NCBI GenBank assembly: GCA_014654455.1
Contig: JACWCY010000001.1
Location: 182,001 to 246,000 of the forward strand
DNA length: 64,000 nt
Origin: Pelagibacterales bacterium SAG-MED01
GTDB lineage: Bacteria > Pseudomonadota > Alphaproteobacteria > Pelagibacterales > Pelagibacteraceae
Reading direction: 5' to 3'
Part shown: piece by piece, positions 1 through 64,000 of the stretch
How positions within the stretch are numbered: position 1 is the stretch's first letter
How the letters are laid out: every line of letters begins with the position of its first letter
Made by a program: the position numbers and the translations under genes
The notes under the pieces: generated by a model
What the model saw: the letters and a program-made list of their open reading frames with translations, nothing else
Database searches by the model: none
What the model was told of the DNA's origin: nothing

Positions 1-854
1 TGTCTTTGAATTTCAAGAACTTTAATCGACTGATTATTGTTACAAGCAATTTCTAATTTATCAGATAATACCTCTCCTGATTTACCTAAACCATTTCCAA
101 TTTCTGCTTTTAAGATTTTATATCTTTCTCCATTAAAATTAAAAAAAGCACCAGGCACTGGGAATAGTCCGTTTATTTTTCCAATAATATTTAATGCTTT
201 ATCGTGCCAATTAATTTTACCCTCTGTTTTATTTATTTTTTTTGCGTAAGTCGCTTTAGAGTGATCTTGATTAATAAATTTAGCTTTATTTTCAAATATT
301 TCATCAATGTTATCTGCAATTTTTTCAGCAGCCAAAAGTGATAATTTTTCAGAAATTTGTTGAGAATTATAACTATTATTTAATTTAATCTTGTAAACAT
401 TACTTACGGGTCCACTATCTAATTCCTCAGCAATTTTCATTATACTTATTCCTGTCTCACTATCTAAATTCATAATTGATCTTTGAATAGGCGCTGCTCC
501 TCTCCATTTTGGAAGAATGGAACCATGAATATTAATAAAACCATTTTTAGTTAAATTTAAAAATTCTTTAGGAATAATTTGTCCATATGCAACTACTATT
601 GCTAGATCTGCTTTTAATTTTTTTATGAAATCATATTCTTCTTTATTATTTTTTAAAGTTTTTGGTGATCTAAAATCTATATTTAAAGTTTCTGAGATAC
701 ACTGAACAGGTGATTTATTTATTTTATGTCCACGTTGTGATTTTTGTGGAGGCTGAGTATAAACAACAGATATTGTATAACCGTTTTGATATAAAGATTT
801 TAAAATTGGTACAGCAAAAAAAGGTGTACCCATAAAAATAATTTTTTTAAGCAT
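1..854 (-). CDS. fmt: Methionyl-tRNA formyltransferase (3' end truncated by window edge)
   Basis: Reverse-strand reading starts MLKKIIFMGTPFFAVP... and contains NIHGSILPKWRGAAPIQRSI, a formyltransferase motif; directly downstream of def. Confidence 0.93.
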   Translation of the reverse strand, partial: MLKKIIFMGTPFFAVPILKSLYQNGYTISVVYTQPPQKSQRGHKINKSPVQCISETLNIDFRSPKTLKNNKEEYDFIKKLKADLAIVVAYGQIIPKEFLNLTKNGFINIHGSILPKWRGAAPIQRSIMNLDSETGISIMKIAEELDSGPVSNVYKIKLNNSYNSQQISEKLSLLAAEKIADNIDEIFENKAKFINQDHSKATYAKKINKTEGKINWHDKALNIIGKINGLFPVPGAFFNFNGERYKILKAEIGNGLGKSGEVLSDKLEIACNNNQSIKVLEIQR

Positions 855-857
855 TTA

Positions 858-1376
858 TCAAACAACTATCCGAGTAGATTTTGTTTTTGATAGTTTTTTA
901 ATAATCATAGATTTTTTTAATTTTGATAAATAATCAATAAAAAGTATTCCCTCTAAATGGTCCATTTCATGTTGAATGCATGTAGCCAATAAGCCTTCTG
1001 CATTTAGAATTTTTTTTTCTCCATCATAATCTAAATATTCAACTTCACATTTTTTTGGTCGATTTATTTCTGCAAATTGGTTTGGAACTGACAAACAGCC
1101 TTCTTCATAAGTAGACTTTAAAATATCCTTATTTTTTATGACCGGATTTACAAAATATAGTGGTTCCTTTTTATTTTCATCTTTACTTAAGTCCATAACA
1201 ATAATTCTTTTTGGTATGCCAATTTGAATAGCTGCAAGACCTATTCCATTTGCAGCATACATCGTTTCAAGCATGTCATCCATCAGTTGACGCTCTTCGT
1301 TTCGCACTTCTTTAACAGGTTTAGACACTTGTCTTAATAATGGATTTGGTTCAGTGAGTATTGATTTGACTGTCAT
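858..1376 (-). CDS. def: Peptide deformylase
   Basis: Motifs GIGLAAIQIG, EGCLSVP and QHEMDHLEG; adjacent to fmt. Confidence 0.97.
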   Translation of the reverse strand: MTVKSILTEPNPLLRQVSKPVKEVRNEERQLMDDMLETMYAANGIGLAAIQIGIPKRIIVMDLSKDENKKEPLYFVNPVIKNKDILKSTYEEGCLSVPNQFAEINRPKKCEVEYLDYDGEKKILNAEGLLATCIQHEMDHLEGILFIDYLSKLKKSMIIKKLSKTKSTRIVV

Positions 1377-1400
1377 AAAAATATTATTTTAATATAATTT

Positions 1401-3191
1401 TTAGACTTTTAAAGGAAGAACTTTAAGTAAAATTTTATTTCTTATAAAATCAATATTCAATTGATTTAGTGCACTAATAATAAAATATAGAGTGTCATCA
1501 TCAATTTTTTCCAATTTATCTTGACCAATAACCTCAACTATTCTCAGTATTGTCGCTCCAATATCTTTGTTATTAATCATAATTTGAATGTCTGATGGGA
1601 TTTCGGACTCACTGATGCTGTATAGACCATTATATTTTTTTGAAATTTCAATTCCGTCTGACTTTAATGCTTCAAGGAATATTATATCCTTTTTTGAAAG
1701 GAAATATTTTTTATCTTTTTTTATTTTTTTTAAAAAATTATTTAAATCTTTTTCTATTTTCGATTTTGCATAATCACCATTAAAATAATTGATCAGTTTT
1801 GACTGGTGTAAAATATTATTATTAAATTTTACTTTGTCTTTTAAATCTTTTTTTATTTCAACATTAGTATAATAAAAACTTGTTAAATTATCTGGAACAT
1901 CAGCTGGATCAATTTGATTTAAAAAAAATTTTAGTTCAACATCGAATGCCTCATTTAAGTCGTCATCCTTAAATAATTTTTTCAAAGTTTTTAATAACTT
2001 TAATTTTTTTACTAATTCAGACTCAAGAAGAATTCTTTGGTATATTAGTGCTCTAGCTTCTATGTTTGATAAAGATTTGAATGAAGAATCTGCATTAAGA
2101 AGTTGATTAATATTGAATTGAAACCTCTTATATAATTCAAACAAATCTTTTTCTGGATAATTTTTGTCATTAACTGCTTTTTCTATTTTTGAAATTTTTT
2201 CCAACTCTGTAATTTCAATCTTTTGAACATCATAAAGTAAATTTGATGAAGCAAGATATTTCCAAATTATCTTGTTAGTGTTTTCTGTTGGTTCGAACAC
2301 AAAGTTTGGATTAGTTTTATGAGCTAGATGAAAATCTAAAATGGAATTTTCCGATATCTTTTTATCAATTTTATTATCATAACCTAATAAAAAATTTATT
2401 TTTTTTTCAAAATATTTATTTTTAAAGCCTAATTCTTTTTTTAAATCTAAAATTATTTGAGCTTCATCCTTTTTATTGTTGTTAATTAAACAGTAAATAT
2501 TGAACTTAGAAAGATATTCATCATTTAAAGATTTTAAGTTTTTTGAAAATATTTCACACGCTTTGTTTACATTAGATTGGGACAAATACTCATCCACTAA
2601 ATATTTAGTTAAGTTTGGATGCTGATCAAAAATCTGATTTTTTATTAAAAAATTTTCAATTAGATCTAAATCTGAATTTTTTATTAACCAATTAGACTTA
2701 AAATTTAGAAATTCTTTTTCTGTTATATTTTTATTTGGATAATAAGCATTGGTTAACATAGAAATATTCATAATATTAGCTGCATCTTTTGATAAATTAA
2801 TTTTACTCAATTTAGAAAAAATATTTTTTAATTGATCTCCATCAGAATTTAACCACATACTAATACTTAATCCATAATCTTCTGGATCGTACAAGCCAAC
2901 AATTTGAATATCATTAGAATCTAAAGTTTCATCAAGCTTAATTTGATCTTTTTGTTTTTGAGATTGCATATTATAAATATCAAATTTAGGTAAAGATTCA
3001 TCTTCTATATTTTTTAATACTGACTCTTCTATTTTTGTAGTCTCTTTTATTTTCTCATCATCTATGTTCCAAATATCAACAGGCTTTTCTTCAGCGTATA
3101 AATTACTCAAACATGATAGAATTACCAAAACTATTGAAAAGTTTTTTTTACTTAACAATTTTAAAATTTTCATTCGAAATTTTTTTTTCAA
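1401..3191 (-). CDS. Hypothetical secreted/periplasmic helical protein (596 aa)
   Basis: Long ORF with N-terminal signal-like hydrophobic segment (NFSIVLVILSCLSNLYA) and a helical, repeat-like body; start may instead be the second Met (3173). Confidence 0.75.
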   Translation of the reverse strand: MKKKFRMKILKLLSKKNFSIVLVILSCLSNLYAEEKPVDIWNIDDEKIKETTKIEESVLKNIEDESLPKFDIYNMQSQKQKDQIKLDETLDSNDIQIVGLYDPEDYGLSISMWLNSDGDQLKNIFSKLSKINLSKDAANIMNISMLTNAYYPNKNITEKEFLNFKSNWLIKNSDLDLIENFLIKNQIFDQHPNLTKYLVDEYLSQSNVNKACEIFSKNLKSLNDEYLSKFNIYCLINNNKKDEAQIILDLKKELGFKNKYFEKKINFLLGYDNKIDKKISENSILDFHLAHKTNPNFVFEPTENTNKIIWKYLASSNLLYDVQKIEITELEKISKIEKAVNDKNYPEKDLFELYKRFQFNINQLLNADSSFKSLSNIEARALIYQRILLESELVKKLKLLKTLKKLFKDDDLNEAFDVELKFFLNQIDPADVPDNLTSFYYTNVEIKKDLKDKVKFNNNILHQSKLINYFNGDYAKSKIEKDLNNFLKKIKKDKKYFLSKKDIIFLEALKSDGIEISKKYNGLYSISESEIPSDIQIMINNKDIGATILRIVEVIGQDKLEKIDDDTLYFIISALNQLNIDFIRNKILLKVLPLKV

Positions 3192-3327
3192 TTTCCTTTA
3201 TGGGTGCAGGAAAGTCAATTTTATTTAACAAAAAAATAGTTACAAAGATTATTAACAAAACTAATACTAATTTAATTATTAGTTTAATAAAAGATACGCT
3301 CGAACTTGTTTTTTTAGTAAATTGCAT
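3148..3327 (-). CDS. Small single-TM protein (59 aa), absent from the supplied ORF track
   Basis: Read directly: MQFTKKTSSSVSFIKLIIKLVLVLLIIFVTIFLLNKIDFPAPIKEIEKKISNENFKIVK*; overlaps the start of the downstream 596-aa ORF, consistent with translational coupling. Confidence 0.65.
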   Translation of the reverse strand: MQFTKKTSSSVSFIKLIIKLVLVLLIIFVTIFLLNKIDFPAPIKEIEKKISNENFKIVK

Positions 3328-3384
3328 ATAACTTTAGTTAATTTCAAATTAAGACATATTTGTGTTTTTTCAATATAGAAACTT

Positions 3385-3915
3385 ATGAAATCAAAAGAAA
3401 ATATTGTTTTTTTAGGTATGATGGGGGTAGGAAAGACTTCAATAGGCTTTTTAGTTTCTAAAAAACTCAATTTAAGTTTTCTTGATATTGATCAACTAAT
3501 AGAGAAAGAGTTGGGTATGAAAATCTCAAAAGTTTTTGAAACAAGAGGTGAAAAATACTTTAGAGAAATTGAAGAAAAAATAACTCTTAAAAGTTTAAAA
3601 TTAAAAAAAATTGTGATTTCTTTAGGAGGTGGTGCTTTTTTGAATAAAAATATAAGAGATGAAATTTTAAATAATCACTCATCATATTGGTTAAAATTAA
3701 ATCCAAAAATATTAATTAAAAGATTGAGAAATAACTCGAAAAGACCAATTGCTTTTAAGCTAACAAATAATGAGTTGATAGACTTAACAAAAAAACGATC
3801 TAATATATATTCGAAAGCATTGTATAAAATTGATTGTGATAATCGGTCAAAAAATGAAATAGTTAATGAAATTTTAAATATTTATGAAACAAATAAGATT
3901 AATAGTAAATACTAA
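3385..3915 (+). CDS. aroK: Shikimate kinase
   Basis: P-loop GMMGVGKTSIG, DIDQLIE, ISLGGGAF; followed by aroB. Confidence 0.95.
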   Translation: MKSKENIVFLGMMGVGKTSIGFLVSKKLNLSFLDIDQLIEKELGMKISKVFETRGEKYFREIEEKITLKSLKLKKIVISLGGGAFLNKNIRDEILNNHSSYWLKLNPKILIKRLRNNSKRPIAFKLTNNELIDLTKKRSNIYSKALYKIDCDNRSKNEIVNEILNIYETNKINSKY

Positions 3916-4990
3916 AACACAAAAATACCCAATAATAATTGGGAATAATTTAATTTCAAAATTATCAAAAATTATCAAAGATAACTCAATTGAATTTAAA
4001 CAATGTTTATTAGTTATAGATAAAAAAATATCAAAAAAGATAATTAATAAAATCAAAAAATCTTTAAATAAGAAAAAGATATATCTTCATTTTATTAGAG
4101 CAAATGAAGTTAATAAAAATCAAAAAAGTTCTAACAGAATTATTGATATTTTATTGAAAAACAATTTTTCAAGAGAGGATTGCTTAATTTCTGTTGGAGG
4201 TGGAATAACAGGAGACATAAGCGGTTTTGCAGCTAGTCTTTTTAAAAGAGGTCTAAAATTTATTAATATACCAACTACCCTCCTATCACAAGTTGACTCA
4301 TCTATAGGTGGAAAAAATGGAGTCAACACAGTCTTTGGAAAAAATCTCATTGGAACTTTTTATCAACCAAAACTAGTTATAAGTGATAGTGATTTTCTTA
4401 AAACTCTTCCCAGAAGAGAAATTATTTGTGGATATGGAGAGGTTTTAAAACATGCTTTAATTTTAAAAAAAAAATTTTTTATTTTCCTTAACAAAAATTA
4501 TAATGATATTTTAAATTTAAAAACTCCTTATATAGAAAAAGCAATTTTTGAAAGTTGTAAGATAAAAAAAATAATAGTTGAAAAAGATGAAAAAGAAAAA
4601 AATATAAGAAAAATTTTAAATTTTGGACATACTTTTGCTCATTCATATGAAGCTTCACTTGGTTATTCTAAAAAATTAAATCATGGTGAGGCTGTCATTT
4701 TAGGAATGAATACAGCATTAAAGTTTAGTTTTAGGAACAAACTTTTAAAAAAAAATGAATTTTATTTTATTAAAAGACATTTTGAAAAAAAGAATTTACC
4801 TCACAACATAAAAAATTATTTTTCCTATAAAGATTTAAACAAAATTTTAAATTTTATGAAAAAAGACAAAAAAAACACCTCAGATAAAATTAATTTGATT
4901 TTATTAAAAAAGATAGGTTCAACAGTTATACATAACGAATATAAAAAGAGTCATATAAAAGCATTTTTAAAAAAAGAGTTAATCAATTGA
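3884..4990 (+). CDS. aroB: 3-dehydroquinate synthase
   Basis: SVGGGITGDISGFAAS, PTTLLSQVDSSIGGKNGVN, LNFGHTFAHSYE, NHGEAV motifs; overlaps aroK by 32 nt. Confidence 0.96.
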   Translation: MKQIRLIVNTKTQKYPIIIGNNLISKLSKIIKDNSIEFKQCLLVIDKKISKKIINKIKKSLNKKKIYLHFIRANEVNKNQKSSNRIIDILLKNNFSREDCLISVGGGITGDISGFAASLFKRGLKFINIPTTLLSQVDSSIGGKNGVNTVFGKNLIGTFYQPKLVISDSDFLKTLPRREIICGYGEVLKHALILKKKFFIFLNKNYNDILNLKTPYIEKAIFESCKIKKIIVEKDEKEKNIRKILNFGHTFAHSYEASLGYSKKLNHGEAVILGMNTALKFSFRNKLLKKNEFYFIKRHFEKKNLPHNIKNYFSYKDLNKILNFMKKDKKNTSDKINLILLKKIGSTVIHNEYKKSHIKAFLKKELIN

Positions 4991-5239
4991 TATTTGAATA
5001 GAATGAATATGTTTTTTCAACTCTTCATCTAAAATTTTATATATCTTTTTAGTGCTTTCAATCTTATTTATATTTTTTAACTCTTTTGATTTTAAAAAAA
5101 TTTTTAAATGAAATTTACCCTCCTGATGACCCGTATGTTTTTTATGTAGAAAAGATTTATCTTCAATATTAATACTTTCAATAGCGATTTGGCTTTTTAA
5201 TTTATCTTTTACAATTGCAATTAGCTCATTTATATCCAT
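4979..5239 (-). CDS. bolA: BolA family protein
   Basis: 86 aa with HKKHTGHQEGKFHLKIFLKS (BolA-like); convergent with aroB. Confidence 0.85.
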   Translation of the reverse strand: MDINELIAIVKDKLKSQIAIESINIEDKSFLHKKHTGHQEGKFHLKIFLKSKELKNINKIESTKKIYKILDEELKKHIHSIQISID

Positions 5240-5260
5240 AAATATAATTTATAATATACC

Positions 5261-5788
5261 ATGAAAAATATTTGTGACTGGAATAATTGTAAAAATATAG
5301 GAGATTACAAGGCTCCTTTAGAAAAAGATAATAGTAAAAAATATCGAATGCTTTGTTTGGAGCATGTAAAGGAATTTAATAAAAATTGGAATTATTTTTC
5401 AGGTATGAATGATGAGCAAGTAATAAATTTTCTAAAATCAGATATGATATGGCATAAACCAACTCAAAGTTTTAGCTCCTCAGATAATTTTTTTAAAGTT
5501 TTATGGAATGATACTTTAAAGGATGAACTGGATCGAGAAAAATTTAAAAGTGAATATAACCATATGCGTCAATTTAAATTTGATCACAAAGACATAAAAG
5601 CATTTAGCTTATTAGGAATTTCCGTTGGTTTAAAGTGGAACAAGGTTCAAGAAAAGTTCAAAATACTTGTCAAAAAATTTCACCCTGATATGAATTCAGG
5701 TAATAAAAAATACGAAGAAAAACTAAAATTAATAACGTTGGCTTATACACAATTAAAAAATACTTATAAGGAAAAAATTGACACCTAA
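5261..5788 (+). CDS. J-domain (DnaJ-like) protein
   Basis: C-terminal AFSLLGISVGLKWNKVQEKFKILVKKFHPDMNSGNKKYEEKLKLITLAYTQLK, with HPD motif; immediately upstream of cobS. Confidence 0.88.
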   Translation: MKNICDWNNCKNIGDYKAPLEKDNSKKYRMLCLEHVKEFNKNWNYFSGMNDEQVINFLKSDMIWHKPTQSFSSSDNFFKVLWNDTLKDELDREKFKSEYNHMRQFKFDHKDIKAFSLLGISVGLKWNKVQEKFKILVKKFHPDMNSGNKKYEEKLKLITLAYTQLKNTYKEKIDT

Positions 5789-6752
5789 TATTAATATACA
5801 ACCAGATATCAAAGTCTCAATTAAACAAACTTTTGGAATTGAAACTGAAATGGAAGTTGATGCTTTTTCAAAAAAAAGTGATTATGTTCCAGAAATTGAT
5901 AAAAATTATAAATTTGATAAAGACACTACCCTTGCAATAATTTCAGGATTTTCATTTAATAAAAGAGTTTTAGTTCAAGGTTATCATGGTACAGGGAAAT
6001 CTACTCATATAGAGCAAGTCGCTGCAAGACTAAATTGGCCATGTATTAGAGTCAATTTAGATAGTCACGTAAGTAGAATTGACTTGATTGGAAAAGATGC
6101 CATAATTTTAAAAGATGGTAAACAAGTAACTGAATTTAATGAAGGAATTCTTCCATGGTCAATTCAGAATCCAGTTGCTTTAGTTTTTGATGAGTATGAT
6201 GCTGGAAGACCAGATGTAATGTTTGTAATTCAACGAGTTCTTGAAGCAGAAGGAAATTTTACTCTTCTGGATAAAAACAAAGTAATCAAACAAAATAAAT
6301 TTTTTAGGCTTTTTGCAACTTCAAATACAGTAGGTCTAGGCGACACAACTGGTCTTTATCACGGTACTCAACAAATTAACCAAGGCCAAATGGATAGATG
6401 GAATATTGTAACAACTTTAAATTATCTTAGTCTTGATAAAGAAATGGAAATTGTATTAGCTAAAAATAAAAATTTTAATAATCCCAAAGGGAAAGAGAAA
6501 ATTGCTAATATGATTAAAGTTGCTTCTTTGACTAGAAAAGGCTTTGTTGCAGGAGATATTTCAACAGTAATGAGCCCAAGAACAGTATTGCATTGGGCAG
6601 ATAATACTGAGATTTTTAAAGATATTGGTTACGCATTTAGAGTTACTTTTTTGAATAAATGTGATGAAATTGAAAAAAATATAATTGCTGAATATTATCA
6701 AAGATGTTTTGGTGATGATCTACCAGAGTCTCTCGTAAATATTAAGATCTAA
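5778..6752 (+). CDS. cobS: CobS-like AAA+ ATPase (cobaltochelatase small subunit family / MoxR type)
   Basis: GYHGTGKSTHIEQVAARLNWPCIRVNLDSHVSRIDLIGKDAI, VFDEYDAGRPDVMFVIQ; TTG start overlapping the upstream ORF. Confidence 0.93.
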   Translation: MTPNINIQPDIKVSIKQTFGIETEMEVDAFSKKSDYVPEIDKNYKFDKDTTLAIISGFSFNKRVLVQGYHGTGKSTHIEQVAARLNWPCIRVNLDSHVSRIDLIGKDAIILKDGKQVTEFNEGILPWSIQNPVALVFDEYDAGRPDVMFVIQRVLEAEGNFTLLDKNKVIKQNKFFRLFATSNTVGLGDTTGLYHGTQQINQGQMDRWNIVTTLNYLSLDKEMEIVLAKNKNFNNPKGKEKIANMIKVASLTRKGFVAGDISTVMSPRTVLHWADNTEIFKDIGYAFRVTFLNKCDEIEKNIIAEYYQRCFGDDLPESLVNIKI

Positions 6753-8555
6753 ATGAATAATAGCAACAAAGATGCTAATTTAAAAGAAAAGCTTAGACAA
6801 GCCCTTGCTTCAACGGTTAAAGTTATCTCAGGTGACCTTGAAATAAATAATAAAGTAAATGAGAATAAAAGTTCAAAAAAATTTGATTTTTTCGAACTCG
6901 ATAACCTTAATTCAAAAACAGATTTCATAAAAGCTAGGGCAGAATCTGACTCATCTGCTCTAAAAAAAAAATTTTCTAGTGATGAAATTTATAAAAAAAA
7001 TTTGCCATTAAATTCATCTTGTAAATCTTTATATTTGATAGCAGAAAAAATAAGATATGAAGCCTTGGGTGGAAAAATGCTTAAAGGCATAGAAAAAAAT
7101 TTAAAGGATAACTATAATCAAAAAATTAGTTTGAAGCGAAAAGATCAACTTGAAACTAAAGAAGATGTTCCAGTGGTTGAGGCATTTGAATTATATATGC
7201 TTAAAAAATTTCTTAATATTAAATTAGATCCACTTACTAGTAAAATGTTAAACTTTTGGGAAAAAGATTTTGATTTAGCAGTTAATGAACATATTAAATT
7301 TTTAAAGGAAAATTTAGAACATCAAAATGAATATTCTTCTAAGTTCTCTAAGATATTGCAAGATATGGAGATTTTTCAAACTGAAGAAAATGAAGATACA
7401 AAAGAAGAAAGTCAGAATGATGAACAAAACAACCCATCAAATGAAGATCAAGAAAGTGATTCTGAAGACAAAAAAGAAAAGAATAAAGAAGAAGAAACCG
7501 AAGCTGGCCTTGATTCTGACTATGACATTGATGAATATAAATTAGATGAACAATTAGTTGATACTGATTCGGATCAACCAAGTAATGAAAAAGTATTACA
7601 GAAAAGAATGAATGAAATTCATATAGATTACAAAATATTTACTAGTAAGTTTGATGAGGTAACTAAAGCAGAAAACTTAGAAAATTCTGAAGAAGCTCTA
7701 AAACTTAGAAAAACTCTAGATCAACAACTTATTGGATTTCATGATATAATTACTAAACTTGCAAATAAACTTCAAAGACAATTATTAGCAAAACAAAATA
7801 GAGCTTGGAAATTTGATCTAGAAGAAGGTTTGTTGGATAGTTCAAAATTACCAAGAATTATTATGGATCCTTATAATTCTTTATCATTTAAAAAAGAAAA
7901 AGATCTTGATTTTAAAGACACGATTGTAACTTTATTAATTGATAATTCTGGCTCAATGAGAGGAAGACCAATTACAATCGCAGCAATTTGTGCAGATATA
8001 TTGTCAAGAACTTTGGAACGTTGTTCAGTGAAGGTTGAAATACTTGGTTTTACTACTAAAAATTGGAAGGGAGGACAAAGCAGAGAATATTGGAACAAAC
8101 ACGGTAAACCAAAAACACCTGGAAGACTGAATGATTTAAGACATATAATTTACAAAGGTGCTGATACCCATTGGCGCCAAGCCAAAAATAATCTTGGATT
8201 AATGCTTAAAGAAGGGCTGTTAAAAGAAAATATTGATGGTGAAGCAATATCATGGGCTTTTAATAGGCTTAAAAAAAGAAAAGAGGAAAGAAAAATTTTA
8301 ATGGTAATTTCAGACGGTGCTCCAGTTGATGACTCCACTCTCTCAGTTAACTCGGGTGATTTTTTAGAAAAACATCTAAAAAAAATAGTTAAATTTATTG
8401 AGGATAAATCGGAGATAGAGATCCTTGCAATAGGAATTGGTCATGATGTTTCAAGATATTATAATCGAGCAATTAAGATTACAGATGTAAATGAACTAGG
8501 TGATGTAATGATTTCTCAACTAAGTACATTGTTTGACCAAAAAAAATTGCACTAA
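6753..8555 (+). CDS. cobT: CobT-like VWA-domain protein (cobaltochelatase CobT family)
   Basis: Acidic central linker ([13 protein letters not shown]...DSEDKKEK) and [21 protein letters not shown]; directly follows cobS. Confidence 0.93.
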
Positions 8556-9832
8556 ATTTTAGATAAATCCTTATTTTTCCATCTAATTATTATTTCAGCA
8601 CCTTGCCTAGTTTTTGAATTTCTACAATTGACAGATGCAAAATTCTTTTCGAGTAAATTTTTACCTATAAATATTCCCAGACCTAAACCAGCTTTTGAGC
8701 CATCTTGTTGACTAAAAGATTTTAAATAAGGCTCTCCAATTTTGGACAATACGTCATATGGGTATCCTTTACCATCATCTTCAATTATAATTTCTGTAGA
8801 TTCGTTGTCACTTTTTAGTGTTATAAATACTTTACTTGAACTATATTTATTTGCATTACCAATAAAGTTTCTCAGTCCATAAACCACTTCAATAGATTTT
8901 GTAATTTTTTTTAAGTTAGAATTTTGATTAAAATTTAAAATAAATTTTTTTTTACTAGTTTCTTTAAATGAAGAGACAATTTCTTTAAGATAATCCTTAA
9001 TACTTAAATCCTCATCAATAAAATCATCTTCTTCACTGGGATTTAATGATAATCTTGTTAAAATTTGATTACATCTTTCAACTTGGCTTGATAATAATTC
9101 TATATCTTGAATAACATCCTTTTGATCCTTTAATTGATTTTTAAGTTCTTGAGAGATAATCTTTATAGTTGATAAAGGAGTTCCAAGGGAATGGGCAGCT
9201 GCAGCAGCTTGACCACCTAAAGATAACATCTCGTGTTCTTTAGCCATTATTTCTTCCATTTTGTTTAAAGCTTCTTTTCTAATCCTCGACTCTGACCCAA
9301 AAATAATAGCAAAAATATTTAAAAAAACTAAAGCAATAATTAAAGCTATTGGTATCGAATAAAAATAATATGGATCGATATGAAAATGATCATTTAAAGG
9401 AGATGGTAAATCTCTGGAATAAAAAGTTAAAAATACTATTACTAATACAGTAGTGAGCACTAAAAATATATTAGTCCTTAAACCAAGATTCGTTGAAGCA
9501 AATACACTTGGAATTATTATAAAAATTACAAAAGGATTTACTATGCCACCTGACATATAAACTAAAGCACCAAGTTGAAAAATATCAATTAATAAAAATA
9601 TTAAAGCTGACCTATCTGATAATTGTGTTTTTTTATAAATAAAAATCAAATAAAAATTACTCAAAATTCCTACTAGAATAATTATATTTGAAATAATGAA
9701 GTCAAATTCAAATTTTAAATAAAAATAAACAAAGTTTACTGAAATTAATTGACCAATTACTCCTATCCACCTTAAAGTAATATAAGTAGATTTTTTTAAA
9801 CTATAGTATTTTGAAGTTTCAAAAAACTTCAT
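8552..9832 (-). CDS. regB: RegB/PrrB/ActS-type redox sensor histidine kinase
   Basis: Six hydrophobic N-terminal segments, quinone-binding heptad GGIVNPF, H-box [15 protein letters not shown], conserved Cys in VERCNQIL, C-terminal HATPase. Confidence 0.88.
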
Positions 9833-9835
9833 CTT

Positions 9836-11947
<2,112 letters not shown>

Positions 11948-12012
11948 TCACTTTTAATCATTAATCATAATATAAATTAAGCTATAATACTTGTTATATA
12001 AGCCTTATTTGA

Positions 12013-12102
12013 TGGCGGAGAGAGTGGGATTCGAACCCACGGTACCTTTGACAGTACACACACTTTCCAAGCGTGCGCCTTAAACCACTCGGCCACCTCT
12101 CC
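12013..12102 (-). tRNA. tRNA-Ser (anticodon GGA), CCA encoded
   Basis: Reverse complement GGAGAGGTGGCCGAGTGGTTTAAGGCGCACGCTTGGAAAGTGTGTGTACTGTCAAAGGTACCGTGGGTTCGAATCCCACTCTCTCCGCCA; long variable arm, GGTTCGAATCC T-arm. Confidence 0.96.
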
Positions 12103-12103
12103 T

Positions 12104-12973
12104 CTAATTTTTAAAATATTTATTTTTATACCTATTAAAAGTTCTAATCTGTCTATTAATAAATCTTCTAAATATATTATATTCTAAATCTCTTTTTGCT
12201 AAGATAGGATTATCAAAATTATGATCCCACGTTCTTTTGTTATTTTTTTCGCCCCAATCACATTCATATGCGGATAAAGATTTTATAGAATATTTTTTAC
12301 ACAACAATGAAAAAACACTTTGATCATGACGATTATTAATAAACCCCTTTAAATTACTTAAAACAGAGTCAGAGTCATCAATTAAGTTAAATTTTTTATC
12401 AAAAACTTCTATCCATTCTCTAATGAAGTTTTCTGTTTCTTCTTGTTTTTTAATGAAAAAACTTCCTGCCCAAAATTGAGGTGAATGTGTTATATTCTTA
12501 TTATTTAAGAATTCAAAATTATCAAGTAAATCTGCTTTTGTATATTTAAACTCCTCACGTTTTGAAAATAAAATATCCTTTGGAAATTCAGTATTATCCA
12601 AATGATATTGAAATGGTAAAATAAAATTTTCAGATTTTATCAATAAATCTAAATATTCATAAAATTTAGAATTTTTGTTCTGTATATGGCACCCAACATC
12701 AATATAATGGATAATATCACCAAAATTAACTTCTTTCATAATCTTCATTAAAAAAATTGGTTTCCAAAACCAATAACCGTAACCTCTTTTTTTCCCTACA
12801 TCTTTAATCAAATCAAATTTTTTGACCATTTCATCATCAAAATTTTTTGGACTCAATACTTTAATTTCATCATAATAATTTGAACTTTGTGCTTGTTCTT
12901 TTAATCTATTGGCACTTCTATATAAATCTTGAGAAGCAAAAGCAAAAAGGGTTATTTTTTTATTTTTATACAC
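12104..12973 (-). CDS. Glycosyltransferase-like / capsule-type polysaccharide protein (putative)
   Basis: KRGYGYWFWKPIFLMKIMKEVNFGDIIHYIDVGCHIQ resembles proteins of surface-polysaccharide islands; located in a glycan gene cluster. Confidence 0.55.
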   Translation of the reverse strand: MYKNKKITLFAFASQDLYRSANRLKEQAQSSNYYDEIKVLSPKNFDDEMVKKFDLIKDVGKKRGYGYWFWKPIFLMKIMKEVNFGDIIHYIDVGCHIQNKNSKFYEYLDLLIKSENFILPFQYHLDNTEFPKDILFSKREEFKYTKADLLDNFEFLNNKNITHSPQFWAGSFFIKKQEETENFIREWIEVFDKKFNLIDDSDSVLSNLKGFINNRHDQSVFSLLCKKYSIKSLSAYECDWGEKNNKRTWDHNFDNPILAKRDLEYNIFRRFINRQIRTFNRYKNKYFKN

Positions 12974-13008
12974 CTAAATATTTTTTATTATAAAATCTTT
13001 TTATAAAC

Positions 13009-13806
13009 CTATTTTTCAATAAAAGCCCAAGGTTGTTCTTTAAATTTTGTATATTTTTTAAACCAAAATGACAAATACCTTTCAGCTAAATAAGCATATA
13101 TTCTTGTCATATCGTATCCCTTAAGATTTTCAAAACCAAATTCTTTTTCACATCTTTCAAGCCAAGGAAATAAGGCATCAAACCATTTATTAATAATTTT
13201 TTTTTTAGAGATGAACATAATATGTGGATTAAATTTATCATTAGATTTTACATAATCATTAAAATCATTTCTATCTTCAGAGTCTAATAATTTAATTGCT
13301 TTGTTCAAATTCCCAAAACCATGGTGCATATCAAAATGTACAGCAATATTTTGGGTTTTTGTATTAAATAAAATGTTTGGTTTTTTTAAAATATTTCGCC
13401 ATCCTCTTTTAATAAGTTTAATTTTTTTTGCTCCTGAAATCTGAATAGGATTACAGATTAATGAGTCAAAATTTTTCCATTCTTTTTCAGTATCTGTTAA
13501 TAAATATTTATTTAGATTGGAGCTATCTATTTTTTCTGATGTATTTTCTTTAATCCAATATCTCCTTTTTTGACAAAAACCTATCCAACAATCATCTTTT
13601 TCATGTTTTAATAAATTTTTCCAGTACCAATAATGAAAGGTTAATTCTGAATAATATTTTTCTTTATAGAATATATTTTCTTGTGAATCACACTTAAAAT
13701 AATTTTTTGGTGATTCCTCTTTACCTACCCAAGCTAAATTATATTTTGTATCATTCAAAAAGCCTATTGGTTTATTCGTTACACAATAAATTTTTATTTT
13801 TTCCAT
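13009..13806 (-). CDS. DUF4422-like glycosyltransferase-associated protein (putative)
   Basis: YYSELTFHYWYWKNLLKHEKDDCWIGFCQKRRYW resembles the DUF4422 'ELT..YW.WKN...GlcHYRRy' signature. Confidence 0.55.
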   Translation of the reverse strand: MEKIKIYCVTNKPIGFLNDTKYNLAWVGKEESPKNYFKCDSQENIFYKEKYYSELTFHYWYWKNLLKHEKDDCWIGFCQKRRYWIKENTSEKIDSSNLNKYLLTDTEKEWKNFDSLICNPIQISGAKKIKLIKRGWRNILKKPNILFNTKTQNIAVHFDMHHGFGNLNKAIKLLDSEDRNDFNDYVKSNDKFNPHIMFISKKKIINKWFDALFPWLERCEKEFGFENLKGYDMTRIYAYLAERYLSFWFKKYTKFKEQPWAFIEK

Positions 13807-13837
13807 CTCTTATTCAATTTAATAAAAACAAAACATT

Positions 13838-14551
13838 TTATTTTTTTTTTAATATCTTTTTTAGTTTTGAGATATTAATTGATGAATTAATTGGCATATC
13901 TAAGTTCGATTTTTTTTTTAAAAAAACTTTTTTAACTTTTGGATTATCTTTTTTAACAAAATCATAAATATTTTTTACATTACCTCCAACATTTATAACT
14001 CCTTTGCTTTTTATTAATTTAAATAAAATCCTTACAACTTCATCATGATATAAAAAACTATTTTTTACGTTTACAAATGCTTTTTTATGAACGAATGGTT
14101 TTTCGGTCATGCTTAATCTTAATATAAGAGAATTTTTATAAAGTTGCACTGATGCCTCTCCACCAAGTTTTGACCAGGCATAATTATTCACTGGTAGAAC
14201 TGGATCAGTCTCTAGATAATTCCCCTTAATGCCTTGATAAACATAATTAGTAGAAAAATATATTAATTTAACATTATGTTCAGCGCACACTTTTGTAATA
14301 TTTGCAGTGCCAATAATGTTTAAATCAATACTTTTATGAATATTAGTTTTATGTAGCTTCATAGGTCGAGATAACCCAGCCAGATGGATTAAAATCTTTG
14401 GTTTAGTTTTTTTTAAGTATTTTTTAATATTTGTTATATTTAATATATTTAACTGATTTTTGGTTGGAAAAAAAAGTTTATGCTTAGTTTTGTATTTTTT
14501 TAAAACATTTCCAAATCTTCCTGTTCCACCTGTAATAATTATTTTTGTCAT
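13838..14551 (-). CDS. NAD-dependent sugar reductase/epimerase (RmlD-like SDR)
   Basis: Rossmann start MTKIIITGGTGRFG, ILIHLAGLSRP, STNYVYQG, PVNNYAWSKLGGEA (YxxxK). Confidence 0.8.
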   Translation of the reverse strand: MTKIIITGGTGRFGNVLKKYKTKHKLFFPTKNQLNILNITNIKKYLKKTKPKILIHLAGLSRPMKLHKTNIHKSIDLNIIGTANITKVCAEHNVKLIYFSTNYVYQGIKGNYLETDPVLPVNNYAWSKLGGEASVQLYKNSLILRLSMTEKPFVHKKAFVNVKNSFLYHDEVVRILFKLIKSKGVINVGGNVKNIYDFVKKDNPKVKKVFLKKKSNLDMPINSSINISKLKKILKKK

Positions 14552-14626
14552 TTTATTATTGTAATCTACTTATAGATTTAATTTTTTTTATTACTAATCA
14601 CAACAATTAAATTATATAGTTATCTT

Positions 14627-15379
14627 ATGCGTTATAAATTCATAAAAAAAATCGTTGAAGCTTTTGGTTTTAAGCTAATTGATAAGAACATTATTAAAAA
14701 TGAGCGATTAATTTCAAAACATTCCTTTGTTTCTGTCGATAAAGTCTTAAAAAATTTATTCTTAAATAATGATGTAAAATTTCTTGTTCAAATAGGTGCA
14801 AATGATGGACAACGATTTGACACAATTAATAAATTTATAAAGAATTTTAATCCATCAGTAATTTTTGTTGAACCGATCAAATCTAATTTTGATAATTTAA
14901 AAAAATTTTATTCTAATCAAAAAAATTTATTTTATGAAAATGTTGCAATTTCTGTAAATAATGAAATTAACGAACTTTATAAAGTTAATGAAAATTATCT
15001 TCATTTATATGATGAACATATAGTGGGTATTACATCTTTTGATAAAAATCATTTAATTAAACACGGTGTAAAAAATAAACATATAGTTAAGGAGAATGTA
15101 AAAACAATTTCTATTACAAGTTTACTGAAAAAATATTCTATTCAAAATTTTGATTTATTACTTATTGATACTGAGGGTTATGATTCCTTAATTGTCAAAG
15201 ATTTTTTGATAAACACAAAAATTAGACCTATTATAATTTTTGAATATATTCACTCAAAAAAAGAGTATTTTTCTGAAGCCATTAAAATTCTTATAAGTAA
15301 TAAATATGTACTATTTAGGATAAATGAAAATGTTATTTGTTTTCCTGAAAATAAAAAAAATAAAATAAATTTTATCTAG
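14627..15379 (+). CDS. FkbM-family methyltransferase
   Basis: FLVQIGANDGQRFDTI, VIFVEPIKSNFDNL, LLLIDTEGYDSLIVKDF. Confidence 0.85.
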   Translation: MRYKFIKKIVEAFGFKLIDKNIIKNERLISKHSFVSVDKVLKNLFLNNDVKFLVQIGANDGQRFDTINKFIKNFNPSVIFVEPIKSNFDNLKKFYSNQKNLFYENVAISVNNEINELYKVNENYLHLYDEHIVGITSFDKNHLIKHGVKNKHIVKENVKTISITSLLKKYSIQNFDLLLIDTEGYDSLIVKDFLINTKIRPIIIFEYIHSKKEYFSEAIKILISNKYVLFRINENVICFPENKKNKINFI

Positions 15380-16191
15380 TCAATAATCCAATTTTTTAAA
15401 TTTTGTTTATTTTTTATTATATAATCTGGAAATTTATTATCTAAAATAATCGGATTATAGTTTACTTCTCTTCCAATTATATCTTCACCACTATTCATTC
15501 TTTTTTTTATTTCATCTAAATTTAAAAATTTTTCATCAATTTTTTCATTAAAAACGTGTGGATCATTCGTTTCACATAAATTCTTATATTTATATAAGAT
15601 TTTTTCTGGCTCTTTTAAATTACAAAAATGCCAACCTCCATCTTCAATAATATTATTTAATCTAAACTTATCTATCCGCCAAAATGGTCTCTTCTTAAAC
15701 TTTAAATTTCTTAGCCATTGAGGAGATTTCAAATATTTCTTCACACAAATTCTGCTTCCAAACCAATAAGGATTTTTTTGACTTTGCAAGTTTAGTTTGT
15801 AATAAAAGTGAAGCTGTTGAAAAACTGCATATCTCATATTTTTCTGAAAATTTTTTATTTTTTTTGGGTTTGGAATTTCATCCAAATCAGAAATAATTAT
15901 TAAATCGTCTTCATTTGCATCTTTTATCCCTTTAACAATTGCATTCCTTTGAAAATTTTCTCTTATATATGGATTGTCCCCTCCTGGCATATCCTCTACA
16001 GGAATATAGATTATCTTATTTTTAAATTTTTCAAATTTATTAATTTCAAATTGAAGAGGTTTGATATTATTTTGCCATGTTTTATTGCCCTCTATTACTA
16101 CAAAATAATCTACGTATTCATCTAATATATTTAGCCTTATGTCTAATAGTAAATCTTCATCTAAGTAAGAAAAGCAATCATATATTTTCAT
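15376..16191 (-). CDS. Glycosyltransferase family 17-like protein
   Basis: [40 protein letters not shown]...DDLIIISDLDEIPNP...GGWHFCNL, GT17 pattern. Confidence 0.8.
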   Translation of the reverse strand: MKIYDCFSYLDEDLLLDIRLNILDEYVDYFVVIEGNKTWQNNIKPLQFEINKFEKFKNKIIYIPVEDMPGGDNPYIRENFQRNAIVKGIKDANEDDLIIISDLDEIPNPKKIKNFQKNMRYAVFQQLHFYYKLNLQSQKNPYWFGSRICVKKYLKSPQWLRNLKFKKRPFWRIDKFRLNNIIEDGGWHFCNLKEPEKILYKYKNLCETNDPHVFNEKIDEKFLNLDEIKKRMNSGEDIIGREVNYNPIILDNKFPDYIIKNKQNLKNWIID

Positions 16192-17999
16192 TATTTTTCC
16201 TTGTTAATTTTTAAAACTCCAATAAAAGCTTCTTGAGGTATTTCAACTCTACCAAATTGCTTAGATCTTGCTTTTCCCTTTTTTTGCTTTTCTAAAAGCT
16301 TCCTTTTTCTGTCAGTTGCTCCGCCACCATGTATTTTTGTTAATACGTCTTTCTTAAAACCTTTAATTGTTTCTCTTGCAATAATTTTTCCACCTATTGC
16401 CGCTTGAACAGGTATCATAAAATTATGTCTTGGAATCAAATCTTTTAATTTTTCACAAACTTCCCTACCTGTCCTTTGTGCGAAATCTTTATGTATCATC
16501 ATTGCTAATGCATCAACTGGCTCACCATTAACCAAAATCCCAAGTTTAACTAAATCTCCCTCTCTATGCTCAATAATTTCATAGTCAAAACTCGCATAAC
16601 CACTGGTCATTGATTTGATACGATCATTAAAATCAAACACAACTTCATTCAAAGGAAGTTCATAACTTAAAACAGCTCTATTTCCCGAATAATTTAAATT
16701 TTTTTGAATACCTCTTTTATCTTGGCATAATTTAATGATCGATCCCAAATACTCATCTGGTGTTATTACTGTTGCATTAATCCAAGGTTCTTCAATAAAT
16801 TTTATTAATGTTGGATCAGGAAGACTTGAAGGATTTTGTAAATCAATTAAGCTTCCATCATTTAAGCTTACTTTGTAAACTACACCTGGGGTTGTTGTAA
16901 GTAAATTTACATCAAATTCCCTTTCTAATCTTTCTGTGATAATTTCAAGATGTAGTAATCCTAAAAATCCACATCTGAAGCCCAATCCTAAAGCTGATGA
17001 CGACTCAGCCTCAAATGAAAAACTTGAGTCATTTAATTGTAATTTAGCAAGTCCATCTTTTAATTTCTGATACTCTGAGCTGTCAACTGGGAAAAGTCCA
17101 CAAAAGACAACTGGTTTACTAGGTTTAAAGCCTGGCAAAGGATCTAGCTTTGGCTTTGATGCATCACAAATTGTATCACCCACTTTTGTTTCCGATAAAA
17201 CTTTAATACCAGTAGTAATGAAACCAATCTCACCAGTATTTAATTCGTTTATATCCTTAGCTTTAGGTGTAAAAACCCCAACCTTTTCAACTATATAATC
17301 TTGGTCAGTCGAAAGCATTTTAATTTTCATATTTTTTTTTATTTTACCATTTATTACCCTTACTAAAATAACTACTCCTAAATAAGAATCGTACCAACTA
17401 TCAACTAATAAACATTTTAAATTTTCATTTGGATTTCCTTTTGGACTAGGTAGCTGATTAATAATTTGTTCTAAAATTTCTTCAATACCTTCACCAGTTT
17501 TTCCTGAACATGGAACTGCATTTTCTGTATCAATTCCGATTACATCTTCGATTTGTTTATTTGTTTTTTCTAAGTCTGATGCTGGTAAATCTATTTTATT
17601 TAATACTGGGATAATTTCATGATTTATATCTAATGCTTGATAAACGTTAGCTAATGTTTGAGCCTCCACACCTTGAGTGCTATCCACAATTAATATTGAT
17701 CCCTCACATGCATAAAGAGATCTACTAACTTCATAACTAAAATCTACGTGTCCTGGTGTATCTATTATATTTAAAATATAATCTTTTCCATTTTTAGCTT
17801 TATAGTTTAATTTTACTGTTTGAGCTTTAATAGTTATCCCTCTCTCTCTTTCAATATCCATAGAGTCTAAAACTTGTGCTTTCATTTCTCTCTCGGTTAA
17901 ACCACCACACTTATGAATAATTCTATCAGCTATTGTTGATTTACCATGATCTATATGTGCAATAATTGCAAAATTTCTTATATTTTCAATACTGCTCAT
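16191..17999 (-). CDS. lepA: Elongation factor 4 (LepA GTPase)
   Basis: [48 protein letters not shown]. Confidence 0.98.
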
Positions 18000-18006
18000 C
18001 TAATTT

Positions 18007-20415
18007 TTAAGATCTAATTTTAGCACCAGTTTTATTTTCTACTGACTCAATAATTAATTTATTTATTTTTTCTAAATCATTATCGTTCAATGTTTTTTCT
18101 GGTGATTGTATTGTTACATTAATTGCTATTGATTTTTGGTTGGCAGGTATCTTTTCACCTTCATAAACATCAAAAACATTTATATTGCTAATCAACTTTT
18201 GATCCACGCTAGAAATTACATTTATTAGATCTTGAGAACTGAGCTCTTTATTTACTATAAATGCAAAGTCTCTTTCAGATTTTTGATAATCAGAAACAGT
18301 AAATTTGGTTTTTTGATCATTTAATGTTTTCTTTGGTAATTTTAAATGGTCTAAAAAAATTTCAAAACCTACTAGAGACTCTGATTTTAAATCTACCTTT
18401 TTTATAATATTAGGATGAATTTCACCAAAGTAGGCAGCTATTTGGTCCTTTCCTTTATTTAGAAACAATCTACCAGATTTACCAGGATGATAATAATCAG
18501 GTGTTTCGCTATCTATAAAAAATTTATCTGAATTATAACCTGCTTCAACTAAAGTTTGAACTACATCTCTTTTGACATCAAACACATCCACATTCCTCTC
18601 ATTGTCAATCCAGGATTGTCTAAATTTTTTACCTGCTGATAACCCACAAACTACTGTTTTTTGCTCTCCTGGATTCGAGCCAATGAAAATAGGACCAATT
18701 TCAAAGATTGATAAATCTTTAAAACCTCTATCAAGATTTTTATTCATATGTATTACTAAATTTGAAAATATTGAGTTTCTTAGAACCCCCAACTCTGAGC
18801 TTATTGGGTTTACAATTTTAATTTCTTTATTTTTGCCTTTAAAATAATCATTATAATTAGAATCTGTAAATGACCATGTGATTACTTCTAAATAACCTTT
18901 TGAAGCTATTGATCTTTGTAAAAAATGAAATAATTTCTGAGTTTGAGTTAAAGTAGATTTGGTTCTTTCTTTAATTGGGTTAACAATTTTTATTTTTTCA
19001 TAACCACTTATTCTAACTAATTCCTCAACAATATCTATTTCTTGTGAAATATCAGGCCTCCAAGATGGGATCGTTAACTCTAAATGTTTTTTATTTTTTT
19101 TATATTTAAAACAAAGATCATCTAAAATTTTAAGCATTTCTTTAGTTGAAATTTTAAAACCAGATATTTTTTCAAATAAATTGGGATCAAATTTAATAGT
19201 TTTAGACTTATAAGTTTGAATTTTTTGAATATCTATTTTACTGATTTCACCACCACAAATTTCCTTAATTAATAATGCAGCTTTATTTAATCCATCTTCA
19301 ATGGATAATGGATCTATACCTCTTTCAAATCTGAACTTAGCATCAGTATCAATGTTTAACTTTTTTGCAGTGCCCCTGATTGATTTAGGCTCAAAATAGG
19401 CAGATTCCAACAATATATTTTTTGTATCAAATTCTGTGCCTGATCTTGTGCCTCCAATTATTCCACCCAAACCTAAAACACCTTTACTGTCAGCTATTAC
19501 ACACATGTTATTTTCTAATCTATATTTTTTATTATCAAGAGCAGTAAATTCCTCCCCAGATTTTGAATTTCTAACTATGATACCTTTTTCAATTTTATCT
19601 GCATCATAAGCATGTAATGGACGATTGATATCTAACATAACATAATTTGTAATATCAACTATTGCTGAAATTGGTTTTTGACCAATTGAAAGTAATTTAT
19701 CCTTTAGCCATTGAGGACTTTCAGTATTATTAACATTAGTTATTAAACAACTACCAAAAGCAGTACAGCCTTGAACTTTATCTTTAATAATTTTTACTTT
19801 TAAAGTTTGTTTTTTATTTGACTTTATTTTTTTTTCTTTTGTAGGAATCAATTTTCCAAAACCTGACGCAGCAAGATCTCTTGCTATTCCTTTTATTCCT
19901 AGACAGTCTGGTCTATTGGGTGTAATTGATAGATTAATGAGATTTGAGTTTAATTTTGAAAAGTAACTCTTTCCAATTTTTTTTTCATACTTAAGTGTTG
20001 GCAATTCTGATATTCCATCACTTTCATCAGATAAATTTAATTCAGACTCCGAGCAAAGCATTCCATAAGAGGTGACTCCCCTTATTTTTGCTATTACTAA
20101 TTTTGTTTTGTTTTTAGGAACTACAGCCCCTGGCGGTGCATATATAGTAATCAGTCCTTCTTTTGCATTATCAGCACCACATACAACTTTTTTTAGTTGT
20201 TTTTCACCTATATCTACATCACAAACTTTTAGTCGATCTGCATTAGGATGTTTTTCTGTTTTTACGATTTTTGCTACTTTAAATAATTCTTTTCCAGCAG
20301 ATAAACTTTCAACAGTTTCTACTTCAAGGCCAATATTAGTTAGTTGCTCTAAAAGTTTTTCTTCTTTTAAATTAGTATTTAAATGATCTTTCAGCCAATC
20401 AAATGTAATCTTCAT
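18007..20415 (-). CDS. pheT: Phenylalanyl-tRNA synthetase beta subunit
   Basis: [15 protein letters not shown]-terminus, tRNA-binding domain, B3/B4, B5 and FDX-ACB regions; overlaps pheS. Confidence 0.97.
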
Positions 20416-21479
20416 CTGCTTAAACCCCGATAATTTGTTGGTACATCTAAAGGATCAAATCCAAAATGATTCAACCATCTATAATCACATTCAAAGAAAG
20501 CTCTTAAATCATTAATCCCATATTTGAGCATAGCTAGTCTATCAATCCCAATTCCAAATGCATATCCTTGAAACTTTATAGGATCAACTTTCACATTTTT
20601 TAAAACATTGGGATGAACCATTCCACATCCTAAAATTTCAAGCCACTTATCACCCTCACCTATTATTATTTTTCCATCTTTTATTTCATATCCAATATCA
20701 ACTTCAGCAGATGGTTCAGTAAAAGGAAAATGACTAGGTCTAAATCTCATTTTGATTTTTTTCACTTCAAAAAACTCTTTTATAAAATAATCCAAACAAC
20801 CTTTTAGGTGACCCATATTTATATCTTTATCTATATGAAGACCCTCAACTTGATGAAACATAGGTGCATGTGTTTGATCACTATCTGACCTATAAGTTCT
20901 ACCTGGTGCAATTATCTTAAAGGGCGGTTTATCTTTCAACATAGTTCTTATTTGAACAGGAGAAGTGTGAGTGCGTAATAATTTTTCTTTTTTTTCATCA
21001 AGATAAAACGTATCATGCATGTCTCTTGCTGGATGATGATCAGGTGTGTTTAATGCAGTAAAATTATTATATTCATTTTCAACATCAGGACCTTCTTCAA
21101 CACTAAAACCTATTTCAGAAAAAATTGATGATATTTCATCAATTGTTTGTGATACTGGATGAATTTTTCCTATTATAAAATTTCTTTCAGGTAATGTAAC
21201 ATCAATTCTTTCTTTTTCTAATTTTTCGTTGATTTCAGCATTTTCAATTTCTTTCATTTTAAAATTGATTAATTCTTGTAATTCATTTTTAATAATATTT
21301 AAATCTGAGGCAAATTTTTTTCTATTATTTTCTGCAATAGAACCTATTCTCTTAAACTGTGATGAGATCAATCCATTTTTTCCAAATAGATCAGATTTTA
21401 TTTTATTTATTTCTGAAAGATTCAACTTTTGATTAAGTTTTGTCAGAAATTCATCTTTTATTTTTTTAAGATCAGACAT
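20412..21479 (-). CDS. pheS: Phenylalanyl-tRNA synthetase alpha subunit
   Basis: [41 protein letters not shown]-type motif ([17 protein letters not shown]). Confidence 0.97.
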
Positions 21480-21522
21480 CTTTACAGATTATTTCTTCGG
21501 TGAAATAAAACAATAGTGAAGA

Positions 21523-21879
21523 TTAATTTAAAGCAGATTGTGCCTTCTGAACAATAGTTTTAAAGGCTTCTGGGCTATCATAAGCTATCTCTGCTAGAAT
21601 TTTTCTATCAATTTTAATTCCACTTTTATTTAATCCATTAATAAACTTAGAATACGTTAATCCTTCTGCTCTTACACCTGCATTTATTCTTTGTATCCAG
21701 AGAGATTTGAAATCTCTTTTTTTATTTCTACGATCCCTATAAGCATATTGCATAGCTTTTTCCATAGCTTGCTTTGCAACTCTAATTGTATTTTTTCTTC
21801 TACCCCATTGACCCTTAACAGCTTTTAAAACTTTTTTATGTTTAGCTCGACTGGTTACACCTCTTTTTACTCTTGCCAT
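21523..21879 (-). CDS. rplT: 50S ribosomal protein L20
   Basis: [35 protein letters not shown]. Confidence 0.98.
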
Positions 21880-21880
21880 T

Positions 21881-22087
21881 TTAACCTCTTAAACTGTATG
21901 GCATGTACGATTTAACAATTTTTCCATCTTGTTTTGACATCGTTGTTGTGCCTCTTAATTTTCTAATTTGAGAATTTGTTCTTTTAATCATGCCATGTCT
22001 CTTCCCAGCTTGAGCCATCATCACCTTGCCTTTAGCTGATATCTTAAATCTTTTTTTTGCTGAGCTTTTAGTTTTAAGTTTTGGCAT
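21881..22087 (-). CDS. rpmI: 50S ribosomal protein L35
   Basis: [33 protein letters not shown]. Confidence 0.97.
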
Positions 22088-22140
22088 AATTGTGCGAGGT
22101 TATACAAAGAATGGTTAAAGTTTACAACCAATATTAAGGC

Positions 22141-22686
22141 CTATAAAGGCTGAATTACCATTATCATTTGCTTCCCATCAAACTTTGGGTGTAATTCTAC
22201 CTTGCCAATATCTTTCATATCTTCTTTAATCTTACTCATTAGTTCATTTCCTAAATGAGAATGTTGTAGTTCACGACCCTTAAATCTTATCGTAAATTTT
22301 ACTTTATCCCCCTTAGCAATAAATTTTTTAGCATTTTTTACTTTAAACTCATAATCATGAGTTTCTGTAACAGGTCTCATTTTTATTTCTTTTAAAGCTA
22401 TTATTTTTTGTTTTTTTTTTGCAAGATTTGCTTTTTTTTGAGCATCATATTTAAATTTTCCCATATCCATAATTTTACAAACAGGGGGGTTTGCATTGGG
22501 AGCAATTTCTATTAAATCTAGTCCTTGGTTTTTTGCCATTGATATTGCTTCGTTTGTATTAATCGTTCCTAAATTTCCACCATCACTTGCAATAACTTGG
22601 ACTTCTGGAGATGAAATTCTGTTGTTAGATCTTGGTCCTCGATCTTTAGTTCTTCTCTGAAAATAATTTTGTTTAAAATCTGCCAC
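22141..22686 (-). CDS. infC: Translation initiation factor IF-3
   Basis: GLDLIEIAPNANPPVCKIMDMGKFKYDAQKKA; between thrS and rpmI. Confidence 0.97.
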   Translation of the reverse strand: MADFKQNYFQRRTKDRGPRSNNRISSPEVQVIASDGGNLGTINTNEAISMAKNQGLDLIEIAPNANPPVCKIMDMGKFKYDAQKKANLAKKKQKIIALKEIKMRPVTETHDYEFKVKNAKKFIAKGDKVKFTIRFKGRELQHSHLGNELMSKIKEDMKDIGKVELHPKFDGKQMIMVIQPL

Positions 22687-24603
22687 TTAATTTGAAGATG
22701 CTTTATTTAAAGCAGAAAATTTTTTTAGAAATAAGTTAAGTTCCATATTTTCTTGTTTATTAGAGTCCAATCTTCTAATGGTTACTGAGTTACTGTCAAC
22801 TTCTTTTTTACCACAAATTAATAAAAGAGGGATTTTAGCCAAAGAATGATCTCTAATCTTATAATTTAAATTATGATTTTTTAAATCAACTATTGAGCTT
22901 ATCCCTGTTTTTTTAATTTTATTTGAAACTTTTATAGCATAATCTTCAAAATCTTCTGAAATTGGTATAACAACTGTTTGTAAAGGAGAAATCCAAAATG
23001 GAAATTTACCTGCATAATGTTCAATTAAAATTCCTATAAATCTCTCAAGTGAACCAAATAAAGCTCTGTGTAACATTACTGGAACTTTTTTTGTTCCATC
23101 TCTATCAACATATGATGCATCTAATCTACCAGGTAAATTTAAATCAACTTGTAAAGTTCCACACTGCCAATCTCTTCCAATCGCATCTCTTAATACAAAT
23201 TCAACTTTTGGTCCGTAAAAAGCTCCTTCGCCTTTATTAATGCTATATTCTAATTTAGAGGCCTTGACTGCTTCTAGCAATGAAGCTTCAGCCTTGTCCC
23301 AAACTTTATCATCACCAACTCTTATCTCTGGTCTATCTGCATATTTAAGAATTACATTTTCAAATCCTAAATCTTTATAAATATCTAAAATTAGATTTGT
23401 TACATTTAAACATTCACTTGTAATTTGTTCCTCTGAACAAAAGATGTGGGCATCATCTTGAGTAAATGCCCTAACTCTTAAAAGTCCATGCAAAGCACCC
23501 GAAGGTTCATAACGATGAACTTTTCCAAATTCAGTTATTCTTAAAGGTAAATCTCTATAGCTTTTTAAACCTTGATTAAAAACTTGAATATGACCTGGAC
23601 AATTCATTGGTTTAATTGCAAATATTTTTTCATCAGGTGTTTGGGATGTATACATGTTCTCTCCATATTTTTCCCAATGACCAGACTTTTCCCACAATAA
23701 TCTGTCTAAAACTTCAGGTGTATTAACCTCTTTATATCCTGCAGCATCTTGTCTTGCTCTCATATAATTAATAAGTTTTTGAAACAATGCCCAGCCTTTT
23801 TCATGCCAAAAAACAGATCCTGGACTTTCTTCTCTAAAATGAAATAAATCCATTTCTTTACCTAACTTTCTATGATCTCTTTTTTCAGCTTCTTCAATTC
23901 TTTTTAAATGAGTATCCAAATCTTTCTGGCTGGCCCAACTTGTTCCATAAATCCTTTGTAACATTTCATTGTTTGAGTCTCCTCTCCAGTAAGCACCTGA
24001 AACCTTTGTTAATTTAAAAAATTTACCGATTTTGCCTGTTGAAGAAAGATGTGGCCCCCTACATAAATCATGCCATTTTCCATGAAAGTAAATTGATACC
24101 TCTTCTCCTTTCGGAATGCTTTCAATTAGTTCAGCTTTATAAATCTCTCCTTTATTTTTGAAATGTTTAATAGCTTCATCTCTACCCCAAACTTCTCTTT
24201 TAGTTTTTTCATCTCTATCAACTATCTCTTTCATTTTTTCTTCGATCTTTTTTAAATCTTCTTCGGTAAAAGCTTCTTTTCTTGCAAAATCATAATAAAA
24301 ACCATTTTCAATTACTGGACCTATTGTTACCTGTGTTCCTGGAAACAATTCTTGAACTGCCATAGCTAAAATGTGGGCAGTATCATGTCTAATTGTTTCC
24401 AGACCTTCAGCATTTTTAGAGGTAAAAATTTTTATAGAACAATTTTTTTCTATTAAAGAGTCTAAATCTTTAAGTTCACCATCTATACTAATGATCATAG
24501 CTTGTTTGGCTAATGATTTACTAATTTTTTCAGCTACTTCTAGTCCTGTAACTTTTTTTGGAAAATTTAAACTATTTCCATCTGGTAAAGTAATTATAGG
24601 CAT
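22687..24603 (-). CDS. thrS: Threonyl-tRNA synthetase
   Basis: TGS domain, HDTAHILAMAV, MNCPGHIQVF, HRALFGSLERFIGILIEHYAGKFPFW. Confidence 0.98.
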   Translation of the reverse strand: MPIITLPDGNSLNFPKKVTGLEVAEKISKSLAKQAMIISIDGELKDLDSLIEKNCSIKIFTSKNAEGLETIRHDTAHILAMAVQELFPGTQVTIGPVIENGFYYDFARKEAFTEEDLKKIEEKMKEIVDRDEKTKREVWGRDEAIKHFKNKGEIYKAELIESIPKGEEVSIYFHGKWHDLCRGPHLSSTGKIGKFFKLTKVSGAYWRGDSNNEMLQRIYGTSWASQKDLDTHLKRIEEAEKRDHRKLGKEMDLFHFREESPGSVFWHEKGWALFQKLINYMRARQDAAGYKEVNTPEVLDRLLWEKSGHWEKYGENMYTSQTPDEKIFAIKPMNCPGHIQVFNQGLKSYRDLPLRITEFGKVHRYEPSGALHGLLRVRAFTQDDAHIFCSEEQITSECLNVTNLILDIYKDLGFENVILKYADRPEIRVGDDKVWDKAEASLLEAVKASKLEYSINKGEGAFYGPKVEFVLRDAIGRDWQCGTLQVDLNLPGRLDASYVDRDGTKKVPVMLHRALFGSLERFIGILIEHYAGKFPFWISPLQTVVIPISEDFEDYAIKVSNKIKKTGISSIVDLKNHNLNYKIRDHSLAKIPLLLICGKKEVDSNSVTIRRLDSNKQENMELNLFLKKFSALNKASSN

Positions 24604-25758
24604 TTAATTTAGTAATCTTTTATACTCTGAATAAGTAGAAAAACACATTTTTTCAACATTAAATTTTTTAATTACGTTTTTTCTTCCTTCTTTGCCCATT
24701 AAATGAATAGATGTTTCATCCATAGTTATTGCTCTAATAATCTTTTTACTTAAATCATTAGTATCACCTGCTTCAAACAAAAAACCAGTTTTTTCATTAA
24801 TTATTGTTTCATTCGAACCACCAATATTACTAGCAATAATTAATTTTTCCATTGATTGTGCCTCCACCGAAACTCTTCCAAAAGCTTCTGGTTCTATCGA
24901 AGGTGAAATAACAATGTCTGAAACTTTGTAGGCTAATGCCATGTCTTTACAATGATCAATAAATTTTATTTGATTTGTTAATCGATACTGTTCTGTCAGT
25001 CTAATTAATTTTTTTTTATATAAATCTCTACCTTGATCATTGCCTAATATTACAACGTGGAAAGCCTCATAGCCTAATTCAATTTTCACTAAATTAATTG
25101 CTTCAATTAGCATTTCTTGTCCTTTCCAAGAAGTAAGTCTTCCCGGTACCAAAATAATTTTTTTTTCTTTATTAATTTCCCATTTTTTAAGAAGTTTTTT
25201 TTCATCTGACTCTATTTTTGTTGAAGGATCAAAATAATCTACATTTATTCCTCTAAAGACTACAAGAAATTTTTTTTTAAATTTAAAAAATTCAGAGTAA
25301 TTTTCTTTAATGTGAGAAAAAATAAAATTTGATCCAGCAATTATCAAATCAGACCTAACCATTATAGAATTATAAAATTTTTTTAATTTTCCACTAAAAT
25401 TATAGGTGCCATGAAATGTTGTAACAAACTTTCTTCTTGTTAATTTTGTTGCTATTAAAGAAGACCAGGCTGGAGCACGACTTCTCGCGTGTACTATAGA
25501 AATATTAAAAAATAAAATTATTCCTATGAGAATAATTGAATTTATAATTATCAATAATGGATTTTTACTGTGAACAGGTAATCTAATTAATTTAACTTTT
25601 TCTTTATCTATAAATTTAGTTAACTCTCCACCGCTAGTGACTATAAAAGATTTACAATTATTTTCTGGTAAGTAATGTGCAATGTCATAGCATCCAGTTT
25701 CTGCTCCTCCATAACCTAATTTTGGTATTACTTGTAAAACTTTTATATTAGAAGTCAT
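24604..25758 (-). CDS. Family 4 glycosyltransferase
   Basis: QVIPKLGYGGAETGCYDIAHYL, VPGRLTSWKGQEMLIEAI, SPSIEPEAFGRVSVEAQSM, E(x7)E region. Confidence 0.9.
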   Translation of the reverse strand: MTSNIKVLQVIPKLGYGGAETGCYDIAHYLPENNCKSFIVTSGGELTKFIDKEKVKLIRLPVHSKNPLLIIINSIILIGIILFFNISIVHARSRAPAWSSLIATKLTRRKFVTTFHGTYNFSGKLKKFYNSIMVRSDLIIAGSNFIFSHIKENYSEFFKFKKKFLVVFRGINVDYFDPSTKIESDEKKLLKKWEINKEKKIILVPGRLTSWKGQEMLIEAINLVKIELGYEAFHVVILGNDQGRDLYKKKLIRLTEQYRLTNQIKFIDHCKDMALAYKVSDIVISPSIEPEAFGRVSVEAQSMEKLIIASNIGGSNETIINEKTGFLFEAGDTNDLSKKIIRAITMDETSIHLMGKEGRKNVIKKFNVEKMCFSTYSEYKRLLN

Positions 25759-25800
25759 CTGATAAGATTATATAATAATAGACAAAACTAATAAACTTTA

Positions 25801-26547
25801 ATGACAAAATTTAATTATTTAAAATTAAACAAATCTAAAAGAATTCGCTATCTAAAGCATGCCCTAAAAAATAGAGACTACATTGTTTTTTTACATGGTT
25901 TTATGTCAAATTTAGAGGGGGAAAAACCAAAATTTTTTTTGAATTTTGCCAAAAAAAATAATCTAGGTTTTCTTGCTCTAGAATATTCTGGTCATGGAAA
26001 ATCTTCTGGAAAATTTACAAGTGGTAATATCTCAAAATGGACTAAGGAAACAAATCATTTAATTAAAAAAATTGTTAAAAAAAATAAGATTATTCTAATT
26101 GGTTCAAGTATGGGGGCATGGATTTCTATAAATCAATTTAAATTTTTTAAAAAACAAATTATTAGTTTTTTAGGAATTGGTTCAGCGCCAGAATTTTTGG
26201 AAGGGTTAATGTGGAATAAATTTTCAAAAAAAATGAAAAAAGAAATAAAAAAAATTGGTATAATTAATTTAAAACATGGTGATTATGAATATCCAATTAC
26301 CTTTCAGCTAATTAAAGATGGGAGAAAAAACAAAGTTTTTAAAAAAAAAATTTATCAAAATATCAAAATAACAATGATACATGGCAGTAAAGATAAATCT
26401 GTACCAGTAAGCTATTCTAGAAAAGTTTTAAAGATTTTTAAAAATTCTAAAAAAAAATTGGTGATTATTAAAAATGGTGATCATAGTTTATCTTCACCTA
26501 AATGGTTAAATATATTAAAAAAGGAATTAAAATTAATCATTAACTAA
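25801..26547 (+). CDS. Alpha/beta hydrolase
   Basis: VFLHGFMSNLEG, EYSGHGKSSG, nucleophile elbow IGSSMGAWI, late GDHSLSSP. Confidence 0.82.
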   Translation: MTKFNYLKLNKSKRIRYLKHALKNRDYIVFLHGFMSNLEGEKPKFFLNFAKKNNLGFLALEYSGHGKSSGKFTSGNISKWTKETNHLIKKIVKKNKIILIGSSMGAWISINQFKFFKKQIISFLGIGSAPEFLEGLMWNKFSKKMKKEIKKIGIINLKHGDYEYPITFQLIKDGRKNKVFKKKIYQNIKITMIHGSKDKSVPVSYSRKVLKIFKNSKKKLVIIKNGDHSLSSPKWLNILKKELKLIIN

Positions 26548-29500
26548 CTTCTTTTACTTTAGGCTTTAAGGTAAGAGGATTTTTAAGTTTATCAATCATT
26601 TCTTTTGGACAAACCTGAATAAAGTTTTTTATTTCATTATCAAAATTTTTAATTATATTTTTTGATAATATCGAACCAGTCTCTTGAGAATGATCTAAAA
26701 CCATTTCTTTTAAAAAATTAATCCAATATTCTGTTTCAACATTCTGCCAAACAACTGACTCTGGATTTACTTTTTTTTCAAATTCTTTAGATTTGTCATA
26801 AATGAAAGCTAAACCTCCCGTCATGCCAGCTGCAAAATTATCTCCAACTTCACCTAAAATAACAACTACTCCTCCTGTCATATATTCACATCCATTTGAA
26901 TCACATCCTTCAATTACTGTAATTGCCCCTGAGTTTCTGACTGCGAATCTATCGCCCGCTTGACCAGCAACAAAAAGTTTGCCTGATGTAGCCCCATAAA
27001 GAACTGTGTTTCCAATAATTGTATTTTCGTTAGAAACTAAATTACTTTCATCCGAGAGTTTTATTGAAATAGTAGCTCCTGACAATCCTTTTCCAACATA
27101 ATCATTTGCATCACCCTTAAGATTTAGTTTTAACCCCTTAGAAGAAAATGCTCCAAAAGATTGTCCCGCAGATCCCTTGAAATTTAAAGTAAGAAAATTT
27201 TCATCTAATTTTTCATAGCCATATTTTTTGTAAAGATGATGTGAAATCCTTGCACCAACAGCTCTATTGGTATTTTTAATAATAAATTCTTTTTCAATTT
27301 TTTCAGAATCATCTAAAGATTTTTCAATTTCTGGCCAAATTTCTTGATCTAATGTATCAGGCACTTTATTAATTTCTGGAACCTCACAATATCTTTTATT
27401 ATTTCCAGGGTCAGCTTGAACAAATAATGGATTTAAATCTAAATCATCTAAATTAGGTGATGCTTTATTAACTTGCATTAATAAATCTGTTCTTCCAATT
27501 ATATCGTTCATGGATTTAAATCCTAATTCAGCTAAAATTTCTCTTACCTCTGAAGCTATAAAGGTAAATAAATTTACTACTTTATCTGGTGTACCAGTAA
27601 ATTTTTCCCTTAATTTTTCATCTTGAGTACAAACACCAACTGGACAAGTATTTGAATGACATTGTCTTACCATAATACATCCCATTGCAACTAAAGCAGT
27701 TGTTGCTACTCCATATTCTTCTGCTCCCATCATTGCAGCAATGACAACATCTCTACCCGTTTTAATGCCCCCATCAGTCCTTAGAGTAACTTTATGTCTT
27801 AAGTTATTTAGCGTAAGAACTTGATTAGCTTCTGTAAGGCCCATCTCCCAAGGTATTCCAACATATTTTACACTTGTTTGTGGTGTTGCTCCTGTTCCTC
27901 CATTATGACCTGAAATTAAAATAATATCTGCTTTTGCTTTAGCTACTCCAGCAGCAATAGTACCCACACCTGATGAAGCAACAAGTTTAACACCAATTCT
28001 AGCTTTTGGATTTATTTGTTTTAGATCATAAATTAGTTGAGCCAAATCTTCTATTGAATAAATATCATGATGTGGAGGTGGAGATATTAAGGTAACTCCA
28101 GGAGTTGAATGCCTTAGTTTTGCTATTTCTTGTGTAACTTTAAAACCTGGTAACTGACCACCCTCACCAGGTTTTGCACCTTGTGCAATCTTTATTTCTA
28201 TCTCATTACAATTATTTAAATAATTTACAGTTACTCCAAACCTTGCTGATGCAATTTGTTTAACTCTAGAATTTGCACTGTCACCACTATCCTTTACCTT
28301 AAATCTATTTGCATCCTCACCACCTTCACCACTACATGAGGCACCTTTTATTCTGTTCATCCCTATCGCCAAGGTTTCATGTGCTTCTTTTGATAAGGCT
28401 CCATGAGACATACTTCCACTACCAAATCTTTTTAGTATTTTTTCTAAAGGCTCAACTTCAGATAATTTTATTGGTGGACCTAGTTTTTTCTTTCTAAAAT
28501 TTATTAAGTCTCTTAAGTTAATAGGTGGTAAATTATAAATTCCTTCAGCATATTTTTTATAAGCTGAGTAAGAGTTTGAACCTACTGCACTTTGTAATAA
28601 ATGGATTAATGTACCTTGATATTGATGAGTTTCACCATTTTTTCTATATCTATAAATCCCACCAATAGGTAAAACAGTGTCAGTACTTTCAAATGCTTCT
28701 CTATGTATCTGCCGTATTTTTTTTTCTATACCTATCAATCCAATTCCAGAAATTTTAGATGTTACCCCTGGAAAATAATCATTTACAATAGTTCTACTCA
28801 ATCCAACTGTCTCAAAATTACATCCTCCCCTATAAGAACTTAAAACTGATATGCCCATTTTAGACATTATCTTTAACAAACCAGCATTTACTGATTTTAT
28901 ATATCTCTTTATACAATCATCAAAACTATACTGGCCAAATAATTTTTTTTCATGTCTTTGGTATAAGCTATCAAAAGCAAGATATGGATTAACTGTTGTG
29001 GCGCCTACTCCTATTAATGTAGCAAATGAATGCGTATCTAAAGCTTCACCTGATTGAACATTAATTGAAACATACCCTCTTAATTTTTTTTCAATTAAAA
29101 ATGTATTGATTGCTCCAACACACAGCAACATTGGCATTGGTAGCTTTTTCGACGAAAGTTCTTTATCACTTAAAATTAGTTGCGTTACACCTTGTCTTAC
29201 AGCTATCTCTGACTCTTTTTGTATTCTTTCAATTGCACTTATTAAGTTTTCCTCATTTGAAAAAGTACAATCAATAATTAAAGAATTTTTACCAAAAAAA
29301 TTTATAAATTTATTAAATTGGGAATTTGACAATATTGGACTATTTAAAACATAAATATTTTCTTTAGTTAAAGTATCAAAATCTAAAATATTTCCTAAAT
29401 TTCCAAATCTTGTTTTTAAACTCATAACTTTGTTTTCTCGTAATGAGTCAATTGGGGGATTAGTTACCTGGCTAAAATTTTGTCTAAAAAAATGATAAAG

Positions 29501-31045
29501 AGGTCTATATTTATCTGATAATACAGCTAATGGTGTATCATCGCCCATTGAGCCTATTGCTTCTTTTGCATCCTCAGCCATAGGATGTAGGATTAACTCT
29601 AAATCCTCTAAACTAATTCCAAAAGTATGCTGTCTTCTTCTTAGATCTTCTCCAACAAAGTTATGTTTTTCACTGGAGATTGATAATTTTTCATCTAGAT
29701 CAATTATTTGCGAATTAAAATGTTTAAATTCTTTTGCTAAATAATCTTTAATTTGATCATTTGAAAAAACTTTTCCTTTCTCAATTCTAACTCCTATAAT
29801 TTCACCTGGACCTAGTCTTCCCTTAGATAAAATCTTTTTTTCATTAAGTTCTATCATTCCTGTTTCCGAACCAGCAAAAAGAAGTTTGTCTTTAGTTATT
29901 GCATATCTTAGCGGTCTTAAACCATTTCTATCATTTGCAGCAATAACCCATTCGTTATCTGTTGCAGCTATTGCCGCAGGACCATCCCAAGGTTCCATTG
30001 TACTGTTTAAAAAATTAAATAACTGTTGATGACTTTTTGGAAGAGTCTTGTTTTTTTTGGACCACGCGTCTGGAATTAACATCAATTTAGCTAATGGCGC
30101 TGGTTGACCAGACTTATTCAATAATTCAAAAACGTTATCTAATGCAGCTGAGTCAGACACACCTTTTTGAATCACTGGTTTTAAATTATTTACATTTTCA
30201 AAAAGTGGACTACTCATTTCTTGTTCATGAACTTTCATCCAGTTCTTGTTTCCTTTGTAAGTGTTAATTTCTCCATTATGCGCAACAGCTCTGAATGGTT
30301 GAGCTAAACTCCAACTTGGTGCAGTGTTAGTTGAGAATCTCTGATGGAAAATAGCATATCTAGATATAAATCTTTCATCTTTTAAATCTAAAAAGAAATC
30401 GGAAATTGCTTCAGCTAAAAACATTCCTTTATAAATAATCGACTTAGAGCTGATTGAACAAATATAAAAGTTATTTAGTGAAAGATTGAAGGCCTTATTT
30501 TCTATTTTTTTTCTAGTTTCATAAATTTTTCTTTCTAGCTCTTTATCTAACAAATTGGGGTTATTTGATTTGAATAAAACCTGAATAATTTCAGGCATTG
30601 TTTGGAGGGCTTTTTCACCTAAAACTTTTGGATTTACTGGGACTTGCCTCCAACCATAAATACTAAAATTATTTTTAGTTAATTCACTTTCAACAATAGT
30701 TTTGCAAATTTCTTGTGATGAATAATCATTTCTTGGTAAAAAAATCATACCCACACAAATCTCTGAACTATCATAATCATGTCCTGTAACTTCTATTTTT
30801 TCTATGAAAAAATCTTTTGGTATTTCCAAGTGTATTCCTGCACCATCACCTGTCTTACCATCAGCATCTACGGCTCCTCTGTGCCAAACAGCTTTCAATG
30901 CTTCAATTCCATGTTCAACAACAGCTCTTGATTTTTTTCCCTCTGTTGAAGCAATTAATCCAACTCCACAAGCATCGTGTTCCATTTCTTTAGAATAAAC
31001 ATGATTTTTAGTTAGTAATTTAAGATTATTTATATAATTCTTCAT
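26540..31045 (-). CDS. gltB: Glutamate synthase large subunit
   Basis: MEHDACGVGLIAS (N-terminal Cys amidotransferase), GGTGATPQTSVKYVGIPWEMGL, Cys cluster CIMVRQCHSNTCPVGVCTQ. Confidence 0.98.
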   Translation of the reverse strand: MKNYINNLKLLTKNHVYSKEMEHDACGVGLIASTEGKKSRAVVEHGIEALKAVWHRGAVDADGKTGDGAGIHLEIPKDFFIEKIEVTGHDYDSSEICVGMIFLPRNDYSSQEICKTIVESELTKNNFSIYGWRQVPVNPKVLGEKALQTMPEIIQVLFKSNNPNLLDKELERKIYETRKKIENKAFNLSLNNFYICSISSKSIIYKGMFLAEAISDFFLDLKDERFISRYAIFHQRFSTNTAPSWSLAQPFRAVAHNGEINTYKGNKNWMKVHEQEMSSPLFENVNNLKPVIQKGVSDSAALDNVFELLNKSGQPAPLAKLMLIPDAWSKKNKTLPKSHQQLFNFLNSTMEPWDGPAAIAATDNEWVIAANDRNGLRPLRYAITKDKLLFAGSETGMIELNEKKILSKGRLGPGEIIGVRIEKGKVFSNDQIKDYLAKEFKHFNSQIIDLDEKLSISSEKHNFVGEDLRRRQHTFGISLEDLELILHPMAEDAKEAIGSMGDDTPLAVLSDKYRPLYHFFRQNFSQVTNPPIDSLRENKVMSLKTRFGNLGNILDFDTLTKENIYVLNSPILSNSQFNKFINFFGKNSLIIDCTFSNEENLISAIERIQKESEIAVRQGVTQLILSDKELSSKKLPMPMLLCVGAINTFLIEKKLRGYVSINVQSGEALDTHSFATLIGVGATTVNPYLAFDSLYQRHEKKLFGQYSFDDCIKRYIKSVNAGLLKIMSKMGISVLSSYRGGCNFETVGLSRTIVNDYFPGVTSKISGIGLIGIEKKIRQIHREAFESTDTVLPIGGIYRYRKNGETHQYQGTLIHLLQSAVGSNSYSAYKKYAEGIYNLPPINLRDLINFRKKKLGPPIKLSEVEPLEKILKRFGSGSMSHGALSKEAHETLAIGMNRIKGASCSGEGGEDANRFKVKDSGDSANSRVKQIASARFGVTVNYLNNCNEIEIKIAQGAKPGEGGQLPGFKVTQEIAKLRHSTPGVTLISPPPHHDIYSIEDLAQLIYDLKQINPKARIGVKLVASSGVGTIAAGVAKAKADIILISGHNGGTGATPQTSVKYVGIPWEMGLTEANQVLTLNNLRHKVTLRTDGGIKTGRDVVIAAMMGAEEYGVATTALVAMGCIMVRQCHSNTCPVGVCTQDEKLREKFTGTPDKVVNLFTFIASEVREILAELGFKSMNDIIGRTDLLMQVNKASPNLDDLDLNPLFVQADPGNNKRYCEVPEINKVPDTLDQEIWPEIEKSLDDSEKIEKEFIIKNTNRAVGARISHHLYKKYGYEKLDENFLTLNFKGSAGQSFGAFSSKGLKLNLKGDANDYVGKGLSGATISIKLSDESNLVSNENTIIGNTVLYGATSGKLFVAGQAGDRFAVRNSGAITVIEGCDSNGCEYMTGGVVVILGEVGDNFAAGMTGGLAFIYDKSKEFEKKVNPESVVWQNVETEYWINFLKEMVLDHSQETGSILSKNIIKNFDNEIKNFIQVCPKEMIDKLKNPLTLKPKVKEVS

Positions 31046-32484
31046 TATGCTACTTTTGATTTTTTAATTTCAATATTTTCTAAATAAGTTTTCATAGCAG
31101 AAGCAGCATCTCTTCCATCTTTGATAGCCCATACAACTAATGATGCTCCTCTAACAATATCTCCAGCAGCAAAAACCCCTTTTAAGTTAGTTTCCATTGT
31201 GTCAAAATCTGTTTTTATTGTTCCCCATTTTGTAACTTGTAGTTCTTTTGTATCAAATAAATATGGAAGATCCTCTGGATCAAAACCAAGGGCTTTAATA
31301 ACCATATCAGCTTTGATTTCAAATTCAGATCCTTCTTTTATTTCGGGTCTTCTTCTACCTGAGTCATCAGGCTCACCTAACTTAATTTGATCAACAACTA
31401 AATTTTCAATTTTACTTGTACCTTTAAATTCTTTTGGACTTGACAACCAGACAAATTCAACTCCTTCTTCCTCTGCATTTGCTACTTCTCTTGCAGACCC
31501 TGGCATATTTTCTTTATCTCTTCTATAAAGGCATTTAACTGATTTTGCTTTTTGTCTTACTGATGTTCTGACACAGTCCATGGCAGTATCACCTCCTCCA
31601 ATAACAACAATATCTTTACCTTCGGCGTTTAAAATACCTTTGTCAAATAATTCAACTTTATCCCCTAAACCTTTTTTATTTGAGGCTATTAAAAATTCCA
31701 TAGCTGGAAAAATATTTTCTAAATCATTTCCAGGTAAGCCTATTTCTCGTGGCTTATAAACTCCTGTTGCAATTAAAATTGCATCATGTTTTTTTCTTAA
31801 TTGTTCCAGGTTAATGTCTTTGCCTACTTCAAAATTCTGAATAAACTCTATGCCACCATCTTTTAAAAGCTTTGTCCTTCTTTCAACTACATGTTTTTCT
31901 AATTTAAAATTAGGAATACCATAAATTAATAATCCCCCAGCACGGTCATATCGATCATAAACGGTGATCTTATATCCATTTTTTCTCAATTGTTCTGCTG
32001 CTGCTAATCCTGCAGGTCCAGCACCAATTATACCCACACTTTGGTTTCTTTCTTGTTTTACTTTAATTGGTTTTACCCAGCCTTGTTCCCATGCATTATC
32101 AGTAATATATTTTTCCATAGAACCAATAGTTACTGTTCCATGTCCAGATTGCTCTATAACACAATTACCCTCGCACAAACGATCTTGTGGGCATATCCTT
32201 CCACAAACTTCTGGCATATTGTTTGTGCTTTGAGATAACTCGTATGCTTCCTTAAGTCTGCCCTCTGCAGTTAATTTAAGCCAGTCTGGAATATTATTAC
32301 TCAAAGGACAATGGACTTGGCAGAAAGGCACTCCACATTGAGAACATCTGCTAGACTGTTCTTGAGCTCTTTGTTTTATAAAATCATCATAAATCTCATT
32401 AAAATCCTCTTTCCTATTATCAACTTCCCTTTTAGGTGGGGTTTGTTGACCTATATTTACAAATTTTAACATTTTATCTGTCAT
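31045..32484 (-). CDS. gltD: Glutamate synthase small subunit
   Basis: SRCSQCGVPFCQVHCPLSNNIPDW, VGIIGAGPAGLAAAEQL; TCATaatg-type overlap with gltB. Confidence 0.97.
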   Translation of the reverse strand: MTDKMLKFVNIGQQTPPKREVDNRKEDFNEIYDDFIKQRAQEQSSRCSQCGVPFCQVHCPLSNNIPDWLKLTAEGRLKEAYELSQSTNNMPEVCGRICPQDRLCEGNCVIEQSGHGTVTIGSMEKYITDNAWEQGWVKPIKVKQERNQSVGIIGAGPAGLAAAEQLRKNGYKITVYDRYDRAGGLLIYGIPNFKLEKHVVERRTKLLKDGGIEFIQNFEVGKDINLEQLRKKHDAILIATGVYKPREIGLPGNDLENIFPAMEFLIASNKKGLGDKVELFDKGILNAEGKDIVVIGGGDTAMDCVRTSVRQKAKSVKCLYRRDKENMPGSAREVANAEEEGVEFVWLSSPKEFKGTSKIENLVVDQIKLGEPDDSGRRRPEIKEGSEFEIKADMVIKALGFDPEDLPYLFDTKELQVTKWGTIKTDFDTMETNLKGVFAAGDIVRGASLVVWAIKDGRDAASAMKTYLENIEIKKSKVA

Positions 32485-32539
32485 AATATTTTTTAGAATT
32501 AGAGTAAAATATACATTGTTTTTATTAGTAAAAGAATTA

Positions 32540-32564
32540 TATAGGTCAGTATATATGACTTATA
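32540..32564. promoter_or_regulatory. Imperfect inverted repeat upstream of gltD (candidate operator)
   Basis: TATAGGTCA-gtatata-TGACTTATA, one mismatch in 9-bp arms, about 55 nt upstream of the gltD ATG. Confidence 0.3.
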
Positions 32565-32668
32565 TTTTATGAAAATCAGCTTAAAATATAGTAATTTTAA
32601 TTTTTGCATGTCTATTATGACTTAATGGAATTGTTTTAAAAGGAAATTTTTTAAGTTACGACACTTAT

Positions 32669-33436
32669 ATGTCTCAAGATTTTATAGAAATCCTAATTCT
32701 ATCTGCTGTTCAAGGAATATCAGAATTTTTACCAATAAGTTCGTCTGCGCACCTAATTATAGCTTCAAGCTTTTATGATTTAAAAACAAGCTCATTATTA
32801 ATAGATATAAGTTTACATTTAGGTTCATTATTAGCGATAATATTCTTTTTTAGAAAAGATTTATTTGATCTTAAAAATAATCAAAAATTATTAAGTTTAA
32901 TTGTAATTGGCTCAATACCACTTATTATTTTTGGCTACATATTACACACAACTGAATTAATATATCTTTTAAGAAATATAAAAATTATAGCTTGGACTAC
33001 ATTATTTTTTGGAATTATTTTGTATTTTGCTGATCAAAGAAAGATTGATCAAAATATATCTACACATTTAAATGTAAAATCAATTATATTTATTGGGTTA
33101 TTACAAATTCTTGCTTTAATACCTGGTGTAAGTAGAGCAGGGATTACAATGACTGCTGCTAGATTTTTAAAATTCAATAGGGTTGACTCTGGTAAAATTT
33201 CATTTTTACTTTCTATTCCCGCGTTGGCAGGAGCAAGTTTTCTAGGTCTAAAAGATGCATTTAATGAATCAATAGAGCTAAATTATCTAATTATAATTGC
33301 AATAATATTATCTTTTTTATTTTCATACACTACGGTTAAATTTTTTTTAAATTATTTAAATAAATTTTCTTTAAATATTTTTGTTATTTATAGAATAATT
33401 ATATCTTTAATATTATTTGTAATAATTTATTCTTAG
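32669..33436 (+). CDS. uppP: Undecaprenyl-diphosphatase (BacA/UppP)
   Basis: AVQGISEFLPISSSAHLI and PGVSRAGITMTAARFL motifs. Confidence 0.95.
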   Translation: MSQDFIEILILSAVQGISEFLPISSSAHLIIASSFYDLKTSSLLIDISLHLGSLLAIIFFFRKDLFDLKNNQKLLSLIVIGSIPLIIFGYILHTTELIYLLRNIKIIAWTTLFFGIILYFADQRKIDQNISTHLNVKSIIFIGLLQILALIPGVSRAGITMTAARFLKFNRVDSGKISFLLSIPALAGASFLGLKDAFNESIELNYLIIIAIILSFLFSYTTVKFFLNYLNKFSLNIFVIYRIIISLILFVIIYS

Positions 33437-34323
33437 TTAGCTTTTTTAATTATAGGTAATAATTGTGATAGCAAAACTCCACATAATATAAAAAAGCAAC
33501 CTAATAAATTATTAATTCCAAGAACTTGATCAAGTAAAAACCAAGCAGCGATAGTTGCGAAGACACCTTCTAAGGAAAAAATAATAGCAGCTGGTGCAGG
33601 TGATATATTTTTTTGTGCATAAATTTGTAATACAAAAGCAAAACCACCAGATAAAATCCCAGCATATAAAATAGAGTCAATTTCCTTCAAAATATTTTCA
33701 AAGATAAACTCTTCATAAATAAACCCCACAAAAAAAGAAAATAAAGCTACAATTAAAGTTTGCACAGCTCCAAGAGTGAGTGGGAGGTTATATTTAGTGA
33801 CAATAATACCAGTAAAAATAATATGTGTACTCCAAAATAAAGCTCCCAACACTACAAGGGTATCACCAAGTCTTACTGTTGCATCATAAAAATTTGTTAA
33901 TAAATATCCACCTATTAAACATAATATTACTGATGGCCATACACTCCAATGAATAAATTTTCTTCTAAATAAAAAAATAATAATTGGAACCATAGGAACA
34001 TAAAAAATGGTAAAGAAGGCTGCATTTGCTACATCTGTGTATAATAAAGCAACCTGTTGTAAGGCGGACCCTAAAAAAAGAGATAGACCAATTAAAAGAG
34101 AGAGAATAGCAAATGTTTTAAAATCTAATTTAAACTCTGATTTAAATTTTTTTATCTCAAACAAAATTGCCAAAGGTACAATTGCTAAAAATCCAACAAA
34201 AAATCTCACCGCATTGAAAGTAAAAGGACCTATGTCGTCCATGCCTGTATCTTGTGCAATAAATGTGGTTCCCCAAATAAAAGTGCATAATAAAGCACTA
34301 AATAATGATACAGTTTTTGACAT
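33433..34323 (-). CDS. EamA/DMT-superfamily transporter
   Basis: Ten hydrophobic segments, N-terminal FIWGTTFIAQD and SLEGVFATIAAWFLLDQ. Confidence 0.9.
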   Translation of the reverse strand: MSKTVSLFSALLCTFIWGTTFIAQDTGMDDIGPFTFNAVRFFVGFLAIVPLAILFEIKKFKSEFKLDFKTFAILSLLIGLSLFLGSALQQVALLYTDVANAAFFTIFYVPMVPIIIFLFRRKFIHWSVWPSVILCLIGGYLLTNFYDATVRLGDTLVVLGALFWSTHIIFTGIIVTKYNLPLTLGAVQTLIVALFSFFVGFIYEEFIFENILKEIDSILYAGILSGGFAFVLQIYAQKNISPAPAAIIFSLEGVFATIAAWFLLDQVLGINNLLGCFFILCGVLLSQLLPIIKKAN

Positions 34324-34328
34324 AATTT

Positions 34329-35573
34329 TTAGATAGCTAATTTATAAGCAAAATTTTTACCTAAATTATCTTTCAATTCATTATTAAAACGTGCCGCCTC
34401 TGCTCCATCAATTATCCTATGATCATAAGATAAAGAAAGTGGCAACATTATTCGAGTTACAAATTTACCATCAATATAAACTTGTTTTTTTTCTGATTTA
34501 CCAACTCCCAAGATAGCAACTTCAGGATAATTAATAATTGGTGTAAAAAACGACCCTCCAATTCCGCCAAGGCTAGTGATTGTCATTGAACCACCAAATA
34601 ACTCTTTTTTATCAATTTTTAAATTTCTACATTCATTACTTAATTTTTTAAGCTCTTCTCCTATTAGAGAAATATTTTTGTTATCTACATTTCTTAACTT
34701 CGGTACCATCAAACCATGAGGTGTATCAACTGCAATACCTATGTGATAATATTTTTTAATAGTCATTTTTCCCTCTTCTATTTCATCAATAGAGCTATTA
34801 AAATTTGGAAACTTTTTTAATGATGCGGTCAAAGCCTTAACAATAAAAGCTAATGGTGTAATTTTTTTCTTTTCTCTCGTATAAATGTCAGTCAGTGATG
34901 TTCTAAATTCTTCTAGCTCAGTGATATCTGCCTCATCATGATTAGTTACATGAGGAATATTAGTCCAAGAGTTCATTAAATATTTTGATGATATTTTTTT
35001 AACTCTTGGTATGTCCTTTATTTCTATTTCTCCAAATTCAGAGTGGGAATATTCTTGTTTTATATTTTCACTATTTAATATATTTTTTGATTTTGATGCC
35101 ACAAATAACTTTATATCACTCTCAATAACTCTACCTTTTCGTTCGCTACCTTTAACTTGATTAATATCTACCCCAAGCTCTCGAGCAAATTTTCGAACTT
35201 TTGGACTTGCGGATGAAATATCCGTATCATTATTCTGATTAATTATGGTTTGCTGAATTTCTGGTTTTATTACATGAATTTTTTTAAAATCTTTTTTAAT
35301 TATAGTTTTTTTTTGAACCTTTTCTTGTGTTTGTGACGTGTTTTCTAAAATTAATATTAAGTCGCCTTCTGAAACTTTATCTCCAACTTTTATTTTTAAA
35401 TTTTTAATTTTACCATCAGAATTTGATGGAATTTCTACACTAGACTTGTCACTCTCTATTGTTAATAGAGGATCATTTTTTTTTATCGTTTGACCTTCCG
35501 AAACTAAAACTTCTATCACCTCAACATCTTTAAAATCTCCAATATTAGGTACTTTTATTTCAGTTGCTGACAT
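34329..35573 (-). CDS. aceF: Pyruvate dehydrogenase E2 (dihydrolipoamide acetyltransferase)
   Basis: N-terminal lipoyl domain (TIESDKSSVEIPS), peripheral subunit-binding domain (ASPKVRKFARELGVDINQVKGSERKGRVIESDI), catalytic LSYDHRIIDGAEAARF. Confidence 0.95.
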   Translation of the reverse strand: MSATEIKVPNIGDFKDVEVIEVLVSEGQTIKKNDPLLTIESDKSSVEIPSNSDGKIKNLKIKVGDKVSEGDLILILENTSQTQEKVQKKTIIKKDFKKIHVIKPEIQQTIINQNNDTDISSASPKVRKFARELGVDINQVKGSERKGRVIESDIKLFVASKSKNILNSENIKQEYSHSEFGEIEIKDIPRVKKISSKYLMNSWTNIPHVTNHDEADITELEEFRTSLTDIYTREKKKITPLAFIVKALTASLKKFPNFNSSIDEIEEGKMTIKKYYHIGIAVDTPHGLMVPKLRNVDNKNISLIGEELKKLSNECRNLKIDKKELFGGSMTITSLGGIGGSFFTPIINYPEVAILGVGKSEKKQVYIDGKFVTRIMLPLSLSYDHRIIDGAEAARFNNELKDNLGKNFAYKLAI

Positions 35574-38500
35574 TATAGCTTGGTTGGCATTGGTTTATTT
35601 GTATCAATTTTATATTTTTTGATAGCGTCTTTAGCATATTTGGAAGCTATGAGTTGTTCTTTAGCTAAAATACTCAATCCATACGTAACTACATGTTCTT
35701 TATCAACTTCAAAAAATCTTCTTAAATTTTTTCTTGTATCACTTCTCCCAAAACCATCTGTTCCTAAAGAATAAAAACTTTTATCAACATATGGTCTTAT
35801 TTGATCTGAGTTCATTCTCATGTAATCAGAAGCTGCTAATATTGGACCTTCTGTTTTACCTAAACATTTTTCGACATAGGATTTTTTTGGCTCTTTATCT
35901 GGATTTAAAAGATTAAATCTTTCTACCTCTAACCCATCTCTTCTTAATTCATTAAAACTTGTAACACTCCAAACTTCACTATCTATTTGATACTCGTTTT
36001 GTAAGATTTCTGCTCCAGCTATCATTTCTCTTAAAATTGTTCCTGAGCCTAGAAATTGAATTTTTGTTTTTTTATTTTTGTTGAATTCTTTAATCTTATA
36101 CATTCCTTTTAAAATTCCTTCTTCACATGATTTTTCTTTTGGTATAGCAGGGTGGGGATAATTTTCATTCATGGTTGTGATATAATAAAAAATATTTTCT
36201 TTTTTTTCGTGCATTCTTTTTAATCCTTCTCTAAAAATGACTGCAAGTTCATAGTGAAAAGTTGGATCATATGATATGCAATTTGGTATGGTAGAAGCCA
36301 AAAGATGGCTATGACCATCCTGATGTTGTAATCCTTCACCTGCTAATGTTGTTCTTCCAGCTGTGGCTCCTATTAAAAATCCTCTAGATTGACTATCTGC
36401 TCCTGCCCATGCAAAGTCTCCTATTCTTTGAAAACCGAACATAGAATAAAAGAGATAGATAGGTATCATTTCAATATCATGATTTGTATATGAAGTTCCT
36501 GCAGCTATCCATGAGGACATTGCTCCAGCTTCATTAATTCCTTCTTCTAAAACTTGCCCACTTTTTTCTTCTCTGTAAGAACTTAATTGTGCAGAATCTT
36601 CAGGTTCGTATTTTTGACCTTCATGGGCATATATACCAATCTTTTGAAAAAAACCTTCCATACCAAATGTTCTAGCCTCATCTGGAATAATAGGAACTAG
36701 TCTTGGTGCAACATTTTTATCTCTTAATAAATTTGTTAACATTCTAACTAATGCCATTGTAGTAGACATTTCTTTAGTACCAGTTGAGACTTTCATGTTA
36801 TCAAAAATATCTTTTGGTGGAGTTTTTATAGGTTTTGCGTAAGTAGTTCTTTCTGGAATAAAGCCTCCTAATTGAAGTCTTCTTTCCTTAATATATTTTA
36901 TTTCTGGAGAATTTTGATCTGGTTTATAATATTCAATATTTTTTACTTGTTGGTCAGTTAGTGGAACATCAAATCTATCTCTATAGTACATCAGGTCATC
37001 TATATCGAGCTTCTTTGTTTGATGTGTTGTGTTTACACTCTCACCAGTTTTACCCATACCATAACCTTTTATTGTTTTAGCAATTACAACTGTTGGTCTT
37101 CCAACATTTTTTGATGCTTTATCATATGCTGCAAAGACTTTGTGGGGATCGTGCCCACCTCTGTTTAATCTCCAAATATCTTTATCTGAAAGACTCGATA
37201 CTAATTCACTAGTTTCTGGATATTTACCAAAAAATTTTTCTCTTACATAAGCTCCATCCCTTGCTTTCATTGCTTGATATTCACCATCTACTGTTTCATT
37301 CATAGTTTTAACGAGATATCCTGTTTTATCATTAGCTAACAATGGGTCCCAATAAGAACCCCAAATTACCTTGATTACATCCCATCCAGCTCCTCTGAAA
37401 ATTCCCTCTAACTCTTGAATAATTTTTCCATTACCTCGAACTGGTCCGTCTAATCTTTGTAAGTTACAATTAACTACAAATATTAAATTATCTAATTTCT
37501 CCCTAGCAGCTAAACCAATCGCTCCTAAAGACTCTGGCTCATCCATCTCACCATCTCCAAGAAACGCCCAAACTTTTCTACCTTCATCTTTAATCAAGCC
37601 TCTGTTAATTAAATATTTCATATATCTTGCTTGATAGATTGCCAGCATTGGACCTAATCCCATTGATACAGTTGGAAATTGCCAAAAGTTTGGCATTAAC
37701 CATGGATGAGGGTAAGAAGATAAACCACCTGGATTTACTTCTTGTCTAAAACTATCTAATTGTTTTTCATTAAGCCTTCCTTCAAGAAATGCTCTTGCAT
37801 ACATTCCAGGAGCACTATGTCCTTGAAAATAAACTAAATCTCCTCCAAACTTATTATTTTTTGCTCTCCAGAAATGATTCATTCCAACATCATATAGTGT
37901 TGCGGCTGATGCAAATGTTCCTATATGCCCCCCTAGCTCTGGGAAATTTTTATTTGCCCTCACTACCATAGCTGCAGCATTCCATCTAATTAATGATCTT
38001 ATTCTTCTTTCTGTATTTTGGTCACCGTTCGACTTTTTTTCCTCATTGACTGGGATTGTGTTTATATAAGGAGTGTTTTGAGTATAAGGAATATTAGCAC
38101 CTTCCATATAAGCTTTATTAATTAATTCTTTAATTAAATAATGAGCTCTTTGATTGCCATCTTTTTCAATAACTGCAGATAAAGATTCAAGCCATTCACT
38201 TGTCTCTAGAGGGTCTAAATCTCCATCTTTAACAACTTGAATTATTTCCGTTTTCTCTTCTTCCTTAATCTGAGGTTTTTGTTCTTGATTTTTCTTTAAT
38301 GCATTTTCAGCTTCCTGAATCAAATTCTCAGTATCTTTTGGAATAATTTTAGCTTCTGAAGATGATTGATTAGAATTTGATATACTAAGTATTAAATCTC
38401 CTTTTGAAACTTTATCACCAACTTTTACTTTTATAGTTTCTATTTTACCAGAAATAGTTGAAGGTATTTCAACACTAGATTTATCACTTTCAATTGTAAC

Positions 38501-38605
38501 AACTGGATCATTTTTTTTAATTTCTTGTCCTTCTTTAACTAGTAGTTCAATTATCTCCACGTTTTCAAAATCACCAATATCAGGAACTAATAATTTTTCA
38601 GTCAT
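35573..38605 (-). CDS. aceE: Pyruvate dehydrogenase E1, homodimeric type, with N-terminal lipoyl domain
   Basis: AceE motifs (WAFLGDGEMDEPESLGAIGLA, RLDGPVRGNGKIIQELEGIFRGAGWDV) preceded by lipoyl domain LLVPDIGDFENVEIIELLVKEGQEIKKNDPVVTIESDKSSVEIPST. Confidence 0.95.
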   Translation of the reverse strand: MTEKLLVPDIGDFENVEIIELLVKEGQEIKKNDPVVTIESDKSSVEIPSTISGKIETIKVKVGDKVSKGDLILSISNSNQSSSEAKIIPKDTENLIQEAENALKKNQEQKPQIKEEEKTEIIQVVKDGDLDPLETSEWLESLSAVIEKDGNQRAHYLIKELINKAYMEGANIPYTQNTPYINTIPVNEEKKSNGDQNTERRIRSLIRWNAAAMVVRANKNFPELGGHIGTFASAATLYDVGMNHFWRAKNNKFGGDLVYFQGHSAPGMYARAFLEGRLNEKQLDSFRQEVNPGGLSSYPHPWLMPNFWQFPTVSMGLGPMLAIYQARYMKYLINRGLIKDEGRKVWAFLGDGEMDEPESLGAIGLAAREKLDNLIFVVNCNLQRLDGPVRGNGKIIQELEGIFRGAGWDVIKVIWGSYWDPLLANDKTGYLVKTMNETVDGEYQAMKARDGAYVREKFFGKYPETSELVSSLSDKDIWRLNRGGHDPHKVFAAYDKASKNVGRPTVVIAKTIKGYGMGKTGESVNTTHQTKKLDIDDLMYYRDRFDVPLTDQQVKNIEYYKPDQNSPEIKYIKERRLQLGGFIPERTTYAKPIKTPPKDIFDNMKVSTGTKEMSTTMALVRMLTNLLRDKNVAPRLVPIIPDEARTFGMEGFFQKIGIYAHEGQKYEPEDSAQLSSYREEKSGQVLEEGINEAGAMSSWIAAGTSYTNHDIEMIPIYLFYSMFGFQRIGDFAWAGADSQSRGFLIGATAGRTTLAGEGLQHQDGHSHLLASTIPNCISYDPTFHYELAVIFREGLKRMHEKKENIFYYITTMNENYPHPAIPKEKSCEEGILKGMYKIKEFNKNKKTKIQFLGSGTILREMIAGAEILQNEYQIDSEVWSVTSFNELRRDGLEVERFNLLNPDKEPKKSYVEKCLGKTEGPILAASDYMRMNSDQIRPYVDKSFYSLGTDGFGRSDTRKNLRRFFEVDKEHVVTYGLSILAKEQLIASKYAKDAIKKYKIDTNKPMPTKL

Positions 38606-38702
38606 CTTTTTTAAGTCTTATACACCATAAAAATACACTTAATTGCAAATTCTAACACATTCTCTCCAATTTTTAGACACTCTTCAAGTGCATGCTTCAA
38701 AA

Positions 38703-38819
38703 ATGATTAAAAAGTTATTAAATACACTAATTAAACCTAAGCTTAAAACTTATATAGATGCTAAAACTTGGATACAAAAAGTTTTATTGGAAGAGAAATA
38801 CGGAAAGATTAATTCCTAA
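38703..38819 (+). CDS. Candidate short protein (38 aa), convergent with the thiolase gene
   Basis: MIKKLLNTLIKPKLKTYIDAKTWIQKVLLEEKYGKINS*; amphipathic/basic composition, fills the intergenic gap; no strong SD seen. Confidence 0.35.
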   Translation: MIKKLLNTLIKPKLKTYIDAKTWIQKVLLEEKYGKINS

Positions 38820-39991
38820 ATTTTCTCAACACATAAAGCTATACCCATACCACCACCTATACAAAGTGTTGCACAACCTTTGTTTTTATTTTGTCTTTTC
38901 ATTTCATGTATTAATGTAACTAATATTCTTGCTCCCGAAGCTCCAATAGGGTGCCCAAGAGCAATGGCTCCACCATTAACATTTACTTTATTTTGATCAA
39001 TACCTAATTCACGAATTACTGAAATACTTTGAGCAGCAAATGCTTCATTTATTTCAAATAAATCAATTTCATCTAAATTCCATTTTGCCTTCTTGATTGC
39101 TTCACGAACAGCCTCTATTGGTCCCAATCCCATTAAAGCAGGATCTATTCCAACGGAAGCCCAAGAAACTACTTTTACTAATGGCTTAATGGATTTTTTT
39201 TCAGCTTCTTCTAAAGTGGTTAATAATAAAGCCGCAGCTCCATCATTTATTCCTGAAGAATTTCCTGGTGTAACTGTTCCATTTTCTTTAAAGACTGCTT
39301 TTAATTTTTTTAAATCAGTTAATTTTAAACCTGATCTTGGATGTTCATCTTTGTCTAAGATATTACCATCTTGATTTATCTTTATTAACTCATCATCAAA
39401 TTTATTTTTAGCAGTAGCTAATTCTGTTTTTTTTTGAGAATTAAAAGCAAATTGATCTTGGTCTTGTCTTGATATATCAAATTTTTTTGCTACATTTTCT
39501 GCTGTTACACCCATATGATAATTATTAAATGCATCTATTAATCCATCATTAATCATTGTATCTAGTAATTTGTTTTCTAAAATTTTTTTTTCATCCCGAT
39601 AAAAAATTGAATGTGGGGCTATGGACATATTTTCTTGACCTCCAGCAATTATATTAGTCGAATCTCCTAATTTGATTGATTGATAGCCTGATATTACTGC
39701 TCTTAGTCCTGATCCACAAACTTGATTAACTATATGTGCTGGTTTCGAAATTGGTATACCAGCATTTATAGAAGCTTGTCTTGCTGGATTCTGGCCAGCA
39801 CCAGCAGTTAATACCTGGCCCATAATTACTTCATCAATTTCATCTTTGTCAAATTCAGATCTTTTTAAAACTTCCTTTATGACTATTGATCCAAGATGAT
39901 GAGATTTCATATTCTTTAATGAACCTTTGTAAGTACCTATCGGAGTTCTGGTTGCGCTAACAATAACTACTTCTTTTGATTTATTGCTCAT
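38816..39991 (-). CDS. Acetyl-CoA acetyltransferase (thiolase)
   Basis: VNQVCGSGLRAVISGYQSI, INEAFAAQ, NVNGGAIALGHPIGASGARILVTL, CIGGGMGIA. Confidence 0.95.
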   Translation of the reverse strand: MSNKSKEVVIVSATRTPIGTYKGSLKNMKSHHLGSIVIKEVLKRSEFDKDEIDEVIMGQVLTAGAGQNPARQASINAGIPISKPAHIVNQVCGSGLRAVISGYQSIKLGDSTNIIAGGQENMSIAPHSIFYRDEKKILENKLLDTMINDGLIDAFNNYHMGVTAENVAKKFDISRQDQDQFAFNSQKKTELATAKNKFDDELIKINQDGNILDKDEHPRSGLKLTDLKKLKAVFKENGTVTPGNSSGINDGAAALLLTTLEEAEKKSIKPLVKVVSWASVGIDPALMGLGPIEAVREAIKKAKWNLDEIDLFEINEAFAAQSISVIRELGIDQNKVNVNGGAIALGHPIGASGARILVTLIHEMKRQNKNKGCATLCIGGGMGIALCVEKI

Positions 39992-40063
39992 AAAATTTTA
40001 AATTTGTCTTATCATTAAAATACACTAAAAATTAATATACTATAATTAAATAAATTTAAAAAT

Positions 40064-40140
40064 GCGCCTGTAGCTCAATTGGATAGAGCGCTTGGCTACG
40101 GACCAGGAGGTTCTGGGTTCGACTCCTAGCAGGCGCACCA
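40064..40140 (+). tRNA. tRNA-Arg (anticodon ACG), CCA encoded
   Basis: GCGCCTGTAGCTCAATTGGATAGAGCGCTTGGCTACGGACCAGGAGGTTCTGGGTTCGACTCCTAGCAGGCGCACCA; complete cloverleaf. Confidence 0.97.
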
Positions 40141-40155
40141 ATAAAAGGAATTAAT

Positions 40156-40254
40156 ATGTTTAATTGGTTATTTAAAGCTTCTCTTCAAATGTCCGTAATA
40201 TATTTTTTTATAATTGTTTTTATAATTTTATTAATTCTAACTTTTGTATTATAA
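40156..40254 (+). CDS. Candidate 32-aa single-TM membrane peptide downstream of tRNA-Arg
   Basis: MFNWLFKASLQMSVIYFFIIVFIILLILTFVL*; upstream AAAGGA SD-like sequence 6 nt before ATG. Confidence 0.45.
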   Translation: MFNWLFKASLQMSVIYFFIIVFIILLILTFVL

Positions 40255-40260
40255 AAAATC

Positions 40261-40686
40261 ATGTCGGAAAAATTTGAACAAATTAGTTTAAAGCCAGGTT
40301 TTATGAAACATAACGGAGGTGTTATGTTCAGAAATATTTCTAATAAAGAATACGAATTTAAATCTACTATTAATGAAAATCATTTAAATGCTGCCGGTAT
40401 TACTCATGGTGGATATTTATCAGCTTTAGTAGATGCAGGAGCAGGAACAGCAGCACACCGTTCGGCTGATAATGCTCCTTGTGTAACTATTTCATTAGAT
40501 TTAAAATTTATTGGATCATCAAAAGTAGGTGATGAAATAATTGGTCATGTTAAAATTCTAAAAAAAACAAAAACGTTAGTATTTTTATTTTGTGAACTAA
40601 AATGTGAAGATAAAATTATTACTTCAGCCTCAGGTGTTTGGAAAATTTTAAAAGTTAAACCCTCAAATTTAGGACCTGGTGGCTAA
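40261..40686 (+). CDS. PaaI-type hotdog thioesterase
   Basis: NAAGITHGGYLSALVDAGAGTAAHRS...CVTISLDLKFIGSSKVGDEI. Confidence 0.88.
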   Translation: MSEKFEQISLKPGFMKHNGGVMFRNISNKEYEFKSTINENHLNAAGITHGGYLSALVDAGAGTAAHRSADNAPCVTISLDLKFIGSSKVGDEIIGHVKILKKTKTLVFLFCELKCEDKIITSASGVWKILKVKPSNLGPGG

Positions 40687-43005
40687 ACTTGTTCTTTTTG
40701 AATTTAAATAACCAAAAATAAATAATAAAAGTATTGCTAATGGGTAAACAATAATTTTAGATGGTCTATCAGTATTTTCTATTTTGAGTTCACTGATATA
40801 ATCTCCCATTTCAAATCCACCCTTTTGAGCTTTTCCATTCCATTTAAGTGTATCAACGATATATCTTTCATTTTCTTTAATGATACTCATTCCATATTCT
40901 TCAATATTGTATTCATCTTTAAAAGTATCTTTATTGATGATAAATAATTTATATCTTTCTCCATATTCAGAAATTCTTGTTACTTTAAATCTAACTTCTT
41001 TTTTTGGGTCTAATTTTATTTTACTGATATTATTAATATCGATATAATTATATTTGGGATAAAATTTATTCATTACAAATTCTGGTGAAAGCAAAGAAAT
41101 GGAGATAAATAAAAAAATAATTATTTCATACCATCTTAGTTTATTTATAAACCACCCTTGAGTAGCAGAAGTAAATACCAAAATACCTGTTAAAGATGTA
41201 ATAATAACTATCAATGCATGCCAAATATTTTCTATTCCTATTAAAAGAAGTTCATGATTAAAAAGGAAAACTATTGGTAAAATTCCTGTTCTTAAACTAT
41301 ACCAAAATGCTTGAATCCCTGTTCTCAATGGATCTCCACCAGATATTGCAGCAGCAGCATAAGATGCAAGTCCAACAGGTGGTGTTACATCAGCCATTAA
41401 ACCAAAATAAAAAACAAATAAATGAACTGCAATCAAAGGAAAAATAAATCCAGAAGCATTTCCAACATCAACTAAAACTGTTGCCATTAAGGATGCAACT
41501 ACAACATAATTTGCGGTTGTTGGTAGACCCATTCCCAATAAAAGACATAATATAATTGTTAAAAATAATAAAATTACAACATTATCTTTTGCAATTGACT
41601 CTATAACTATTATTAAATTAGTGCTTAAACCAGTTGATCCAACTGCTCCAACAATAATACCTGCTGTTGCTATTGCTATTCCAACTCCAACCATATTTAA
41701 AGCACCTTTTTCAAATCCTATTACTGTTTGATTAAACCAAACTTTAAAACCATCTTTAAAATCATTCCCTTTAAAGATTTTGTTTATTAAGTTCACAATA
41801 ATAAGGGAAATGGTTGCATAAAAAATTGAATATGATGCAGTAAATCTTAAGTAGACTAGCATGTAAATTAATACGAAAATCGGGATTAAAAAATGTAAGC
41901 CTGATAAAAAAGTTTTTTTTAAATTTGGCACATCTGAATCTTCCATGCCTTTCAAGTTTAATTTTAGAGCTTCTAGATGAGATATATAAAATAAGGCTAT
42001 ATAGGAAATTATAGCAGGTAAAAAAGCGTGTTTTACCACCTCAAAATATGTAACTCCAATAAAACTTGCCATAACAAATGCTGCTGCCCCCATAACGGGC
42101 GGCATTATTTGACCATTGACAGATGAGGACACTTCAATTGCTCCTGCTTTCTCCTTAGAAAAACCAGTTTTTTTCATAATAGGGATAGTAAAAGTTCCTG
42201 TTGTAACCGTATTTGCTATTGAAGATCCTGAAATCAATCCTGTCATACCTGATCCAAGAATAGCAGCTTTAGCTGGACCACCCCTCATTTTTCCAACCAT
42301 TGCAAATGCTAAATCTAAAAAATATTTTCCACCACCTGCAGTTTCCAATAGTGCTCCAAATAAGACGAACAGAAAAATAAAATCTACAGATACTCCAATT
42401 GGTATTCCAAAAATTGCTTCCTGATCTAACCATTGAAAACCAACCAATCTATTTAAAGACAACCCACCATGAGAAATAATTTCAGGGGCATATCTTCCAA
42501 AATAAGAAAATAATAAAAAACAAATTGCAATAATTACTAAAGGTAATCCAATTACCCTTCTTGTTGCTTCTAAAAGAGTTAAAATTCCAAAACTTCCTAT
42601 TATCAATTCTATAGGTAAATTTAAATTTTCACTAATACTTATAGTTAATAAAACTCCACCTCTATCAACAAGTTGATCATAAAAAAAATAAATATAAAGA
42701 CAAGAAAATGTACCAAAAAAACTAATTATAATATCTATAAATGAGATTTTTTTTCCTTTTGAGATTGGATAAATTAAAAATGCTAAACATAAAGCAAATC
42801 CTAAATGAATAGCTCTTGCTGGTAATCCTTTAAACATTCCAAAATTGAACATAAAAGGAAATGGTGAAGCATACCAAAGTTGAAATAAAGACCAAATTAT
42901 TGCTATTGTTACAACTACTTTTAAATGTGTGCCAGTTAGATTTTTAGTTGGGGACAAATCCTCATTTATTTTACCTTTGATTTTTTCACTAAAAGACTGA
43001 CTCAT
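40669..43005 (-). CDS. TRAP transporter fused 4TM/12TM permease (TAXI-type) with C-terminal DUF3394-like region
   Basis: ETAGGGKYFLDLAFAMVGKMRGGPAKAAILGSGMTGLISGSSIANTVTTGTFTIPIMKKTGF and GLPTTANYVVVA; next to TAXI receptor gene. Confidence 0.93.
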   Translation of the reverse strand: MSQSFSEKIKGKINEDLSPTKNLTGTHLKVVVTIAIIWSLFQLWYASPFPFMFNFGMFKGLPARAIHLGFALCLAFLIYPISKGKKISFIDIIISFFGTFSCLYIYFFYDQLVDRGGVLLTISISENLNLPIELIIGSFGILTLLEATRRVIGLPLVIIAICFLLFSYFGRYAPEIISHGGLSLNRLVGFQWLDQEAIFGIPIGVSVDFIFLFVLFGALLETAGGGKYFLDLAFAMVGKMRGGPAKAAILGSGMTGLISGSSIANTVTTGTFTIPIMKKTGFSKEKAGAIEVSSSVNGQIMPPVMGAAAFVMASFIGVTYFEVVKHAFLPAIISYIALFYISHLEALKLNLKGMEDSDVPNLKKTFLSGLHFLIPIFVLIYMLVYLRFTASYSIFYATISLIIVNLINKIFKGNDFKDGFKVWFNQTVIGFEKGALNMVGVGIAIATAGIIVGAVGSTGLSTNLIIVIESIAKDNVVILLFLTIILCLLLGMGLPTTANYVVVASLMATVLVDVGNASGFIFPLIAVHLFVFYFGLMADVTPPVGLASYAAAAISGGDPLRTGIQAFWYSLRTGILPIVFLFNHELLLIGIENIWHALIVIITSLTGILVFTSATQGWFINKLRWYEIIIFLFISISLLSPEFVMNKFYPKYNYIDINNISKIKLDPKKEVRFKVTRISEYGERYKLFIINKDTFKDEYNIEEYGMSIIKENERYIVDTLKWNGKAQKGGFEMGDYISELKIENTDRPSKIIVYPLAILLLFIFGYLNSKRTSLATRS

Positions 43006-43026
43006 TGATTTTATATTATCATAAAA

Positions 43027-43056
43027 AAAAGGCCCGGTAAAAATACCAGGCCTTTT
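43027..43056 (-). terminator. Intrinsic terminator-like hairpin between TAXI receptor and TRAP permease
   Basis: Minus strand AAAAGGCCTGGTATTTTTACCGGGCCTTTTTTTT: GC-rich stem GGCC(T/C)GGTA / TACC(G/A)GGCC followed by a T run. Confidence 0.75.
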
Positions 43057-43075
43057 AATTCAATCAAAATCTAGA

Positions 43076-44080
43076 TTACATTAATCCAGCTTCTTTGTAG
43101 TATTTAATTGCGCCTGGATGTAATGGAGCAGATAAACCATCTTTAATCATGTTTTTCTTTTCCAAAAATCCAAAAGCAGGATGTTGTTTTTTAAAATCAT
43201 CAAAATTTTCCATCACAGCTTTTGTTACTAAATACACCAACTCATCAGAAACTGAAGCACTTGTAACTACAGTAGCTTTAACACCAAATGTTGTCGCGTC
43301 TTTTTTTTGGTTTGTATAAGTTCCCTTAGGTATTACTGCTTTAGCATAGTAATCAGCACCACTTATTAATCCTTGAACTTCTGAACCTGTTAAATTTATT
43401 GGTGAAGCTTTAGCTGCACAAGTTGCTGCTTGTTCCATTGCTCCGTTAGGAAAACCCACAGAATAACCAAAAGCATCTATTTTACCATCACACAAAGCTT
43501 TTACTTGCTCTGATGAAGTAAGTTCAGTTGTTGATTTAAAGAAACTATTATCAACACCCATAGCTTTCATTAACTCTTCCATAGTTCCTCTTTGCCCTGA
43601 ACCAGGATTACCAATGTTTACAACTTTTCCCTCTAGACCTGCAAAGTTTTTAATTTTAGCTTTTTTTCTAGCCCAAATTTGGAATGGCTCATTGTGAACT
43701 GAAAATACAGCTCTTAGATCACCAAATTTTTTGCCTTCCCATTTGCTTGATCCGTTAACTGCATGGTATTGCCAGTCTGATTGTGCTACACCAAATTGAA
43801 ACTCTCCAGCTTTAATTTGACCAATATTATAATTTGATCCACCAGTTGATGGAGCAGTACATCTGTAAGCTTTAGCAGTACCTTTTTTTCTTCCATGCTC
43901 AGCACTTATTGCTGATTTGTGTAACATTTTACATATAGCGTTACCTGTCTGGAAATATACTCCAGTAGGTCCACCTGTTCCTATCGTGAAGAACTCTGCA
44001 GATTTTGCAACACTAGTTAATGTCAAAGATGCTACAAAAATTAACAAAGCACTAGATAGAGATGTTATCGTTTTTTTCAT
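43076..44080 (-). CDS. TAXI-family TRAP transporter solute receptor
   Basis: Signal peptide, FFTIGTGGPTGVYFQTGNAICKML, FGVAQSDWQYHAVNGSSKWEGKKFGDLRAVFSVHNEPFQIWA, IGNPGSGQRGTMEELM. Confidence 0.94.
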   Translation of the reverse strand: MKKTITSLSSALLIFVASLTLTSVAKSAEFFTIGTGGPTGVYFQTGNAICKMLHKSAISAEHGRKKGTAKAYRCTAPSTGGSNYNIGQIKAGEFQFGVAQSDWQYHAVNGSSKWEGKKFGDLRAVFSVHNEPFQIWARKKAKIKNFAGLEGKVVNIGNPGSGQRGTMEELMKAMGVDNSFFKSTTELTSSEQVKALCDGKIDAFGYSVGFPNGAMEQAATCAAKASPINLTGSEVQGLISGADYYAKAVIPKGTYTNQKKDATTFGVKATVVTSASVSDELVYLVTKAVMENFDDFKKQHPAFGFLEKKNMIKDGLSAPLHPGAIKYYKEAGLM

Positions 44081-44153
44081 TTTTGCCTCCTCTGTGTAAC
44101 TTTATTTATAATTAAATTGTAACAGCAAATTTAGGCCTTTGTATAGAGAGTAT

Positions 44154-45386
44154 TTATATTGTGTCAGACCATTTTTTCAATCTATCCACCCCCTCTGCAA
44201 CTTTTGGAGCTAAATTTTTAATTGTCACATTATCTAAATTTTCGTTTTTTTTATATTCTTGCATAAAATTTTTTCCATCAAAATCTGTAAAGCTTAGTCT
44301 AGCTAGCATTTTTTTTTTATCAAAACCAAAGTCGACTCCAGGTAATAAAGCTACTCCTGTTTTTTCAAGAATATTTTTACACATTTCAGATGATGAGCTA
44401 AATTTTGATTTTGCATTAACAAATTCAGGCATCAAATAAAAACCACCTTGAGATTTGTTTATTAAAATATTATTAGAATTCAAATTTTCATAAACATAAT
44501 TTCCAACAGCTTTAAGAATTTCTTTTGATGATTTTATATAATTCAAATGATTTCCCTCATAAGCCTTAATCGCTGCATATTGGATAGGTGCACTAACAGC
44601 TGAAAAAGTTTCACTTGCTAAAACACTTAATGTGTCTCCTATAATCTTCAAATTTTTAGGTATAATAAAATATCCTAATCTCCAACCTCCAGCACCACAC
44701 CATTTACTTAAACCGGTGCTTATAATAGTTTTTTCAGGACAAAAATTTGAAATAGATTTGTAATCATTGTTAAAACTAAGTTCTGAGTAAATCTCATCAG
44801 ATAAAACTAATAGATTATATTTTTTAACAATCTGACTTATTTCTTCTAAATTTTCACAAATTTGACCAGAAGGATTGTTGGGAGAATTTAAGAATAATAG
44901 GTAATTTTTTTTTTTATTCTTCAAAATAATTTTTTCAATTTCAGATCCAGTTGGAAACCAGTTATTTTCTCTTTTTGTTTGAAGTAATTGAACTTTATTT
45001 CTACCAATGATTGCTTGTGGCATGTAAGAAACCCAACTAGGAACTGGGAGTATAACTTCGCCATCAAAAATAACATGCAATAAAAACATTAATTCTTTAG
45101 ATCCAGGTCCTATAATTACATTATTAGATGTATAACTATAATTTTTTTTAGTTGATGTATATTTCGCAATCGAATTTCTTAGATCATCAAGTCCTTGCAT
45201 GGGCAAATATTTGTTCTGATGAGCATTATTTTTTAATTCATTTACAATATCAGTTGGAATTTGAAATGGTGATTGGCCAAAGCCAAACTTAAAAATTTTT
45301 TTTCCTTTTATCTCAAGTTTTTTAGAAATTTCATTAATTTTTAAAGTCGAAGATGGTTCTAAATTTTTAACAATATCTTTTAACAT
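44154..45386 (-). CDS. Class I/II pyridoxal-phosphate aminotransferase
   Basis: LPMQGLDDLRNSIAKY, FLNSPNNPSGQICE, LVLSDEIYSEL, STGLSKWCGAGGWRLGYF (PLP lysine). Confidence 0.92.
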   Translation of the reverse strand: MLKDIVKNLEPSSTLKINEISKKLEIKGKKIFKFGFGQSPFQIPTDIVNELKNNAHQNKYLPMQGLDDLRNSIAKYTSTKKNYSYTSNNVIIGPGSKELMFLLHVIFDGEVILPVPSWVSYMPQAIIGRNKVQLLQTKRENNWFPTGSEIEKIILKNKKKNYLLFLNSPNNPSGQICENLEEISQIVKKYNLLVLSDEIYSELSFNNDYKSISNFCPEKTIISTGLSKWCGAGGWRLGYFIIPKNLKIIGDTLSVLASETFSAVSAPIQYAAIKAYEGNHLNYIKSSKEILKAVGNYVYENLNSNNILINKSQGGFYLMPEFVNAKSKFSSSSEMCKNILEKTGVALLPGVDFGFDKKKMLARLSFTDFDGKNFMQEYKKNENLDNVTIKNLAPKVAEGVDRLKKWSDTI

Positions 45387-45563
45387 TTTTTAATTTAATT
45401 TAATTTATGTTATAGAAATATTTTTAATTATGCTAAACTAAGTTTGATTAAATAGTAAAATGAGAACTTTTTATCATCCGATTCGGTCATGTTTTAGTCT
45501 ATTTTTGTTCTTTAAGACTAACTACATCTGGTAGATAAAAATTAAGATATACCAAAGATAGAA

Positions 45564-48044
45564 ATGATGAAAAATAAAATTACTGCTGTTCTTGGTCCAA
45601 CAAATACAGGCAAAACTCATTTGGCTATTGAAACTATGTTGTCTTTTGACAGTGGAATGATTGGGTTTCCACTTAGATTGCTAGCTAGAGAAGTTTACGA
45701 TAAAGTTATTAAAAAGACTAGTTTAGATAAAGTTGCTTTAATTACTGGAGAAGAAAAAATTATTCCTCCAAATGCAAGATATTTCCTATGTACAGTTGAG
45801 TCTATGCCTATTGATAAATATTTAGATTTTGTTGCTGTTGATGAAATACAAATGTGTGCGGATCATGAACGAGGTCATATATTTACTGATCGACTATTAA
45901 ATACAAGAGGTAATAAATTAACTATGTTAATGGGTTCAAATACTATTAAAGATGTAATTTCAAAATTAGATGAGGATATAGAGTTTATAAATAGAAATAG
46001 GTTATCTAAACTTACCTATACTGGTCATAAAAAAATATCCAGAATAAATAGAAAAACTGCAATTATTGCATTTTCAGCAGAAGAGGTTTATGCCATAGCA
46101 GAGCTAGTTAGAAGGCAAAAAGGTGGTGCAGCGATTGTTATGGGGTCGCTTAGTCCAAAAACTAGAAATGCTCAAGTTGAATTATATCAATCAGGAGATG
46201 TAGATTTTTTAATTGCTACAGACGCTATAGGAATGGGTATAAATATGGATCTAGATCATGTTTATTTTTCAAACTTGAAAAAATTTGATGGCAAAAAACT
46301 AAGGAAATTAAATTTGTCAGAAATAGGACAAATTGCAGGAAGAGCAGGTAGGTACTTAAATGATGGAAACTTTGGTGTTACTGGACAATGCAAGGAAATA
46401 AATGCCGAAGAGGTTGATTTATTGGAAAATCATAAATTTGAAAAAATTCAATCTTTGTTTTGGAGAAATTCTAATTTAAATTTTGACAATCCTTTTAAAC
46501 TAATAAAGTCTTTAGATGAAAAACCACATAAAAGTTGGTTAAGAAAAATTCATGAATGTGAAGATGAAAAGGCTTTAAAGTTTTTCTTAAATGATAAAAA
46601 TTTAGATAAGATTGATTTTAATAAAGAAAAATTAAATCTTTTATGGGAATGTTGTCAAATACCTGATTTTGTCAAGAAGACTTACGGCAATCATTATCAA
46701 GTTATTGGAAATGTTTTTAAATATTTAAATAGTAAAAAAGGTAAAATTACTGATGATTTCATGCGACTACAATTGATTAAACTGGATAAATTAGAAGGAA
46801 ATGTAGATTCTTTATCGAATAGAATTGCAAATGTTAGAACTTGGTCTTATGTTTCAAATAAAATTAATTGGGTTGAAAATCAAAATTATTGGATAGAAAA
46901 AACTAAATTATTAGAGGACAAACTATCAGATAGGCTTCATGAAGAACTTACTAAAACTTTTATTGATAAACGAGCAAGTGTTCTCGCTAGAGGATTAAAA
47001 CAAGATATGGAATTTAATACTAAAATTTTGGAAAATAATGATGTAATGATTGATGATCAGTTTATAGGAAAAATAAACGGACTTAAATTAGAATTAGATC
47101 TAAAAAAAGGGGCTTTAGAAACAGATATAAAATCTCTAAAAAAAGCGGCCAGACATACCGTAGGTCCTGAGCTTGAAAAAAGAATTCAAAGTATAATTGA
47201 GACAGGTTTAATTGAATTAAAAGATGATTTTAAAATTTATTGGAATAAATTTTCTATTGGAAAATTAATGCCAGGAAAAGATTATTTGAATCCAAATTTT
47301 GAATTAATAGTTGATGACATTTTAGAACAAAATCAAAAACATAAATTAATTAATTTTATTGAAAAATGGCTTAAGAATAAAATTAATAAGATTCTAGAAA
47401 GCCTAATTGATTTAAAAAATCTAAAAAAAGAAAACTCCTCAGTTAAAGCTCTTGCATATCAATTATATGAGAATAATGGAGTGCTTAAAAGAGAACAGGT
47501 TTCTGAATACCTTAAAAAACTGGAACAAAACGAAAGAAAAATTTTGAGAGATCTTGGGGTAAAATTTGGTAGGTACCATGTTTTTCTTCACAGATTGATA
47601 AAACCAGAAGCTGTATCATTAAGAACATTGCTTTGGAAAAATTATCACCAAAAATACTTTGATTTAAAACCTCCAACTTTTGGTTTAAATTTTTTAAATG
47701 ATAAAAATAAAACTAATAAAAATTTTATGTTACTTTGTGGATTTGAAAAATTTGAAAATTTTTTTGTAAGAATTGATATTCTAGAAAGATTATTTATGCA
47801 AATAATAAATTATGACTCTAAAGAAACTAAAGAAATAAAAATGATACCAGAAATGTTAAATTTACTTGGCTGTAACAAAGATAATTTCAAAAAACTTTTA
47901 CGAAGTATGAACTATAAAATTATAGAAAAAAATGATGAATTATTTTTCAAATATATGCCCAAAAAAAGCAATAAGTTAAAAAATGAAAAAAAAACTACAA
48001 AAGAAAATCCTTTTATTGTATTAAAAAATTTCAATTTCAATTAA
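45564..48044 (+). CDS. SUV3/SUPV3L1-like ATP-dependent RNA helicase
   Basis: AVLGPTNTGKTHLAIETML, DEIQMCADHERGHIFTDRLL, ATDAIGMGINMDLDHVYFSNLKKFDG, GQIAGRAGRYLNDGNFGVTG. Confidence 0.92.
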   Translation: MMKNKITAVLGPTNTGKTHLAIETMLSFDSGMIGFPLRLLAREVYDKVIKKTSLDKVALITGEEKIIPPNARYFLCTVESMPIDKYLDFVAVDEIQMCADHERGHIFTDRLLNTRGNKLTMLMGSNTIKDVISKLDEDIEFINRNRLSKLTYTGHKKISRINRKTAIIAFSAEEVYAIAELVRRQKGGAAIVMGSLSPKTRNAQVELYQSGDVDFLIATDAIGMGINMDLDHVYFSNLKKFDGKKLRKLNLSEIGQIAGRAGRYLNDGNFGVTGQCKEINAEEVDLLENHKFEKIQSLFWRNSNLNFDNPFKLIKSLDEKPHKSWLRKIHECEDEKALKFFLNDKNLDKIDFNKEKLNLLWECCQIPDFVKKTYGNHYQVIGNVFKYLNSKKGKITDDFMRLQLIKLDKLEGNVDSLSNRIANVRTWSYVSNKINWVENQNYWIEKTKLLEDKLSDRLHEELTKTFIDKRASVLARGLKQDMEFNTKILENNDVMIDDQFIGKINGLKLELDLKKGALETDIKSLKKAARHTVGPELEKRIQSIIETGLIELKDDFKIYWNKFSIGKLMPGKDYLNPNFELIVDDILEQNQKHKLINFIEKWLKNKINKILESLIDLKNLKKENSSVKALAYQLYENNGVLKREQVSEYLKKLEQNERKILRDLGVKFGRYHVFLHRLIKPEAVSLRTLLWKNYHQKYFDLKPPTFGLNFLNDKNKTNKNFMLLCGFEKFENFFVRIDILERLFMQIINYDSKETKEIKMIPEMLNLLGCNKDNFKKLLRSMNYKIIEKNDELFFKYMPKKSNKLKNEKKTTKENPFIVLKNFNFN

Positions 48045-48050
48045 AAAGTT

Positions 48051-48464
48051 ATGTTTTTTAAAAATAATAAAGAAAATAACAAAGTTCAAGATTTAGACAA
48101 AATTGCAGCTTTATTAATTCATGCAGCTAAAATAGATCAAAATTATTCAAGCCAAGAAGAAGAAATTATTAAACAAACTCTTTTAAAGATTGGTGCTAAT
48201 AACGAAAGTATAAAAATAATAATTAATAATGGTAAAAAAATTGAAGAAGACTCTAATCAAATCCTAGAGTTTACTAAAGAAGTAAAAAATATGAATGAAG
48301 ATAATAAAATTAAAATTATAGAGGCTCTGTGGAAAATTATTTATTCTAATAAAGATGCTGATATTTATGAAACTAACTTAATGAGAAGACTTGCAGGATT
48401 GTTGTATATTGACAGTAAAATAATGGGTGATATTAAAGATAAAATTAAAAAAGAAAATTTATAA
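48051..48464 (+). CDS. TerB-like (tellurite resistance TerB fold) protein
   Basis: [31 protein letters not shown]...[37 protein letters not shown]. Confidence 0.75.
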
Positions 48465-48790
48465 TGACCTACATAGTTAACGACAAATGTATCAAGTGTA
48501 AATTAATGGACTGTGTTGAAGTTTGTCCTGTTGATTGTTTCTATGAGGGAAAAAATATGCTTGTAATTAAACCGGAGGAGTGTATAGATTGTGGCGTTTG
48601 TGAACCAGAATGTCCTGTGGATGCTATCAAAGCGGATACAGAGTCTGGGAGCGAAAAATGGTTAGAAATCAATAAACAGTATTCTGAAATCTGGCCCAAC
48701 ATAACGGAAAAAAAAGATCCTCCAGCGGATCATGAAAAATTTAAAGATGAGCAAGATAAGTTTGAAAAATATTTTAAAGAAAACATTTAA
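48464..48790 (+). CDS. fdxA: Ferredoxin (7Fe-8S / FdxA type)
   Basis: [29 protein letters not shown]...[19 protein letters not shown]. Confidence 0.95.
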
Positions 48791-49637
48791 AAAAAAATCA
48801 GTAAAATTGGTGAAAAAAAAAGTAGCAAAAAAGACTACTAAATTAAAAGTCAATAAATCAAAGACAATTTCAAATAAAAAACAAAAAAAAATCATTAAGT
48901 TAAAAAATTTAAAAAGTAAAAAAATTATCAATAAAAAATTAGTTAAAAAGAATAATGAAAAAATTGAAAATAAAACTGAAAATTTAAGAATTTCAAAAGG
49001 TAATGAAATCAAACCTGAAATAAAGAAAGTAAAAAAACAAGAAACTGAAAAGAAAGAATACAAAGTTAAAGATTATGTTGTTTACCCAAAACATGGTGTA
49101 GGGCAAATCATTGAGTTTAAAAAAATCAGTATTGGTGGAATTGATGTAGAGACTTATATAATTAAGTTTGAAAAAGACAAAGCTAACGGAATGGTCCCAG
49201 TAAATAAACAATCTCACCTTAGACCATTAGCTACCATAAACCAGGTTAACAAGTGTATTTCAATACTCAAAAGTAAACCAAAAATTAAAAGATCAATGTG
49301 GAGTCGAAGAGCTCAAGAATACGAAGCTAAAATATCATCGGGCAAGATATATGAGTTGGCTGAAGTTGTAAGAGATCTAAATAAAGGAGATGATTTAATG
49401 GTTGATCAATCTTACAGTGAAAGACAGTTATTTGAGAAAGCTTATGAAAGAATGTTATCTGAATTTCAAATTATTTTAAATATTTCATTAGAAGACACTC
49501 AAAAAAAACTAGATAAGGCTTTAAAAAGAAATTTAGAAAATCAATCTAAACCTACGGCGACCACTCCTAAAAATCCATCATCTGATTTACCTGTTGAAGA
49601 AACTATTTCTGATACAGATGAAAATATAGAGGAATAA
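48732..49637 (+). CDS. carD: CarD/CdnL-family transcription regulator with lysine-rich N-terminal extension
   Basis: CarD domain [48 protein letters not shown]; start uncertain (48732, 48747, or a GTG/TTG after the ferredoxin stop). Confidence 0.9.
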
Positions 49638-49640
49638 AAA

Positions 49641-49680
49641 AAAACGCCTCTCACACGTAAATCGTTATGAGAAGCGTTTT
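49641..49680. terminator. Bidirectional intrinsic terminator between carD and the small basic peptide gene
   Basis: AAAACGCCTCTCACACG-taaat-CGTTATGAGAAGCGTTTT hairpin with A/T tracts on both sides; convergent genes. Confidence 0.85.
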
Positions 49681-49700
49681 TAATAAAGAATACTAAATAA

Positions 49701-49775
49701 TTATCTTCTTCTTCTTTTTTTAGCTTTCTTTGCTTTTTTCTTAGCTTTCTTTGCTTTTTTTCTTCTCTTAGGCAT
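49701..49775 (-). CDS. 24-aa polycationic peptide (Lys/Arg/Ala), absent from the supplied ORF track
   Basis: MPKRRKKAKKAKKKAKKAKKRRRR*; strong SD AAAAAGGGAGCTAAAGATG, upstream promoter-like elements and a downstream terminator. Confidence 0.8.
   Translation of the reverse strand: MPKRRKKAKKAKKKAKKAKKRRRR
49720..49760. repeat. Tandem 20-nt direct repeat with 21-nt period inside the small peptide gene
   Basis: TTAGCTTTCTTTGCTTTTTT at 49720-49739 and 49741-49760; encodes a repeated 7-residue AKKAKKK unit. Confidence 0.85.
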
Positions 49776-49796
49776 CTTTAGCTCCCTTTTTAGTTA

Positions 49797-49817
49797 AACG
49801 AATCAAAATGATTCGTT
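49797..49817 (-). promoter_or_regulatory. Perfect 8-bp-arm hairpin in the leader of the small peptide gene
   Basis: AACGAATC-attтt/aaaat-GATTCGTT inverted repeat (5-nt loop), between predicted transcription start and SD. Confidence 0.7.
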
Positions 49818-49826
49818 ATTAAGTTA

Positions 49827-49855
49827 TTTTTATTTTTTTATGCACGTTATGTCAA
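49827..49855 (-). promoter_or_regulatory. Sigma70-like promoter for the small peptide gene
   Basis: Minus strand TTGACA (49850-49855), 17-nt spacer, TAAAAA (49827-49832); predicted start about 49820. Confidence 0.55.
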
Positions 49856-49974
49856 TTCTTTAATTAAATTTAAAATTTATAAAAAATATTTCAAAAATTT
49901 TTTTTTCTCTTATAATTCAAATGTTTAAAAAAGTTAGTGTTTATGCGTATAATAAACTAATTTCTTAAATATTT

Positions 49975-51675
49975 TTAATAATGTTTTTCAAATTCATTTT
50001 TATATTTTTTAATTATTTTATATCTTTTTAATTTTAAAGTTGGTGTCATCATTCCATTTTCAATCGTAAATTGTTCTTTAATTACAAAAAATTTTTTAAT
50101 TTTTTCTATTTTTGATAAATTTTTATTTATTTTTTCTATTTCTTTATAAATTATTTCTTCTTTTATAGTTTTTTTATCTTTTGAAAGAACTAATAAAGCG
50201 ATTAAATAAGGTTTGTTATCACCATAAACTAGTGCTTGTTCTATAAAATCAATTTTTATCAAATCATTTTCAATTTTTACTGGCGAAATGTTGTCACCTC
50301 CCGGTGTAATCAATATGTCTTTCTTTCTATCGGTAATTTTTAAATATCCATTTTCAAATTGCCCTATATCTCCTGTTGATAACCATCCATCTTTTAAAAC
50401 ATTATTAGTTTCTTCTTGATTGTTCCAATATCCTAACATTACATTTTCTCCCTTAATTAATATTTCACCGTCTTCTGCGATTTTAACTTTATTTCCAAAA
50501 AAAGGAGGCCCTACAGTCTCAATTCTAATATCTGATATCGGATTACAACTAACTACCGGAGATGTTTCAGTGAGACCATATCCCTGAAGAGTTGGTAAAC
50601 CAATAGCATTTAAAAAATTACCAACTTCTTCATCTAGTGCCCCACCTCCAGATATAAAAGCTTTTAATGATCCACCAAATTGGACTTTAATCTTTTTTCT
50701 TACCGTAATGTCACAAATTTTTTGAAATATACTATCTAAAAAAGATATCTTTTTTTTTAGTAATTTCTTTTCACCCAAATTTAATGTTTTATTTATTAAA
50801 AATTTTTTTATACCCTCAGCCTTACTGAAATTTGATTTTATCTTTTGGTATAAATTTTGATAAAATCTTGGAACTGCAGTCATGATATCAGGATTACATT
50901 CTCCCATATTTTTAATCAATTTATCTATACTCTCAGCATAAAAGACTTTTGCACCAACAGCTATTTGAACAAACTGCACTGTATGTTCATAAGAATGGGA
51001 TAGTGGTAACCAAGTCAAAAATTTTGGTTTAGATGATATAATTTCTTTAAGCAAATCATAAGAACCTTCACAATTATTTAAAATACCACCATGACTTAAC
51101 ATTACTCCTTTGGGGTTTCCCTGTGTGCCAGAAGTATAAATTATACAGGCAAGATCTTTTCTTTCTAATCCTAAATTAATTAAGTCTTTTTTTTTATAAA
51201 CTTCATTTTCAAAAATTTTTTTTATATTTATAATTTTTTTATAATCACTTTTAATATCTTCAAAAGTAATAACTATTTTTATGAAGTTGTTTTTTTTAAT
51301 TAATAAATCAATCTTGTCATATTGAAATTGATCTGAAACAATAATGACCGAAGGTTTACAATCATTAATAAGATACTCATAATCTCTTTCTGTATATGTA
51401 GTATAAGCTGGTACAGTAACTCCTTTTGTAGTCATTATAGCTAAATCTGAAATTAACCATTCGGGTCTATTATCTGAGATTAACAAACATCGATCATTTT
51501 TTTTTAAATATTTTCCTAATTCATCTGATAATTTTTGAATACAATCCAAAGTCTTTTGCCAAGTAAAAATATTATCTGGAGTTTTAAGTGATTTTAAAAA
51601 AATATTATTCGGATCTTGTTGATTGAACTGAAAGTTAAACAGCTCTAATAGATTATTATATTTATTTAATTCCAT
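49975..51675 (-). CDS. Long-chain acyl-CoA synthetase (AMP-forming)
   Basis: LACIIYTSGTQGNPKGVMLSHGG, LQGYGLTETSPVVSCNP, GWLSTGDIGQFENGYLKITDRKKDI; start set at MELNKYNN because the upstream ORF extension reads through tRNA-Leu. Confidence 0.93.
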   Translation of the reverse strand: MELNKYNNLLELFNFQFNQQDPNNIFLKSLKTPDNIFTWQKTLDCIQKLSDELGKYLKKNDRCLLISDNRPEWLISDLAIMTTKGVTVPAYTTYTERDYEYLINDCKPSVIIVSDQFQYDKIDLLIKKNNFIKIVITFEDIKSDYKKIINIKKIFENEVYKKKDLINLGLERKDLACIIYTSGTQGNPKGVMLSHGGILNNCEGSYDLLKEIISSKPKFLTWLPLSHSYEHTVQFVQIAVGAKVFYAESIDKLIKNMGECNPDIMTAVPRFYQNLYQKIKSNFSKAEGIKKFLINKTLNLGEKKLLKKKISFLDSIFQKICDITVRKKIKVQFGGSLKAFISGGGALDEEVGNFLNAIGLPTLQGYGLTETSPVVSCNPISDIRIETVGPPFFGNKVKIAEDGEILIKGENVMLGYWNNQEETNNVLKDGWLSTGDIGQFENGYLKITDRKKDILITPGGDNISPVKIENDLIKIDFIEQALVYGDNKPYLIALLVLSKDKKTIKEEIIYKEIEKINKNLSKIEKIKKFFVIKEQFTIENGMMTPTLKLKRYKIIKKYKNEFEKHY

Positions 51676-51681
51676 AAATTT

Positions 51682-51766
51682 TGGTGGGCGAAGAGAGAAT
51701 CGAACTCTCACTTCTTGCGAAACACGATTTTGAGTCGTGCGCGTCTACCAGTTCCGCCATTCGCCC
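51682..51766 (-). tRNA. tRNA-Leu (anticodon CAA), CCA encoded
   Basis: Reverse complement GGGCGAATGGCGGAACTGGTAGACGCGCACGACTCAAAATCGTGTTTCGCAAGAAGTGAGAGTTCGATTCTCTCTTCGCCCACCA. Confidence 0.96.
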
Positions 51767-51825
51767 TTAATTGTTTAATTATTAATTAAATAGTATAAGA
51801 ACTAAAATTATATTAAAACCAAAAA

Positions 51826-52431
51826 ATGTTTATAACACTTTACAAAAAATGTTTAGATCTAGCAGCTCACAAAAGCTCTAAATATTATTTAGCTTTTGTT
51901 TCTTTTATTGAAAGCTCTTTTTTTCCTATACCACCAGATGTGATGGTAATACCAATGGTTATTGCTAAAAAAAACGATTTTATTAAGATTTTTCTTATTG
52001 CAACATTTTTTTCTGTTCTAGGTGGTGTGTTTGGTTACCTAATAGGATTATTTTTCTTCGATGTAGGAATACAAATTATGAATTTTTATGGTTATGAAGA
52101 TAAAGTTAACAATTTAAAAACAAATCTATCGCAAGGTAATGGTTTTTATGCTTGGCTCGGCATACTTTTTTTAGCAGGATTTACTCCCTTACCTTACAAG
52201 GTTTTTACTATTGTAAGTGGTGTAATTGGTTTTAATTTGCCAATTTTTATTTTAATAAGTTTAATCTCTAGAGGATTAAGATTCTTTATTGTCTCATATT
52301 TATCTTTTAAATTTGGTGATTTATTTACTAAATTTATGAATCAGCATGGTTCTAAATGGTTTACAATAATTGGATTATTGATCATTATTATTGCATTAAT
52401 TTTTTATATAATTTTTAAATCTAATGTCTAA
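51826..52431 (+). CDS. YqaA/DedA-family membrane protein
   Basis: FVSFIESSFFPIPPDVMVIPMV...GGVFGYLIGLFF...FTPLPYKVFTIVSGVIGFNL. Confidence 0.88.
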   Translation: MFITLYKKCLDLAAHKSSKYYLAFVSFIESSFFPIPPDVMVIPMVIAKKNDFIKIFLIATFFSVLGGVFGYLIGLFFFDVGIQIMNFYGYEDKVNNLKTNLSQGNGFYAWLGILFLAGFTPLPYKVFTIVSGVIGFNLPIFILISLISRGLRFFIVSYLSFKFGDLFTKFMNQHGSKWFTIIGLLIIIIALIFYIIFKSNV

Positions 52432-52912
52432 CTTAAATGTAACTTTTTATTTAAAATTAATTTTTTTTATAAGTTTTCTAGCTATTATTTCTGCTTATTA
52501 TTTTGAATATATATTGGGACATAAACCATGCAATCTTTGTCTTATTGAAAGAATTCCATATGTATTAAGTTTAGTTGTAATATTAATAAATTATAAATTT
52601 AAAAAAAAACAAAAAAACTTCATTTTATTATTAATATTTATTTTTATTTTTTCATTAATAGCTTCATTATACCACTTTGGAATTGAGCAAGGTTTTTTTC
52701 AAGAGTCTTTGATATGCACTGTAAAAGATCAAAGCAATATTTTATCAAAAGACGAGATATTGAAAGAATTACAAAATATAACAGTCAGCTGTAAAGATGT
52801 GACATTTAGAGTTTTGGGTTTTTCACTTACAACGATTAATATATTTGTAAGTTTACTATTATTAATACTATTAACTAAAATTTTTACTTCTTATGAAAAA
52901 ATCGAAAAATAA
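52424..52912 (+). CDS. dsbB: Disulfide bond formation protein B
   Basis: YYFEYILGHKPCNLCLIERIPYVLSL (CxxC) and second Cys pair LICTVKD...VSCKDV; four TM segments. Confidence 0.9.
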   Translation: MSNLNVTFYLKLIFFISFLAIISAYYFEYILGHKPCNLCLIERIPYVLSLVVILINYKFKKKQKNFILLLIFIFIFSLIASLYHFGIEQGFFQESLICTVKDQSNILSKDEILKELQNITVSCKDVTFRVLGFSLTTINIFVSLLLLILLTKIFTSYEKIEK

Positions 52913-53423
52913 AGTTGAGGAATTTATAAGAGTAGATCATGCAGGTGAACGTGGTGCTGTAAAAATTTATGAAGGCCAGTTATTGGCGTTAAATACTTTT
53001 GTTAAAGATGAAAATTTAAAAAAAATCATTGAAGAAATGAAAGTCCATGAAAAAGAACATTGTGATTTTTTTGAAAATGAAATCAAAATAAGAAAAATTA
53101 AGCCTACAAAATTTCTACCTCTATGGGATTTATTAGGTGTAGGTCTTGGGTTTGGCTCAACAATTCTTGGGAGAAAAGCTGCCATGCTTTGTACTGCATC
53201 TGTTGAGGAAGTAATTGATGAACACTATCTAAATCAAATCAATCAGTTAGGAAGTGAAGAAAAAAAATTAAAAAAAAAAATTATTAAATTTAGAAAAGAT
53301 GAATTGCATCATAAAGATATAGCTTATGAGAAGGGTGCAACAAAAAAAGGTTTTTATTCAATTCTAGACAAAATCATTAAAACAGGCTCTAAAGTAGCAA
53401 TTAATATTTCTGAAAAAGTTTAA
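52893..53423 (+). CDS. coq7: 2-polyprenyl-3-methyl-6-methoxy-1,4-benzoquinone monooxygenase
   Basis: IRVDHAGERGAVKIYEGQLLAL, EMKVHEKEHCDFFE, CTASVEEVIDEHY, FRKDELHHKDIA. Confidence 0.95.
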   Translation: MKKSKNKVEEFIRVDHAGERGAVKIYEGQLLALNTFVKDENLKKIIEEMKVHEKEHCDFFENEIKIRKIKPTKFLPLWDLLGVGLGFGSTILGRKAAMLCTASVEEVIDEHYLNQINQLGSEEKKLKKKIIKFRKDELHHKDIAYEKGATKKGFYSILDKIIKTGSKVAINISEKV

Positions 53424-53426
53424 AAT

Positions 53427-53996
53427 TTAAGCTTCTAATTCTACATCCCAATATAGATAATCCATCCAACTTTTGTGTAAATAGTTTGGTGGAAAGTTTT
53501 TACCATTACGATGCAAGTCTTCAGTAGATGGTTGATAAGGATTTTGATTGAGCTGCATGCCAGAAAATTTTAATAATTTTCCACCTTTTTTTACATTACA
53601 ACCTGAGCAAGCTGTTACAACATTGTTCCAATGTGTTTCTCCTCCTTTAGACCTAGGTAACAAGTGATCAAATGTCAATTCTTCACCACTACCACAATAC
53701 TGACATGAAAACTTATCTCTTAAAAAAACATTAAATCTTGTAAAACTTGGTTTAGATTGAGGTACAATATAATCCTTTAAAGCTATAACACTTGGTAATT
53801 GCATATTGAACGATGGACTTCTTACAACTCTATCATAATTACTTACTATTATTACTCTATCTAGAAAAACTGATTTTACAGTATCTTGCCAAGACCATAA
53901 TGACAATGGATAGTAACTTAATGGCCTATAATCTGCATTTAAAACTAAAGCAGGACATTTTTCTAATGAAACATCTTGTTCAAGAAAATTATTCAT
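53427..53996 (-). CDS. HNH endonuclease family protein
   Basis: LRDKFSCQYCGSGEELTFDHLLPRSKGGETHWNNVVTACSGCNVKKGGK. Confidence 0.92.
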   Translation of the reverse strand: MNNFLEQDVSLEKCPALVLNADYRPLSYYPLSLWSWQDTVKSVFLDRVIIVSNYDRVVRSPSFNMQLPSVIALKDYIVPQSKPSFTRFNVFLRDKFSCQYCGSGEELTFDHLLPRSKGGETHWNNVVTACSGCNVKKGGKLLKFSGMQLNQNPYQPSTEDLHRNGKNFPPNYLHKSWMDYLYWDVELEA

Positions 53997-54044
53997 AAGA
54001 TATTTTTAACTTAAATAAAAAATTATTTCAATAATAAGAGATTA

Positions 54045-54695
54045 TTAAATTTTTTTTAAAATATAATTTAATGCTATACTTGAAGCTTCAATAGGAATAT
54101 GATGGTCGCAGTTTTTAATTAAATGTGTTTCTACTGGAATATCATTCCTAATTAAAAAATCTTTAGCTTCAAGTAAAAAATTAGATGAAACGACTTGATC
54201 AGTCTCACCATGAATTAATAAAGTATTTGTTGAATTTTTTTTTCTTGATTTTAAATTTTCCATATTAATGATTTTTCCAGAAAAACCTACAATGCAATTA
54301 TATTCCTGATTAGATGTTAGTCCTAAATTTAAAATCATCATACAGCCCTGGCTAAATCCTGATAAACAGATTCTATTATTTTCTAAGTTAAATTCTTTTT
54401 TAATTTCATCGATGAATAAATTTATTTTTTTTTCAGCTTCTATAGATTGTTCTAAAATATATTTTGTGTCATCTTTTGTTAAATCAAACCATTGAAAACC
54501 TGATGGATTTATTGAACAAGGTTCATGACCATTAGGGCAAATAAAAATTGTATTTGGTAAATATCTTTTCCAACCCATTGATAACATGCTTATATCCTTT
54601 CCATCTCCACCATATCCATGAAATAAAATAATTGCATTTTTAATTTCTGCATTATTTTCTGGTCTTATGATTGTTGAGTCTAGGCAAAATGTCAT
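54045..54695 (-). CDS. Phospholipase/carboxylesterase-type alpha/beta hydrolase
   Basis: AIILFHGYGGDGKDISML, LSGFSQGCMMILNLGL, HGETDQVV, NCDHHIP. Confidence 0.88.
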   Translation of the reverse strand: MTFCLDSTIIRPENNAEIKNAIILFHGYGGDGKDISMLSMGWKRYLPNTIFICPNGHEPCSINPSGFQWFDLTKDDTKYILEQSIEAEKKINLFIDEIKKEFNLENNRICLSGFSQGCMMILNLGLTSNQEYNCIVGFSGKIINMENLKSRKKNSTNTLLIHGETDQVVSSNFLLEAKDFLIRNDIPVETHLIKNCDHHIPIEASSIALNYILKKI

Positions 54696-54744
54696 ACTGA
54701 ATGATTTATGTTTTTTTATTTTTAAAACACCCTACAATACAATT

Positions 54745-54948
54745 ATGATTTCTGGAATATTAGTAAAAATAATATCTATAATTTTGTTAATAGCTGTTGG
54801 AATTGTGCTTATTCTTGGAATTGGTACTTTGTTCAAAGGTGGTGAAACAAGTAAAAAATATTCAAACAAATTGATGCAGTATAGAGTACTTTTGCAGTTC
54901 GTAGCAATAATAGCTTTAGTGGTTTTTGCTTATTTTTTTAAAAATTAA
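54745..54948 (+). CDS. HIG1-domain twin-transmembrane protein
   Basis: MISGILVKIISIILLIAVGIVLILGIGTLFKGGETSKKYSNKLMQYRVLLQFVAIIALVVFAYFFKN; GG...SNKLMQYRVLLQ is HIG1-like; start trimmed from the ORF track. Confidence 0.82.
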   Translation: MISGILVKIISIILLIAVGIVLILGIGTLFKGGETSKKYSNKLMQYRVLLQFVAIIALVVFAYFFKN

Positions 54949-55454
54949 TTATAATTACTTAACCATTCTATAAATTTTTTATCTTCAAAATCAATTAAAC
55001 CAAAAATTCTTGCAAATTCCAAACCTTCTTTATTAATTAAAATCGATGTGGGAATCCCTCTTAGTCCAAATTTTTTAGCTAAAGTTATTGATGTATCAAA
55101 GTATAATTCTAAATGTTGTATTTCTAAATCATCAAAAAAATCTTTTGCCTTTTTAATATTATCTTGACCAACATTTATTGGAAATATTTTTAGATTATCT
55201 AAATTTTCAAGGTTTTGTAATAAGTCTAGAGAAGGCATTTCTTCTTTACAAGGAGCGCACCAAGTTGCCCAAAAATTCAACAAAATCAAATTTCCATGGT
55301 AATCATCTAAATTTAATTCCTTATTTTTAGCGTCTAAAAACGTTATACCATCATATTTTTTTAACTCTTTATTGATGACAAGATTATTTATATCTGCAAC
55401 TTCATCTGCAAATGAATTTGATAGTAAAAAAATAAATATTATTAAAAATCTCAT
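54945..55454 (-). CDS. TlpA/ResA-like thioredoxin-fold protein
   Basis: LILLNFWATWCAPCKEEMPSLDLL (WCAPC), signal peptide, GLRGIPTSILINKEG. Confidence 0.9.
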   Translation of the reverse strand: MRFLIIFIFLLSNSFADEVADINNLVINKELKKYDGITFLDAKNKELNLDDYHGNLILLNFWATWCAPCKEEMPSLDLLQNLENLDNLKIFPINVGQDNIKKAKDFFDDLEIQHLELYFDTSITLAKKFGLRGIPTSILINKEGLEFARIFGLIDFEDKKFIEWLSNYN

Positions 55455-55477
55455 GTTAAAAGGTATACTTAATTATC

Positions 55478-56869
55478 ATGGCAAAAAATAAAAACAACCA
55501 AGCAGTATGGAATATTAGAATTAAAAATAGTACTTCTGCTATTTTTCAAAAAGTTGGAAATTCTATTGATATTGATAAGAGACTTTATAGAGAAGATATA
55601 ACAGGGTCTATTGCTCATGTTGAAATGTTATTTAAACAAAAAATAATTTCATTTAAAGTTAAAAATAAAATTATCTATGGTCTTAATAAGATAGAAAAGG
55701 AAATATCAAATAAAAAGTTCGAGTTTAAGAAAAAATATGAAGATATCCATATAAATATAGAAAAAAGACTTTTTGAAATTATTGGTGAAGAAGCAGGGTA
55801 CATTCACACTGCAAGATCAAGAAATGATCAGGTAATTACCGATCTAAAGATCTGGATTAGATCTTCAACTAAAGAGATAAATATATTAATTGATAAAGTT
55901 ATTAACAGTACATTAAAACTAGCAGAAAAAAATATAAATACCATCATGCCTGGTTTTACTCATTTAAAAAATGCACAAGCAGTTTCTCTTGCCCATTACT
56001 TGATGGCATATGTTGAAATGTTTAACCGAGATAAAAAAAGATTTATAAATAATTTAGATAATCTATATGAAAATCCATTAGGTGTAGCTGCTTTAACTGG
56101 AACTTCTTTTAACATTGACAGAAATTATACAACAAAAAAACTTGGATTTAAAAAACCTACTAATAATTCAATAGATACAGTTTCTGATAGAGATTTTGTT
56201 TTAGATTTTCTATACAGTGTTTCAGTTTGCTCAATGCATATTTCTAGAATTGCTGAGGAATTAATTATTTGGAACTCAGATGCTTTTAACTTAATAAACT
56301 TATCAGATAAAGTAGTAACAGGCTCTTCAATAATGCCCCAAAAGAAAAATCCAGATTTATTGGAATATTTGCGTGGTAAATCTGGTACTACCTACGGAAA
56401 TTTATTTTCTATGTTAACAATTTTAAAAGGGCTGCCTTTATCATATTTTAAAGATCTTCAAGATGACAAGGAGATCATTTTTAAATCAAATGATACATTA
56501 ACAGATAGCCTTAAAATTTTTAATGAAATTCTTAAAAACTTTACTCCTAATAAAAAACAAATGCTTAAACTTGCAAGATCAGGATACATTACTGCAACAG
56601 ATATAGCTGATTACCTGGTAAAAAATCACTCAATGTCATTTAGAAAAGCCTATCAAAAAACAGCTGCTATAGTTAATTTAGCAGAAAAAAAGAAAAAAAA
56701 CTTTGATGAATTGACCCTTGAAGAATTAAAAAAAGTTGATTCAAAACTTACAAATGATGTTTTGAAAGTGTTTGATTTAGAGAATTCTGTTAATTCCAAA
56801 AAATCTTATGCTGGAACATCTTTTGATAATATTAAAAAAATGATAATGAAATATAAAAAACAAAAATGA
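55478..56869 (+). CDS. argH: Argininosuccinate lyase
   Basis: HTARSRNDQVITDLKIW, MPGFTHLKNAQ, GSSIMPQKKNPDLLEYLRGKSG. Confidence 0.97.
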   Translation: MAKNKNNQAVWNIRIKNSTSAIFQKVGNSIDIDKRLYREDITGSIAHVEMLFKQKIISFKVKNKIIYGLNKIEKEISNKKFEFKKKYEDIHINIEKRLFEIIGEEAGYIHTARSRNDQVITDLKIWIRSSTKEINILIDKVINSTLKLAEKNINTIMPGFTHLKNAQAVSLAHYLMAYVEMFNRDKKRFINNLDNLYENPLGVAALTGTSFNIDRNYTTKKLGFKKPTNNSIDTVSDRDFVLDFLYSVSVCSMHISRIAEELIIWNSDAFNLINLSDKVVTGSSIMPQKKNPDLLEYLRGKSGTTYGNLFSMLTILKGLPLSYFKDLQDDKEIIFKSNDTLTDSLKIFNEILKNFTPNKKQMLKLARSGYITATDIADYLVKNHSMSFRKAYQKTAAIVNLAEKKKKNFDELTLEELKKVDSKLTNDVLKVFDLENSVNSKKSYAGTSFDNIKKMIMKYKKQK

Positions 56870-56997
56870 TTAAAAAAGTTATATTAAGTTTGGTGATAAT
56901 TTGCATAATAATTTCTTGTGGGAAAAAAGGAGACCCTGAGTATAAAGATCCTGAAAAAAAAGTTAAAATGCAAAATATTTTTATAAATAATGCTTAA
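56866..56997 (+). CDS. lptM: LptM/YifL-type small lipoprotein (43 aa), absent from the supplied ORF track
   Basis: MIKKVILSLVIICIIISCGKKGDPEYKDPEKKVKMQNIFINNA*: lipobox IISC followed by GKKGD; ATGA overlap with argH and TAATG overlap with lysA. Confidence 0.85.
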   Translation: MIKKVILSLVIICIIISCGKKGDPEYKDPEKKVKMQNIFINNA

Positions 56998-58211
56998 TGA
57001 AATACATTAGCAAAAAACTTACTGTTGAAAAGATTAGCATACAAAATGTAGCTAAAAAATTTGGCACACCAGCTTATTGCTATTCTTATACACAATTAAA
57101 GAAAAATATTAACAATTTTAAAAAAAGTTTTAAATCCTTTTCTCCATTGATATGTTTTGCTGTAAAATCAAATACTAATATAAGTTTAATTCAGGAAATA
57201 AAAAAATTTGGATTAGGGGCTGATGTAGTATCGATAGGTGAACTAATGATAGCTATTAAAGCTGGTGTTAATCCAAAAAAAATTGTTTTTTCAGGTGTTG
57301 GCAAAACATCAACTGAACTAAGCTATGCTATTGATAAGAAAATATTACTAATAAATGCAGAGTCTAAAAGCGAAGTAAATGAAATTGACAGGATTGCAAA
57401 GTTAAAAAAAAAGAAAGTTCAAATTGGAATAAGATTAAATCCCAATACAGATGCTAAAACTTTAACACAAATTTCAACTGGAAAAAAAGAAAATAAATTT
57501 GGTGTAAATGACAAAACTTTTTTTGAAATTGTAAATTATTGTAAAAGTTCAAGCAATATAGAACTTAAATGTCTTAGTGTTCATATTGGAAGCCAAATTT
57601 TAGACTATAAGCCTTATGAAAAAATGTTGAAAGTAATTGATAAAATTATTAAGAAAATCAATTTTAAATTTGAATTTATAGACCTAGGTGGGGGTATGGG
57701 CATCTCTTATAATAATGATAATAATAAACTTGATTATAAAAAATATAATTTTGCTATTAAAAAATTTTTAAAAAAACATAAATCAAAAATAATATTTGAA
57801 CCTGGTAGGTCTATAATTGCAAATACAGGATCTTTAATATCCAAGATAATCTATATAAAGAAAAATGGGAAAAAAAATTTTGTTATTTTAGATGCTGCTA
57901 TGAATGATTTAATGAGACCAGCTTTATATGGTGCAATTCATAGAACATTGCCATCAATAAAAAAAAATAACGTTTTAAAAAAAAATTATGAATTTGTAGG
58001 ACCAATTTGTGAAAGTACAGACAAATTTACATCATTAAAAAATTTTCAAGAATTAAAAGAAAAAGATATTATTGTAATATGTGATGTTGGCGCATATGGA
58101 ATGTCCTTAAGTTCAAATTATAATGTGAGACCTAAACCGGTAGAATTATTAATCAAAGGATCAAAAATTAAAGTCATTAGAAAAAGACAAAAGCATAAGG
58201 ATTTAATATAG
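56997..58211 (+). CDS. lysA: Diaminopimelate decarboxylase
   Basis: FAVKSNTNISLIQEI (PLP Lys), LSVHIGSQI, DLGGGMGISY, EPGRSIIANTG, GPICESTDKF. Confidence 0.97.
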   Translation: MKYISKKLTVEKISIQNVAKKFGTPAYCYSYTQLKKNINNFKKSFKSFSPLICFAVKSNTNISLIQEIKKFGLGADVVSIGELMIAIKAGVNPKKIVFSGVGKTSTELSYAIDKKILLINAESKSEVNEIDRIAKLKKKKVQIGIRLNPNTDAKTLTQISTGKKENKFGVNDKTFFEIVNYCKSSSNIELKCLSVHIGSQILDYKPYEKMLKVIDKIIKKINFKFEFIDLGGGMGISYNNDNNKLDYKKYNFAIKKFLKKHKSKIIFEPGRSIIANTGSLISKIIYIKKNGKKNFVILDAAMNDLMRPALYGAIHRTLPSIKKNNVLKKNYEFVGPICESTDKFTSLKNFQELKEKDIIVICDVGAYGMSLSSNYNVRPKPVELLIKGSKIKVIRKRQKHKDLI

Positions 58212-58214
58212 CTT

Positions 58215-58925
58215 TTGATAAGAATGATTAAAAATTTTATATTTTCAATTTTCTTTTTTACTGGAATCATTTTTATTTCATTAATTTTTTTACCTACATT
58301 TTTTTTACCTCAAAAAATTGTTTTATTTGGTGGTAAATTAATGGGTTACTGGACTAGCTTTTGTTTGAAATTTTTTTTATCTACAAAAATTATAGTCAAG
58401 GGTAAAGAAAATATTATTGATGATGAAAAATATTTTATAGCATCATCTCATCAATCAATGTTTGAAACATTCTATCTTCAAACTATTTTTAACTCACCAA
58501 TCTTTATATTAAAAAAGGAATTGCTATTAATTCCTATTTTTGGCTGGTACTTAAAAAAAATTGGTTCAATTTCAATTAAAAGAAATAAAATTGCAAAGGA
58601 AAATTTAGGATTTTTAAACAATATTGCAAAAATAGTTAATGAATCAAAACGTCCACTTATAATTTTTCCTCAGGGGACAAGAGTTTTGCCAAATGAAAGG
58701 CCTCCATTTAAAAAAGGTGCATCAAGGATTTATGAAGAATTAAAAATTGCTTGCCAACCAGTTGCTATTAACTCGGGTTATGTTTGGCCAAAAATGGGGC
58801 CGAAAATCAGTAATAGAACTATAACTATCTCGATTTTAAAACCAATTTCAAGTAGTCATTCAAAAGAAGAATTTATTAAGATTTTAGAGAATAGTATTTA
58901 TTCAGAGCTTAACTTACTAAACTAA
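58215..58925 (+). CDS. plsC: 1-acyl-sn-glycerol-3-phosphate acyltransferase
   Basis: ASSHQSMFETF (H-x4-D/E type box), IIFPQGTRVLPNERPPFKKGASRIYEEL. Confidence 0.9.
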   Translation: MIRMIKNFIFSIFFFTGIIFISLIFLPTFFLPQKIVLFGGKLMGYWTSFCLKFFLSTKIIVKGKENIIDDEKYFIASSHQSMFETFYLQTIFNSPIFILKKELLLIPIFGWYLKKIGSISIKRNKIAKENLGFLNNIAKIVNESKRPLIIFPQGTRVLPNERPPFKKGASRIYEELKIACQPVAINSGYVWPKMGPKISNRTITISILKPISSSHSKEEFIKILENSIYSELNLLN

Positions 58926-60034
58926 CCTTTCATCGGCATTACAACAAAAATACTATCAAAATCACCTGGGTCTTTAATCAATGCTGGAGAACCTGATTCA
59001 TTTAAATATATTTCAATTTTTTCTCCATCTAACTGTGAAGCTACATCAATTAGATATCTTGAATTAAAACTAATTTCTAAATCGTGATCAAATTTAACAC
59101 TTAGTGTTTCTTTACCATCACCACTATTCGTGTTGTTAACTGATAAATTGAGGGTATCTTTTGTAAGATTAAATTTAACACCATCTTTTTTATCAAGAGA
59201 TACTGATGCAACTCTGTCTACTGAGTCTAAAAATAATTTTAAATCAATTTCTAATTTTTTTTGATTATTTTTAGGTATAACCTGAATATAGTTTGGAAAT
59301 TTTCCATCAATTAATTTTGAAATTAAAACACTATTATTTAGTTCAAATTTAATTTTTGACTTTATGTTTGAAATTTTTACATCACCATCAAAAGTATCCA
59401 GTAAAGAACATAATTGAAAAATTGTTTTTTTGGGTAATATTATAGGATCAAAGTTTATATCGTTTTCTAACCTAATTTTAGAAATTGACATTCTATGACT
59501 ATCTGTGGCTGCAGCTGTTAAATATTTCTTATCTTCCACTTCTGTCTGATGAAAATAAATTCCACTTAAATAATGTCTAGTTTCATCATTTGAAACTGAA
59601 AATTTACATTTGTTTAATAATTTTAAAAGTTGTTTTGATTTAATTATAAATTCATTTTCATTAAAATTTTCATCTGTAAGTGGAAATTCTGAGGCACTAA
59701 TACAATTTAAGTTAAAAATAGATTTATCAGACTCTAAATGCAATTTACTTGAATCATTTAAAGTTAAGTTAATTTTTTTTCCAGAGGAAAATTTCCTTAT
59801 AATATCATACATTATTGATGATGTTGTTGTGGTGCTACCCTCTTCTATAACTTCAATATTATTGATTTGATGAATAAAAATTAAATCAAGATCTGTGGCG
59901 GTTATAGTAAGATTACCGTTTTGAGCGTTTAGCAATATATTTGATAGTATTGGAAGGGTACTTCTTTTTTCTATTACTCCTTGACAATAATTTAATGCCT
60001 GTTGAAGATCTTGTTGATTGGCGTTAAATTTCAT
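58922..60034 (-). CDS. dnaN: DNA polymerase III beta subunit (sliding clamp)
   Basis: N-terminal MKFNANQQDLQQALNYCQGVIEKRSTLPILSNILLNA and C-terminal LIKDPGDFDSIFVVMPMKG. Confidence 0.96.
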   Translation of the reverse strand: MKFNANQQDLQQALNYCQGVIEKRSTLPILSNILLNAQNGNLTITATDLDLIFIHQINNIEVIEEGSTTTTSSIMYDIIRKFSSGKKINLTLNDSSKLHLESDKSIFNLNCISASEFPLTDENFNENEFIIKSKQLLKLLNKCKFSVSNDETRHYLSGIYFHQTEVEDKKYLTAAATDSHRMSISKIRLENDINFDPIILPKKTIFQLCSLLDTFDGDVKISNIKSKIKFELNNSVLISKLIDGKFPNYIQVIPKNNQKKLEIDLKLFLDSVDRVASVSLDKKDGVKFNLTKDTLNLSVNNTNSGDGKETLSVKFDHDLEISFNSRYLIDVASQLDGEKIEIYLNESGSPALIKDPGDFDSIFVVMPMKG

Positions 60035-61439
60035 TTTCCTTATTATATAGTATCTGATTTTTTAATTTATTGATATTATCAACCATTAAATCATCTTTTT
60101 CTTTCAACTTTTCTATAGTTTTAACGGAATGAATAATGGTTGTATGGTCTCTGTTTGAAAATTCCCTTCCAATCTCTGGTAATGATTTAGAGGTTAAAAT
60201 TTTTGCCAAATATATCGCTGTCTGTCTTGGTCTGACTAAATATCTGGATCTTCTAGACGATAACATTTCATTTTTACTAATCTTAAAAAATTTGCAAACT
60301 AAAGTTTGAATCAAATCTATTGTAACTTTATTTTCACTTAGGTTTAACAAATCTTTCAATACAATTTTTACTTCTGCTAGATTAGGAGTTTTGTTGTAGA
60401 TTCTAGAAAAAGATACTATACGATTAATAGCACCCACTAATTCTCTAATATTTGATGTTATTTCTTTACTAATAAAATCTTGAGTATCTTTTGATATTTT
60501 TAATTCACCCGCATGAAAACTTTTTAATTCTTCAGTTTTTTTTTCGACAATTTTTTTTCTTAATTCACTATCTGGTTTTTGTATATCAACTACCAAACCT
60601 CCGGAAAATCTTGATTTAATTCTCTCTTGAATTCTAGATAGTTTATTTGGGGGTCTGTCAGCAGACAAGACTATCTGTGAACCTTTGTCTATTAAAGCAT
60701 TAAACGTATGAAAAAATTCTTCTTGCATTGCTTCTTTACCATTCATGAACTGAATATCATCAATTATTAGAACATCAGTATTTCTGAAGTATTCTTTAAA
60801 TTTAACCATTTCGTTTGCTTTTATTGATTTTACAAATTGATACATGAATCGTTCTGCAGAAATGAACATAATTTTATTATTATTTTTTAATTCAAAACCA
60901 ATTGAGTTTAGTAAATGTGTTTTTCCCATTCCAACCCCTCCATAAATATACAATGGGTTATATTGAGAAATATTTTCTGAGACTTTTAATGAAGCTTCAA
61001 AAGCAAGCTTGTTGCTTGAACCTGTTACAAAATTTTCAAACTTTTTATTAGGATCTATTCGATTATATTGAAGAAAAGAGTCTTTTATAAATGAAATATT
61101 TTCGTTAGTTGAAAGCTGTTCTAGATTTTTTTCTTTCTCAACTAGACTGAGGTTTTGTTCAACTATTTTAAATTCAATTCTAATTATATCTCTTCTATAA
61201 GTTTTTACTATTTGTAAAATTTGATCTAGGTATCTTGAAGTAACCCAATCTCTAATAAATCTAGTTGGCACAGATAGTAAAATATAATTATTGAACTCTT
61301 CAACAAAATTTATTTTCTTTAGCCAACTTTCATAAATATCCAAGCCTAATTTACTTTTCATTTGAGCTTGTATTAAACTCCAGTCTAAATTTTCAGCTTT
61401 TAAACTATTTATTTTTTTATTTGTAAAAGTATTATTCAT
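60024..61439 (-). CDS. dnaA: Chromosomal replication initiator DnaA
   Basis: NPLYIYGGVGMGKTHLLNSIG, VLIIDDIQFMNGKEAMQEEFFHTFNAL, IGREFSNRDHTTIIHSVKTIEK. Confidence 0.98.
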   Translation of the reverse strand: MNNTFTNKKINSLKAENLDWSLIQAQMKSKLGLDIYESWLKKINFVEEFNNYILLSVPTRFIRDWVTSRYLDQILQIVKTYRRDIIRIEFKIVEQNLSLVEKEKNLEQLSTNENISFIKDSFLQYNRIDPNKKFENFVTGSSNKLAFEASLKVSENISQYNPLYIYGGVGMGKTHLLNSIGFELKNNNKIMFISAERFMYQFVKSIKANEMVKFKEYFRNTDVLIIDDIQFMNGKEAMQEEFFHTFNALIDKGSQIVLSADRPPNKLSRIQERIKSRFSGGLVVDIQKPDSELRKKIVEKKTEELKSFHAGELKISKDTQDFISKEITSNIRELVGAINRIVSFSRIYNKTPNLAEVKIVLKDLLNLSENKVTIDLIQTLVCKFFKISKNEMLSSRRSRYLVRPRQTAIYLAKILTSKSLPEIGREFSNRDHTTIIHSVKTIEKLKEKDDLMVDNINKLKNQILYNKENEI

Positions 61440-61711
61440 TTGCTTGGGGAAAGTTCAGTTAGAACCATAATAAGTTTTTTGCAACAAATAATTTAAGATA
61501 ATCAAAAAAAAATAAAATCTATGATTGTGTTAAATTTTAAAATTTAAAAATTTTCTTTGACAAAAAATTTTTTTATGTATCAAAATAAATAAAATTAATT
61601 TTGAGTAAGATAGATATATAAATTTACTAAATCTAAATATTGTAAATACGAATTATTAAATTTCTATATGAAGCGTATGCTTTCAGTTGAATCAACTTGA
61701 GGTATAACAGA

Positions 61712-61972
61712 TTATATTGATGCTACTTTTTTTGAAATTCTTGAAACATTCCTCGAGGCATTTTTTTTTTTTACTATGCCTGTTTTTGCTATTTTCATTA
61801 ACTCAGAATTCAACTTAGGTAAGAACTTTAAAGCTTCAGTTTTATTTTTAGTTTCAATCAAAACGTTCATTTTCTTGAGTGCATTCTTATATCTGCTTTT
61901 CCTAGCTTTATTTACAGCTGTTTGTTTTGATATTCTTCTTATTCTTTTGATTGCAGATTTAGTATTTGCCAT
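61712..61972 (-). CDS. rpsT: 30S ribosomal protein S20
   Basis: MANTKSAIKRIRRISKQTAVNKARKSRYKNALKKM; start trimmed from ORF-track start 62044, which lies inside mutM. Confidence 0.95.
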   Translation of the reverse strand: MANTKSAIKRIRRISKQTAVNKARKSRYKNALKKMNVLIETKNKTEALKFLPKLNSELMKIAKTGIVKKKNASRNVSRISKKVASI

Positions 61973-62022
61973 ATGCGCAGGGGTATAACTTGTGAATTTA
62001 TCTTGGTCAATCAAATAATTAC

Positions 62023-62886
62023 TTATTTTTGGCACGTATTGCAAAAAAAAGTGGATCTGTTTGAAATTATTTTTTTTTTGATAATTCCTTTACATCTAAA
62101 TCTTTTACATTTTAAACCTTCTCTCTGATAAACATTAAAATTTTTTTGAAAACTGCCTTTTGTTCCAGAAATATTTTTAAAATCTCTTATACTAGATCCA
62201 CCTTTACTAATTGCATTAAAAAGAACTTTTTTCGAATTAAAAATAATCTTTTTACAATCTTTTTCTATTAATGAGTTTACTTTTTTATTTGGGTTGATTT
62301 TTCCTAAAAATAAAATTTCACTAGCATAAATATTTCCTATTCCTGATACAAAATTTTGGTCGATAAGAAAATTTTTTATATTTTTTTCTTTTTTTTTGAA
62401 AAAAGAACAAACATATCTTAAATTAAATTTTGATTGAAACGGTTCTGGACCAAGATGATTAAATCTTTTTTTTAGTGAACTATAATCTTTTATTAATTGA
62501 AAAAAACCAAATCTTCTTGGATCATTATAAACCATTTTCATACCTTCAAAAATTATTTCAATATGATTGTGTTTTTTGGGTAATTCCGGTGAATTGTAAA
62601 AACTTGTATTTGTTATAGAGTTTTTTTTATTACTATGTATTAAATGTACAGTTCCTGACATTCCAAGATGTAACAAACAATAACTACTATCAGATAAACA
62701 TAAAATTAGGTATTTTGAAAACCTTTGTACTTTAATTATCTTTTTATTTTTTAAAAATCTTCCAAAATTTAAAGGGATTTTAAATCGTAAGTTTCTATTT
62801 CTTACTATTACTTTTTTTACCTTTTTTTGTTTAATTTTTTCATCTAGTGATCGTCTCACTATTTCTACTTCTGGTAATTCTGGCAT
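62023..62886 (-). CDS. mutM: Formamidopyrimidine-DNA glycosylase
   Basis: MPELPEVEIVRRSL, NDPRRFGFFQLI, GIGNIYASEILFLGKINP, C-terminal zinc finger C(x)nC...FFCNTCQ. Confidence 0.96.
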   Translation of the reverse strand: MPELPEVEIVRRSLDEKIKQKKVKKVIVRNRNLRFKIPLNFGRFLKNKKIIKVQRFSKYLILCLSDSSYCLLHLGMSGTVHLIHSNKKNSITNTSFYNSPELPKKHNHIEIIFEGMKMVYNDPRRFGFFQLIKDYSSLKKRFNHLGPEPFQSKFNLRYVCSFFKKKEKNIKNFLIDQNFVSGIGNIYASEILFLGKINPNKKVNSLIEKDCKKIIFNSKKVLFNAISKGGSSIRDFKNISGTKGSFQKNFNVYQREGLKCKRFRCKGIIKKKIISNRSTFFCNTCQK

Positions 62887-62918
62887 TTAATACTATATTC
62901 ATTATATAAATTATTTTT

Positions 62919-63623
62919 ATGCAACAATATCTTCAAAATAAAAAAGGACTAGTACAAAATGTTTTTGATCGAGTTTATGATCAATATGATCTAATGAATG
63001 ACTTTATGTCACTAGGAATTCATCGATTATGGAAAAAAAATTTATTGAACATGATGAATTCGTCACCTAACCAAAAATTAATTGATGTAGCCTGTGGCAC
63101 TGGAGATGTAGCTAAACTTTTTTTAAGATATGTAAATAAATCGTCAAAAATCACCTGTGTTGATCCAAATAAAGGGATGATTAAAAAAGGAAGGGAAAAA
63201 TTAAATGAATTCGAAAATTTGAATTGGATTATTTCACCTGCTGAGAAACTGCCTTTAGCTGATAATTCTTTTGATTTTTATACGATCAGTTTTGGTTTAA
63301 GAAATGCTAAAAATTTAAATAAAGCTCTTTCAGAGGCTTATAGAGTACTAAAACCAGGTGGTCGATATTTTTGTCTAGAGTTTTCAAAAATACAAAATCC
63401 AAGCCTAGATTTTATTTATAAAAATTATTCAAAACTTATCCCTTTAATAGGCAAAATTGTTGTTGGTGAAAAAGAGCCTTATGAATATCTTGTAAAAAGT
63501 ATTGAAAGTTTTGTAAATCAAGATGAATTGATTGATTTAATGAAAAAAAATAACTTTAAAAAATGTTCTTATAAAAATCTATCTGGTGGAATAGTCTCTA
63601 TACATAGTGGATGGAAAATTTAA
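62919..63623 (+). CDS. ubiE: Demethylmenaquinone/2-methoxy-6-polyprenyl-1,4-benzoquinol methyltransferase
   Basis: VFDRVYDQYDLMNDFMSLGIHRLWK, DVACGTGDVAKLF, FYTISFGLRNAKNLNKALSEAYRVLKPGG. Confidence 0.97.
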   Translation: MQQYLQNKKGLVQNVFDRVYDQYDLMNDFMSLGIHRLWKKNLLNMMNSSPNQKLIDVACGTGDVAKLFLRYVNKSSKITCVDPNKGMIKKGREKLNEFENLNWIISPAEKLPLADNSFDFYTISFGLRNAKNLNKALSEAYRVLKPGGRYFCLEFSKIQNPSLDFIYKNYSKLIPLIGKIVVGEKEPYEYLVKSIESFVNQDELIDLMKKNNFKKCSYKNLSGGIVSIHSGWKI

Positions 63624-64000
63624 TGATAAAAAAAATAATCACTTTATTTAAATTAGGAAGAAAAGTAGCTAAATCTGATATATTAAATATAACTTCAAAA
63701 TTTAAAGAACCTCCTTTGGCTGTAAAAATATTGTTTAAAGTTTTATCTTTTTCTTTTTCTCCTAAAAATCAATCAGATATAAATAAAGACGAAGGTGAGC
63801 GATTATCTAGATCGCTTGAGTCAATGGGTACTACTTTTATAAAACTTGGTCAATTTTTAGCTACCAGACCAGATATTATTGGCGAAGAACTTTCAAAAAA
63901 ACTTGAAAATCTTCAAGATAGATTGCCTCCATTTTCATTGGCACAAGCTAAAGATTTAATAGAGAATGATTTAGGTGGTAATACTTATAACTCAATAATT
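63623..64000 (+). CDS. ubiB: UbiB-family protein kinase-like ubiquinone biosynthesis protein (truncated by window end)
   Basis: Partial MIKKIITLFKLGRKVAKSD...RLSRSLESMGTTFIKLGQFLATRPDIIGEELSKKLENLQDRLPPF. Confidence 0.93.
   Translation, partial: MIKKIITLFKLGRKVAKSDILNITSKFKEPPLAVKILFKVLSFSFSPKNQSDINKDEGERLSRSLESMGTTFIKLGQFLATRPDIIGEELSKKLENLQDRLPPFSLAQAKDLIENDLGGNTYNSII

Follow-up and report, generated by a model that had tools for sequence, protein, structure and literature searches.

We found that the hairpin loop of the rhtB RNA (Rfam RF01814) is antisense to the translation start of a very short polycationic ORF in Pelagibacter, and we propose that rhtB acts as a trans-encoded antisense RNA, blocking translation of this minimal histone H1-like peptide. 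We regard the explanation as a whole as likely although not secured, its expression, repression and DNA-binding parts being inferred. The peptide gene, its conservation, the antisense match, the co-variation of the two loci across genomes and a promoter-like box on the rhtB strand were all computed here. The peptide gene lies in a 64,000-nucleotide stretch of DNA, referred to below as the window (C1:182001-246000 of its own genome, which is AT-rich and whose public genus-mates are Pelagibacteraceae/Pelagibacter). An initial annotation of the window had described the peptide gene; the relation to rhtB was beyond its reach, the partner lying on another contig outside the window.

The promoter, hairpin, Shine-Dalgarno (SD) sequence, ATG, 24-codon ORF and terminator described in the initial annotation are each present in the sequence (Table 1). 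We infer that transcription starts at about 49820-49818. The CGAATC/GATTCG hairpin occurs as a single copy in its own genome and probably serves as a 5' stabiliser, which is an inference, and the predicted fold of the mRNA consists of this 5' hairpin and a mostly open start region. After Met-Pro, all 22 of the 22 residues of the peptide are K (12), R (6) or A (4), one more than the 21 counted in the initial annotation. A polycation of only 24 aa would be expected to be disordered on its own. A scan of the window at the Rfam gathering threshold returned tRNAs only.

Table 1. Elements of the peptide gene and its convergent neighbor in the window.
Feature	Position	Strand	Basis
-35 box TTGACA of the peptide gene	49850..49855	-	Sequence; TTGACAT kept in other genera and in nearly all of the 46 genus-mates whose upstream region is present
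-10 box TAAAAAT (TAAAAA at 49832-49827), 17 nt from the -35 box	49826..49832	-	Conserved context AAAAAAATAAAAAT
5'-terminal mRNA hairpin AACGAATC-ATTTT-GATTCGTT, perfect stem	49797..49817	-	Kept in genus-mates, loop variable
Near-invariant SD-start stretch GGGAGCTAAAGATGCCTA, proposed rhtB antisense target	49769..49786	-	Invariance and RF01814 loop pairing
SD AAAAAGGGAGCTAAAG	ends 49776	-	Sequence
ORF of 24-aa polycationic, putatively H1-like micropeptide MPKRRKKAKKAKKKAKKAKKRRRR	49701..49775	-	ATG 49775, stop 49703-49701
Intrinsic terminator, hairpin and T-run, common to the peptide gene and convergent carD	49641..49680	-	Sequence; kept in genus-mates
carD, convergent neighbor (context only, not in the unit)	48732..49637	+	Pfam CarD_TRCF_RID and CarD_C; synteny in 21 genomes of 9 genera

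The terminator shared with carD is a single bidirectional one, and the convergent arrangement persists in each of the two families of the order whose loci were read. The CarD protein itself has a lysine-rich N-terminal extension of ~100 residues (48732-49058) outside its Pfam domains, and a K/A-rich stretch is also found near CarD in another alphaproteobacterium (L377). Elsewhere in the window (45564-48041) is an 826-aa helicase-like protein with a Pfam DEXQc_Suv3 match (mitochondrial SUV3 helicase domain) and a long lysine-rich C-terminal part; a TerB-domain protein follows it.

Conservation in the genus bears out the earlier claim of a dedicated peptide gene. Of 60 same-genus genomes searched at the DNA level, about 50 gave a match to the region, and every genus-mate readable there has, at the same place, a K/R/A(T/P) ORF that follows the same AGGGAGCTAAAGATG and is convergent to carD; one locus (L046, of genome G037) has the A variant of AGGGAGCTAAAGATG, and two others (L049 and L050) start at contig ends. 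Across the 64 sequences analysed, the peptide is 21-35 aa long and differs in length by whole codons only. The reading frame is thus kept, with in-frame indels alone, so that the frameshifts proposed as grounds for refutation do not occur. Among single-base codon differences between nearest neighbors, 73 of 99 are synonymous, or 74% against 22% expected, and 20 of the 26 nonsynonymous differences are K-R exchanges. This count was made between nearest neighbors of equal length; because the sequences are related, any P value is nominal only, but the direction is plain. The control elements are kept as well: the -35 box, the AAAAAAATAAAAAT box and the CGAATC-loop-GATTCG hairpin recur in genus-mates with a loop of varying length, and AGGGAGCTAAAGATG is invariant in the genus except in the co-varying lineages described below. 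Judged from sequence, the 24-codon ORF is a genuine gene, far beyond chance. A dual-function RNA, also raised earlier, gained no support, and the ORF itself is under coding constraint. Two same-genus genomes that are at least 94% complete (G132 and G171) contain rhtB, and a CarD search did not find carD in them; each has only one copy of the 19-mer pattern introduced below, the peptide locus being either missing or in an assembly gap.

We located the same locus in other genera by means of a CarD search. Five further genera of the family, and a second family of the order, have a longer gene convergent to carD, which encodes roughly 26-58 aa in the sister genera (for example MAKKRKKAAKKKVAKKPAKRKVAKKKPAAKKRKPAAKKKAPAKKRKPAKKKTAKKRKR in one of them) and about 85-100 aa in the second family (MEELKVIFAKARKKAKKKAAPKKKRKAAKRKPAKKKAAPKKKK...). 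The second-family proteins have AAPKKK/KAAKRKP repeats, histone H1-like KAAPKKK repeats are a feature of the longer homologues in general, and the homologues of the order show the K/A/P-rich repeat tail with length variation that is typical of H1-like proteins. The window peptide is therefore best read, from these comparisons, as the shrunken end of a series of H1-like polycations. This assignment rests on composition and repeat pattern, as neither Pfam nor NCBIfam gave a profile match for the peptide or for four longer homologues. Outside the order, none of the 28 CarD loci with the best scores showed a K/R-rich ORF convergent to carD. Leaders in the sister genera also start with a hairpin after CGAATCA, at the same place and with a different stem sequence; different stems at the same leader position support a real RNA structure. 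In four sister-genus loci (L157, L160, L163 and L164), the leader folds into a short CUCC...GGAG hairpin, by which the SD would be masked in cis.

The ribosomal peptides bTHX and bS22 resemble the SAR11 peptide in size and charge. A ribosome- or RNA-associated factor of this kind, rather than a nucleoid protein, is the alternative that survives best, although we consider it unlikely: the peptide's strong SD and dedicated promoter would suit such a role, and polycations bind RNA as well as DNA. A bTHX-like protein, which the initial annotation had offered as one option, would nevertheless be expected to keep a fixed length and fixed residues, whereas the same-locus proteins range from 21 to about 100 aa through repeat expansion, are repeat-like with no fixed residue pattern, and match no ribosomal profile in NCBIfam or Pfam. 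The H1-tail-like option of the same annotation is the one favored by the longer same-locus homologues with KAAPKKKRKAAKRKP repeats, binding to DNA or RNA being inferred.

The search pattern GGGAGCTAAARATGSC, covering the start region of the peptide gene, was found only in this genus, and twice in most of its genomes. The second copy, on the opposite strand, is the rhtB motif (C13:6705-6787 in the window's own genome; 79.9 bits against a cut-off of 55, model positions 1-83). RF01814 scored above the cut-off in 50 same-genus genomes and in none of 14 control genomes. We ruled out that the second 19-mer copy belongs to a paralogous gene, as its frame (MAKKDY...) is unconserved and the opposite strand at this site is RF01814. 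The loop of the rhtB hairpin, UUAGCCAUCUUUAGCUCCCGG, is the reverse complement of the SD, spacer, AUG and codons 2/3 of the peptide mRNA. In the sister genera, RF01814 gave sub-threshold chance matches only, and the DUF2805 locus there has no comparable hairpin by eye. One Pelagibacter genome (G009, 92% complete) has the peptide and no RF01814 match; its DUF2805 neighbor is also missing, and an assembly gap is possible.

Meyer et al. (2009) described the rhtB motif from 919 unique sequences with a well-conserved loop, and considered it a possible regulatory (cis) element or a terminator for neighboring genes, naming no target (PMC2704228). The hairpin, the bulge, the conserved loop and the rhtB/DUF2805 context of that description are all recognizable in the window's own genome; different here are the reading of the loop as a trans antisense to the peptide start and the addition of an upstream promoter box. 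On the Rfam strand, 57 of 57 rhtB loci have this extended -10 box, TGNTANNN, in the 24 nt that precede the hairpin, a regularity known from sequence only, the activity of the box not having been measured. It usually reads TGATATTAT or TGATATATT and stands 6-9 nt upstream of GATAGTCC; a conserved TAATGCA is found farther upstream. Over 50 nt of flank, the promoter side holds 21.2 bits of information and the opposite side 14.7 bits. A T-run of at least 5 follows the stem directly at 15 of the 57 loci, against a terminator-type feature at about 50% in the earlier study (PMC2704228), and the transcript may, in many lineages, continue into the rhtB gene. Thus, rhtB has the appearance of an RNA of one hairpin that possesses a promoter and, in some lineages, a built-in terminator; that it is expressed remains inferred. 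In the window's own genome, the hairpin (L082) is upstream of a DUF2805-like gene and a glutaredoxin gene on the other strand. Here and at one further locus (L085), the rhtB exporter gene that usually lies on the far side is not evident, yet the hairpin is retained, which fits a role in trans. A Red Sea SAR11 mdRNA-Seq paper (PMC5069720) does not mention rhtB, and our literature search, which did not cover subscription journals, turned up no earlier account of the peptide or of a target for rhtB.

The SD-AUG stretch of the peptide gene, GGGAGCUAAAGAUG(G)CUA, is near-invariant, which we attribute to its match, as antisense, to the RF01814 loop. When the window's own genome was searched for the 18-mer GGGAGCTAAAGATGGCTA as a pattern with up to 3 mismatches, it matched exactly at one site (rhtB) and with a single mismatch at one other (the peptide start). 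The next closest, three sites with 3 mismatches, do not resemble start sites, and two of them show as in-frame coding sequence. Contiguous pairing covers 14-19 bases in the pairs checked, with 14 in the MPK lineage, to which the window belongs, and 18-19 in the MAK lineages. In the MPK lineage, codon 2 has changed from GCT to CCT, which leaves one uncompensated C-C mismatch; the same genomes have AAG as codon 3 with CUU opposite in rhtB, giving 5-6 more pairs past the mismatch. The predicted duplex energy is -37.8 kcal/mol; among 65 other ORF starts of the window, the best value is -27.0. Shuffled target regions averaged -19.5, and one of 300 reached -36.3, so that energy alone is weak evidence and co-variation is the strong part. 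All 80 public genome matches listed for the 19-mer are from Pelagibacteraceae or Pelagibacterales, and consist of 47 peptide loci and 33 rhtB hairpins (one of the latter was classed as 'other' by script and is an rhtB hairpin by eye). Matches in viral contigs were dropped, these being ordinary ribosome-binding sites and a short unrelated ORF in GC-richer contigs.

In classical type I toxin-antitoxin systems, the toxin is a hydrophobic membrane peptide. An antisense RNA directed against the start site of a very short ORF recalls such a module, in which the freely made peptide would be harmful and rhtB would be the antitoxin RNA, and the H1-like HctA of Chlamydia is indeed lethal in E. coli and rescued by the RNA IhtA (PMC4355289). 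We think this improbable for the SAR11 pair, in which the RNA and the peptide are at separate loci, the peptide is a polycation rather than a hydrophobic membrane peptide, and the distribution is not patchy but that of a core gene whose synteny is fixed throughout the genus and order.

Co-variation of the two loci carries most of the weight for an antisense relation. The variant GGGAGCTAAAAATG (AAAG to AAAA) is present in 16 of 399 genus genomes. All 13 variant genomes with both loci carry the change in both, none being discordant; in the other three, only one of the two loci is readable, and the metagenome-assembled and single-cell genomes in the sample are incomplete. Parsimony on a carD tree requires four changes, at least two of them forced by well-supported branches, so the double change happened 2-4 times. 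The evidence thus consists of one kind of double change in 2-4 events. In addition, a single change in the mRNA of one genome (G220) and a single change in the rhtB of another (G053) both remain G-U pairable.

The same co-variation would arise if the shared 19-mer were the binding site of one protein, such as the peptide, a ribosomal protein or a DNA-binding regulator, at two loci, with a single recognizer and no RNA-RNA pairing, and the lower stem of rhtB has been called a convincing inverted repeat (PMC2704228). We give this reading little credence: the motif covers exactly the SD to codon 3 at one locus, and its complement is in a hairpin loop at the other; at every rhtB locus examined, it is the antisense strand that carries the promoter-like box; and the changes in G220 and G053 preserve G-U pairing, which is relevant when RNA pairs with RNA but not when a protein recognizes DNA. 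Resemblance of the two sites through chance or shared descent, without function, is barely tenable. A few unrelated viral contigs do use the 19-mer as an ordinary ribosome-binding site, but throughout the genus both sites are kept, in opposite coding senses, and vary in concert, and the concordant variants already disfavor it.

Antisense control by rhtB would then operate as follows. The locus in the window would encode a minimal histone H1-tail-like peptide that neutralizes and compacts nucleic acid, most likely the nucleoid. A hairpin RNA of roughly 50 nt would be made from the extended -10 promoter of rhtB, with a proposed start at GAUAGUCC on the RF01814 strand. Its loop, UAGCCAUCUUUAGCUCCC, is predicted to pair with the SD, spacer, AUG and codons 2-3 of the peptide mRNA, and pairing at this unstructured region would keep 30S subunits off. 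Co-expression of the two RNAs, a repressing rather than activating effect of their pairing, and DNA binding by the peptide are inferences. The CUCC that the sister-genus leaders contain in cis is supplied in Pelagibacter in trans by rhtB, which suggests that control of this gene has passed from cis to trans.

SAR11 is the most abundant bacterial group of the ocean, its cells are among the most numerous on Earth, and it has few transcriptional regulators. The proposed pairing would provide a target and a mechanism for RF01814, an RNA family that has been without a known function or target since 2009. The analysis also brings to light a core gene that is below the length limits of gene callers, and whose product would be missed by trypsin-based proteomics because trypsin cuts at nearly every residue. 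The two loci offer a clean natural test of RNA-RNA co-evolution.

The closest known parallel is the IhtA-HctA (Hc1) pair of Chlamydia. HctA is an H1-like protein that condenses the chlamydial chromosome, and loop 1 of IhtA covers the AUG of hctA (PMC4355289). As proposed here for rhtB, a trans-encoded RNA occludes, with a hairpin loop, the start codon of the mRNA of a small, very basic H1-like protein (PMC4355289, PMC3469542). The two systems differ in that IhtA is a 107-nt RNA with three stem-loops and a critical pairing of 7 nt, whereas rhtB has one hairpin and 14-19 contiguous pairs, and in that HctA is a larger DNA-binding protein while the SAR11 peptide has 21-35 aa. No IhtA-type match was among the Rfam matches (E<=5) of these loci, although whether Rfam holds an IhtA model was not checked. 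By analogy, and without a direct alignment, the SAR11 pair would be independent of IhtA-HctA, as the RNAs look nothing alike. The second-family homologues also resemble HctB/Hc2 of Chlamydia and AlgP of Pseudomonas, which have K/A/P-rich repeats and a length that varies with repeat number (compare PMC2848022, PMC9239181); unlike these, the SAR11 peptide has as few as 21 residues, no other domain and no Pfam match. The parallel with IhtA suggests that H1-like polycations come repeatedly under start-codon antisense control. We advance only tentatively, as a possibility that falls somewhat short of even, the broadest reading: that nucleoid compaction or general nucleic-acid charge balance in SAR11 is run by one micropeptide, the smallest H1-like protein known, whose level is set by a dedicated single-hairpin antisense RNA. 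The SAR11 pair would then be a second independent origin, alongside IhtA-HctA, of small RNA control over a bacterial H1-like protein, in a regulator-poor lineage.
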